Below, piece after piece: positions 1 to 64,000 of a stretch of 64,000 bases of DNA. The notes beneath the pieces were generated by a model. That model saw only the letters and a list, made by a program, of their open reading frames with translations, was not told the DNA's origin and ran no database searches. A program made the translations under genes and the position numbers. Each line of letters starts with the position of its first letter. Within the stretch, counting starts at the first letter, position 1. This DNA is from Lepidurus packardi (taxonomy: Eukaryota > Arthropoda > Branchiopoda > Notostraca > Triopsidae), in contig JAKZAN010000002.1 in assembly GCA_023053545.1 (NCBI GenBank), positions 11,218,790 to 11,282,789 of the forward strand, in the 5' to 3' direction.

Positions 1-369
1 TCGTTAGCTATGTTCTTCAGCCTTTTTTGGGGAATTTTCGAGCCAGGGGACAGACATCTAGAGCTCCAAAATATAGCATATATTGATATATTTGATACAT
101 TTATAATATTTGACATATTGCATATCAAACGTCCACGTCTTAACTTCAAGAGGCACTATTTTTTTTAGGCAAAGCAAACTCTCTTCTGCCCTTTTAGGTT
201 TATTTAAAAATACAGAAAGAACTTCATACAAAATAAATTTGATTTACTATACCCCCATAGCATCCCAGATTTTGCCTTTGCCAAGGAAAAGGCATCATGA
301 GAGCAGGTTAATTGATAATCCCGGATCAGTTGTTTGATAATTTAATTTCCAATTAAAGCTGCGAAGCAA

Positions 370-1354
370 TTACACCCGCTTCAAACTGGGAGGATAATAA
401 GTTTCACTGAGGGGAGAAAAACAAATCAACAACTTTTTGACAAAAACAAGTCTTGTTTTAGCATGAAGTTCTTACCATCCTCGAACGAGGGCAGGGTTAT
501 CGCAAATAGAAGCCTCCGAATTAAATACTAGGCCCTCTGGGCACACGTTCAAACGCGGACGAACCCCGTTGATACAAACGAAGAATCGACGGCAATCGGA
601 GGGATGAGCAAATCGAGGGTTACCCGTGGGTAAAAGACCTGCTGGATTAGGCACAGCTGGGCAACGGAAGTTCAAGAATGCTAGAAGTACACATATAAAC
701 CAATAGCTTATTTAGCGTTTAATCTTTCGAAGCAACGTTAATCGGTTTACCTGCCGCATCACAGTTTTCGACCTCATCAGCCCATTCGCAGCGCAAGGAT
801 CTGCTGCTAAAAGCCAAGCCTTCTGGGCAATTAAATACGAATTCTCGGCCGGCTACACATGTCAGGAATTGACCGCAATGACTTTGGTCGCCTAATTGAA
901 ACATACCCCATTGTCGCGGACAATTACCAGAAGGTTGGGCAGGTTCTGTTTGGAGCAGAAATAAGACAAATTGACGGCACACCAGACGAGTATATCGAAA
1001 GAGGACTGTTAGTGATGGCTATCGAAATGACATATCTTACGTTGTAAACTTCGGCTGCCACAGTCCACGTCGTTGGGATAGTCACAGGCAAAACGAAATG
1101 GAGCCGCCTTCTCATTAAAGAATAAGCCATCTCCACAGAGCCTCTCTTCGGCAATACCATCGCGGCATTCTATGTATTTATCGCACTGACGCTGGTCGGG
1201 GAAAAATCCGTTAGGTGCTGGACACTGTCCCCAGACTATATTAGACCAATGTATTGTTAAACAAGTTAAGATCTACTGTCGTAACTTTGAAAGTAATGGG
1301 CTTACCCAAACCGGCCAAATTTGCAAAGCACAATAGTATAAGCACACGCATCAT
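370..1354 (-). CDS. CPAP3/obstructor-like protein, three chitin-binding type-2 domains
   Basis: Secreted chitin-binding matrix protein, predicted 226 aa. Five exons on the minus strand: 1354-1306, 1235-1041, 945-751, 680-476 and 406-370. All junctions are GT-AG and the phases agree, with a total of 681 nt. Exon 1 is a signal peptide (MMRVLILLCFANLAGL). Exons 2, 3 and 4 each hold one CBM14 (peritrophin-A) domain with the six-cysteine pattern. The last exon encodes CETYYPPSLKRV, equivalent to the C-E-x-Y-Y tail seen in obstructor/Gasp proteins. Known role of the family: binding and organising chitin in cuticle and tracheal matrix. The gene has the same exon plan as its neighbour at 1881-3110, so the two are tandem duplicates. 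Its first ATG is followed directly by a second ATG and either could serve. Family assignment is firm; the exact obstructor subtype is not. Confidence 0.88.
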
Positions 1355-1880
1355 GACTATTAATATTCCTGTGAAGTATCGCGAAAGCCTTCACTGCACT
1401 GTCAATGGGAAAGTAAGTGGGAAGAGCATGTCTCTCTACAACTATATGGATTCCGAAGGCAGAAGTCCAAGGAAGACGGCTCACCAACGGGGAGGAGCTA
1501 TGCCTGGTGACCGAAACATGCAAATGCACCTGTGCTTGTGTCTTTCCCCATTACCGCTTCTAAGACGTATTGGTATGGCCTTCCTTCCTCTCTCTTACAC
1601 CCTTTCTATATGGCATGTGAAAGTAAAAGTTGACGGCCTTGGCTGATTTGATGAACTAGAAATTCTACCTTAACCATAACTAACCTCACCGCATTGTCTT
1701 CGAGGGAGAAAGGAGCCAGTAGTGCCATCGTTGCCTTCGGGCTAGACCGACATCCTTGGCATGCAAAGTAGCCTAACTAAAGTTCCATGTTATATTGACT
1801 TTCTTTCCATTTCCATACGAATGCATACAAAATAGTTCACAACAAACCATTCAAGATTAGATAAAAGATTTAGGTATTGA

Positions 1881-3110
1881 TTAGGAGGTAATGCGGTTTC
1901 TGGATGAAAACGGAGGCCTGTGAGGAATTATACCAGAAGTCCCCAAAGACAAAACTTCGACAGCTTGATCGGTTTCTGCAGGACGAGCTGTGGAAGCAGA
2001 GGCTGTTGTTGTCCTATTCCTCTTGGGCTTGACTGTTATGACTTCATCGTCATCTTCATCTTCGTCATCTTCACTGTAATATGTCTCACTAAATAAATTA
2101 GAAGGAACAGGTCATAAAACAAGTCCTTCAGAAAAAAAGGAATAAAACTTAAAGCTATTTTTCTCACCATCCAGGCACGTTCTTCGGTTTGTCGCAGCGT
2201 CCATTCTTGGGATTGAAGACGGATCCAACTGTGCAGCCGCCCAAACGAGGCTCTCCGGATAACAAACACATGTAAAACATGCGGCAATCGGTGGGATGTG
2301 GCAACCGATCGTGGTCACCAAACCGAAGGGGGCGGAACCTATGATTGACGTTCGGGCACACGAAATCCAACACAGCTAGAAACAAGTCAACATGAAAAGA
2401 ATCACAAGTCAAATACAACTTGTCTGATAACAGGAAAGCGTGCGTACTTGAGGCGCTGCAATTTACACGATGGGCTTGATCAGCGTGAACGCAAGCACCA
2501 ACTTTGGGTTCGAAAATGACACCGGGCGGGCAAGTAATCAATGTGTGCAGTCCGTCAGTACAATGATAGAATTGATTGCAAGTGCCATCAACCGGAAACA
2601 TTCCATTCCGTCTTGGGCAGTTCAGCGTAGGCTTGGAATCCTCTGTTGATACAGATACAGAAATTAAGCGATCAATTCCATTTAAATTAACTATTTTTCC
2701 TTAAATCGTTCGATTAAAACATCCAACAGGAAATTGAAACTGAAACCGTAAAATTTAGTACAACACTTACGGATACGAGTACGATTGCCGCAATCAACCG
2801 TATGAGGCATGTCGCACTTGCTTTTTTCGATGTCAAAGACTAATCCGTCGTCACATTCTCCAGGCATGGCCACACCTTTTTCGCAAATCTGGAATCGATC
2901 GCAGAAAACCGAGTCAGGAATGAAAAAAGGCACTTTGCTCATCTCGCAAGTCTCGTCAGACTTGACTGAAGCTGCTTCTATGTAATTAGATAAGCTTAAC
3001 GTAACAACTCAACTCAGATTTTTACATTTTTTTGGCAAAACTTACCAGTTGATCCTCCCAAAAGCACGCAAGCACATACTACACTAAAGATTCGAAGTGA
3101 ACGGGCCATG
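1881..3110 (-). CDS. CPAP3/obstructor-like protein with acidic C-terminal tail
   Basis: Second tandem CPAP3-type gene. Exons on the minus strand: 3110-3046 (signal peptide), 2977-2771, 2642-2448, 2375-2168 (one CBM14 each) and 2088-1881. The last exon starts CETYYSEDDEDEDDDE and runs on for about 69 residues of acidic then Thr/Ser/Ala-rich sequence, unlike the short tails of its relatives. Oddity: the exons total 883 nt, one more than a multiple of three. Exon 1 ends in phase 2, whereas exon 2 needs phase 1, as in all three sister genes. Read literally, the splice creates a stop. Removing one A from the five-A run at 3060-3064 would give a good signal peptide. This is either an assembly/sequencing error or a real disabling change. 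All downstream exons are intact, which favours a sequence error. The role is chitin binding in extracellular matrix (family knowledge). Confidence 0.85.
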
Positions 3111-3161
3111 ATAATGTAGAAGCCAAGACTGCGACTAACGTAACACTGACCAAGAAACTAG

Positions 3162-3171
3162 CCTTTTTATA
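3162..3171 (-). promoter_or_regulatory. Probable TATA box of the CPAP3 gene at 1881-3110
   Basis: TATAAAAAGG on the minus strand, about 52 bp upstream of the ATG at 3110. A TCAGTG initiator-like motif lies at 3149-3144, about 24 bp downstream of the TATA start, which is slightly close. Strong TATA promoters are common in cuticle genes. Confidence 0.55.
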
Positions 3172-4049
3172 CATGGTATTGCGGATGGGGTGACACTTTG
3201 CGTATAGGTTTTTAGGGCTTACCAGCCATAAGGGACTTGATGAATCTGCTTTTAATTATAGTGGCCATGATCACCTTGTACGGATACTTTTTCACTCTCT
3301 CTTTCGCATTCTTTGCCTTGACCGAACAAAAACCTGTCGGAGGTCATCATTTAGCCTAAACAACAGCTATGCGGGACTACTTGGCATTAAGATGTGTTCA
3401 TTCATTTAAAATGCTTAGGGAACTTTTACTTTCAAGGGAAATAAGCCAATATAGAAAATGTCCTCATTGCTGCTTAGTCGATTTGGTAGCAATTTGGCAA
3501 TAAGCTTTTGTTTGTTACCAAATCATGTAGTTAGACGAATTTAATATTTCCTCCGTCTCTTCTTTAAAGAAGCCACTGATATAGGTTAACTCTGTAACCA
3601 TTTAGCGAATACATTCAAACAGTTCAAATTTCCAGTGATGGGTAATGTCAAACAAAGTGAAAGAATGACTTGTCGTTTTTGAATAGTTTTGACTTTTTGA
3701 AGGCGTAGCTGTCACCTCGAACACTCTGTAGTTAGCATAATTATTCTAAACCAGTATGATAAAGCTCAATATTCTATTTTTCATTCAGTTATTCATGCAT
3801 TATTATTCATTAGATTATTCAGCATTCCATTATTCAATATTCATTTCTACTAAACAAAGCAACGACGTTTGACCTGTGTGTCATTCGATCTCATGGGTAT
3901 TTTGTCTTCGAAATGTATCCAGATTGACCTGGGCATTCTCTGCGGCCACGCAAGGTCACAGGATTAGTCAAGGATGAACAAACTTCCTGCATTTGTGATT
4001 GTCTATTCGGCGGAACTGGTTCTCTCTGGGTATTCTGATATAGCACAGT
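3172..4049. other. Intergenic region between divergent CPAP genes
   Basis: About 0.9 kb between two divergently oriented chitin-binding genes. It probably holds their regulatory sequences. It contains an AT-rich stretch with repeated attattcatt-like words near 3780-3850. I see no coding sequence. Confidence 0.4.
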
Positions 4050-4667
4050 ATGAGGAAGCCTGGTGTAATTTTGATTGCTTTCGTATTTCTCACCATTTCT
4101 GCAGGTATTTTTTACATTTGCCGATGTAAGAATAAACACTCAATTTCTGTTATTTACACATCGACAAACAGATAAACAGCTCGACACCAATCTTTGGCAT
4201 CCCGTTGCGGGATTACTAGAATGTTTGCAATCATCTCTGCCCTACGTTATAGCGGATCCCACTCAATGTGACAAGTATTACGTTTGTGAAAATGGAAAGA
4301 AGCGAGAAGTTCTGTGTCCGGATGGCATGGCTTTTCAATTTTCAATCCAAAGTTGCGTATACCTCGCCCATGCCACTGAATGCAAAGGCACATTGCGTAA
4401 CTAAAAAAAAAAAAAAAATTATTGTATGTAACATTCGAAAATTACTTCGTAGAAACTCCAAAACCGAATGGACGCTGTCTACGGCAATACGGATTTTTCC
4501 CAACCCAGGATCCTCCCATTTGTAACAAGTTCCTGCACTGCATCGAAGGCATAGGTACTGAAATAACTTGCCTCGATGATTTACTGTATAACCCCAAAAA
4601 GGGAGCTTGTGATTACCCCAACAATGTCGACACCTCCTACTGCGCTTTCAAGGCTTCGGCCTCCTGA
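4050..4667 (+). CDS. Secreted chitin-binding protein with two CBM14 domains
   Basis: Predicted 164 aa. Exons: 4050-4104 (signal peptide MRKPGVILIAFVFLTISA), 4172-4396 and 4453-4667, total 495 nt, all phase-1 GT-AG junctions. Exon 2 holds a CBM14 domain (C-LQSSLPYVIADPTQ-C-DKYYVC), followed by a second one in exon 3 ending DYPNNVDTSYC. The second domain resembles domain 2 of the three-domain CPAP3 genes nearby. The ORF stops at TGA (4665-4667), and the stop is followed at once by a good donor (gag|gtaaag). This suggests the exon once spliced onward to a third domain, and a decayed match to such a domain lies at 4777-4915. So this is probably a CPAP3-derived gene shortened by a new stop. An AATAAA signal at 4750-4755 fits the current 3' end. 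Whether the protein is functional is not known. Confidence 0.82.
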
Positions 4668-4749
4668 GGTAAAGAAACGTGTTCAAATATTATGCCTCCC
4701 ATGTTTACTTATACTCTCGTACAGAAACTAGGGTAACCTGAATTTCTTC

Positions 4750-4755
4750 AATAAA
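4750..4755 (+). terminator. Poly(A) signal AATAAA
   Basis: Canonical AATAAA 83 bp after the stop of the two-domain CBM14 gene. Confidence 0.55.
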
Positions 4756-4776
4756 TACAAAAAGGATTAACAAACA

Positions 4777-4915
4777 GACTTTGCCGATCCCTCTGATTGC
4801 TGGTAGTTTCCGGTTTGCGATAACCGAGAAACGTTTAGTTAGTAGCTTATGCTGCGAGTGTTGCTTTCAACTCGGCCAACAATCAGTGCGAACAAGGCAG
4901 CATTATCAGCTGGTC
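4777..4915 (+). pseudogene. Relic of a third CBM14 exon
   Basis: After an AG at 4777-4778 one frame reads FADPSDCW, then a stop, then FPVCDN. Further on, another frame reads AASVAFNSANNQCEQGS. Together these follow the order of a CBM14 domain (F-x-DPSDC-x-x-F-x-x-C ... G-x-x-FN-x-x-x-x-x-C) but with in-frame stops and a frame change. It lies just downstream of the two-domain gene and past its poly(A) signal, where the third-domain exon of a CPAP3 gene would be. Confidence 0.55.
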
Positions 4916-4968
4916 TATAGAAAAAAAGAAAAATTGGCAAGAGCAACAATTTGTAACAGCTCAATACT

Positions 4969-5059
4969 CAGGGCCGTATTTCCTATAAGGCCAACCTAGG
5001 CCATGGCCTAGGGCGCAGCAGTCAGGGGGGGTGCGCATATTTGTGTAAGCACGGCTCTG
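4969..5059. mobile_element. 91-bp hAT-type MITE
   Basis: The element begins CAGGGCCGTATTT and ends AGCACGGCTCTG. The two ends are imperfect inverted repeats (about 10 of 13 match). It is flanked on both sides by the same 8 bp, tcaatact (4961-4968 and 5060-5067). An 8-bp target duplication plus CAGgGCCG-type ends is the mark of the hAT superfamily. The inside (CCTAGGCCATGGCCTAGG, 4995-5012) is palindromic and there is no coding capacity, so it is non-autonomous. The preserved duplication implies a fairly recent insertion. Confidence 0.75.
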
Positions 5060-5067
5060 TCAATACT

Positions 5068-6931
5068 TAATCAATTGATGCCTTTAGCCCAGATAGCAAG
5101 CAACTTTTAGACTAGTGGGCGTTAAAACCCGAAAGTGCGGAGTTTTTACGGTTTAAGGGTTGGCTTGCTGACCTGGCTTTTGTACTTATCGCATATCTGG
5201 AACAGAACACGTCGATCCTAACTGCGTACTTCCAACGCGGTTGGCAGGTTTCTTGCTGTGCATAAGTGGCGAAATGGATCGAGACAAGTTTCGATGTCAC
5301 ACGTGCGTGTTTTCTTTTTCAAGTCGCGGTTTGCTTAACGGGGACAAAAACCTCACATTCAATTTATGATTTAGGACAAAAAAAATGTTAAGAACCCCTT
5401 TTACGTTTCTTTCCTCAAAAGCGTGGTAAAAACTTTTTATTTTACAAAAGGACTTTTTGACATTTTCGCCAGTGCTGCTGATCAAGGACCTCATAATGTG
5501 AAAAAGGCATGGGACCTTATAAGAGTAATGCCTGGCTACATAGTTGAAATGGATGTTAGGGTCCATTATTTTTCCCTACTGCTGCGTGACCGCCTTCCAT
5601 GCTCCCGGATCAGCGGGACAGCTTGACAGGAGTGATAATGCAAAGGTGCTGTGTTTTTAGCCATTACGTTAAAGTAAGCCTCTACTAATACACTTGCCCT
5701 TACCTCTGCCCCAGAATTAGAAAAACACTTCTGGATAAGGGTACCAACATATCTTTTATCGGCTCCTACGCATTTTCACTATTGACGATTTCTAGTCAAA
5801 TTGGATTTGGACAGTTTACACCGTGGCAAGTTTGCCCCACTTTACACTTCCTTTGAGAGTGCAAACTTTGCTTTTCCAAAACAGAAACACTCCCAATTCC
5901 ACATTCATACTGTTAACTAGTTTTGACAAAACAAAGACATTAGCAACTGCGTTCTTTTTGGCCCAGTTAGCGCCTACTTGTCAGAAATTTCTCTATTCTG
6001 TCAGTTAACATAGAAATGAAAAAGCGAATTAGGGACGACAGAACATGGGATTGGGGTCAAATGTTACACCTAGCTTTACAAACGTCATTACCTTGGTTAC
6101 AATATAAAGACTTGCTTTAGAAATGGAATGTTTTGCTGTCGCACTTGCCGTACCTTTAATAAGATTAGTGGCTGGCTACGGACAAAACGTCTTCATACAC
6201 GCCCGAGTTTTTGACACATCAATGCGAATCAAATTATAATTTTTCTGACTCGCTGAAAGAGTCACAATTTCGGATCTATAGCTTTAGACGGACATAAATT
6301 AGAGACTTGTCCCTTAATTAATCATGTGATATACTTAAACTGTAGAAAACACTATAGAGTATGGCCCCTGCAGTGCATGATTGGAACGTAAATCTTGGAA
6401 CCTCACCTACGCTATGTTGGCATGCCTTGCATTTCAGAAGTCCGTTGGGGATATACTTGGAAATTTTAATTATGGGTTACCTCTTTCAGCTCTTATATTA
6501 GGAACGTCACTGCGTATAAAACGTTTTCGACAAAAAACTAATTTGGAAAAGTAGCGCAAGACGCGGTAGAAGAAGCTACGTAAGAAAAGTTCCGTCAAAG
6601 TTAATAAACTACCTCCCAATTTGGTGTGGGTCATTTCAAATTTGACCTAATGACAACGGAGCTGGACGCATGCGTGACCTGATTTCGGTGTTCACGTACA
6701 CACCAGGCATATATCTACTCGCACCAACCAAGAAGGGCTTCAGTCGCTCGGTTTTCCAGTGCTCCTCAGTTCCAAGGAATCTCACAGAGCTCGATATTAT
6801 TATTATTTTTCTTTTTTTATTTCTTTAGCCTTGCAGGTCAAGCGTATCAGTATGAACGGATAAAAAAACGGGAGGGAAATAACACCCTACTCTAGTCCAC
6901 ATTTTTTGTCATTTAGTGTGTGTGTGTGAGA
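5068..6931. other. Intergenic region, no gene seen
   Basis: About 1.9 kb with only short, stop-rich frames. One minus-strand frame at 5566-5297 lacks any recognisable motif. A short (TG)n run lies at about 6916-6928, just before the GPCR start. Confidence 0.4.
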
Positions 6932-9900
6932 ATGGGCATAGTTAATGAATATACTTTAATGGGGCAGCCTAATATGACTTGTCCAACGTACTGGGATATA
7001 CCACTGAACTCGAGTCGAGCGGTGGCCGAAGCGTTAATTGCTCATCCCAATGAAGACTTCTCTTTGAACGCCAACTGGACGCGTGACAGTCCCATTTCCA
7101 GCAGGTTTGATATAAATATATGGACCGCTGAAGCTGTCACAGCTTCTATGAATGGCAACTTCCCCTTCCAAGAAGTGGACGGATATTATGCTCCTCGTGT
7201 CATGTCAAACACAGCGGCCACCGCCATGCATACTCTGAAGTACTATAGTTACGGTGTAGCTTTGCCAGCCATTTGCGGACTTGGCATTCTCGGAAATGTG
7301 CTCAACCTTATTGTTCTTACTCGGCCTACTATGCGAGGACCGGCCTACGTTTACATGCGAGGTAAACAAGTTCGTACGCCTATTCTTAGATTCTCGCCTC
7401 CCTGTCCCCCCTTAACTACGTACAGCAGCACTTGAAGCTAACCAAACAAGTGTGATTTATTTGCACGTGCTTCCTTTTACTTTCCCTAATTAGGCGTTGA
7501 TGGCCTGTATTCCTTGCGCTTTTCTAAAGTAAACTACCAGGTAGCAGTTATTGCGGCGCATTAAGTTTGGCATGCATGGAAAGCGCGGTTTAGCAAAACT
7601 ATAAGATGATCACCTAATAATTTATCGACGGGAACGTGTTGATTGCGAAAACCAGTGCGCAGTTCTATAATAAGATACTGTACTGTCATCTCCTAACGTA
7701 TCTCCTCTTGAGTACTTAGCATAAAGCAATCAAGCATTTTATGGTAATGGTAAAGAGGAAACTGAAACCGCGCTTGCAACGCTTGATAGCTCCTGGCTTC
7801 GTCTCTCCGAAGTGCTGGACACTCCATTACCTCGCTGATTAAACGTATAAATGGCATAACATACGCTTTCTAGAGCCCTGACATTGTTTCTCTTATCATA
7901 CCTTCCCAGGCATCGATTACAATTTGTATTATCTACAAACTTTATTTATTTACCTATACAATTTGCAAATTTGTTTATTTACCAAAGTTAAATACTTTAC
8001 TAAAAAATGCATCAGTCTTTTTTTAAAAAACGAAATTTATTTGTTCATATTTTTCTTCCTCTTTCTTTATTAAGCAGATGGAGCTCATTTCCGCGATCCG
8101 CCAAAGTACACCTGTTGTCCATTGTTTTTGAAAAATTGTGAAATGTTAAATTAACGTTTAGTTTGTACTCTGTATGTATAGCATTATTGTATTTATCTAG
8201 AATGAACTTATCTTTTATTCGTTTATTTAAAATTAATTTACCTTTTATTTATTTAGCAACAAAATAGTTAGAAGCAAAACGACATTGTGAGTCGAGGGAC
8301 GATGACATTTCAGTCATCGATTGGAGAACTAAAATTGTAAACGGAGGTCTCTCGCAGGAAAATAAGATGCAAGCTTGTTTCCAGGAAACGTTTTAAACTA
8401 AACGATTTCAGAGAATGCCTCGGACTTGGACAAGGGCCTCAAAGCACAGCCTGAAGAGTACCAATGAATCTCCAATTGCCTGGAGAAATCAAACACAAAG
8501 CAAACGCACTATAGCGAGTTTTCTTTTATTTTTTATACATTTGGCTTCTGGGATACACGAAAAATTTATGTCAACAAACGCCTGCATGTCTAGCCCGATT
8601 AGCCAACGCATACGGCAGCTAGCACCACAATCTCCCGCGCTTACGGTGTCAGTTTCCGTCGCCAAAGAGAGGCAGTAGAGCAAGTCCATAAAAAGGAATA
8701 AAAGAGCACACCAAGGAGAAAAATTGGAGTCCCATAAGATGCTCTGCTGGACTTCTATGCACTTGAACAACTCGACATTTGTACAAGATACGGAGTATTT
8801 TTTGCTCGTCTCCAGCTTTGCTGAAAGTATTGCGTCAATCTACTTCATCTACTCTAGATCGTTTAATCAATCTGTGTTTGAATCTGTGTTTTTAATCAAT
8901 CTGTGTTCTCCCTCCCTCTCTTTCTCTGACTAACCAGGGTCGGTTTGCATTCCCTGACTTCCTTTTTCCTCTTCGCCTTTTCGCGTGTGCGGAGTGTATA
9001 TACATTGTCCAAACCAGCATTTGCTTAGCATAGTGGACAGACGTACCAACGGCAGCCACGAAAGATCAATATGCTTTTTCCTCTGCAGCATCCTATAGTT
9101 TTCTAGGGGGTCTCAACGCTCCATGTCATCTATAAAAAAAAAAGTTTCGTGTCAGACAGTTAGTCAAAGCCCTTTATCAGGCACGCACATAGTTTCTTGT
9201 AGAAATTAGTTAGATGTCAACTAAACAAAAAATGCAACTCTCAATCAAAGCGCTACCCATACTTCACCCATAATGTCTATATATGGCTAAGTGGCTGTTC
9301 TTTTTACACAAATGTACTACATACAATCAGTTGAAGCAGATACTATAGCGGTGAGCAAACTTCGTTACCCGTTAACCTTGTCTCGTCTGTACACTACGTA
9401 CAGTATCTAGGGATACAGGGTAATGTGCTTCGACAATGAAACAATGACCACATCATTAAAGCACAGCGTAACGAACCGGTAACCGAGAACGTTACCAGGA
9501 CAACTGTCTACTACCTACCGCTAGTTCTTTTTTCACTCATCTTTTATGTATTACTACGCCTACTAACAACCTATGTCTGACGGAAAAAAGCTAATATGTT
9601 CAATCTCGGGGCGCTCATAATCCAAACCGTTCCTGCTTAAATAGCGCATGCTTGCAAAATCCATAGTTTCATTTCTTGACAGAAAACAATCTGCAAAATT
9701 AGACACTAGAAATAATTAAAGAAAAAAGTCCAATATCGAAAGAAAACTTTCCACAGCTGTTACCAGCCAGCCAATCAATCTACACTACAAAAACAGTATT
9801 CCATGAACAATGAATTCGTTCTCGGACTTTGGGAGGCCATGTTCTCTCTAGGGAACTTTTTCCCTGATAGTTTCACCCTCTTCGATTACTGCCACTTTCT

Positions 9901-12900
9901 CTGAGCTCAAATGCTTTTAATCATGCTTCTATAAGCACGAAGCTTCAAACTTCGCGGTACATTTACACAGGAGCCATCTAAAAAAGTACTTCTTCCATGG
10001 ACCCCTTCACAGTTGTAGCAATTTGCAACAAAGAGGCCCAAGGCCTATACAGGGTATGTGTAAAACCGGAATGTCAGAATGTGTATGTATACCTTTAAGC
10101 AGCACTAGACTGGGTAATGCGGTGCTTACTAGAAGATATCAGAAATCTTGGCACGGAGCCTAACAACAGATGTAGTCATTAAGCTGTCTCGAGAACCGTA
10201 AGTTTCCACCGTAGCAACATTTCTTTACTTTCGCCCTCTTTTTCTCCCCTACAGCAGTCCTTATTCTATGGGGATTTTAGGCTTAAAAGTATAGAGTTAT
10301 ACGTGTACGTTTAAGTGATGGCTCAGTGCCAGATAGGAAATTGGCTGTCCTATGCAGGAATCCCCTTTCCGTGTTTTTCGTTTTCCCCCCAAGTTTGTCT
10401 TTCCTCCGTTGCTATAGCTGCTTCTTTGAAGGGTCAACTGTAATGTCTTCCTGTGCGGGACCCTTACATTACTTCCCTATACTATCCGTCAAGGTGTCAA
10501 GAATTGCCGCTTCTCTAATATCCTATGGGAGTCTTTTTCAGTATATAGTTCACTACTGTGATCACCGAGAAAGTTATAGAAAGTGAGGCATTATATGTCA
10601 GCAACTTAAAAAAGAACGAGGCCTACTCGCGGCATGAACTTTTGTTTGCCCCAAAAGTAATATATACACATATATAAGGGAGTGTATATATATAACAAAC
10701 CATTTTTCTTCCTCTTGACGTCTTCACCCTACGTTAAACGAGAAAGAAGGGCAAATACCTATTCTCCAAAATAGTTTTCCTGTTTCGTACAGCGAAGGAG
10801 ATTAAGAGAAAAAAAGGGCAAAGACCTGGAAGTCCCTCAGTTTTCCGGAAAAATTACTTTACGAAAATAGAAAACCTGCATCTCGACGTGCTGTTGGATG
10901 GCGTCAAGCTATGAGGAGTAGAAATCTAAGGGCCTAATCCTATTGATTTCTTCCGCCTCGCAGCAATAGTGTACGGTACGCAACAATAAGATTATATGGT
11001 CGCTAGACGCGTGAAGAAAGTATGCTGGATACCCGCAAACTGGAGAAAAAACTTATAAGAATATTGTAGCGCAAAAACGAGCTGCGACGAACATACTATT
11101 GCCCCTTTAATGAGTCGTAGATCCCGATTTACGACACGAAATCGCAAGAATCTGTTCATGTGAGGGTTAACGCAGAATAAGAAACGAGATCTAGATTCCC
11201 TTACGCCTCTAGTGGCGGGTTTGTAATATGTTCCCAAATAGATAATGTGGTAGGTCTCATAACGAGAAAAGAAACAACCTCATTTGTATTGCTTATCCGA
11301 AACATCAGCCTAAACCTCGTGGAGCTCGGGTTGAAGAATCTTATATAACCTCTAAATACAACCGATGTGTTATTAAGCCATCTACAGCTTAGAATGAAGG
11401 GAGCCAAATAGAGTAAAAGCCAAAGGAAGCTGAACACATAGGGGGCTCAATTTGGCCAGGTCACAACACTAATTTCCAAAGCCATTTAATCCTCCTATCC
11501 CTTGCTCTCATAAACCAGTATCGTTATTTAACAAAGGTAGCCTCGGTTCTGCTCACGGAACCGTTTATCTTTTCCTGTCTGAAGAAATACAGGCTTTTTA
11601 TTAGGCAATCATGTAGTACGGTTATACAGCCAAAGAAGGGAACACGTATAATCACATATGCTGTAGGCTTTCGTGGCATGACCTACATTCAAAAAGTAAA
11701 CGTTTAGCCGCTCTCTTTCAGTATGTCCCTTGTTCATTACATTCCTAACCTCTTGTACGCTCGGGAGATATTTCTTAGATCCTTAATTGAGATTTTAGTT
11801 GCCTAGCGTCTGAGGAGAGTGCGTCAGTGGAACGAGTATTGGAGAAGTTCAAATATTCACTATGAAATTTGCCTTCTATATAATGTATTAAAAGCGTAGA
11901 TACTCCGTGAAGCTTCAAAAAATAATCGACACTTTTTTAAGCAGCGTCATGCGACGCCGCAAACGTGGCGAACAAGATCGGTTCGAGACGGAGCACAATT
12001 GACGTGCACTTTGTATATAAAAGAAAAAGAATCCGAAGGGCGAGAAAAAGAGGGAGGGAGAAAAAAAAAAGTGAGAGAAAAGTTGAAAGAAGACCTTTTT
12101 TGTATTGAAGACGGGAGGGGCATTCAGGTCATTCTCTTTGTCCATAAAGTTCAGCTACTTCTTCACACGACGCAAAGATTGAACTCCTTATCATCGTTAA
12201 TTTGAAACGCTCTTAAACTTGGATAAATGGTACACGAGTGTAAATAAATCTAAGGCTAACTTTTCATCGCAACCAAAACAACCTTTCTTTTCCCCACTCA
12301 ATATGACCTTTTTCGATTCGTTTCATTTGCAACGATCAATGTGATTCTAGGATTATAGAGGCGCAGTTAAAGCTCGTGAACTAGAAAGTATAGAACCCGC
12401 ACTGCACATCATACTTAGTCAAAAGCTGCCCTAGATTGTCAAAAACTTCAAGCCAACCAGGCAAAAAACTCAGATATAATAAGTAGTAATAAAATAACCT
12501 TGAAGTAAAAAGACAAACTTCACAACATCAATAATACATGGAAAACTGCTACCAGCTTGTATTGTTCCAACTAAAATGAAAGCGCCGACTCGTCTAGTGC
12601 GTATATATTTGCGGGGGAAAAAATACATCCTCACAAAGCTAATTTATACCCCGCAAGAATATCAGAGAAGATAAGAACTTAAATTCCCCGCAAAGTTTCA
12701 CGTGACTGGTTGCTGCTTACCGATGAGCTCCTGGTGGGATGTATTGTGTGTACATACAGAGAAAGTGACTGTCTTTTGTAGTTTCTTGCTGTCCTCACAG
12801 TTCGAATAATGGCGTCATCATCATCCATCTTTTGATGGAACGGTTTGAATGTGAGCTATGAGTGACGCTGTGATAGTCACTTTGCAAACTACCTGGACCA

Positions 12901-15759
12901 TGACTAATGTCTTTAATGAAACAATAATCCTAATAATCTACTAATGGTGGAGCTCCACTAATGAGAATGCCCAACTAATGATCCATGACCGCGTACATAA
13001 GTGGCAGCATGTCAGCAGCCATCATCTTATCCGGATTATATGAAAGGATCACTGAATAAATTCACGAAAAAAAAATTCTATACAGAAGAGTTTTGATTAG
13101 AGACTTGTTGTGCATAGTAAGCGAGAGCAAATTCTGGATGGAAAATCCAAAGAAAACTCATCCTTTTTTGTTTTCTTTTTGAACTTCATAGGTTATGCTG
13201 CTGCAGCTTTGTTGGCGCTCATCTTCGCCGTGCCCTTTTCTGGCCGAATATTGTTACACAATGAAGTGGGGCCATGGACGAACTTCGCCCAAGCTTTCTT
13301 TCACACACACTTGGAATTATTCTTAGGAAACGCCTGCCTCGGTAACTAAGGATCATGCCATGTCCCGTGTTCTGTAGTAGATTTTGTGGGTTCCGTTCTA
13401 TAAAAGCTCGCTAAATCTTTCGCTTGCGTCAGTCATGATTCATTTTAGTGCCATATTGCTTCAGAAACCAGAGATTAATTGTCAGTTCAAACTGCTTCAC
13501 CTGGCAACACGCGAGCGTCACAGAGGTATACATAACTGCGCATTGCGAGCGTACTTTACACCTGGCTCAAAAGATAAAAGTTCGCTAACGAGAAATAAAA
13601 TGCGACAGTTAAGAAAAAACATGAGAATTTACCTTAATCCGGCAAAAAAGAAGCTCTCTTTTGTGTAACAAAACCAACGATGTGCCTCATATTGAAAGAA
13701 AGAAAAAAAAAAAAGGACGAATCTGTTTAAGCCGTTAGATTTAGGTAGGCTCCCCCGTCACATGCCGGTTGGACGTGTGCAGCGGGATGGCCGTGTCCTA
13801 CCAACAGTCTGTGTAATGGAATGGGTTTTTTTTCTTCTCCTCGAGCAGGGATTTCGGTCTTCATGCTAGTTGCCCTGTCCATCGAGAGATATCTGGCTGT
13901 CTGTCGACTAGGGCGTGGCCGATCTTTACCTGCTCAGCAAGTTCCACTGCTGGCGACGGCTTTAGCTGTATTGGCCTTAATTCTGTACATCCCTTACTTA
14001 TTCCGAGCTACAATTCTCACATGTCCCGGCCCTGATGGAAAGCCTAGCTATAAAAAGCAAGAACATCCCTCCTTTGCGCATTCTTCCTGGTGGGCCGTGT
14101 ATCTCTGGGTCCTGGAGATCGTCTTCAAAGTGAGTGCAATTTTTTTTATTTTTTAGTTCTAGCCCCTGGATCCTTTAGGCTTTAAAGAAGTATGAAACCA
14201 AGCTGAAGTTTGAAAAAGGGATTGAGGCCCTTCCCTAGCTACCATTCGCGTACCATTCGAGTAAGGTTCTGGCGACGAAAACTGAATGGCTTTTCGCGAG
14301 AGAGGTTAGTTGTTGTTTTTTAATATACGTCCAGGCTTCGAGCTCAGATATAGAAGCCTTTTCCTTTCTTCCGACATTTGAAGAAATAAATGCTTACACA
14401 ATAAAGAAAACGAATCTTAAAAATAAAGAAAAAAGGCGGGACACTTCTGCGGTATGTTGCGTTGAAGACCTATAAAAAGACTTAATCTAATTTGCTATAG
14501 TAAATTACCCTCCCTTGTCTCGTAACAAAAAGATATTGCAGCATAATCCTGCAGTTTCTTGGTTTTCTTTCTTACTGGCATGCCAACGAGCTTTAATTAG
14601 CCGTAATGACTTTGGCTGACGGAGCAACGATACCAGCTAGGCTTAAATAAACTTTACTATTTTCTTAACTATTCTCAAAACTTTCTTCCTGTGCAGACAC
14701 GAAGTTCTTTAGACTCTTCGAAGATTTTAAAATATTTGTTTTTACTGCTTGTAAAGCTTTCGTCAATTTCAGTACTTCCCTTTTTATGGAAGAATAAGTA
14801 ATGAGCGAATATTTAAGTATTAGATTAGACGGTACCTTTTTAATAATTAGTACGAGTAGTCTGAAGTACCTTGCAGTAAACTTGGGCTCATATTAATGCA
14901 AACTAGTTTCTAGAATGCTGGTGGTGTTGCATAAGAATTTGTAGTACTAGTATCTGGAGGCAGATCCTGTAAGATATAGTAGGCAATGTCAAAGTGAAAG
15001 CAAATCCTCTGGAATGATAAGCAAAAACGCCTAAAGACTTTGCAGTGCCTGCAACGCAACACTTACCACTAATGACTACTTGCCTTTTTGGTTTCCATTT
15101 TCAGGTCGCTCCCATGTTGCTCGTCGCTCACTTAAATCTTTGCATAATCATCGCCTATCGCAAAACGTGCGCTAACCGGCGGAGAATGGCTCACAAACAC
15201 CACGTTACAAAGCTACCTTCATCACAACTAATCACGCCATCATCCGTCGGATCTACAAACGTCGCGGTAAATTTGAACAAACCGGCGTCCTTTTCGGGTG
15301 GCTTTGACGAAACTCGACGATATTGGGAAGAGAAAAGACTCATATTTCTGCTAGGTTCTACCTCAATCTTGTTCATTGTATGCACAACGCCACAAGTAGC
15401 TCTTAGCCTTATGATTCAAGAAGCTGTTCTGTCGAGTTACTCCTTTCAGGTAAAGACAAAAAGAGAAAAATTAGCATGTTGTCTCTTTAGACAAATAAAA
15501 GATCCTGACGACGTCATCAGGCAAGCTAAGAAATGTGTAGAATAACTCATACCATGTATTCTCATATGACTATTTTCTTATTTTATCTCTTTTTTTTTAG
15601 GTGTTTCGAGCTGTTGCCAATATCATGGAGCTAATCAATTACTCATTCACGTTCTACATCTACTGCTTGTTTTCCCGGGAGTTCCGCACTACATTTCTCC
15701 GAACTTTAAAACTTCAACCTCCACGAGAACCTAGCATGACGGCTCATACTTGTCTCTAG
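6932..15759 (+). CDS. FMRFaR: FMRFamide-receptor-like GPCR (rhodopsin family)
   Basis: Predicted 454 aa, seven-transmembrane neuropeptide receptor. Exons: 6932-7361, 13192-13341, 13849-14129, 15105-15449 and 15601-15759, total 1365 nt, phases consistent. Exon 1 gives an extracellular N-terminus with N-glycosylation sites (NMT, NSS, NWT) and TM1 ending GPAYVYMRG. Exon 2 gives TM2 and the following loop. Exon 3 carries TM3 with SIERYLAVCR (ERY in place of DRY) and TM4. Exon 4 carries TM5 and TM6 (RLIFLLGSTS, CTTPQ). Exon 5 carries TM7 (NYSFTFYIYCLFSREFR). The TM6/TM7 motifs match arthropod FMRFamide receptors. Such receptors bind RF-amide peptides and signal through G proteins in neurons and muscle. 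The ATG at 6932 is taken as the start; the next in-frame Met is 24 nt downstream. Intron 1 is about 5.8 kb, far larger than most introns here. Confidence 0.88.
7362..13191 (+). other. Large first intron of the GPCR
   Basis: About 5.8 kb. The frames inside are short and none shows a recognisable domain. The size contrasts with introns of 50-100 bp in neighbouring genes. It may hold enhancers or unrecognised repeats; nothing specific could be named. Confidence 0.5.
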
Positions 15760-18700
15760 CTATGGCTCCAGCAACGCGGCACCACATAATATAGCTGGAA
15801 TTGCTGCCAGCCGGCCGCTATTACTTCCGATGCAGCGTAAAACTACTGGTCGTTTCGCAAATGACTAGCGAGGAAAGCAATTGTACACCCCGAAAAAGAA
15901 ACACGCGTCAAAATCCAACGGTTTATACTGGAGAGATCATTAACATGATGACAAAAGCAACTGTATTCGGCTTTAGACATGGACTAGGCCAAAATTGTAC
16001 CTCTAAAACGGAAGTCCTTTTTGTAAATTATGTAAATAATTTTTGTATGTCTTAGTTATTCAGCTTGCTTTCTTGTACTGAATCTTCCTTATCTTGTAAC
16101 AATTTTGTACTAATATATATATACATATAAAAAAACAGAATCTTAGAAAACATGAGAGGAATAGGACCCCCTAAAAAATGTACTATCAAAGCAAACAATG
16201 AATTCTATTATCAAAATGCGCTGCACGCGTTTACTCGCACAAGGGAAAAATAGCGTGGATCGCTAAGACGGTTTCCTTGTCAGACGTCACCCTTTGAAAT
16301 ATGAAGTCTCCATCTTCGCTTAGCTTTCCAACGTAGACAACCATGAATCCAAGTTCAGTTATAACAGGAATGCTTGATGAATCGTCGACCAGCGTTTCTT
16401 TACCACTTAAGTTTCATATGTGTAAACTCCTCAAACTTGTGCCTCTCCTAAATCATAAAAAATCTAACAAGCTCATTTTGCTGTTTTTTCTTCTTTCATT
16501 TCTTATATACGGACCTTTTAACAAATAGAGGCATTCGTCCTGTGATACTGGTCTCGTGAAATTGCCTCGAGAAGTAATCGACTGTAAAAAGAAGTCAAAA
16601 TTTTTTAAATCAATTTGTTTACGTGACAATACAGCCGTGAATTTCTCATATTGAAGCCTATCGATTTTCTGTTTTGAGCAGTGACACCAACTTAAACGTT
16701 TTTCAGCTTCTGATAAATATAAGAAATATAACCTGGAAAAGAAATAATCAAAGGAGGCACTATATTTTAAGTTAGATGACTCCTCTTAACGTACTTTGCT
16801 TCACTGTTGATGAAAGCGGTAGAAATTATTTCTGTGGATGGGAGGTGTTGGAGGCTTGACTGTCGGTAGTAAATTTACTCACTGATGTGTGTTGGAAACT
16901 TGCCAAATATTTCCGATCATTCTGTGCGAGGTTCAGCTCTATGGTTCGCGAGTAAGCTTCAGCCAAGCGAATTTCCTTTTCGTATCAGATGTATATACTG
17001 CAAATTCCTATCGGCCAATTTCTTTTGCCAAAACCAAAATAGCCTCGCCACTCTCCTGAAAGCGGACGCCTCTGCAATAAAAGTAAGTCAATTACATTTA
17101 CGTGCACTTCAGCATTTTTGCTTTCTACTTGCTCTGCTTTGGTGCCATTCACTTGTGATTTCAGTAGAGTAAATTAAGACTCTAAACCGTGATAAATCTC
17201 ACCGTATGGTAATTTGATATTTGCTGCATGATTCTAATTATACAATCATGCAGAGACGATCCCGTGCATCAAAGGGGGACGTAATTTATCAATGCTTGTT
17301 TTGTAAACATATGTTCCTTAGACACACGCATCGGAAGCCCCAACTCGACATTTATTGCCCTACTTCCATAAACTTGGCCATATTAATGAAGTACTATGGT
17401 GACTTCGACAACAAGTAACAGTTATTTATTTCAATTTTGACCCGATAAAAAAATCCTCCCACTTAAATACACAGACATCATTATCAAGACGTTGGCGACC
17501 ATAAATGATAAAATTTGCAAGGCAAACGTGTTTACCCACTTAGGAAATAATGCTTACCCTTGATATTGTGTTAACCTCCTTCCCACAGAATGTATGTCAA
17601 TTCTTGGCACAGCCTCTTCCCAAAAGTTAGGGAGAGAGAAATTGTGTTTACTTCGCCTTACTATGCGGGTATCATTAGTCACTTTAACGAAGAAATGTGC
17701 CCCCTTTTTTGCAGAACCAGCGAAATTTACTATAGCATACGAGCCGGTTCAGCTTTCAATACACGGGACTGCAGAAAATAAGGCTCTCTGGAGATACCCA
17801 CGCTTCTTAGCCATGCACGGTTACTTAACAAGAGAAATTTAGACCGTCCTACGCCATTTCCTTTTTTTTTAAAAAAAGAGTAATATAATGAATGTCAAAC
17901 TAGACCACTTTCAAGATCAACCATTTTCACGTGAACAGAAACTTATACGCGTTTCCAGTCTTGAAGACGTAGCATCTCGTATTTTATCACATATTCCAGA
18001 ACTTTCTCCATTTATCTCGTTAGTTTCCCTTTTTTGAAAGACATGGCACTAAAACTGACCTACGCGTAGGACATTAGTTTATTTTAAAAAAAAACTTGCA
18101 ACGAGCAAATACACAATACTTGACAAATTTGACCCATTCAATGACCTCTTCCTTCTTCCTGTTACACATATGCGATCGAATTGCTCCAAGCACCATGGTC
18201 ACTGATCAATTGCTCAAGTGCACCTAGCGGAAACGCGGTAAATAAAGAAGCGGTACCGATAACGTAGGGCAATAAAAATAGTAGGGAAATTAATAATTTC
18301 TCCTTCTCTCCTGAACCGCGCACAGTTAAAGTGCCCAAACTTTCCACATGCACTGGAAGTTTGAACTTTTCTTTCTCTTTTGAATTTCCCATCAGCGATC
18401 TTCATAGGCCGGCCCTTTCACTTTTTTCACCTATAAGGGTGCGTTTGCTCACGCATTCCCTAATTCCCATTCTAATAACGGGACAACAAAAGCTTTCACT
18501 TTTTCCAAAATGTGCCACTTCAGAGGAGTTCACAAACATCCTACGCAGCATGCGGGTCATTCTGTCCAGATTCTTTTGTGCCTTATCTGGAGCAAAAATA
18601 TTTTCCTAAGAATTTGAAACCTCAAGACCCACTTTTGCAAAGAAACCGAAAATCGAATAAAAATACCAGTTGTTATTTACAACCTTGCTCTATTAAGTTC

Positions 18701-21283
18701 CGCATCGCTTGACTAGCTTGAATCATGAACTTACGATGATACGAGGGAAGGCGGCAGTAACTAGTGCAACAATTGTTAAGCTTCGTGACCGGAAATCAGT
18801 CAACACAGCTCACGCTCGAGCACTTTCTGAACATCACGCTGAATCCAATACTTCCTCATCACGCTACTCCACCCTTGCCTTAAGATATATCAATTTGCAA
18901 AAAACCCAAGACCAGCGTTGCTCTTGCGTACACCAACGCCGTCTCGCAAGACCCTTTACTGGAAACTCAAAATGACGAAAGCAAGGAGCGCAATACTGTA
19001 CTAGCAAAAAAGATCCATCACCCCTACATAACCACGCCCTATAAACCGGAACATTTACATAGACTTCAGGGTTTCGTACGTTCCTCTTATATAGACTTGC
19101 TTGCTAGTACAATATAATTCACTTACATTAGCTTAGTTTTAGCTTCTAACAAACTTTAAAAAAAAAAAAAAAACGCGGACAAGGGCGAAGAGCAAATTTT
19201 ACCCACCCATTTTGGTAAATGTGGTTGGAAATTCACGCGTGATTCCAAACTAAAACCGTCTCGAAGGTGAACACGTATATTGTCATGAGAAGACTCAGGA
19301 GTGGTCCACGCTGTTTACGAGTTATGGCAGTGAGGGAAGGAACAATGCAACACTTCGAGGCGACAGGATTGCTGTATACGTTGTCCTGCTTTCCCTGTCC
19401 ACTATATTCCACGAGTCCTTGAACCACTAACGTTAATGAACTGGTTTATCTGGCTGGCTATATAAACTAAACATAAAGCACCTTTCTTTCATGTATTTCT
19501 ACGCGGTGGCAAAATTCTCGTAAGACCAGCTTACCTCACGTGAGAAAAATGAGCAAACTGCGTCTCATTAAGGGCAATACTGGCAAACTGGTATGCTTAC
19601 TTTTCAAATTGTACGAGACTTACAGACAGTGCGTATAACGGCATTTAGAAAAGTTCAGTAGATGGAATAGGAATTCTAGGACGGTAGAGGAAAAAATATA
19701 GGCGGCTGGAAGAGAAACGGGAAAGAGGCAGATGGAGTACTTCAATTCTGGAGAAAGTGGTTAGATTGGTTTCAGTCCACAGTCTCGTGTTCCTCTTAAC
19801 ACAGCTAGACGTTTTCCTTTCTTTTTCTATACCCTATATTAAATCGAACCCAACAACCCAACAATAAGCTATCAGCACTTCAAGTACGGCGTATATGCGG
19901 AGGGGCAGAAGGCCATTCTAAACGGTATGGTGTGTGAACATCCTATGCGCCGTCATGCACGCGGACTCTTGGTACCATGCATCTGTACTAGGGGCAGTAA
20001 CTGGCAACCGAAACTTTCGCGGAGAATTATTGTTCCCGATATGGCCTGTTGTCATGTACTATGGATCCGGCATTGTTTTACGTGTAATCTATGGGTTGAA
20101 GCGTTTTCACGAGTGGTCTCCCTAGTTCGTTCGATTCCATATAATCGACAGTATTAATAGCGGAAGAAATAGATTAATAGCTCAATATGTCTAGCAAAAA
20201 GCGACTGGAAGCGTATACTCCTCATTTTCTCCACCACTGACCAATATAAAAACAGATCAATCAAACTAGGTTAGTACTGAAAAGGGCGTATCCTAGTTTC
20301 GCTCGATGTGAGGAACAAGTTCTTTCTTTTCTTGTATTTTCATTGAGGTCTGACAAAATGAAAAACTTGCTAGGGCTAAAATACTCACGCTAGGATACTA
20401 GTGAAAGGCTGGTATATCTGCTGAACTACTGATTTGGATGCATTTTAGTCTTCAGTTTGACGACGGCATCCTACATTCTATTTTGTAACCAACGCATGAC
20501 TTGATCTTCTCCCTTTCACTTTCTGTTACAGTCGCCCTAATCAGCAAGAGCAAAGACCTGTCCTCAGCGGACTATTTTCAATAGCCTGAACTTTCTCTAC
20601 AACCATAGGGAACGTAGACACGAGTCCGAGTTTAGAGAGAGAGACTCTTTATGCTGCCGAACCTACTGAACCATGCTAAAATAGACTACGGAAGAGCCTC
20701 CAACTGGCAACTATGTAATTCGTATCCAAATCCTATTGACAAGATTCCAAACCGGCATTGTCGAAAATTGCAAAACAAGAATGGCACTGGAAGAGGGCGT
20801 CCTTCAAATAAAGGATTGCGGTGTGTTTTTTTGTCATTAAAAATTATATCAACTTCCGTTCCACGACTTTTCCCATGTCACAATTTGCCAACACAATGGA
20901 TCTACCTTGACCCTTTGAAAAAAGGTGCAAGCAAATCCTCATGCTGTCATGACTCAAGGATGACGCTTGCTAAAAGAATAAAACTTTAATATAGTTGCCA
21001 TTTCTGCTTTACTTTCCATTTTGATTTTAACACAAAATGAAACCAAGTTGGTAACTTTGACCCCCCAGTTGGAAACTCAGTCCATTTGAATGTTGAAAAA
21101 TCTATAGAGGAAGCTTGTCTCGCTCAAGGCGAATTTATTTACCAACGAGCTGGGTTACTATCCCACTTCTTGGCTGGCAGCTATACAATAGGTGCCACGA
21201 AAAAGTTAACTCCAAGACCCGCCCATTGTCCGCTCACATCGAAACACCAAGTTCCTCCGAGCAAACGAACTAAGAGACGTGAG
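15760..21283. other. Gene-poor region
   Basis: About 5.5 kb containing the GPCR 3' UTR and then sequence without a supportable gene. Only frames under 115 codons occur, none with a recognisable motif. An A-run lies near 19159-19173. Confidence 0.4.
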
Positions 21284-21320
21284 TATAAAAGGTGCAGCGG
21301 TAGCAGGAAGGATGTCAGTT
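21284..21320 (+). promoter_or_regulatory. TATA box and initiator of the CPAP3 gene at 21407
   Basis: TATAAAAGG at 21284-21292, and TCAGTT at 21315-21320. The initiator A (21317) is 33 bp from the TATA start, a classical core-promoter spacing. The ATG follows 90 bp downstream at 21407. Confidence 0.7.
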
Positions 21321-21406
21321 GTGTGATCTGATTCCCCAAGCACCTGAAGATACTTGGACTTGATCAGTGTAGAATTTACCTAGCGTTTCCTCAGTGCTAT
21401 AACAGA

Positions 21407-23417
21407 ATGTCGAAGATTTTGATCGTGGCTGCCGCTTTAGTCGGCTGTGGTACGTACAAATTTGACTTTACATTTTAAGTTTCTACGAAACCTTTACCTT
21501 TACCATGCTAATTTTGAGTGCATGTTTCTCATAAGTTCAAGGTAAATTTTCTTTTAAATTTTCCTTAACTGCACACGAAAAGCACCGCACACATTCCTTA
21601 ACCGTTGACCGTAACCTTTTAATATTTCACCCAAAGAGATATTACTCCCCGTCGTGGCTGCAAACAAATTGCAGAGATTACGGTCAGAGAAAGTCAGCAA
21701 TTTTCTCTGTTCCAATTAGGTTATTTTTTATTCATTCTCTTGCGCATGAAGCATAAAATAATCGGCGACCCTTTGTCGCCCTTTGTTTTTCTAATCGCAT
21801 CTTCCCTTTTTCCCCTCAAATAGCTTAGGCTAGAGTTCAAAATGGAAAGTGAAAGGTTGCACGCTGGGGCAACAGACAAGAGAAAGGGCTAACTTACTGC
21901 ATAACGAGTTTCCTTTTTGGGTCACTTAATCAACAATACCCAGTCGGTCACTGAACTTCTTCGGGTTTGCCAGCCACCGAAAGCTGTCTACTCCTTAGGT
22001 GGTCACGCAACTTTCACCACCTTACTTTCACTTCGCATAAATTGCCAACCTTCTTCTAGCAAGAGAAATCTCAAGAGTGGCTCATGTCTTCCAAGCTTAA
22101 CCAGCATTATAATTTCCTTTGACAGCTGTGGCACAAAAGGCCTTTAACTGCCCAAAGGATAATGGCTTCTTCAGCCACGACACCTCCTGTGACAAATACT
22201 GGAAATGCGAAGATGGCGTAGCCGAATTGAAGGTTTGCGGGAATGGTTTGGCCTTTGACGATACCGACCCCAAGAATGTACGCGAAAACTGCGACTACTT
22301 ACACAATGTCGACTGCGGTGACCGTAACGATATCGGTACGTAAATCCTTACTGTGCTCCCATTCCTATTCCTGCCTCGTAAGGAAAACAAAAACATCAAA
22401 ACCTATTCTTCTGCCATTCTATTCTTCAGAAAACCCCATCAGTACTAATCACTGCCCACGATTGTACGGAGTTTTCGCTGATGAGGAGAAATGCACCGTC
22501 TTTTGGAACTGCTGGAACGGAGAAGCTAGTCGTTACGAATGTGCCCCAGGCTTGGCTTACGATCGTGAAGCTCGCGTGTGCATGTGGGCAGATCAAGTTC
22601 CCGAATGCAAAGTAGAAGGTAACATGAACCTCCTCCGTCTATAGATTATATCAGCCCAGTCAACTTACGCTTGCTATTTTGTTTTGGGTTCCTCTAAACA
22701 GAAGTAGGAAGTGGCTTCAAATGCGCCAGTGCTGCCGATTCCACCGCCGGATCTTTCACTCGTCACGCCCACCCCGATGATTGCCGCAAGTACTACGTCT
22801 GCCAAGAAGGAAGTGCTCGCGAATACGGATGTCCCTTGGGAACTGTCTTCAAGATCGGAGATGATGATGTCAGTGGCTTCTGTACCGATGCCGATGAGGT
22901 CGCTGGCTGGTATGTATAGCCCATTTGGCATTTCAAACTTACGATAAAAAAGCATGTGAAAATGCATGGCAATGATCTGTGTGCAAAAGCAAAACGCATG
23001 TCATGTAAAAAGCTTCAATCAATTAACTCGGGGTCCACCACATTGTCTTTACAGTGAGGATTACTACGGCGATTTGGACCTCAAGGCTTTGAAAGGCAGT
23101 GATGTCTTGAACGGCGTGAAAGCACCTAATAAGAGCCGCAATTAAAAAAATGCATGCAGTGACGTCTTGCTCTTCTGCCATACTTGCATGATTTGCCGCC
23201 CGTCTCTTCTAAAAAAAACAAAAAACACACTCAAAACTGCAGCATCCTAGAAGATTTCTTCGTTTCGCTCTTTCCTTGTATTCTAGCCGACAACTTCTTT
23301 TCCCTCAAAGCTCAAACAAGATAATAATTAGTTACACTTCTTTATCGCAGCGAGGATTACTACGGCGAGGTTGACCTCAAAGCTTTATCCAAATTGGGGC
23401 TCCGCAGAAGGAGGTAA
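21407..23417 (+). CDS. CPAP3/Gasp-like three-CBM14 protein with alternative last exons
   Basis: Secreted chitin-binding protein of the obstructor/Gasp type. Shared exons: 21407-21449 (signal peptide MSKILIVAAALVGC), 22126-22335, 22430-22618 and 22702-22909, each of the last three with one six-cysteine CBM14 domain. Two alternative terminal exons follow, both preceded by an acceptor in the right phase and both starting C-EDYYG. Exon 23055-23145 encodes EDYYGDLDLKALKG and 16 more residues (246-aa protein). Exon 23351-23417 encodes EDYYGEVDLKALSKLG then RRRR (238 aa). Both contain a stop, so only one can be used per transcript. The tail matches the E-D/N-Y-Y-x-x-LDLKAL end known in Gasp/obstructor proteins. 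The promoter has a TATA box. The role is organising chitin in cuticle or tracheal lining (family knowledge). Confidence 0.9.
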
Positions 23418-23649
23418 ACAATGTCCGTTTGCATCTACATACGCAATACGCGTAGAAAGTCATTCCTCTCTTCTTCTCCTACTACTGCCCCATGTTCTAC
23501 TTTCCTCTATCTTTTCCGATCAAAACAGAGTTAGCTAAGACATATTCTTCTTGAAATTTATTGTCTGAAAACGAAAACCTTTGATGGTGACATACTCGGA
23601 ATGAATGAGTGAGAAGCCCATTCGCTCAGCTGTATGTATTTTTGTACAT

Positions 23650-23655
23650 AATAAA
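23650..23655 (+). terminator. Poly(A) signal AATAAA for the CPAP3 gene
   Basis: AATAAA 233 bp after the distal stop codon. A minus-strand AATAAA (TTTATT at 23557-23562) lies inside this region and could serve the convergent GM130 gene, so the two 3' UTRs may overlap by about 100 bp. Confidence 0.5.
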
Positions 23656-23887
23656 CAATGAAAAAATTAAAACAAAGTGTGTTTTTTTTCTTTAACTGGG
23701 TGTATGCTTGCACTTCCAAATTCCATTTACCTTCACCAAGGCGTGATTGATATTGTTTTGAAAAAGCTGATAAAAACAGAAAGCTGGGGAATAACTTGCT
23801 TAGGATTGTATAAGGAATCAAACAAATTTTAGGGTGAACGTGATTCCATACACAGAAAGGAAACACTTACCAAAAATAATAACAAAA

Positions 23888-26800
23888 TTACACTGTCAAA
23901 AGACGACCAGAACACACCGGACAAGGATGAAAGGTTTCGGGTAACGGTTCATTTTCTGGCTCGAAATCGGGCATTGCTAACTGCAAAGCAGCTGACTCGG
24001 AACGTACAGTATTAAAAGACGTTAGGTCGGAAAGTAATTGTACAATCCGCTGAGCTGCTTTGTCAGCCGTTAATGCCATCACAGGGTTGCAACTAGGACC
24101 TGCGTTAAAGAGGTGATGTTCTGCCGACTCCCCTGTCGTCAAAGAAGTTGTATTTTGCAAAATACTGTGTTCTTCACATAAATGTTCCAGTTTACTCTCT
24201 TGCAGAGTTAATTGTTGTAAGTCTTTTAACGCTTGACTGGTCTGGTTATCATTAGGCAACACCACGCTAAGTAACTGTGCCAACTGAACTACGTTGTTCT
24301 TCAGCACTGAGCTATCCTTGGCCAAATCTTGGGCTCGCTGATTAAGCAATCCTCGTTGGGTCTGGTACAAACTCACGTATTCGCCTACGGATGAATAAAT
24401 GAGCCACTATTACCCCCTTCACTTTGTAAACAGTCGAAATTCCCACCTATGGTTTCTGTTTCGCTGTGTAGTTGCTGAACCAAATGCTCCAAACGTTGAT
24501 TATCATCCGAAAGGGCGGCAACTTGATCCATGGCTCTCTGAAATCGCGATTCCAACTGCTGCAAAGCAGCACGCAAGGCTAAATGATCCACCATGGGAAC
24601 TTTGCTTTCACGGAACTCTGCTTCTAAACGCAAAATCCACAAAACCCTTAAACCTTAAGATACATCGTAAACGAACCGCATATACCAGGCGAATCAGCGT
24701 GACGGCTGTGGTCATGATCGCTTTCATGATCAGGTGAATGCTCATGATCATGGTCACATTTATGCTCAGAAGTGACACTTCTTTCGGAAAGCAGGCGTTT
24801 CAACTCGGTGTTTTGCTGAGTCAAAGCTCTCATCCGTTCCTTTACAATGAAAAACATATGTTGAAGGACTACAAAGTTAACTTGCTGAACGACAAGACCT
24901 GTGCTTCTTGAAGTTCTTGCTGTAATATCCCAATTTGCTTGCCATCGGGCTCTTGGGAATGTTGCTCCAACTGCTGCCTGCAATTTTCCGTCATAAGATT
25001 ATCGGACACTAGAAACTTGTGCTTTGAAATATGCAAAAGGCAAAGACTAACCGAACATTTTCCAACGTGTGCAGCTGATCATCAAACCGAAGGCGCAAAT
25101 CTTGCATGGCATATTGCTCGGATTCTAACTTTTCTGTTAATTCTAGCTTATTATTGCTCTAAAATGAGGATTTTAGTAAACAAACGAAGTTCTCGAACTT
25201 TTTCTTTGCAAAAAGTTTTACCAGGACAACAAAGCCCTTCTCCAATTCTTCGAGCTGTAATTTCAGTTGTCGGTTTTGCGTTACGGCTCGCGCTGCTGCA
25301 GCTTTATCCGACTGCAAAGAAACAAGCAATTTCTCCTTTTCTTCCAACAACTGACTACGACTTTGCGAACTTTCTTCCGCTTCCAACCTTTCCACTTTCA
25401 AGGAGAGCTCTTGAACCAACGCTTCTTTCTCGAGGACCAATTTAGAAAGTTGATCATTGTCCATTAGCTTCGGTTTTGTTTAAAAACAGACGAAAAAGAC
25501 AAAAATTAGGAAAAACTTTCTGGTCAAAGCCAGTTTGCCCTAATTACCAATTCATTATATTTCCTCTGTTGTGTTTCTTTGTCGCTTTGCAGTGTCTTTT
25601 GGTCAAGTGCTTGTAATGGGATTTCCGTGATAATTTGGGGAGGAAGCGGAGCTGCTTTGCAGTTTTTGAGCTCATCTTGAAGTTTCGCAACGGTGTCATG
25701 AGCTTCTTGGCTTTGAGACTGTAGTAAAACCATTTTATCTGCCATTTCTTTCCTTTCTTTGGACACTTGCTCCAGCTGCGTAGTTAAAGCCCGGCTCTGG
25801 TTGTTAAGTCGTACAATGTACTGCTGGTACTGCTGGTTTAGCGTGTCACGTTCTACCGTGAGTCGCGAGAGTCGCTCTTTGTAGTCCTCTATTTCTTGAC
25901 TTAGCTGGGATTTCTCTTTTTGTAAAGCCTCAACTTGGTCCGCATTCGATTCATGCAACATATTAGCTTCGAACACGTTGACCCGGTTTTGCAGATTGTC
26001 GCATTCCAGGGCTTTAGCTTGCAAACTGAATTGCAGCTGGTGCACCTGGTTGCTTAGGGCCAGGTTTTGTTCCCTAGGAAACGGAAAACCTCAAGCTTAG
26101 ACAATGACACAAACACAATTGATGATATAGCAAACAGATTGGGTTTTACTTGGCCTGACTCATTTCGTCGGTTAACTGATGGCACTTGGATTTATAGCTA
26201 TACGCTTCTAGCTGCAACGTCGAGTTTTGCGATTGCAAAATACTAGAGTTGTACTGTAAGTGGGAAATTTCCTTCTGGGCTTCGCTGAATTTACTTTCAA
26301 AAGACTCCCTTTCCCCTACGATATATGAAGAGTACGAGTTGATTGTTTTATGCGATCTAAAGATACGACTTCAAATAAGTCTCTCACGTTTCAGTGTTTC
26401 GCAGGTTTGCTGGCAAACTTGTAGTGTTCGTTGAGTATCATTACGTTCGGCTACAAGGAAATTTATAGTTTCTAATTGAGAAGCAAGCTGCTGTTCCACA
26501 TCTGGTACTCTGCCCCCTTGTTTTCCTGAAGGCGGCATAAAAGTATCAAAATCAGGCTCCTGGCTACTTCCATTTGTAAGACTTGAGTTCGAATCGGGAA
26601 GAATGACAGGAAGATCTCCAGCGACAGACTCCTGTAAGCACAAGATAAGCTGTTTTGGCGATTTGTTAGTAAAGTGAGTCCTACTGTAACCCGTGTGGTT
26701 TCTGCAGCTTCCGGCGGTGACTTGGTTCGCCTTATATCTATTTCTTCGACAGGTGGAATGATTTCGGGCACATTTTGTTTTTTTTGGTCCCCGGAATGAT

Positions 26801-27057
26801 TGGTCAAGACTTGGTCATCGGGTTTGTGCTTATTGCGGTTTGCGGGGCTAACTGACCTTCCTCGCTCTTGGTACTCTTTGAGCTAATGATGACAATAAAA
26901 GGATACCGATATTAGACCATACGCATGCGAAATTTTCCTGGTTTAGTGTTTTGCCCATGAAACCTACAATACAGTAGGCAACAAGAATAGCCCCATACCT
27001 AAAACTTGCACATACCTTTCTACGAGCTGCAGCTAACTTTTCAGCACGATCCGACAT
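23888..27057 (-). CDS. GOLGA2: Golgin GM130 (golgin subfamily A member 2)
   Basis: Coiled-coil cis-Golgi tether, predicted 809 aa (vertebrate GM130 is about 1000). Eleven exons on the minus strand: 27057-27016, 26882-26691, 26631-26388, 26315-26150, 26073-25548, 25467-25222, 25158-25052, 24977-24899, 24839-24686, 24623-24447 and 24384-23888, total 2430 nt. The N-terminus MSDRAEKLAAARRKLKEYQ matches the GM130 p115-binding end. Internal blocks match too: QQYQQYIVRLNNQ, VTQNRQLKLQLEELEKGF, LEHLVQQLHSETETIGEYVS and LYQTQRGLL. The middle is almost wholly heptad coiled coil. An unusual His/Asp-rich stretch (HKCDHDHEHSPDHESDHDHS) sits in exon 9. The end, CPVCSGRLLTV, is in the place of the C-terminus that in vertebrates binds GRASP65. 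Intron 8 uses a weak donor (cag|gtcttg). It is divergent from the NTE gene across about 0.7 kb. Confidence 0.92.
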
Positions 27058-27751
27058 TCTTTAAAATAGGCAAACAAACTTGAAATTTTCACTATATGGA
27101 AGTATTTGTTTTGATAACAACTCAAGTTCCACGTTGACATGTAAGCTAGCGCATAAGTTTATCGACGGGAGGAAATAGAACTCAATTCTTTGGCGCAAAT
27201 TTACAAAACTAAAATATAATGAAATCGCAAGAAAAGTACGACTTATTTTGGCTCTTTTATTTTTGCATATTAATTGAACTTATATGCTTGACATTTGTCT
27301 AAAATGCGTTTATTTGAACAATTACATTAATGCTAGCAAGGTATAAATAAGCTGCATTAGCTAAATAAGAATTTATGTCATGTAAGAGGCGAAGATACGC
27401 CAAGTTTAATGTACTGTGATTAGCAATTTGTCACTAGAGGGCAATTGTGGTGAGTTTACAGGATTAGTAAAAACAGGTTTTGGCTGTGGGGAATCTTCTC
27501 TTACCCCTCCTCTTTGAACAATGGTTATGTTTTAGCGTAGCTTTGTTTATATCATTGGTTTGCAATGGTTAGGCAACTGCGGGCAGCGCAGGCGTCGTGT
27601 TTGTTTGTCATTGATAAGCGAGGTAAAAAACGGAAAACATCTATCACAGCCAACCGTTCTTCGTAAACTCTAGGTTTATTGAACTATTTTGAACGTTCTA
27701 AGTTGTGTACCGTAAACTTTTGCAGCGCATGGCTTACAAATCATCCCGTAA
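27058..27751. promoter_or_regulatory. Divergent promoter region, GM130 / NTE
   Basis: 694 bp between two divergently transcribed, probably housekeeping genes. No TATA box in a good position was found. No coding sequence seen. Confidence 0.4.
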
Positions 27752-30700
27752 ATGATGGATGTCTCAACATCAGTGTCGTACATTTTTGGCCAGGTTTGTT
27801 ACTTCATTTCTAAAAGCGTTAACTTAATTTAAGTCTGTTTTTGTTTAGCCATGGGTGCCAGTCACTGCACTAGTAGTGACAGCTTTGTTGCTCGCAATGG
27901 GAGCGTTCTTGGCAAGGCGTCTCAAGATTAAAGGTAGAGTACCTTTCCCATTTCCTTTGTTCTATCATGAATAATTGTTCGAATTTGCACTTTACATTAG
28001 TCGTGGAAGCTAAAGAACTAGTCCAAGGCTCCGGAAAGCCACGTTTCAGAAAGCGAGATAAGGTCTTGTTCTATGGACGGAAAATGCTGAGGAAAGTTAC
28101 TTCAGTCAAAGAAAAGGTCAAATCAATCTCTGGACAAGTCCGTGGGCCACCTGGGAAGAAAAGGCGTCTCGTAATGCGATTTGCGAGGAGGCTGTTACAG
28201 CTACAGAAAGAAAATGCTCCAGCTCGACTGAAAGTACATCAGTGCCCATAGAAAGATAATGTATACTAAACAAAATTTGGTTTTAAAAGGTCGTCGAGCC
28301 CCCTGCCGAATATTTGCAAGAAGACCCTACGAATGTTTTAGATCAACGTCTTCCTTCCGAAGTTATATATATGTTGCAAAGCATCAGAATTTTTGGGCAT
28401 TTTGAGAAGCCATTGTTTCTTGAACTTGTGAAACACATGGAATCCATCAATCTTATCAGCGGCCAGTTTCTTTTTCGTATAGGCACGTTTGATAGTAGCT
28501 TATTTGCGTAGAGGAATCTTATTATCATTCTTAATCGTTTAGGTGATCCTGATATAAATGTCTATGTTGTCCAAAGTGGCAAACTCAACGTGTTTGCCAC
28601 GGAAGTTGATGGATCCTTTCTAAGCCTAAAAGATGTCAAGGCAGGAGAAACCGTGACTTCCTTGCTTAGCTTCACAGATGTTTTAACGGTATACTTTTAA
28701 TATGAATTATCATGCGAGTCATCAGTTAACGCTACACTATTCGCCAGGGTCAACCTAGTGTATTCAGAACTGTTTGTGCAAGAGCCGAGGAAGATAGTAT
28801 TGTTTTGAAGCTCCCCATGTCTGCCTTTCAGGTTAGTTTGCAAAATTTTAATCTTACGAGTTTTACTTCCTGATTCCTTTTATTACAGGAGGTGTTCGAA
28901 AAACACCCTGATGTCTTAGTCCGAGTTATACAAATTATTATGGTACGGCTTCAGCGTGTAACATTTTTAGCTTTACATCAGTATTTGGGTTTGAGTGCTG
29001 AACTTGTGAAAACCGTAAGTCTGTACCACCTTGAAAGATGTAGTTTGGAATAATATTTGCATCATTTAGTATTCTTCCAAACACGTAAGCAATGGTGCAT
29101 CCCCTGTTAAGATTAGGATGAGAGATCTGACTTCGCAAAAATCTGAAAATGGTAGTAGGCTTGTCATTTTTCTTTATTTTAATCAAAGTTTACTGTCGAG
29201 GTTTGCATTACTTCCTATTTTAGGGGGGGATGCTGTTTTTGCCTCAGCATCCTTAGCAGCTACGCTTGAGCCGCCTTCACCGTCTCCGGTACCCATGACT
29301 CCACCTTTTTCAGATATCAAGCGTAAACGGGGACCAAGCTTAATTGGCTTGACAGCTGGAGGCAGAAATACGCCAGAGTATCAAAAATTACTGCAGCTAG
29401 GAACTGAAGGTTTGGTTACCCTATTGGGACTTGAAGACGATAGTTTACTGAAAGGAAACGTGGAAATACGTGAACTTGCTCCTGGTAACTACGTTATGAA
29501 AGAAGATTCTCAGAAAGTAAGCATATAACAATTATCTTCAGTATCGTAAAGTATAATCTCATTTTTTTATTATTAATTACCTCCCAAAGGATGCTGCTTT
29601 AGTTTATATCTTAAATGGGACTTTGGTCGTATCCCAAAAGGTTCCCAAGAGCGATCAAGACACACAGATGTTTGTGGCCCATCCCGGAGAACTTGTGGGA
29701 GGTTTGGCTGTTCTGACAGGAGAACCGTCGTTTTTCACAGTTCGTTCCAAGCATATTACTGTTGTGGCTACGCTGTCCAAAAACACGTTCTACTCCATCA
29801 TGGCTGTGAGGCCGAAAGTGGTTCTGCATATTGCGCGAACTGTGATACGGCGATTGTCACCTTTTGTGCGCCAGATTGATTTTGCGTTGGACTGGATGTC
29901 CATAGAAAGCGGTCGTGCGTTGTATAGGTAAATATTCCTTATTTTTCGTAATTTTTTTCCGTAATTTTTCATAATTTCGTTATTTTTCGTTATTCCGTAA
30001 TTTGTTGAGCATAGACAAGAGGATGAGTCAGACAGCACTTACATTGTCCTGAGTGGTCGCTTACGTTCTGTCATAACGCACCGCAATGAGAAGAAAGAAC
30101 TGGTGGGTGAATATGGCCGAGGAGATTTGGTAGGAATCGTGGAAACGCTTACACAGACCCCACGCTCGACAACCGTTATGGCCGTCCGAGACACAGAATT
30201 GGCCAAGATGCCCGAAGGATTGCTCAATGCGATCAAGCTGAAGTATCCCATGGTCGTTTCGCGTTTAATTAACCTCCTTGGACATCGTATTTTAGGTTAG
30301 CGATAGATACTTGCGTTCAGGAACTATACTAATGGTAACAATACTTGTAGGAACGTGGCAAACGCCTAGTTTGTCCCATGCCATTGAACAGCGAGCTTCG
30401 CAGTCAAATTTCTCCACAGTGGCAATTCTGCCAGTTTCCGACGAAGTACCCTTGACACAATTCACCTACGAGCTCTATCACTCGCTTAGAACTATAGGTT
30501 TCGAAAGTTCAAGACAAAAGTGGGACGAATTGACTCATATCTTTTCGTGTAGGTGCTACTTTACGTCTAACTTCTGAATCCATTCGGAAGACCCTCGGCC
30601 CATCTATTTTGGAACCAACTAACGAGTACCGACTGTCTTCTTGGCTGGGACAACAAGAGGATCAGCACCGTATCGTTCTCTACCAGTGTGATACCACTCT

Positions 30701-33700
30701 CACGCCGTGGACGCATCGTTGTATACGTCAAGCGGATTGCATTCTTATTGTTGCCTTAGGTTCCACACAACCTTCGGTTGGCAAAGTATGATTTTGCGTT
30801 TCAGTTAGACTGTGCTTAAAGATTAAATTGCGTTTCAGTTAGACTGTGCTTAATGAAACTACATTTTTTTTCAGGTTGAAAAACAATTAGAAACAGTAGC
30901 TGTAAGGACCCAAAAAGAGCTCATTCTTTTGCACCAAGAAGGCGGTCGTAAACCCGTCAATACTGTCGAGTGGCTGAATGCTAGGTCTTGGTGCTCCTCA
31001 CATCACCACATTCAATGCCCCAGACGCATGTTCGTGAAGAAAACTTCAGCCAAAATTGTAAGCAAGATATCCCTTTTTATGTCTTTCTACCGGTTTCAGT
31101 GTATTATTGTATGTATTACGCGCTTTCGTTCGCGAATTTCAGTGTTTCTGAGTTAAAAAGCTTGATTGTTTTAGTCCGTGGCCGGTATGGACGCCACAGA
31201 CCACGCCTGCAAAGAGGTTTGTGAGCATGGAGTTGTTGTGACTTTTTCGTTGAGGGATTTCGTACGTGTAGTTTCAGCAAATAGGGCGTTTTGGCATGTG
31301 TCTTGGCTTCTACTAACTTTAGATTTGACGGTGTGCGGTGGCTTAAAACCATTTTAGTTTCAGCAAGCTTTGGTTGCTTACACTCTAAACGCGTAGTTGT
31401 CGCGAACTAATCGAATATTTCTTGGTGATTTTAAAAATTATTTTTTTAGCATGATTCCTATAACAAAATACTGCAAACGGAGCCGAGCATCCATTCAGAT
31501 TTTTCGAGACTGGCTCGCCTTCTTACGGGAGAATCAGTGGGGCTCGTCCTGGGAGGGGGGGGAGCTCGTGGAAGTGCTCACGTGGGCATGATCCAAGCAA
31601 TTCAGGTAAACTTTCCAGATTCCAAATGATTTTTTCTCCTTATGTCGTGTGAAAAGTTGATTATAAGCCTTTCTTTACTTGCAGGAAGCAGGAATCCCTA
31701 TTGATATGGTTGGCGGAGTCAGTATAGGTTCATTCGTTGGCGCCTTATGGTGCATGGAGAAGAACGTAGATATTGTAACCCGGAAAGCTCGCGAATGGTC
31801 TAAAGTAAGCTCCTTTGTGAAGTCTTAGCATGTTCTACAACATAGCTTTCTTCCAGAGAATGACCCAAGTGTGGAGACAAGCATTTGACTTGACTTACCC
31901 CATCACAGCCATGTTTACTGGTGCCGGTTTTAATCAACTAATTAAAGATACCTTTGGCGACACCCAAGTGGAAGATTTATGGCTGCCTTACTTTGCTATT
32001 ACTACGGATATCACTTCCAGTTCCATGCGCGTTCACACGCATGGTAAGTTACCATTTTTATTGGATTGCATACTAGTTTTCTTTTAGTTTTCCGAGTGCT
32101 TTCGTTGTGAATGAGTTATTTTTCTGAACCGCGCCTGCATGTGCCGCCTTTATGACCTTCATGTTTTAACCCCTCCCGTCGATAGGCGGTTCTCTCATAT
32201 TTCTTTTAACTCTCTTGGTCTGTTGTCATATCGGGGTTTTTGGTGTTGACTCTGTGTAGCTGGCATGATAGATGTATGTTTTGGGTGGTGTAAACTGATG
32301 CGTTGGGTGTGTTAGGGTCGCTGTGGAGGTATGTTCGAAGTTCAATGAGTTTGGCCGGATATATGCCACCTCTATGCGATCCTGTTGATGGACACTACCT
32401 TGTCGACGGTGGTTATGTCAACAATATTCCTGGTAAAAGAACAATTGCTCTACTTCAACTTTGCTTTCTTTGAGTTTCACTATGCTGCGGAGATCTTTGC
32501 TGTTTGGGGGATTTTTTTTATTTTCTGTGCCAAAACAACAGTGGTACCAGCTTTATGACAGCGAATGGCCGGGAAAAAGGTAAAACAGGGAGATTAAAAC
32601 CTACACACCCACGCACTTTGCATCTATCTTTCTTTCTTTCTTATTTACGTAGTGTTATTGTTCCCTTATATTCCTCCCCATGTCGAGTCTTTTTGCAGTT
32701 CCCTTTCCATTTCGTTGTCCTTATACGCGGCGGCCCAACGTATTTAGAGATTGCTTGTAGCATTTTTTAATCTTTTTCTTTTTAATACCACGATGATATT
32801 TTTCCTGAAAATGTGCTATATGTATCTGCGTGGGTGTGCTAGGCAATGTCTGGAGAACAGTCAGAAGTTCAATGAGTATAGCTGGTCTTCTCCCTCCTGT
32901 TTGCGATCCCGATGATGGACATTTGCTGCTTGATGGTAAACTTCCCTCGAAAGTTTAAAAAAAAAAAAAACTTTCGTTGAGACTTTAAGAATTTTTCAAG
33001 GAATGGTTTTATCTAGGGTGCTATGTCAACAATCTCCCCGGTAAAGCGGAACCCAAGACTTTCTTTCTGTATTCCATTTATTGTTATCGTTTTTCATAAC
33101 GTTCTTTATTATTAGCTGATGTGATGCGGAGTCGGGGGGCGAAACATATTTTAGCTATAGATGTTGGATCACAAGATGACGTCGATTTGACCAATTATGG
33201 AGATTCTTTGTCCGGTTGGTGGCTTCTTTGGAAAAAGTGGAATCCATTTGCCTCACCTGTGAAAGTACCTAATCTGCCAGACATTCAGTCTCGATTAGCT
33301 TACGTTTCTTGCGTTCGTCAATTGGAGGTATGTTGTAACAGAAAGACATGTAGGAAGGAATTTTCTCATTTTTGCTAATTGTATGATTCGCAGGAGGTGA
33401 AGAACAGCGATTACTGTGAATATATTCGCCCTCCAATTGACAAGTACAAGACCTTGCAATTCGGTAGCTTTGATGAGATTAAGGTTAGTTAAAGTCAATG
33501 TTCTAAGTCAAGCTACTACTAAAGGCGATTTTTTGTAGGATGTGGGGTACAATCACGGGAAAACGTATTTTGCTGGACTTTCTAAAGCAGGCTTGCTTAC
33601 ACCATTCACTTTGTTCGGTCAAGGAACGCAAGATGAATTATCGCCATTATCTAAAAACGCGCATTTAAAAACCGCCTCGACAGCTATCACTGCGACAACT

Positions 33701-34109
33701 TTCACGGATTTAGCTCAAATGGTGGCTCGTGTTAAAGGTCCTGCTCGAGACATTATTAATAGTGCGTGTAAGTGACTTTGTTTTTTTATTTTGTTGGTCT
33801 CTTATGAAATTTCTCACTTAAAATGTTAAATTTTACGTTTTTGTTTCCATTATAGTTTCAGATTCTGATGACGATAGCGAAGATGAAGATTTGCTCCATG
33901 AAGAAGGTGGCTATGTTTCAGAACCTTCACCGGAGATATTTGGGACATCACTACCAGTAACTTTGTGTGAATTTAGCAAGTAGAGAATTTATAGTTTTCT
34001 TCTCATATTGTTTCTGTAGACTGACCATTCTCCAATCCGACGTAGGCGTCGAGGGAATTCGTTAACGTTGTCACAAACCGATCTACTCTCTTCTATGGAT
34101 TCATTTTAG
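27752..34109 (+). CDS. sws: Neuropathy target esterase / Swiss cheese (PNPLA6/7), lysophospholipase
   Basis: ER-membrane (lyso)phosphatidylcholine hydrolase, predicted 1255 aa in 23 coding exons (3768 nt, phases consistent). Order: N-terminal TM segment (exon 27849-27933), [15 protein letters not shown], three cyclic-nucleotide-binding-like domains (about 28290-29014, 29590-29927 and 30015-30295), the RTQKEL-LLHQEGG block, and then the patatin domain. Patatin motifs: oxyanion hole GGGGARG (about 31547-31567), nucleophile GVSIG (Ser codon 31721-31723) and the DGG dyad (Asp codon 32405-32407). The C-terminal half includes [19 protein letters not shown], typical of NTE. Intron 4 appears to be GC-AG (ttcgtatag|gcacgt). 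The exon holding the catalytic Asp exists twice: 32316-32432, or 32843-32935 plus 33017-33040. Each version is exactly 117 nt with the same phase, so they are likely alternatives. The second reads DGC instead of DGG. Another intron carries a 26-bp direct repeat. Confidence 0.95.
30794..30853. repeat. 26-bp direct repeat inside an NTE intron
   Basis: The sequence ttgcgtttcagttagactgt plus gcttaa occurs exactly twice, at 30794-30819 and 30828-30853, eight bases apart. Each copy contains a tttcag acceptor-like word upstream of the true acceptor at 30874. Confidence 0.85.
32843..33040 (+). other. Alternative active-site exon pair of NTE
   Basis: Two small exons (93 and 24 nt) repeat the 39-residue segment of exon 32316-32432 with about 27 of 39 residues identical (VRSSMS, CDP-DGH, Y-VNN-P conserved). 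The catalytic Asp is kept (codon 32932-32934), followed by G-C instead of G-G. An intron falls directly after the D codon plus one base. Splice sites are good (gctag|gc, gatg|gtaaac, ctag|gg, ccccg|gtaaag). Confidence 0.8.
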
Positions 34110-34575
34110 TCGTAGTTGTATTTCTCACGGCTTGGCTTTTTTGAATTGCCGAGCTTTCGTTCCCAGTTCAGATAAGAGCAGTTACAGTGGGGAAGGGGGG
34201 TCAGGAGAACAGTTTCACATATCTCCATTACTGCGTCGTGCCTTACATTTCCATTAGTTGCCAGTTTGAGATCCTTCCGATGTTAGGCGCATTTAACTTT
34301 CCGTTTCTCTAGTCTAAGTTAACCCAACTTACCGTGTAATAGCTACTGTGTCATGTGTTAATTAGTTTGCCTTGGGTAACCTTCTATAAATTTTTCGTAC
34401 ATATAGAGCCCCTTTAAGTTTATCTTAGATTTGGCTTAAGCTGCGTTATAGGTTGTATTCTTTTAGTCTTGCATTCGTGTAATGTTAGAAAACCACTGGT
34501 ATAATTAAGGCACATAAAGAAAAACAATTACGATCACAAAAAAAAATTTTTATGTATAGTGGGCGGTGGATTAAA
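34110..34575. other. Convergent 3' region of NTE and FPGS
   Basis: 466 bp between the two stop codons, presumably both 3' UTRs. No coding sequence. There is an A/T-rich palindrome-like run (aaaaaaattttt) near 34540. Confidence 0.5.
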
Positions 34576-36882
34576 TTAAGGGCTACCGGGTACTGCGTGA
34601 TTAGGTAAAGCCAAATCTTCGTAGTGTTTATTAAGAACTTTAGTTACTTCCGCTTTTTCCCGTTGTAAATTTAAATCGGGGTCTAGCAAGGAGATAAACC
34701 CACCCACCAAGTGCAAAGAACCAGTCACTAACACCTGAACCTAAACAAAGCGTTTAGTTTAGAACTTTATTATGTTTGAAACAAATTCTCTTGGTTACTT
34801 GTTGGTAGCTGTGGCCACCAAAGCTTCCCTGAATCCAGTTTAGCGCGTCTGAGGTGCAGGCGAAAGTCATAATTTGACTGGAATGTGAAGAATTTTGGAG
34901 ACTGCAAAATACTTCTTTGTTGACCTCGCAGCCTTCCATTATGTTTTCGCTTCGTAACATCAAATTTGCTTGGTCTGACAAAAATAACATTAGACACAAA
35001 GTTTTTGGTAAAGTAACTTTAGAAAACCTATACCAGATGCACAAGATGTGTCGACGTTGACTCTATTAGGGCAGAATATCACCAAATCGAAGTTGCATGA
35101 TAACAATGGACTGATTAGTGTAGCTGGATTACGATCACCCGTTGTATTGAATACCAATATCTTGCGGGAACTAAGTAAGGTTTCGTTAACCTTTATTATT
35201 ATTAATTTTTTTCTAAATTTGTACTTTGGCTGCATCTCGGAAGTTTCCGTAAACCATAAAACACAGGCTTCCATGCTCTCTTTGGTATGTGCACCATCCA
35301 AGAAAAATGTGATGGGTCCACAACTTATTATTTGCGATCTGCCAGGCCATGATGCCAATCTCAAACCCAATGCGTCTTGAGCTGTGATGCGAAATGGAGG
35401 AGCTAATTCGGACTTTTGGTCTAGAGTTCTTAACTCAGAGTTTTGTTCTTTTGTCCCTACAATAAAAAAATTGAATTGTATACATGCCAAAGTGTAACAT
35501 AATGTATACCCGTTTTTTCTAGCCACCCGTTCACTATTTGCAAGGCCAGGGAAGCGTTTAGTCTCTGCACCTTGCCTGCCAAGCCCAAAACGCATGGAAA
35601 AGGATCCCAGACATAATCATCTAATAAAGGTACTACGTACAAAGGGCACTTTATCCCCGAACGGAAAAACCTAGCTTCTGAAAAAAGCGTTCAATTCGCT
35701 AAAAGCCAAAAGGTTTACTTGGACAGATTTAGCTTTTACGCGCAACACTTTCATAGCTTCTTCCGGTTGAGGTACAGTGAAGGCTGGAACGTAAGGTTTC
35801 ATTATCCCTGCTTTATGAGCTGCGATGCTTTCAATACTATCGCCCAGTAATGATACATGATCTATCCCCAGTGAAGCAATTCCCACAACCTTTGGTTTCC
35901 TACAATGACATTGAACAAATGTGGTAAACACTAAACACTACGAAAGACCTACATGTTGAATGACCCATAAAAACTTGAGATCTATATGCTCGCTTTCTCC
36001 CTCTCAGTCGCGTTTCGTGCCTAGAATGTAGTTTTTACCTGAATACATTCGTGCAATCGTAGAGACCACCAATTCCGACTTCCATGATGGCCACGTTCAC
36101 GTTCTCTTTTAGAAAAACGTAGAAGGAGAGTACGGTTAAAAACTTAAAATACGCGGGTAAATCGTCATCGCTTTCCTACACAAAAAACTTTCTGAATTCC
36201 ACACGGAGATGACGTGCGAATACTAGCAGAACATACCCTTGCATTGTAGAGGTTAGAGTAAACTTCGCAAAAATATTTAGCAAAAAGCTCCGGCGCAATA
36301 GGATTTCCGTTTATCCTAATACGTTCTCTGACAGCTACGATATGTGGGGAAGAATAAAAGCCAGTTTTAAATCCACGGTGCCGTAACATGGACTCTACGA
36401 AAGCGCATGTAGAGCCTTTACCCTGTTTTGAAAGACGGCTCCTTGTAAAAAAACTAGTCAAATAGCTTGAAAATACCTTGAACTACCTTTGTCCCGGATA
36501 TGTGTATGACATTTAACTTTTCTTCAAGCTCTTCAGTGGTCATACCTGCTCGTCTGAGGTATTTTACTGTCAAAGGAACTTGCAGGGGAGCATTTTTGCC
36601 CCGTTCTCTTTTTGTCTTTTCAATGACGTCAGCATTGGATTGCAAGGAATTTAATTTACGAACCGCGTCCTAGAAGAAGCAAGGTAATTAATTTATTTGA
36701 CAATTTCGCGAATGAATGCAATTTTAGAAATTTACCCCATACGAAAGTTCGGACATTTGACAAACAAAAGGGAACTTCACTGAATGCACCCTGGAAGATG
36801 GATGAGCTTTCTTAGCACAATCCTCAAGATAGTTAGGAAAAAGAGGCTTTACAATTTGTAGGCGTATGAGACCCCGAAACAT
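34576..36882 (-). CDS. FPGS: Folylpolyglutamate synthase
   Basis: ATP-dependent ligase that adds glutamates to folates so they stay in the cell. Predicted 578 aa. Nine exons on the minus strand: 36882-36736, 36669-36487, 36422-36237, 36175-36039, 35899-35719, 35648-35510, 35456-35034, 34974-34799 and 34740-34576 (1737 nt). The P-loop GTK-GKGSTCAFVES spans exons 2 and 3, then SSPHIVAVRERIRING, EVGIGGLYDCTN, SLGIDHVSLLGDSIE, WPGRSQ, FFLDGAHTKES, FNTTGDR and VLVTGSLHLVGG follow in family order. The first 40 residues are basic/hydrophobic and may be a mitochondrial leader. The later MSELSYG start would give a cytosolic form, as in mammals (inference). Intron 5 ends in a weak ataaag acceptor. Exon 7 holds a stop-free 54-nt stretch with donor and acceptor in matching phase, which may be an optional intron. 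The gene is head-to-head with MKK7. Confidence 0.94.
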
Positions 36883-37027
36883 TATCCGGCTAGCTGAAAC
36901 CGAATTTCCTCCCTACAGCCATTGATGCTCTCTTGTTTCGTAGAGGCCTTTCTACTGCTTTCTTTTCTAAGCCTAAGACGTATTTTCAAGCCTTGCAATA
37001 GATGGCACTGATGACCACCTGTCCAAA
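36883..37027. promoter_or_regulatory. Short bidirectional promoter, FPGS / MKK7
   Basis: Only 145 bp separate the ATG codons of two divergent genes. No TATA box is visible. The segment must contain both 5' UTRs or overlap them. Confidence 0.6.
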
Positions 37028-40000
37028 ATGGAGGTGTCAGTGCATAACAAATTTCTGAATTTAGAAGCCAGAATTAAAGCAGAAAATGAAGTGAGAATGC
37101 AGGAGAAAAGTCCTCCAGAATCACCGGCAGAATTGCCTTTTGTGCGACAGGGATCTGGACGGCGACCTGGACCTCGTAAGTTTCTGTATTCTTCAAAGTT
37201 ATTCTTCGGCATTGTTTAGTGTTTTGTTTACTATCTCTATCCCCTTTGTAGGTAGTTCCTTTCCTTTGTTTATTGTACTGTACTTTTATATAATGTTTTG
37301 TGTAACTCTCCTATGTAATCGTTTATGTTGTTTAGGTACACGAGTTTTGCAATAGAGTTTAGCACTCGATTTGCATACTTATACTCTAACCTTAAACTAA
37401 AATAGAAAGCCAATATTCGCCCGTTTTTTTTAGTCTTCTAACTTGTTCGGCCTTACTTTTCAGTTCCTCTTCAACCAAATGGGACTCCAACAAGGTCCAG
37501 AAAGAACTTGGATCTTACTGGCATCTCCCATTCTCATCGAAAGTCACATTCACATGGGAACAAAGAGAAAAGTGAAGTTGAGGCCAAGTTGCAAGAAATC
37601 ATGAAACTTACTGGAATTATAACTATCAACGGCAATGTAATTCACATTTTTATTCTCTTAAATTACAAAACTAAGTTTATTTTGTGTAGGAGTATCATTC
37701 AAGTATACATGATTTGGAGCATTTGGGAGAGCTCGGATACGGCTCTTGTGGCCACGTAGTCAAGATGTTGCATCCCCCGAGTAATACTGTGATTGCTATC
37801 AAGGTACTTTTTTCTTATGTATGACACCACTTAACCGTTTTTTTCTTTAGCAAATGCGCCGCTCGGGTAATAGGGAAGAGAATAAGCGAATTACGATGGA
37901 CTTGGAAGTGGTTCTGAAGTCACACGATTGTCCGTATATTGTCCAGTGTTTGGGTTGTTTTGTTACAGAGGCAGACGTGTGGATCTGCATGGAACTCATG
38001 GCCACTTGCTTTGATAAGCTCTTGAAGCGGTTACGACAGGCCATACCAGAACCCATTCTGGGCAAAGTGGCTGTTGCTGTACGTGACTTGGAATATCCTC
38101 ATTCTTTTCCATTTGATTACCTCCTATAACTTTAAACTAGACTGTACGAGCCCTTCATTATTTGAAAGAGGTACATGGCGTCATTCATCGAGACGTAAAG
38201 CCTTCCAATATCTTGCTGGATGAGCGAGGTAATATCAAGTTGTGTGATTTTGGCATATCTGGGTGGCTTGAAGATTCCAAAGCCAAAACTCGAAGCGCAG
38301 GTTGTGCTGCCTACATGGCTGTGAGTTTCTGTACTTGCCCGTATTTTCATATGTTCTTAAACATTGGTTGTATGTTAGCCTGAACGGATTGAACCACCAG
38401 ATCCCACACACCCCGACTACGACATTCGCGCCGATGTGTGGTCCTTGGGCATTACTTTAGTCGAGCTAGCAACGGGTCAGTTTCCTTACAAGGATTGTCA
38501 AACCGATTTTGAAGTTCTAGCTCGGGTTGTACGGGATGACGCCCCTCTTATAACTTCATCACAAGGCTTTTCTCCAGAATTTTGCTCATTTGTCAAAGAC
38601 TGGTAACTACTTTATAAACAACCTATCATTTGCCTCCTTTAAAGCCTTGATATCTTTTAGTTTAACCAAGAACTATAAACATCGACCCAAGTACAAAAAA
38701 CTGCTCGAGCATCCGTTCATAAAGAAGTACCAAGACTCACCAGTTGACGTGGCGTTATGGTACGCGCAAGTAACGCGTCAAGTAGAAGTGTTTGCTCGTA
38801 ATTCACCACAGAGAAAGTAGGATTAGCTAGTTCAATTGATTGGCCAATTCGAACACGTCATGTTTAGTTCCAACAGGTATACCCCACCGTCCCCAAGTTT
38901 GCGGCGAGTGACGTCAGAACCTCCTCCTGTCCCTCCTCGTACTCCCGAGAGCCAAAGGAAACCTTTATTGGCAAGGTTAGCTTCGGAACCCTCCGTGGAA
39001 GGTCTTTTGGATTTGCATGGAGGCAAGCAAACATACGTGAACAACAAGGGCGAACCTTTGATGCTAGGAGATAGTACCAAAAATGGGAAAGAGAAAACCA
39101 TAAGTTCACTGCCACCATGGGTCAGATCAAACTCAAGAGAAAATGGGGATAAGACAGGTAAAAATCTTAGTAGGGTTAGCTACAAGTTTGTACTTCTCCA
39201 AATTGTATTTTTAGTTAGAAAAACAAATATAATAACAATAATATTGATATATATCGATATTAACAATCATATAATTTAATTTATATAAATATAAATAAGT
39301 AACAATCATAAAAAATAATAAAAAAAAATAACTAATACAAATGCAATCGTGATGCAATTTGTTGTGATTAGAACCTCTACGATATCCCTCGACGGCGTCC
39401 CCCGCTTTGCCGCCCAAACCTTCTTCGTCGAGACCAGGCATCACGTCATCACAAGGCAGGTTTATTTTGCCGGTTCCGTCAACCGGCTTGCCCACATTAC
39501 CGCCACGCCCACCGGTCACGCCCAGCACTCCCGAAGCTGGCAATGGGGTCGAGTCACGCGGTCACTTTCGTCAACCTCCATCGGATCTCCCTGGCCTCCC
39601 GCCGCGTCCGCTACAGAGTTCTAGCAGCGATTCCAGTGCCCGTTCACCGGTCGATGTCAACATTAACGGCAACGTGGCCAGATTCACTCAACTATTCAAC
39701 GCGCAAGCTGCACAGTCGTCTCCGTCACGTTCATCGCCCACACAGCCTTCTGGCGGGAATCGAGCTGACTTGTACGAAAGCTTCACGCCGCATCATTCCC
39801 AGGTGGCGATGGGAAACAACGGGAAGCAACATCGTACAGTACCTTCGATTATTAATGTTGGACCGCCTACCTCACCGAGAATATCTCCCGAAAGTGTACA
39901 GTCACCACGCCCGTACATTACAGAAATGGGCTTTTCCAGATTGCTTAGTCGAACCCTGCCTGATCCTCAGGCAATTTCCGCTGCTTGTACTTCTGCTATA

Positions 40001-40333
40001 GGAACTTCTCCTAATGGTCAATTGTTCGTTAGACGCATATCAGCTGAAGGCATCCCTGGCAGGAGGTATGATTATGATGCTTTGGCATATAAATCATATT
40101 TTTTTAGTCAATTATGTTTAAGGATCTAAAAACTGTGTGTACCGTTTAGGTTTTCTCCCTCTCCTCCTCAACCACCAGCACGAAATCGTTTGTCCAGCGC
40201 GGGTTCGTCTTCAGTACCTGCCTCGCCAGTTCTGCAGCCCCGACATAGCCGGGAACACAGTGAAGGTTCGAATTTACCTAGGTATTTCACTCCTGAGCCT
40301 CAGAGGCGGGCTTATGGTAAAATGGAGCTTTGA
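37028..40333 (+). CDS. hep: MAP kinase kinase 7 (hemipterous), JNK activator
   Basis: Dual-specificity kinase that activates JNK. Predicted 793 aa in ten exons: 37028-37175, 37464-37636, 37690-37803, 37851-38078, 38141-38320, 38379-38602, 38661-38816, 38877-39157, 39372-40065 and 40150-40333 (2382 nt). The kinase domain runs from about residue 115 to 375, with GELGYGSCG glycine loop, AIK lysine, [11 protein letters not shown] and the MKK7-type activation loop [18 protein letters not shown] (S-x-A-x-T). [11 protein letters not shown] after the AIK lysine is diagnostic for MKK7. Upstream, GRRPGPLPL and RSRKNLDL look like JNK docking (D) sites; the first spans the exon 1/2 junction. The C-terminal ~400 residues are Pro/Ser-rich with several PPxPP runs, as in the long tail of insect hep. 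A possible poly(A) signal AATAAA is at 41281. Confidence 0.94.
39200..39335. repeat. AT-rich low-complexity intron segment in MKK7
   Basis: Stretch of aataata, atatat and aaataa words in the intron before the Pro-rich exon at 39372. No coding potential. Confidence 0.6.
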
Positions 40334-41280
40334 CTTGAGAGTGAAAGATGATTCAGTTTTCAAGCTTTTGATCCTTTTCATGGCTACCGTCGTAACTAAA
40401 CAAGGAAAGTTTGGCCTAGGCAAAGGAAGGTTTTGGGTACTAATTTTGCAGTTTTGGCAGGCAGCTATAGGTTTTGTGGGTTGCCGGTGGCCTTGTCCTT
40501 ACTTTCTTAAGAAAGATGGAACTAGAATCCCACGTCGTGTTTGCTTGGCCTAGCACCGGTAGGAAGCATGTTTTTCAGTAGCATAAGTGACTTGAAACAT
40601 CGTTTTCTTCAGCAGTTGACCCAGTACAAGCCTCCATCTTTAGGCCTTTTCTTCTATAACCCGTTTGTTCACAAAATGACCATCACAAATTTTCGGTAGA
40701 GGCTACAAAGACAAAATAGTTGACTTTCAGATTTTGCTTATTTTCTCCCCGTTTGGAAGGGGTTGTACAGTGAAGATAGGCAAGGAAGGTTCTGTTGAAA
40801 AGAATGCCATAATAAGACCGACGTGATTGGAGCTCGTAGCTGTTAGTTTGCAAAGTCAGCCTGCCAAATAACAAAGCCAGAATTATTTTAGAGGTGTACA
40901 TAAGTGGAATAGTATTTTTTATTTTTTTGTCTTGTGTTGTATATCGTGTTTTAACGTTTTAGTGGTAATAATGCTGCCAAGTGTAGGTCTTACATTACAT
41001 AATTTAAGCCTGTGGGTGTGAATTCGTGAAGTGGATTCTGATTTGGACTTCGCCACCTTTGTAATATTTAATGACGCAATTTTAAGTGTGACCGTTGTTT
41101 GAGGTAAAATACCTTGGACTTTTTCAGACCAGGGAAACTTTAGTGAGACTTTTCCCGCAAAAAAAAAAAGTTTGGTGCATGTGATCGGTTATGTTGGCTT
41201 TTTCGTTGACTTTTGCCATGTACCATATAGTCGGTCGACATATTTTGCCTGGGAAATATTATGTGCTACAGTACGAAAAC

Positions 41281-41286
41281 AATAAA
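41281..41286 (+). terminator. Poly(A) signal AATAAA, possibly of MKK7
   Basis: First clear AATAAA downstream of the MKK7 stop codon, implying a 3' UTR near 0.95 kb. Confidence 0.4.
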
Positions 41287-42454
41287 TTATTTCCCAGTTT
41301 GATTCTTTTGTCCTCCGTGACTTTGTCGTCTTAGTTTTTTTTTTCAATGCTTATTCCTTATTTCGTTAGGGAAATTCTTTGTTATTTTTATTATAAAAAA
41401 AGGAAATAGAAAGTGCTATTGTTAAAATGCCAAAACGCAGAATAAAAAGCTGTCAAACGCGGCCCCTAATCACGTTGCCCGTTGCTTTTGTTGCCATAGC
41501 CTTTGGAGGAGGGATTGGGTCCTCTCTTGGCCGCCTGCTTCGCGTAAACAACGGAATTAATCACGCCAGCCATTTTGTGACAAGAAGCCAAGTTTAGTAC
41601 ACGGCAGGTAATCTGCTTACGTTTTATTTCAAGTTTGCGGATTCCCATCCGATTTCGGTCAAATTGAAAGCCATGAAAACGTAACTAAATGCAGCATACA
41701 TATTTTCACGTTTCGTTCATTAAAAATATCAATTTATTCACCATTTTCTCCAATCCAAAGCCGCACAGTTAATCTTGCAATTGGTAGTTAAAAGAAAACA
41801 ATATCGGAACACTTGCTTTGTTAATGGGTCCTCTGCGATTGTTTCGTATTTGATCATCGCCACTCTCTTACGTATTGCAGTTAATTCAATTCAGACTTAG
41901 TTTTCTAGTGAAAATCTTCTTTCTTTATCTTGCGTTTTCCGTAATCGTATAAGAATTTTGCTTCCGTTCTATGCAAAAAAATCCGAGAAGGGCTAATTTG
42001 TGAATTTTCGTGTTTTCTCTTAGAATTGCTCTTAATTTCTTTAAAAACCTCAGTAACTGTCACCAGTATTTGGAGTTCCGGACAAGCACTCTTAGAGTCT
42101 AATCCCATTGCTTAAAACCAAAAAACACTTATTCCAGCTACTTCAAAAGTTTTTCGTCATCAAATCATGAAATTAGCATATTTCCAATGGACACCGTAAC
42201 GTGTCCGGACAAGTTGAGGCGAACGCATTCACAAATTCCTATCTCTGCTCTTTGCCGCTGAACGGAACTGTAGCCCGAAGTAACGTGCATCACTAGTTGC
42301 TTCCTAGCAAGCAGGTAGTATCGATGTTTGCGTGTTTTTCAGTCATGCTATTTAAGCTAGTTAAAACTTTATAGCATACTGAATTGTGTTTAAACGTTAA
42401 TAATTTGATTAAATGTTGTCTTCGAAAACCTTGAAACTCGAGTGCGTGTTAAAA

Positions 42455-42555
42455 GTGGTGTTTGGCAATGGGCTAGGCCTGTATAAAAAAGTGTAGTGTT
42501 TAAGTGCGAAATGTGGTGTTTCGCAATTGGCTTAGACCTGTATAAAGAAAGTGTG
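42455..42555. repeat. Diverged tandem duplication, unit 58 bp
   Basis: The words gtggtgttt-gcaat-ggct-g-cctgtataaa appear at 42455 and again at 42513 with several substitutions. Two copies only. Confidence 0.65.
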
Positions 42556-43990
42556 TACAGCGATGCCTCCCTCTGGCACGTCGTCATCCATTGAACAAAT
42601 TACTTAAATTACTACATTTCTGTTTTTGGCATAGGTCGTTTCTTTTTGTGGTCCTTGGTAACCTTTCTTTAATTTCATAATGTTTTCAAGCTTATCTGCC
42701 GACGACAGTCAACTTTCGGAAGTAGGAGTGTTCTAACAAAATATTTTTTTTTTGCTTTAGAAATTTTTCAAATCTAACTAGCCGTTTTTGAGAAATCTTG
42801 TTCCGAAAGTTCAGTTGACAAATTGTGCTGCCTGTTTTTGGCCACGGCGGGGAAAAGAACATTACAATCTGGGTTGCGCAATACGAAAGATAGAAAAGAG
42901 AAGGCAAAAAAAGTTTTGCCATGTTGAGGCTTGCTATGCCGAGCGCCGTTGCCGTGGGCTTGTATGTGGCATTTCCTGAATATTATTTTCCGTCGCAAAT
43001 ATATTTCCCGGCAAAGGAGCTCGGGTACTGTGAAAAAACTAAGGTCCGCCTACGTTCGAGGTGTGGCTTAGGATAAAAAAAATAACAATTACATACAAAC
43101 TCTTGCTTGTGGTACACATAGAAATCAATAACTAAGCACCAGTTAGGAAATCAACGTACTAAACTAAGTCATTAGATAAAGATAACCGCAATTACAAGTC
43201 AACAATAGTGTTCCAAATGAGTTACAACAAACGAAGACCGTAATTTCCTCCAGTGTTGAAAATATAGTGCTTACTGTTCTTTACTTTGGTTGCCGTTGGA
43301 ATAAATCTATTTCTTGATAGTGATATTAGTCTAAACGTTAAACGAAGTCTAAATGTTATACATAGAGTGCAAATAGTTCCGGTTCAGACTTCCATATTGG
43401 CATTTATTTTTGCTAAACCCAAATCTAATCTTGTAAGACGGCAGGTGATATTCTTAACTAGGCACCGGAAGGAAAAGATAAAACTACCCTAGTACAGTAA
43501 TAACTTGAACAATTATACTTTACCAAACAATGCAAAGGAAAACGTTCCTTTTCAAAGTGCAAAGCTTGCTTGTCTCATTTCAAACGTTAGCATTCTGTAT
43601 GGTTAAAACTAATTCGGGATTTGTCTTTGCGTTATGCTATTGAAACAGCAAGGCCAGCCACAGTTTAGGTAGGAAAAACATTTGCGCAGTGTTTACGTTA
43701 TCTAAGCCAAGAAAATTTAGTGCGTGGTAAAATAACAGGTACGAAGTGAAATCTATAAGCGTATTGAAAATAGAAAATATCCCGCAATTTTGTATCTGCG
43801 AAGATGGGGCTGTGGTGACAGCGATTGTTTAACCTTACGTGGGAGTCAAGATAACCAGAAGGAAAGGTACGCCGGGAGTTAAAAGGTGATATGGCCGGTT
43901 AGGTCCTTTGTCGCAATTTTTGACTCCCTATAGGGCAGAAAGCTTCTCGTTGTACTATTTAACAGGTCTTTAATCATATAAACAACGGAA

Positions 43991-44025
43991 GGACTTTGAT
44001 CTTAGCCAAAAGGCCGAGAAGCGTT
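43991..44025 (-). ncRNA. Retroposed 5' fragment of U2 snRNA (pseudogene)
   Basis: On the minus strand the 35 bases contain GCTTCTCGGCCTTTTGGCTA then AGATCAAAGT, the first ~32 nt of U2 snRNA with about one mismatch at the start. The rest of U2 (branch-point recognition region onward) is absent. The fragment is bounded on both sides by an exact 15-bp repeat, atataaacaacggaa (43976-43990 and 44026-44040). This is a target-site duplication, so the fragment arrived by reverse transcription rather than being a local gene. It cannot act as a spliceosomal RNA. Confidence 0.85.
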
Positions 44026-44647
44026 ATATAAACAACGGAATCTTTTCTGGGATCATGTGGTCAAGAGTACGCGAAGACGCCGCCAGGTAGGGATACAAGT
44101 TTGGTCTGTGCACATTTCTGTCAGTTCTTTTCGATTGAATTAATACGGGTAATCTTCAGTAACTAAATTTCTAAATTTCTATATTTTTCTAAAGGCTTTC
44201 ACTCCGTTTGGGTCGATGGATCGGCAGATTTCATAGGCACTTTCAAGGTATATGTCAAAGGACGGCAAGGAGCAGATTAGCATGTAGTTTGCGTTCTTGA
44301 GTTTCTTTTTAAGGTGCTGAAATTGGGCGGGTGACGAAGTGGTCGTGATTTTTTTTTCATGATTTCCTATTAATTTCATGTCCATTTATGTATCACCCTT
44401 TGGAGAGTATTGCAAGGAGAAATTCGAGGGCATTGGATTTTGTTTTTTGTACAGCGGGTTTGCGAATTTGGCTTTTGGACCACCTATCATTGAGTTTAAC
44501 CGAACTACAAGGACAAAGTTTTATTGAAGATGGGAGGTGGTTGCCTTTAAAACGAGAGCAACCGCGCCTGTGAGGATCAGTACACTGTTGAAAAGCTCGG
44601 CTTTCAGTTAGCAAAAATATCCCAGTTATCAGAAGATCGTGGGAATA

Positions 44648-47176
44648 ATGGAAAGATCAAGACGCTTTTTCGTAGGACTGGTTCTTATAGGTTTCGGTAA
44701 GTCATCTTTGTATGTATTTCTTTATTCTAATGCTAATAGTGTATTGATTAGCGTAGTAGTGCGCTTCACTTTCTTTGCCTAACTGTAGGCTTACCCGCAT
44801 AGTACATTAGCCCCACACTCTAGTTATACACTATGTTTCAGTTGCTACTAAAAAAATTAAGTATGAAGAAATCGAAAACGTTTTCTGAAAAAATTGTTAT
44901 TTCCTTAAGAATTAGCGAAAGTCTTAGGGAATTTATGGAGTGTTAAAACCTATATGAAAGTGAATGTTTAAATTCACTGTTCAATTCAATTCAAGTGAAT
45001 TCAAGTGAATTCACGTGAAAGTAAAAGTATGTTTATCGAATGTTAACATTAGAAAACGCGTTTCCTTGAGCTATGATTACTATGAGCTGTTTGTGAAATA
45101 TCATTTTTCAATTTGGTTGGGAAGATTACAAACGCTTCCTTGGTAACTACGTTAAATCGTCATAATTCGATGCATCCTTGTTTGAGATAACTCTTCAATT
45201 TCTTCTTCCTTGTTTGCCTCATATCAAGCGGGATGGTACCACTAACTTTATGATCATTCCAACTTTTATTCAATAAATTGCCTTCAATTAACTTTTATGA
45301 AGACTTAAATGACACTTCTTTCTACATTTCGGATTGCTCGGAATCAACTTGGCATTCGTTTAACTCCTTTGCACTTGCTAGTCGTCTAAGTGGTATTCAT
45401 TAATGTTGGAAAGGGTTATCTAGGTCATTGTGCTTGCTGTTTATTAAATCTGTTAAAGAATATAACGGATTTTTATTTCGACAGCTTGTGATGCAATGCA
45501 AGCAGCGGAGATTGACATCGAATCCAGTTTCAATGCCATTCAACGGTTAACAGATGACTTGTTTAAAAATTATGCCGTCGAGGTGCGTCCGGTTGCTGAT
45601 CACTTGAAATCCGTGAATGTCACCATGGGTGCGTCTTTGGTAGAAGTCAACATTGTAAGCTTTTCACGCCTATATCTAAGATTCTGTATCAATGTATTTG
45701 TCACCCTCCGACTAGAGGCTAATGAGTAATGTATTTGTTTATTTATAGGATGACATCTTTTCCACAATGGGCGTAAATATTTGGCTTCGTTTGGTAATAT
45801 GTGAAACAAGTTTAATTGCAAACAGAATCTTAGAACTCTTTACTCAAAAAGGTATGGACAGATGAACGTTTTAAATGGAACCCAGCAGAGTACGAAAACC
45901 TGTTTGTGTTACGCGTACCTTCCGAAAATATTTGGCGACCTGACATCCTCCTCTACAACAGGTAGCGTAGATGTTAGTTGTGCAAACTGTAAACATTCTG
46001 TACTAACACTTTCGACGATAGTGCATTTGAAACTGAAAGAGATGTACCAAGTTTGACGAAGGCCATGATTTATTCAGACGGGAAGGTGTTGTGGGTCCCT
46101 CCACTCAGTTACAGCGCATTCTGTAAACTTAATTTCCGCAGTTGGCCAAGAGATACCCAAAATTGCAGCCTAAAGTTCGGGTCCTGGACTCATGATGGGT
46201 ACCAGATCTCTTACGATTTATATAACGGCGAGGACAAAGTACCTTGACTAACTATTCCTGGCGTCTAAAAGTTTTCAGTAAAACCTGTAATCTTTTTTAT
46301 TTTAGGTAGACCTCAGCGACCTCGCACAAACCAATTCCCAATGGCAAGTCGTAAGCACCAATGTCAGCATTGTTAGTACTACCTACGACTGTTGTCCCGA
46401 ACCTTACCCTAGCGTTTATTTCAATTTTATCTTGAAAAGACAATCGTGTTTTTACACCGCCACTATCATCATCCCTGCTATCGGTATATCAAAAATGCAA
46501 AACTTTGTAAAAGCTCTAGTTTATTCTAAAGTGCACGAATTTTGCAGTGATTGTGGCACTAGCGCTGGCTTCTTTCATAATTCCGCCAAATCGGGGAGCT
46601 AAATTTAATTTCGGACTTACCAACATTCTCGTTTTGATCGCATACATGTTTTATTTCTCTACCCAGCTGCCCGCAATGGGGGGAAACGTTCCGACAATTG
46701 GTAAATATTCAGTTGTTTTTCGTTTCTTTAAAAACTGATTCATTAAGTTCTTGTCTGCAATCTCTTCAGTGGCTTTCTACCGGGATACTTTGCTGCTCGT
46801 TGCTTTTTCCTTAGTAACATCCGCCATTTTCATGTGGTGGACAACCTCGCCTAGTGCTTCGAGTCCTCCGCAAGTGATTATGAAACTCCTGACTGGCCAG
46901 TGTGGACACTTGCTGGGCCTTAGATCGATTAGTGCGATCGTCTCCGTTAATCGCAATCCTCTTGCACACCAATTCGAGATGGAAGGTCCTGGCCTTATCA
47001 CTGGGGATAATGAGAAAGGCCGTGGGTCTGAAGAACCGAGCTTTGGCCCCGTAGCTAAGAAGCCCAATACCGAAGAAATTCATTTGGAGTGGTTGCTGCT
47101 AGCTTGCTCCATAGACAGGATTTTGATGGTCGTATATTCCATTTTGCTTGGAACCCTTATGGCAACTTATTTCTAG
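44648..47176 (+). CDS. Nicotinic acetylcholine receptor subunit, alpha-type but divergent
   Basis: Cys-loop ligand-gated channel subunit, predicted 442 aa. Eight exons: 44648-44696, 45485-45654, 45749-45793, 45852-45961, 46022-46238, 46306-46483, 46548-46700 and 46770-47176 (1329 nt). Signal peptide in exon 1. Ligand-binding domain: WRPDILLYN (loop A), the Cys-loop with 13 residues between cysteines (C-KLNFRSWPRDTQN-C), GSWTHDG (loop B) and YDCCPEPYPSV (loop C with the vicinal cysteines that define alpha subunits). TM1 is CFYTATIIIPAI and onward. TM2 is GAKFNFGLTNILVLIAY: the usual GEK is GAK and the outer end lacks an acidic residue, though Leu at 9' is kept. The TM3-TM4 loop is about 90 residues, followed by TM4 ending MATYF. 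It is probably an acetylcholine-gated or modulatory subunit in nerve or muscle. No subunit symbol can be assigned. Confidence 0.88.
44975..45018. repeat. Short tandem repeat, unit tcaagtgaat
   Basis: Three near-identical 10-bp units in intron 1 of the nicotinic subunit gene. Confidence 0.6.
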
Positions 47177-48756
47177 AGGTATTAGCAAAGTATACTTCGC
47201 TAAACTGCCCCACGCAAGTTTATAGTAAGCGCTTATTGACACAAAGTTTCGTCATCTATTTTGCCCTAGTTTACATTTATTGTAGTCCTGCATCTAGAAG
47301 CCTGTAATCAAACATCCGAAATTTTAGTTGTAAAACTCAGAAGTCTTTTCTGTCACGGCTCTCATCAGATCTGACATAAAAGCAATCTCACCCCATTCGG
47401 AAATGGGATGTTTGAAGCCATGTAGAATCACGTGGCTCTAGAAATAGCACTACGACAAAGCCCCTGTGAACTGCTTTTAAAGAAGTATTCTTAACATAAC
47501 AAATTGGGAAAGGATACTTAAAACTACATCAATAAGCCCTGATTTTAAAGTTTCAGGACTTGCAGGATACAACGTGCCAAATAAATACGCAACCAATTGC
47601 AGTTATTATGAATAAGTTTATGGCTTTAATATCCTTTCATCTTTACATTTTTCAGGGACACGGCCTCGAAATGCAAACCTTGGAAGGTGAGCAAACGCCA
47701 TACCCGGTTTAACGAACAATTGAACTAATATAACCTAAATTAATCTAATATAATTTTGGATGCATGTCGTTCTTCCGTAAGATTGTCCTTAATTGTGTAC
47801 AGGCTCAAGGGTGCAGTACCAGGATCAAGATTTTGTTATTGGAGCAGTTTTAAGGCTGGAAGAACTCGTGCCAAATCTGTAACTGCACCGATCTCTTGGT
47901 ATTATATAGTCTGCCATGTTGTTTATATGATTTTCAAATCTAATGTATTTACCGTAGGTGTTTTAACGGCTTTCTGGTTTGGGATACACAAAGAGAAGAC
48001 TACCCTCATTAAGATTCCGTGCTGCTTTCATGTACCAATGGATCTTCTGCCTGTGAACGTGGTGGTTAGGTGCATTATGTTTCAATTATTAACCCTCCCA
48101 TGCGGCTTTTGTAGTTTACGGCAACATGGGAAGGGTCTACGTTTGTTTTTCTCAATTTTTGATTGTATCCCTCCCAAACATTGCTCTGGCTCAGTTTCCA
48201 AATCTCTTGGAATTTTTCTTCTGTGACTCTTCTTAGCTCCAAAAATTGGATTCTAAAATTATGCAAATAAGATGTTTTGCCCCAAAGGAATTCCTTATTT
48301 GCTTATTTGTTGTACCTAAAACTTTTCCGGAATATCTAGTTTTCAGAAATGTGCTTTTTGTTGTACGATTTGTAATTTTTTTAATAAAATCGAAATTTTG
48401 TGTAATTTTGGTTGGATTTTTCAAATTATCCGCTAAAAGGGTTGCGGCCTCGATAAAAAAGGCGAATCTTATTGGTTGTTTGGACAAAAAAGGGGGCGTG
48501 GCTCTTTTTTGTGCTCTGGAAGCGTTTTCTGGGCTTTTCTCCATAAGGAATAATGCTGTATCAAGGGGGTCCCCTTCAAAAATCGTCAAAAATTGAGAGC
48601 CTCGCCCCTTTTCCCTGCTCGGTTTCCTATCCCCGATACTCACGCTCGTGCTGCCGAAGCTTCACAATTGTGAATATGAGTATAGGAACCTTACCGGGAA
48701 CGCATAAGGTACAGAGAAAGGAACCCATTCAATATTTTGTTTTTTTGACGAAATAA

Positions 48757-48840
48757 AATGCCTCGACCGGGTTTCGAACCGGGGTACTTTTGCTCCCCAG
48801 TCTTGCATCTTACCCATTCAGTCATTCACTCATATTTAAA
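48757..48840 (-). repeat. tRNA-like relic (SINE head or tRNA pseudogene)
   Basis: On the minus strand TGGGTAAGATG resembles a Pol III A box and GGTTCGAAACC resembles a B box, about 35 bases apart as in tRNA genes. The T-arm and acceptor stems do not pair properly and the anticodon stem is broken, so it is not a working tRNA. Confidence 0.45.
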
Positions 48841-49689
48841 AGGTGTTGAAACTCCTATAAATATAACAGGAACCAAGCTATATACAGGTGGAATACAGGT
48901 GTACACACCTTTCGTACCACAGGTTTGCGTCATATCCACTCGGTTACACGCTTGTACATAAGATAGGTTGAAACTTATATAAGTACAAGTTCTACCAAAT
49001 CTGGTGTACAGTGTGCATACCTAGTGATCTATCTTTTGTTCGATTTATAAAACTATGACGGTTCGCCTATAGCTATACTTTGTATTCTCGATAAGTTCGC
49101 ACTATTATATTGTAATTCTTTTTATGTATTTCAAAATGCAATAAAGCAAATCTTACACGCCACCAAATGGCATTTTTGTTTTAGAGTAAAAATCATTAAA
49201 AAATAATTACATGGCCACGTGTTTGCTTTAAAAGGTTTTTATTAGAAGCTCACGCATACAATACACTTTTTCACATGACAATTGATGGTCGCTACGAACC
49301 GCAAACTGAACTGCCAGTTACGTCCAACTAGTTCTGTCTTGAAGACTTCAAAACCTGTGGTTATTTCACTTGAGAGTTTTAACTTTGGGATGACCCAAGT
49401 ATTGGATCAATCCATAGTGTTTTACGAAACCCAACGTACTGGTCACTTGATCAAACAATAGCATTGATTTCCGTGGCGATTCTTTCGCCTCTGATTCCGA
49501 TAGCGGGCACGACCTGAGCGGAGGTTACGTCAATTTTCCCTTCTATTAGTTCTACTGTATTATGCTTATGCATACAATATAAAATAGTACTAACTTCTTT
49601 CCAAAACTTTAAACCATACAATCTTATCATATATAGACTGATTTACTACGGGCAAATTACTGTGATTATTCCTAACATAACCTACATGA

Positions 49690-49850
49690 ATGTAATTTAA
49701 ATTAATTTGATCTAGCCTAAACTAACCTAATGCTAATTAACCTATCCAACCTAATCTAACCAGAATTTAATTAAAGTAACGTAATTTAATCTAACCTAAA
49801 TTATAACCTAGCTTAACTAACCTAACGTACTGCAACTAACCGAATACGCT
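49690..49850. repeat. Dispersed aacctaa-rich sequence
   Basis: Many irregularly spaced aacctaa/ctaacc words. CCTAA is the complement of the arthropod telomere unit TTAGG, but the copies are not in a regular array. Confidence 0.4.
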
Positions 49851-50527
49851 GGTTCAGTAGCTGCACCTTCCCGACTGCTTTTTCCCTGCCGGAAATGCAT
49901 CCAATGCACTTGCCCATATAAATATCGACACTTTATGTCAACTAATATTGTAAAATGGCAAGTATATTTCATACATTGTACACGGTTTGTATTTCACTCT
50001 TCCGGCAAGAGACGCAGCGGCTTTCTATATTTTCGGAATTTGCACTCTTCAGTCCTCACCAGACAGAAACACATTTGTTTGTCGCTCCTGCTCATATTTT
50101 GCGCACCTGAAACAAATTAATAAGTATTAGACTTATAATAGCTTTTAAGTCCATATTAATCACAAAATCATTATATTTTCTAAAATTAAAAGGAGAATTA
50201 AAAAAATTAAATCCAGTCATTTGAAGTACACTTGAGTTTTAAATACGCATTAAGGCTCATTAAGTTTCCCTATAATATTTATACGCTCATTAAGTATGTA
50301 TCATGTATATCTAGCCGCCAGCGATAGGCTTTGGGTTTTCCTATATATGCACACGAGGACGTGCCACGTGTAAGTGGAACGGAGAACAAGGTACCGCCTA
50401 TTGGCCTAGATGTACTTCTGAGAGAGTTCCTGTTCACTCTACAAACCATCCGTTACGTAAACAGTGCAAAAACATTTACCAAACTAAATTGACCTTTTTT
50501 CCCCATTAGTGACAGTTCTTCTATACA

Positions 50528-50999
50528 ATGCCATTCGTGACAATTGAAACCAATATCGCAGAAGCAGACATCCCCCAAGAGTTGTGCGAAAAGCTAACCA
50601 AGTGGCTAGCTAAAACTCTAGAAAAGCCTGAAGGGGTAAAAGCTCAATCCATACTATACTGCAGAAAAACGGAATTTTTTATTTCCTGTTTTTTTTTTTT
50701 GCAGAGAATCAGCATTACTTTGCTACCTGAAAGACATATGATGCGTGGAGGTTCCAACGCCCCCCTTCTCCATATGGAATTAGCTGCTGTTGGAGTCATT
50801 AGTGACGGTAAACAGACGGGACCTTTAACCGAACAGTTGTTCGCGATCTTGCAAGAACTAACTGGTCTAACTCAAGATAGGTAAACGGTTAAACATATCA
50901 CTTAATCACTTGAACCCTATGATTGTTTTCAGGATAACGGTAGTTTACAAGCCAATTCAACCTTGGCAAGTAGGTTTGAATGGAGCTACACTGGGTTAG
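50528..50999 (+). CDS. DDT: MIF-family protein, D-dopachrome tautomerase-like
   Basis: Small cytosolic/secreted tautomerase, predicted 116 aa, the usual MIF/DDT length. Three exons: 50528-50635, 50705-50880 and 50933-50999 (351 nt). It begins MPFVTIETNI, with the Pro-2 catalytic base exposed after Met removal and the MPFxxxxTN start typical of DDT. The middle has GGSNAPLLHMELAAVGVI, aligning with the strand that in DDT carries C/SxxxISSIGVV. The end, DRITVVYKPIQPWQVGLNGATL, matches DRILIxFxPxxxWQIGxxGT. Proposed activity: keto-enol tautomerisation; in animals also cytokine-like (family knowledge). Followed closely by ALKBH6 on the same strand. Confidence 0.88.
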
Positions 51000-51282
51000 T
51001 GCCATTGAAAAATAGTAGTTACCTTACAGGAGTGATACAACTCATTCCCGTGCCATCTTATACAGCTAAAACTTAGTGCAATCTTGAAATTATACTTAGA
51101 ACGAAAGCAATATACAAATCTTTACCAAGCCTACCTAGACCTAACTAACAAACTTTGTCATTGTAATTTTGCATTCCAAAATATAGCAATAACCCTACGA
51201 AGGGCCAGAAAAGGAATCTAGGGGAGGGATGGTCTAATGGCGCCACCTTGAGGCGCTCTATAAATTCATTATTGATACTGGT

Positions 51283-52136
<854 letters not shown>

Positions 52137-52178
52137 ACCACTTACCAAGATATGAACCAATATGGATATTAGCCTTTT

Positions 52179-52730
52179 TTAGAGTGAAGGAGCATGGATA
52201 GCTTCAGCTAAGGGAATCCAGTCTAACGCTTGTTGAAGGGCATCATTTTTGGATGGAACCGTATCCCAATTCCAATAAGTTATACCGGAAAACGAGGCAC
52301 TCACAAAAGCGTCATACGAGCCTGTCCCATCTTTACTGTCATCCACACCAGATGTCTTTTCTATGACAAGTCCTTTGTAATGATCTGGCATGGCTAACCT
52401 TTGTCCTTCCAAGGGATATCCTCGAAACGAGCAAACCAATCCTTTAGAAAATAAAAAATTAGAATCAGACGATATCTACGTATTAAGATGTTTAATATTA
52501 TCATTTGCCTGTTTTGTGTACGGTATACCTTCATTGGCGGCTTGACCGGCTTCGTCCGTTTCCGTCTTCAGGTTTGACTCACTTCTACGCATATAAGGGT
52601 TAAAATAAGAGGAAACATTGGCAGGTCCACGCTGCTCAATCCTACAAGGCAAAAGCTGCATACAATTGTCCTCCACTAATTTAATTGTTGCTTTTTCAGC
52701 ATAGACACTTGTCCCGTTGTTCTCAGCCAT
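52179..52730 (-). CDS. RNASEH2C: Ribonuclease H2 subunit C
   Basis: Non-catalytic subunit of nuclear RNase H2, which removes RNA from RNA:DNA hybrids and single ribonucleotides from DNA. Predicted 154 aa in two exons: 52730-52529 and 52441-52179 (465 nt). Recognised by LLPCRIEQRGPANVSSYFNP, CSFRGYPLEGQRLAMPDHYKG and the C-terminal ITYWNWDTVP-x(8)-ALQQALDWIPLAEAIH, which match the strand order and W-x-L-A-x-AIH end of the family. Length is normal. Convergent with ALKBH6, with almost no room for separate 3' UTRs. Confidence 0.88.
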
Positions 52731-53378
52731 GTTTTTGAACTTCTATTTCCAAAAATTCCCGTAGAGGCGCTGGTATTCGTCCAAAATTCAAAACCCGAAT
52801 TTTAACAATATGCCTTTTATTATTTTCGCGCATAGCATCCTTTCCCTTATGCCGCAAAGACGCTTAATACTGTACAAAATCAACACCGCTTACTAATTCA
52901 ACCCTCTTGTTTACCCCACTATATTAGCAAACTACAACTCGAAAAGTTTTTGGCTTTCCTATTTTTTAGTTAACAATGAATTTATCCCGCCCAAAACTTT
53001 TCCTCTCCCAAAAATGGTGAACAGAAATTCCCTACCTGTGCACAAATTTTGACAACGATCGAACAATCAATACCTCTTCAATTATTATTATCTTTTACCA
53101 CAAAATGACATACCCTGGACTTCTTGGGAAAAGACAGGTTGACGACCAACGCCAATATCTTTCCTACTACTAAAATACGTAATTATTTCCTCGTTATAAA
53201 AATCTATGTAAGATGATAAAACATACGTGTAAGGAGAAGACTAGCTAGGATAAAGAATAGAACATGCAGACAAGTAACGTATTATAATTTTTTCTGTTCG
53301 TGACAGACTCCCTTTTCCAGAGAAAGAAGTGAACTTTAAGGAAAAAGAGACAAACTCATCCATAGATAATCTTTGTTT
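52731..53378. other. Intergenic region upstream of RNASEH2C
   Basis: About 0.65 kb, AT-rich. It holds the RNASEH2C promoter side and the 3' UTR of the BAH-domain gene. No coding sequence seen. Confidence 0.45.
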
Positions 53379-56300
53379 TTACGTAGGATTCTTCAAAATG
53401 CGCTTTTGTCGGAAATCGTACACTTTGCGGCACACCAGTACTCGATCAGGCGCTATTTGTAACGGTGGCCAACGCTCTAAACGATTTGTCAAATCTTCGT
53501 AACCTTCTCCAATCCGAGCGGGGGGCACCACACATGATGGAGGAACTAATCCAGCCTCAACCATTCGCACATGCTTCCTATACCTAGTACCAAAACTCGG
53601 TTACGAAAATCCAATCAAACGTTGCAGAAATCCGGAAATTTTACCTGCAGTACTCATTAAAGGTAAGTACGTAACATTTATCCTCAATACAGGCCACACT
53701 GGTGAAATCCCTGTGTCTGGAAGCAAAAACCTCGTCGGGCAGATCATTAGGAAGTCTCCCCTGTTCCGTGTGTTCGGGGCGATAGTACCACAGAACCGAT
53801 ATCATCATCTCACCTAAACGATCATAGAAAGATATTCATCTAGGTTTATAATGACGGTCAAATTACCATCCTCGCTGTTTTCAAATAATGCGGCAACTTT
53901 GGCAACGTAAGGCAGATCTTTGGGGCGTGGTCCAGAGCGTAATAAGACACAATCACGTACACGGATAACATCGCCTTCAGAGTGCTTAATGGCCGGGTAA
54001 CACCGACGCGTCACTCCCACGTCATCATTCTGGAAACCCAAATCATATGTTAAAGGTTTCTGAACTGTCTTTCAGGTTTGAGAATAAAATCAAAGTGGCT
54101 CACTCTGAGGTAGATCTTGGCTTCGTAAGGCTCACCTTCCCATCTCCAGCCGTTTGACCACTGAGGTTTTGCCGCACTTTCATGTGTAAGCTTACCAATT
54201 ACCATAGCATTGCAATTGATGTCACTATTCATTCTTACACTGCTCTTTTCGCTCTTCCCATCATCTTTCCCGTCCGTAAGTACAGTTCCTTTGGCTAAAA
54301 TAGCTGTTTTTGCTTTCGGTGACGCTAAACTCTGCACCTTAATTTTCCTGGGTTGTTTTTTCTCTTTTTCTTTCAACACTTTGATCCCGACTTGCAGTTT
54401 ACCTTCATTTGTCTTGGGTAAAGCACTCTTTTTTGTTGTTTCTTTGGGCTTGATCTGCTTTGGCTCAAGTCGCCGCATTTCTGACTTAGTCTTCAACTTT
54501 TCGTTCTTCTTCTTCAGAATCTTCCCTTTCGCCTTTTTAGCCCTGTCTTCAAATCGACTGATAAGCTTCTTTTTCGCCTTGTCACCGGACTCGGATTTCG
54601 ACGTTTTCTTCGGATTACCGAGTGACGCACTTCCTTTTTTCCGTTTCGTTGCCCACTTGCAGCAAGTGATAGTTATGGAGGAATCGTCGCCGGATTTTTT
54701 ATCTTCCGAATTCGGCGTGGGCTCGCTCATACTTGCTACAATAAATGCCTCTAAACGTGGGGAGGCAGAAGCATTACGTGAAGGTGGTGGGGGTGTAGTA
54801 TCATCCTCTCTGGGACCCACGCCCTCACCAGACATGGGCCCAGCCCATCCGTTTTTTGGACAGGCTGGAGATGAAGAGGGACAAGAGCAAGGAACACTAC
54901 AATTCCCGCCATATCCCGAGGAAGACCCTGTAAAACAAGACGGTGCATTACTAGTTTCAAACCACGAACAACAACAACAAAAAATACAAAATGTACAAAA
55001 TGAAATGTATAAAATGGAAAAAAATGATAACATGGAAAAATTTTAAAAAAATTAACAAATCTAAAGGTATAAAATGGAATTATCTAAAATAAATTCTGAC
55101 GTTATAAAGATTACAGGAACAGTAAATGGTTGTAACGCTTAAAATGTTCCGTTTAATTGAAAAGAAACTAGGAAAAACCTCCCTTACCAGGAGTTGGCGG
55201 CGCAAAAGTCCAGTACGGTGCTGCGGATAAGGCCGTCCCTAATCTAGAAGCTGGTAACCATGTGGAAGCATGAGTCCGCGTCTCGACTTGGGTATAGAGC
55301 GGCGCTACGTTGAGAACACTGGACGCAGCCTCTGCCACGGTCTTGGCGCTGGGCATCGGGGCGATATAATGCGAGTGGAGGACCGAAACAGATGGCAGGG
55401 GCGGGGCTGGCGGTACTGGGGGTGGGCAGTAGTAAGGTGAGTAGGAAAAGGCTCCTGGGTATAAGCAACTTGGGTAAGGGTACCGAGCCACGTCCGAGTA
55501 ATGCGTAGGGGACATGTACGGATTGTAGAGGGAGTCCTGATAGCCAGAGGCAGGGGTAGCAAAAGATGGTGGGTAATGGAGTGGCGCGAACCGTGCCGGA
55601 GCTGGCTGAGGTTGATGCGGATACGGGGTCACGTGCAACGTCGGAGGAGGTAGAGGTGGGGGCGAAAACTGATTTGTTTCTTGCTTGGTGTAACTTAAGG
55701 TTGGGCGAGCTAAGTGAGGTGATTGTTGCGTTGAAGACGACGTTCTTCTTTCAACCGTGTTAGGATGCGCTACTGAGCTAGAGAGTGGGCACCAACCTAC
55801 CCAAAATGAAATCTTGCGTTAATAGATAGGTTTAACTTGGATTAACACAACATCCAAGAAGTGATTAAAGAGAATTAATACAAAAACCTTCTTTAAATTT
55901 TTTCCCCCGTAACTAACCTGATATATGAATTGCAATAAAAAGGATCAACATGTGAATTTAAAAGTCCAATTCTTTGAAGCCTAACACTAGATGATTCTAT
56001 TTTAAAAAAGAGTAAGAAGAAATCTCAAACGGCTACTGGCTAAAACTGAAACACGAAAACTGATTCAAGTGAAAAAGATAACAAAACGAGAGATTATTTG
56101 AAAAGCAGAATTTGTTTCGAATGCCACGCAAGTGACGTAAACATCCGAAATAATAAGTCATCAACAAGGAAAACTTGAAAAAAAAATTTCTAGTTCTTAG
56201 GGAATAACTTTAGCTTACTAATGAATACTGGCGGTTTGCTATGAACGGAAATGAATAATTCCGGAAAGTTCAAGTGATCCTGACTAATTACCCATGGAAG

Positions 56301-59300
56301 ACGTCATAGAAAGCGAAAACCTTTGACACGAATTCTTTCGTTACGTTTCAAAACTTCGTTAAGTCGACAGCCTTCAGTGACAGTTTTCAACCATGAAAAC
56401 ACTATAAACGTACTTTTGGGGAAGATACAGTTAATCTGACATTTACAAAGAAATCAGTTAAAAATTCGAACAGCTTGAGAGGTACTCAATTTTAAATAGA
56501 AAAATCGAAGACAATGCAGCCGCTCCCGCATACCTTAGCTCGGCACCGGAGAGTAGCATTGATAAATTCGGATTAACCTTTTGCTAAGCTCATTTAAGAA
56601 AAATTCTTAATGAATGTAGTTGAACTTATTAACATCTAGTGCACGTTAAGCCTAGGTCTCCTTTGGCTCATAGAAAAGCAACAATATTCATACTTATTAC
56701 GCGGAGATTCGTATAACCGAAAATCGGGTACTGGCTTGTTTAACCAAAGAAGCAATTATCATCTACTTTTTGATACTTTCACACACGTTTCCTTTTTCTA
56801 GATTCACTGCACCCACTATGGTTTATTTCTCACCGATTTTTGCGGAATTCCTAATTAAACGACTGCTTCCCTTTGTGGCAAATCTTTTAAATTTAACTTG
56901 TCATAAGTTTCAATGAGCCGCAACTTCTCTTTTACATCTAAATCACAACACTGCGCTTTTGAAGCCTATTCCTACGCTTAGGTAGGGTTTTCAACACAAT
57001 ATCCCTTCTAAGTTTCTCAGTCAATTAAAGAACTGAACATTCAATTGAATAACCTGCTCGCTTAATTGACTGGGGAGTTTAGAAGGGATTTCCCCTAAGC
57101 GTAGAAGTAGCCTGGGAATGACAGGATTGGTCAATACCACGTAAACGCAATGTCTTTTTATCAATATGCAAAGTCCATGTAAAAATAACTACTATAATTC
57201 CGTTAATGTACTGTGAAGATTCTTTTAAAATTGATTCTAATATCCGAAAGGGTGTTTCTAAGGATCGATTAAAACGCTACGAATTTTACCATTTTGAATC
57301 GGTGCTTTTAAAATTTGATTCCGAAAAGCGACTGATTTTTTTTTTTTTTTTAAACTATACCAGCGTAGGCTTTTGCTTATTGCTGGTATCATATATTCAT
57401 GTCGCAAAACTATATAAGTCACATGATTAGAGATTGTTAATAGCGGCTGATTCTAATAACAAGTAATCAGATTAAGCGGCGTTAAATATGAATCTAAATA
57501 AAACAACTGCCCTTGAAAAGTCTTCCTTGTTTTTCCGACTGAGCCTCTTACGCCGCCTGTGCCGAGCTAAGATATATGAATCCCTACACCTGACACTATA
57601 AAATACGACCCGAATGTCTCAAGAATAAAAACCGACAGTGCCCCAAAACAGGGAGCTAAAATATCAATACGAAATTTACACCCAAAACATTTAATCAATA
57701 AGTTAAAACTACATTTCGCAACAGCAAAAAATAGACAAGGAAAAAAAAGAGGAAACACGAAATGAGGGATTGCTTGCTTCTTACTTGAACGTGGTGATCT
57801 ACTATCAGAACGAATACTAGATTCGCTCAAACGCTCCGGTTCAATTTTCACCGTGCAAACATCTAATCTTGGGCTCGAAGGACTTGAAGGACGCATGGGA
57901 TCCCACTGGTCAGGTAATCGCATACTTCTTAGTGCACCCAATGGGTTATACGCTGACCCTTGTGTAATGGAACTTGTAACCTACAATTGTAAACGCGTGA
58001 AAACAGCCATAAAAGGGTCTGGAACGAGCGAGTTCCTTAGAATAGAAGAAAAAGAGCAAAAAAGTTACCGTTTCCCGACGCTCCTTTGAATTGCTCCCTT
58101 TGTGATACGAATGCGAAGTGAAACTTTTCTTCAACATCTTGGTCCCATCTGGGCTCGTGCTGCAGGTGTCAATGACCACCTTTGATATCGTGACGCTATG
58201 ATCGCTTTTGACTAACCCAGTTTTCTCTCGGGTTTCCTCACTGGGGTCAGGACAGGATGCCAGTTCACTCGTTGAACCAGAAATGAGTCTATTTTCAGGG
58301 TTGGGGTCATTTCTTGTTCCCATCACTTCGCTATTTTTGCTTGTCGATGACGACGCAGATGATCTCTTCGCGGGTGACGTCACATACTTTTCGGCCCACT
58401 GGGAGGCAGCCATGATTGCAGAGGCATTCAAACTGGCCATTCGTTTGGGCAAAACACCGCCCTTATCCACCAAGCTTGCTAACTGACTCTGTTTCTTCTT
58501 CTCGAGCCGCTCCATCTTTTGCTTACGTAAAACTGCCCTTGTCCGAATAAGTCGATGCGGCGATTCCTTCACCGTCAACGTTTTTGCCTTGCGTGCCTTC
58601 TTTTTCTGAACTTTGCCGCCATTCTTCGCAGTTTTCAGCCTGGTGTTAGCGGGTAATGTTGATCTGTATCGCGTAACGCGTTCGTCTTGCGAGGAGGAAT
58701 CGCCCGATTCGGAATCGTTACTGCCCTCACTAGAATCACTCGGATCGCTGCAATCGGAACTTGAAGAATGGTGGGCCGTTCGATATTCCACTCGTGTTTC
58801 GTTCTCCAATAAGCAATGAACTTTAGCTGATGCATTCAAACTGGCCACTCTTTTGCGCTTCGGACGAATCTCCGTCACCGTTTCCTTCCTGCTGTTCTTC
58901 GGTTTCTTTGCCACCGTTTTCCGTGGCCTTTTCTTCACAACTTTGTCCGCTTCGGTGACATCTTTAACCTTATCCTCAACACTGCTTAACGCTGGAGTGT
59001 GCATGGTACTGGCAGTACTGGCAGGAGCAAGGGAATCGGTACTAGTACCGGCACCACCCCGGGCTACTTGTTCGATGGTTTCCATCATGTGGTTCCACTG
59101 CTGAGCTACGAGTGGCTGAGGGTGCGATTCTGGCGCTTTGGTATGGATTGCGTTGTGGCAAGTGACGGTGAAGGATTGAATCCGGCTGCTCGTGTTCGTA
59201 GTCAGGGCCGTGTTGGTGGATGACGTGAGCACGGCGTACACTGACGTCGTGCACGTGGTCGTTAGCAGCGCAACGTCGTTCGCTGATGAATTACCGTGCA

Positions 59301-59715
59301 ACCTCGAACGTAATGAGTCCCTCAAGGTAGACAATTTCAGATCATCCTCACCTGTGCTCACGGGAGAGATGGATTTGACAGAATTGGTTCGCCGATGACC
59401 GTCTCTTTCCACTTTGGGAGTCTGAGCCCTGCTGGGGGATACTTTGGAAGGACGGGGCTTTCCGGCCTGTCCACTACGGGGGTTAACAAGTTGAGAAGGG
59501 ACTGAATTCTTTTTCTTTCGTGTCTTGAACTGCCACATGGACTTGGGAGACGCCGACACTGCTGGATTCTTGGATGGGCCGCTACTGGAACTTCGTGCGC
59601 AACTCCGGAGCGTCAGCTTCAAACGCCGTTTCAAACGGTCTAATTTGACGTTCTTCTGCTTATTCTTGGCTTTGTCATGCTTACTCGGTGGCTGCTCTAA
59701 GGCTTGATCACGCAT
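53379..59715 (-). CDS. wge: BAH-domain chromatin protein, winged eye / TNRC18 / BAHCC1 family
   Basis: Nuclear chromatin-binding protein, predicted 1270 aa from the ATG at 59715 (an in-frame stop lies upstream). Exons: 59715-58069, 57980-57785, 55796-55188, 54927-54104, 54029-53867, 53813-53645 and 53583-53379, total 3813 nt with all phases matching. The first exon is Lys/Arg/Ser-rich with acidic Ser runs. Next comes a segment with a VKIEP sumoylation-like motif, a Pro/Tyr-rich exon (55796-55188), and a highly basic K-rich stretch. The C-terminal BAH domain begins [18 protein letters not shown] and continues with [40 protein letters not shown] and [14 protein letters not shown]. Family BAH domains read methylated histone H3 (K27me3 or K9me3) and help silence genes. 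The phrase ASLNASA occurs twice in exon 1. More upstream exons cannot be excluded. Confidence 0.88.
56962..57114. repeat. Imperfect palindromic element (MITE/foldback-like)
   Basis: Left arm words AGCCTATTCCTACGCTTAGG ... ATCCCTTCTAA ... AGTCAATTAA are mirrored on the right as TTAATTGACT ... TTAGAAGGGAT ... CCTAAGCGTAGAAGTAGCCT. Arms are about 60 bp with a central spacer of about 30 bp. No target duplication could be settled by eye and there is no coding capacity. It lies in the large intron of the winged-eye gene. Confidence 0.65.
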
Positions 59716-61275
59716 GTTTTTTTTCTCCCAGTCAAAAACACCGTTAGTTCATGTGCGTGTCTGCCTGGTTTTAGGGGGGGGGGGGTTTATAGTGGCTGCA
59801 TCATCAAGGCTTCACACCATTTTTACCTATTCAAAGGCAAAGGGAAAACGATGCATTTAAGACTAAAGCTGCAAACGCTTCAACTCGGAGACTATGAGCT
59901 GCTATCCTGCTATAAGCTGTCGTGACCAGGTGTTCCTCGGGAACAGAACACGACAGCACAGAAAAAGCAAAAGAGCCGGAAGGCCGGGAGCTGTTTGGCA
60001 CACTCGACTACATACGAGACCTTGCTTCTAAGTAAAACGGGTAATCGTGCTCTGTGCCTTCTGTGCTGGTGCTGCACGATCCCGGACTAAATGAAAAACG
60101 CATTTATCAAGAAACTAACTCGCACAACAAGACAATTGTGAGGTCGTTGAACAGGCAGTCCTCCTTATTCCTGGCTGAAAACTACAACTGATAACGGGAA
60201 AGGCGAACGATGAGCAGATGAAATGTTTACTTATAATATTGGTTGAAATCCAAGATTAAGGCAAGCAGTAATTGAAACAGGTTTTGATTACTGGTTGTTC
60301 GCTCCGATTGAAAGACTGGGATAAGGTCAAGGGTAAGAGGAACCAGAAGAGTAGGTTTTAAGATGGATCTCTTGATACGATAGAAAAAATCAATACTCTA
60401 CGGTCCCATTCGGTAGACTGTAGTGAACCAAGAGGTAGATATATCAATATAGGTGTAATTTATGACCATTCCCGCTTGACGTAATGAACCACTTCTGGAA
60501 TACAAGATAGGAAAGTGCTGAATTTTCCCATTTGCCTTTTTTATTAATAAATAAGCGTCCCCTTTATTGCCATTTCCATGCCTAAACTTATTCTGTATAT
60601 GTTAAAGACTAACTAAATACTTTGAGCAAATATTATCTCCTGATTTTAAAAACGATGATCGTGGGAAATCTCCCCAATTTTGACCAGATTAAATTCCCAC
60701 TGGTCATGGAGCACAGCCAGCGTAAAATATGAGGTTCATTTAGAAATGAACATACATATAACATACATTTTGTCAGCCATGCATTACTATCCTGCTTTCT
60801 ATGCGACCAAAACAGATTACCAAGTGCAAGACTAGGGTGTGCCCTACTTTCTGAACTGGTAACGTTTCATGCATAAAATAAGGGCTACTTACTTTAAGAC
60901 AACATAAGAGGGTTATCCTGCAATTCTTCATTAATTTCACACGATTCAATGTAAGAGGAACAATACTTTATAGAGACGTATGCAGCACTAGATTCACTTG
61001 TTTTGCAATAAACGAGATCAGCCCCAGGTTCACTCACCCTTTTTCATAGGAAAAACTGACTGCCGCTGCCATCTATAAAAAGGCTTCAACACTAGCTAAA
61101 AAGGCGCAACTTCGAATTCCTTTTGAACTCAGCTCGGCTAACTTATGTTTATGCAACGATGAACAATCATATAAAACTAACCATAAAATTTTGCCTGAGT
61201 GAGCTCCAAGGCGAAAAAATATTTGTGAAATAGAACGAAACGCAATAAACAACAACACTTTACAAATACTTGCGA
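59716..61275. other. Region upstream of the winged-eye gene
   Basis: About 1.5 kb with the presumed winged-eye promoter and 5' UTR, including a run of twelve G at about 59774-59785. No supportable gene. Confidence 0.4.
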
Positions 61276-61422
61276 ATGAAACAATATATACAGTTTTTTT
61301 TCCTTGTCGCAATTCTGGGATTGGCTGCGGTCAATGCATTGCTGTATTTTCGAAAAGGAAAAGAGACAGCGTTTCCCATCGGCCAGGGGCACAAGTCAAT
61401 CCAATCGCCATGCAGGTGACGG
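61276..61422 (+). CDS. Possible small secreted or membrane peptide (uncertain)
   Basis: ATG at 61276 opens a 48-residue frame starting MKQYIQFFFLVAILGLAAVN, a convincing signal peptide or membrane anchor, followed by ALLYFRKGKETAFPIGQGHK and a few more residues. It ends at a TGA that overlaps a possible donor (tgcag|gtgacg). A 39-nt stretch ending tgcag would allow the frame to continue into a basic sequence with an Arg-Arg pair, but that intron would be very short. It could equally be chance or a 5' exon of the gene at 61683. No homologue recognised. Confidence 0.3.
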
Positions 61423-61682
61423 TAGAAGTTTTCCTTGACTTTCCTGACATGCAGCTTCCATCACATTTGCGTTCCACTCACGCCACGCAGCCGGAGCCAA
61501 AAACCAAACAGGGCTTGGAAACTTGCCCGACGAGGAGGTTCGGTTCTAGTTGTAGAGGTATGCGAGAAACTGCGTTCTCTCGCTAAAGCCAGCACTCCTT
61601 CAATCCTTCTGTTATGGAGATGGACAGCCTGTGAAACGTGTGCCTACCATCTGCTCAGAATCTTTTAATTTGCCACAAAATC

Positions 61683-63286
61683 ATGGAGCCCGGGTTGGCC
61701 TTAGTTTGTGCCGTGCAAGTACTGCTATTACTGCTCGTAATAGTCGCATTGGTGATGTACTTGAGTCGCAATCTGCGGTGCCGGTCACGTACCGAAGTGG
61801 ACGCTAAAACAGTTTTGGTGCTAAGTTGTGACTCTTTACCCGGCTATCACATAGCCAAGTACCTTGATCAATTAGGACTACGTGTTATTGCTGCCTGCAC
61901 AGATTCCAATAGTTCGCTAGCTCTTCGCTTGCATTCGGACATGTCTCCAAAATTAAAATTAATTTCTTGGAATGCCCATGCAGAAACAGACGTCGCGACA
62001 GCTCTCAAGCTTGTTCAAGAAAGTATTCCGCCTGCAGAGAAAGGTATGTACGGTTCACACAAAAAAGAAAGAAAGGAAAAGGATTGTACACATAATAAAT
62101 TAACGACTCTATTGTTAAACCAAACTCGACTTTTGTCATTTCAACGATTGTTGGAAAGAAAGGCTCACGTGGGCGTTGTTATTTTCCTTTCCCACGTAAA
62201 AAACAATCAACTCCTCCCTTCCGACAACAAACGCATATCACTTTCCCTCTGCCATGTCCTATTCTGTTGGCTGGACAGGACACTACGAAATAACGACAAT
62301 ATAATTAGAAAGTGTTTCCGCGGGGAACGACTATACAGGTTCCCAGCCGTGTACTTAGTTAACCACATGAGCATATGTTAAAACCACAAATGAAAGAATC
62401 CGTGAGAAGACCTTTCATTCAGGGCTTTACCCTTAGGTTTGCTATGTTATAAGAAACAAGCCCAAGGATAAGCTTATTGAATGAATTTCGTAACTTAAGC
62501 AGCTTTAGGTGCCAGGACAGTTCACCGTTGCGTTCCAAAGAGCAATGAGCATGAAAGCTGTTATTTTAATGCTTTTTTGTATCCTTGACCAGGTTTGTGG
62601 GCATTGGTTTTGCCTATAGCAGCTCATGGATCCGTTCAAGCAAAGTTTGAGAACCAGGCTTGGTCCGAGTGGCAGCAAGCTTTGCATACGAATGTGGTCG
62701 AACCACTCCGAGCGATCCACGCCTGTATCCCGCTTCTGAAACGCCGCCAAGGTTCGCCGTTTCGCTTATGGGCACCTATATAAAGTTACCGTATTTAATA
62801 CGTAGTAAGTTTATGAATGTAGGTCGGGTCATTACGTTAAGTGAAGAAATTAGAGGCCGTGTTGGTATGTCCATGGACTGTGTAGCCAACGGTGCAATGC
62901 AAGGATTGCAATCTAGTCTCCGCCAAGAACTTGCTGGCATGCAATGGTCGCACGTGCATTGGACATGGGACGATGGAGAGGACTGTACCAAGTACGTCAA
63001 TATTTTCTAAAGATCTCGTATCATCCTGTAACTGTGCACTTTCAAAAGTCATGCTTTGAGTTCAGACTCGTTTCTAATCACAGGCTTTTCATCTAACAGA
63101 AACGCAGAAAACACACGCGAGCAACTGCCCCAGTACTTCGAAGCTATCACGGAAGATTTCGTATTGAGTGTCAATCCGTACAAAACCTACAAAGCGGTTC
63201 CTCCGTGGTGTCGACAATTGGAAATCGCCCGGAAGATATCTTCGCAGAAATACAAAGACAAGCTGGCCCATATCATGCAAGTGTAA
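61683..63286 (+). CDS. SDR-family protein, retinol/17-beta-hydroxysteroid dehydrogenase-like, catalytically degenerate
   Basis: Predicted 291 aa in four exons: 61683-62043, 62593-62751, 62823-62991 and 63100-63286 (876 nt). The N-terminal TM anchor (VQVLLLLLVIVALVMYL) is as in membrane RDH/HSD17B6-type SDRs. Family framework remains: CDS-x-x-GYHIAKYLDQLGLRVIAAC, GLWALV, NVVEPLRAIHACIPLLKRRQGRVI and SLRQEL. But the working residues are gone: cofactor TGxxxGxG reads LSCDSLPG, NNAG reads LPIA, and catalytic YxxxK aligns with DCVAN (Tyr to Asp, Lys to Asn). The PG motif after the catalytic helix is also lost (WDDGED). Frames and splice sites are intact over four exons, so the gene appears maintained and probably encodes a pseudo-enzyme with a binding or scaffold role. 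The protein is also slightly short for the family (about 317 aa). Confidence 0.82.
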
Positions 63287-63832
63287 ACCGGATAATATTC
63301 CTTGGAAAGAAGAGACAACCTCTAGTTCTTATACTTTTGCCACTATTTAATAACCAATGTATTTTTTCTTCTTTTCTTTGCAAAACGATTTAACAAACCT
63401 AACAAAGAGTTCTGCTCTACCTGGGATTTTTAAAAAGGCACATCTTGATACAACATCTATCGCTCACGCACTCTAAACAAAATCAGGAAGAACATGTTGA
63501 CAAATTTTGGCTGCGAAATACACACCTGTCCAAAAGAACATGATTGCACTTGTGTACAAAGAATAACAAATATGATCAACCATATTACCCAAGATACTAC
63601 AAGAGTACAAAAAGGCAGCTAGTATGGTCAAAACCGGGCATAAGTTACACTTTAACAGTCACCGATCAAATCTCGCCTGGACCTACGGTTCAGTAAGGCA
63701 CTTTTGTTTATCTATCAAAAGCACTAGAATTAGCTTTACTAATTCAAACAAATAGTCGCTAAAAGCGTAAAACAATACCACTACACAGAAAAGTGAGTAA
63801 AACAAAAACAAAAGTTCTAACAGGGTTAAAAT
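63287..63832. other. Convergent 3' region
   Basis: About 0.55 kb between the SDR stop and the stop of the opposite-strand gene at the window edge. AT-rich, no coding sequence. Confidence 0.5.
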
Positions 63833-63998
63833 TTAAGACGGATCTGGTTTGCCTGACATGGCATTAAGAGCATCAAGTTCCTTAATGGTACGTGAAATGC
63901 TGTCCGCGCCATCGAATTCTGTGCCCGACAGGAGTCCAGACAGGGACAAATCCGTCAATTCCATGCTGAAAGCCGAAGGCGCGTGATGGTTGTAATTG
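63833..63998 (-). CDS. C-terminal end of an unrecognised gene (cut by window edge)
   Basis: An open minus-strand frame enters from beyond 64000 and ends at TAA 63835-63833. It encodes about 54 residues, NYNHHAPSAFSMELTDLSLS followed by GLLSGTEFDGADSISRTIKE and LDALNAMSGKPDPS. It looks like a real C-terminus (acidic/amphipathic, free of low-complexity), but no family is recognised. An acceptor could still lie inside the segment. Confidence 0.5.
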   Translation of the reverse strand, partial: NYNHHAPSAFSMELTDLSLSGLLSGTEFDGADSISRTIKELDALNAMSGKPDPS

Positions 63999-64000
63999 TT

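Follow-up and report, generated by a model that had tools for sequence, protein, structure and literature searches.

Two candidate versions of the catalytic-Asp segment in a probable neuropathy target esterase gene of Lepidurus packardi

Could a single neuropathy target esterase (NTE) gene supply two forms of its own active site? NTE is a lipid enzyme with a nerve-protective role, and the question is raised by a locus in the notostracan Lepidurus packardi where the segment carrying the catalytic Asp appears to be present in two versions. A review describes NTE as the target of organophosphates in delayed neuropathy, a disease modeled by the fly sws mutant (PMC9025805). Should arthropods produce both active-site forms, rescue or inhibitor studies that used a single isoform would describe just one of them, and the two could be assayed one by one. 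We analyzed a window of 64,000 nucleotides (contig JAKZAN010000002.1, positions 11,218,790 to 11,282,789, forward strand), in which the following exons identify the gene and frame the segment in question.

29590-29925, + strand: exon for a cyclic-nucleotide-binding domain (Pfam PF00027, 28.5 bits, cut-off 27.5)
30016-30297, + strand: exon for a cyclic-nucleotide-binding domain (Pfam PF00027, 55.2 bits, cut-off 27.5)
31685-31804, + strand: exon with the nucleophile motif G-V-S-I-G (from the translation and the Patatin match of the joined domain)
31857-32043, + strand: exon upstream of the alternative segment, ending in phase 1 (from the translation and joined frame)
33116-33327, + strand: exon downstream of the alternative segment (from the joined frame)

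With two or more exons for cyclic-nucleotide binding ahead of a patatin domain, the locus has the layout of NTE, PNPLA6 and swiss cheese, and the gene is probably an arthropod NTE/swiss-cheese (PNPLA6-sws) gene. The patatin domain has both a GxSxG motif and a DG dyad and scores above the PF01734 cut-off of 27.7 with either version of the alternative segment. By analogy with the family, the Ser of G-V-S-I-G would be the catalytic Ser. A hydrophobic stretch near 27,850-27,930, judged by eye, is a candidate N-terminal transmembrane segment, and 30794-30856, just before the exon at 30875, holds a direct repeat of 29 nt whose two copies are 97% alike and 34 nt apart.

When the L. packardi assembly (108.6 Mb, 344 contigs) was searched with the catalytic region, six matches were obtained, five at this locus and a weaker one on contig C60; by this search, the assembly holds one NTE gene. 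The C60 site (84872-85507) has an intronless open frame of 802 aa with a strong Patatin match of 124.5 bits; C60 may be a contig of bacterial origin, or the gene may have been acquired by transfer. A Patatin-family search of the same assembly returned seven other places but not the split NTE gene itself, and is therefore unusable for counting NTE genes. The assembly also contains a bantam microRNA (73.8 bits, above the model cut-off), which fits an arthropod, bantam not being known outside that group.

The interval from the end of one exon at 32043 to the start of the next at 33116 contains the catalytic-Asp segment in two versions, A and B, the second of which is made of two exons, as the initial annotation had it.

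32316-32432, + strand: exon A, the DGG version of the catalytic-Asp segment, 117 nt
32843-32935, + strand: exon B1, first part of the DGC version, ending one base past the Asp codon, 93 nt
32936-33016, + strand: intron inside B, with none in A, 81 nt
33017-33040, + strand: exon B2, a microexon encoding GCYVNNLP including the border codon, 24 nt

Re-measured coordinates bear out the equal size that had been claimed (117 nt for A and 93 + 24 = 117 nt for B). Both versions run from phase 1 to phase 1, the checked introns are GT-AG, and 27 of 39 residues are identical, or 28 of 40 when the downstream border codon is included. The changes from A to B are likewise those described at the outset: D-G-G to D-G-C, YM to LL and GHYLV to GHLLL. 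The 81-nt intron contains an in-frame stop, so reading through from B1 to B2 is impossible. Near-complementary arms (20 nt, 75%) flank a run of A nucleotides in this intron, whose folding energy is ordinary (z -0.54). Were B2 skipped, B1 would join on in frame with loss of GCYVNNLP, a possible further form. With its intron, B departs from a single exon per alternative, which is a criterion of prediction programs and not of the mechanism of mutually exclusive exons. A prediction that looks for pairs of individual exons alike in length (PMC3228551) might overlook this pair because B is split in two.

We consider it quite likely that A and B descend from an old tandem exon duplication in arthropod NTE and that an mRNA carries one or the other, in a manner that would tune the enzyme and not switch it on or off. 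Either A or B1 plus B2 would be joined between the flanking exons, and each choice would rebuild a complete patatin domain with its catalytic Asp but with different residues nearby. The choice might tune substrate or inhibitor preference, or the tissue in which the enzyme is used. The gene is thus probably able to make two enzyme forms, while the exclusive choice in mRNA and the functional difference between the forms are what we infer from the features described below.

No stop interrupts the joined frame of the catalytic half, whether it contains A, B, both, neither or B1 alone, in agreement with the earlier statement that double inclusion would stay in frame. Since double inclusion and double skipping are both in frame, degradation of faulty transcripts would not keep the choice exclusive. 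The open frame with both versions is what speaks for the first alternative to exclusive choice, namely that all mRNAs, or some of them, contain A as well as B and so encode a duplicated loop of 39 residues. The joined domain scores 103.4 bits against Patatin with A, 93.1 with B and 66.2 with neither; the highest score, 114.2 bits with both, is discounted, since partial matches can be summed in a score taken over the whole protein. Double inclusion would also place a second helix-strand-Asp unit in a compact domain, whereas the solved PlpD structure aligns with one. We regard joint inclusion as improbable.

Slightly less probable again is a second alternative, that B is a relic without function or a pseudo-exon seldom put to use. 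In its favor, B is interrupted by an intron, has no second Gly in the DGG position and has the lower Patatin score, and A scores higher than B against 53 of the best 80 bacterial relatives (not for the other 27). However, the splice dinucleotides of B are intact, and the two versions are nearly equal against the RssA NCBIfam equivalog model (101.3 bits with A and 100.5 with B, both below its cut-off of 272). Among the best 80 of 407 bacterial relatives, the residue after the dyad Asp is G in 67, A in 10, C in two and S in one. This sample is biased, with 35 of the 80 fitting a search pattern in which only G or C is allowed at that position; the 45 relatives found by the other pattern alone have G in 32, A in 10, C in two and S in one. 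Both DGC cases come from deltaproteobacterial bins whose segments are almost identical and may represent a single lineage. DGC with the catalytic Asp kept is therefore rare but natural. The idea that B is a dead copy owing to DGC was rejected on this occurrence together with the Patatin score of the B form.

The bacterial comparison also bears on the other differences between the versions. At the 12 differing sites, the commonest residue in the best 80 relatives is that of A at four (L95, V116, V122 and G125), that of B at four (I105, V112, L120 and L130) and that of neither at four; sites 120, 122, 125 and 130 fell within the bacterial search patterns. This even split indicates that ancestral-like residues have been kept in each copy. 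The initial proposal of altered residues around the substrate pocket holds at the level of sequence insofar as alignment with PlpD places the changes next to the dyad Asp.

Divergence between A and B is consistent with constraint on both. In total, 12 of 40 residues differ and 79 of 117 nt are identical, with matches at codon positions 1, 2 and 3 numbering 29, 35 and 18 of 40. The likeness is not due to chance: when the first 92 nt of A are laid along both strands of the window, 60 positions agree at the B1 stretch but only 42 at the runner-up site (mean 23, sd 4.1). The dN/dS test that had been suggested for the copies, run as A versus B, gave an NG86 dN of 0.228 and dS of 2.12; dS is saturated, as maximum likelihood put it at 27 and YN00 gave no value. 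In a neutral simulation where one copy was unconstrained, 28 identical residues with no stop were obtained in 0 of 5000 runs at each of 0.5, 0.75, 1 and 2 substitutions per site, and in 73 of 5000 at 0.3. Both copies thus look constrained, which weighs against B being a relic, as does a motif common to the acceptors of the two versions.

32304-32315, + strand: G/U-rich 3' splice-site motif TGGGTGTGTTAG before A (motif search)
32831-32842, + strand: G/U-rich 3' splice-site motif TGGGTGTGCTAG before B1 (motif search)

The + strand of the window contains the pattern TGGGTGTG[CT]TAG at two places, the A and B1 acceptors, and the minus strand at none. The whole 108.6 Mb assembly has five copies of the 13-mer TGGGTGTGYTAGG, these two acceptors included, and 1 + 2 of its reversed pattern; the motif was selected after sight of the two sites. 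The other three TGGGTGTGYTAGG sites, judged by eye, are not clear acceptors. In the 15 nt before AG, G occurs seven times at both A and B1 but zero to four times at 16 other acceptors, these 18 having been chosen by reading with some introns omitted. Pyrimidines number 8 of 15 at A and B1 and 7 to 13 at the other acceptors, so what sets the two sites apart is their G content, not their pyrimidine content.

In a two-sequence alignment of the regions upstream of A and B, made without a control, this motif was the clearest likeness outside the exons, and because synonymous sites are saturated, it is unlikely to be leftover neutral identity. The sharing suggests that the A and B acceptors are under common control, possibly by one splicing regulator, and regulation of the choice could act through this motif. 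CELF/Bruno-type proteins bind UGU-rich sites, and we presume the motif to be a site of this type. A competing intron-intron pairing, which is one known mechanism of exclusive choice though not a necessary one, was also sought in this one species, but none stood out: for each of the six pairs of introns, between 15 and 75 of 100 shuffled versions were as good.

Least probable, and in our view very unlikely, is that the duplication is young and species-specific or an assembly artifact, because dS between A and B is about 2, the preceding introns (272 nt for A and 410 nt for B) share one short repeat of 16 nt at 81% in a repeat search with seed 9, and a duplicated haplotype would be almost identical. 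A recent duplication with residual intron identity was rejected, the likeness seen being that repeat and, most clearly, the acceptor motif. Overall, the initial interpretation is partly supported. As for A and B being interchangeable, maintained versions, dN/dS, the neutral simulation, the fit of each version to the family and the shared 3' splice-site motif all favor it.

More tentatively, and with the balance somewhat against it, the pair could reflect an ancient, arthropod-wide DGG/DGC switch with tissue choice through a G/U-rich acceptor code and consequences for lipid or organophosphate specificity, the DGC form in this lineage also needing the 24-nt microexon. A search for arthropod relatives as contaminants in viral and prokaryote collections, using a downstream-exon query, gave 7 and 66 pattern matches, respectively, with none confirmed. 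We take fly SWS to have LLDGCYTNNVP at this segment of 39 residues, and a DGG alternative also of 39 residues with the same borders. If so, the exon event predates the present lineage and is already annotated in databases. The review mentioned above states that Drosophila sws encodes a pair of isoforms, each 1425 aa long (PMC9025805), and such equal lengths fit a swap of equal-length exons, as with A and B here. Fruit flies may therefore use the same NTE exon choice, and the earlier remark that sws is not known to do so is doubtful; the natural DGC in two of 80 bacterial relatives likewise weakens the case for novelty.

In the open-license literature searched, no description of the A/B pair came up; what is new here is the G/U-rich 3' splice-site motif common to A and B. 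Mutually exclusive exons are given for 154 fly genes in one study (PMC9741552), whose supplement names them and may include sws. Another counts nine events of this kind that alter catalytic sites (PMC7954323). In one of these, fly CG42249, exon choice touches catalytic-site residues as it would here, but the enzyme family differs. Bacterial RssA and PlpD (PDB 5fqu) have the same segment with a DG[G/A/C/S] motif; A and B nevertheless score well under the RssA model cut-off (about 101 versus 272 bits), and the bacterial genes are without introns. Insect Mhc, N-cadherin and Dscam1 likewise have neighboring homologous exons of equal total length and phase that replace one segment. The L. packardi pair differs from usual mutually exclusive exons in that one alternative is divided, into 93 and 24 nt.
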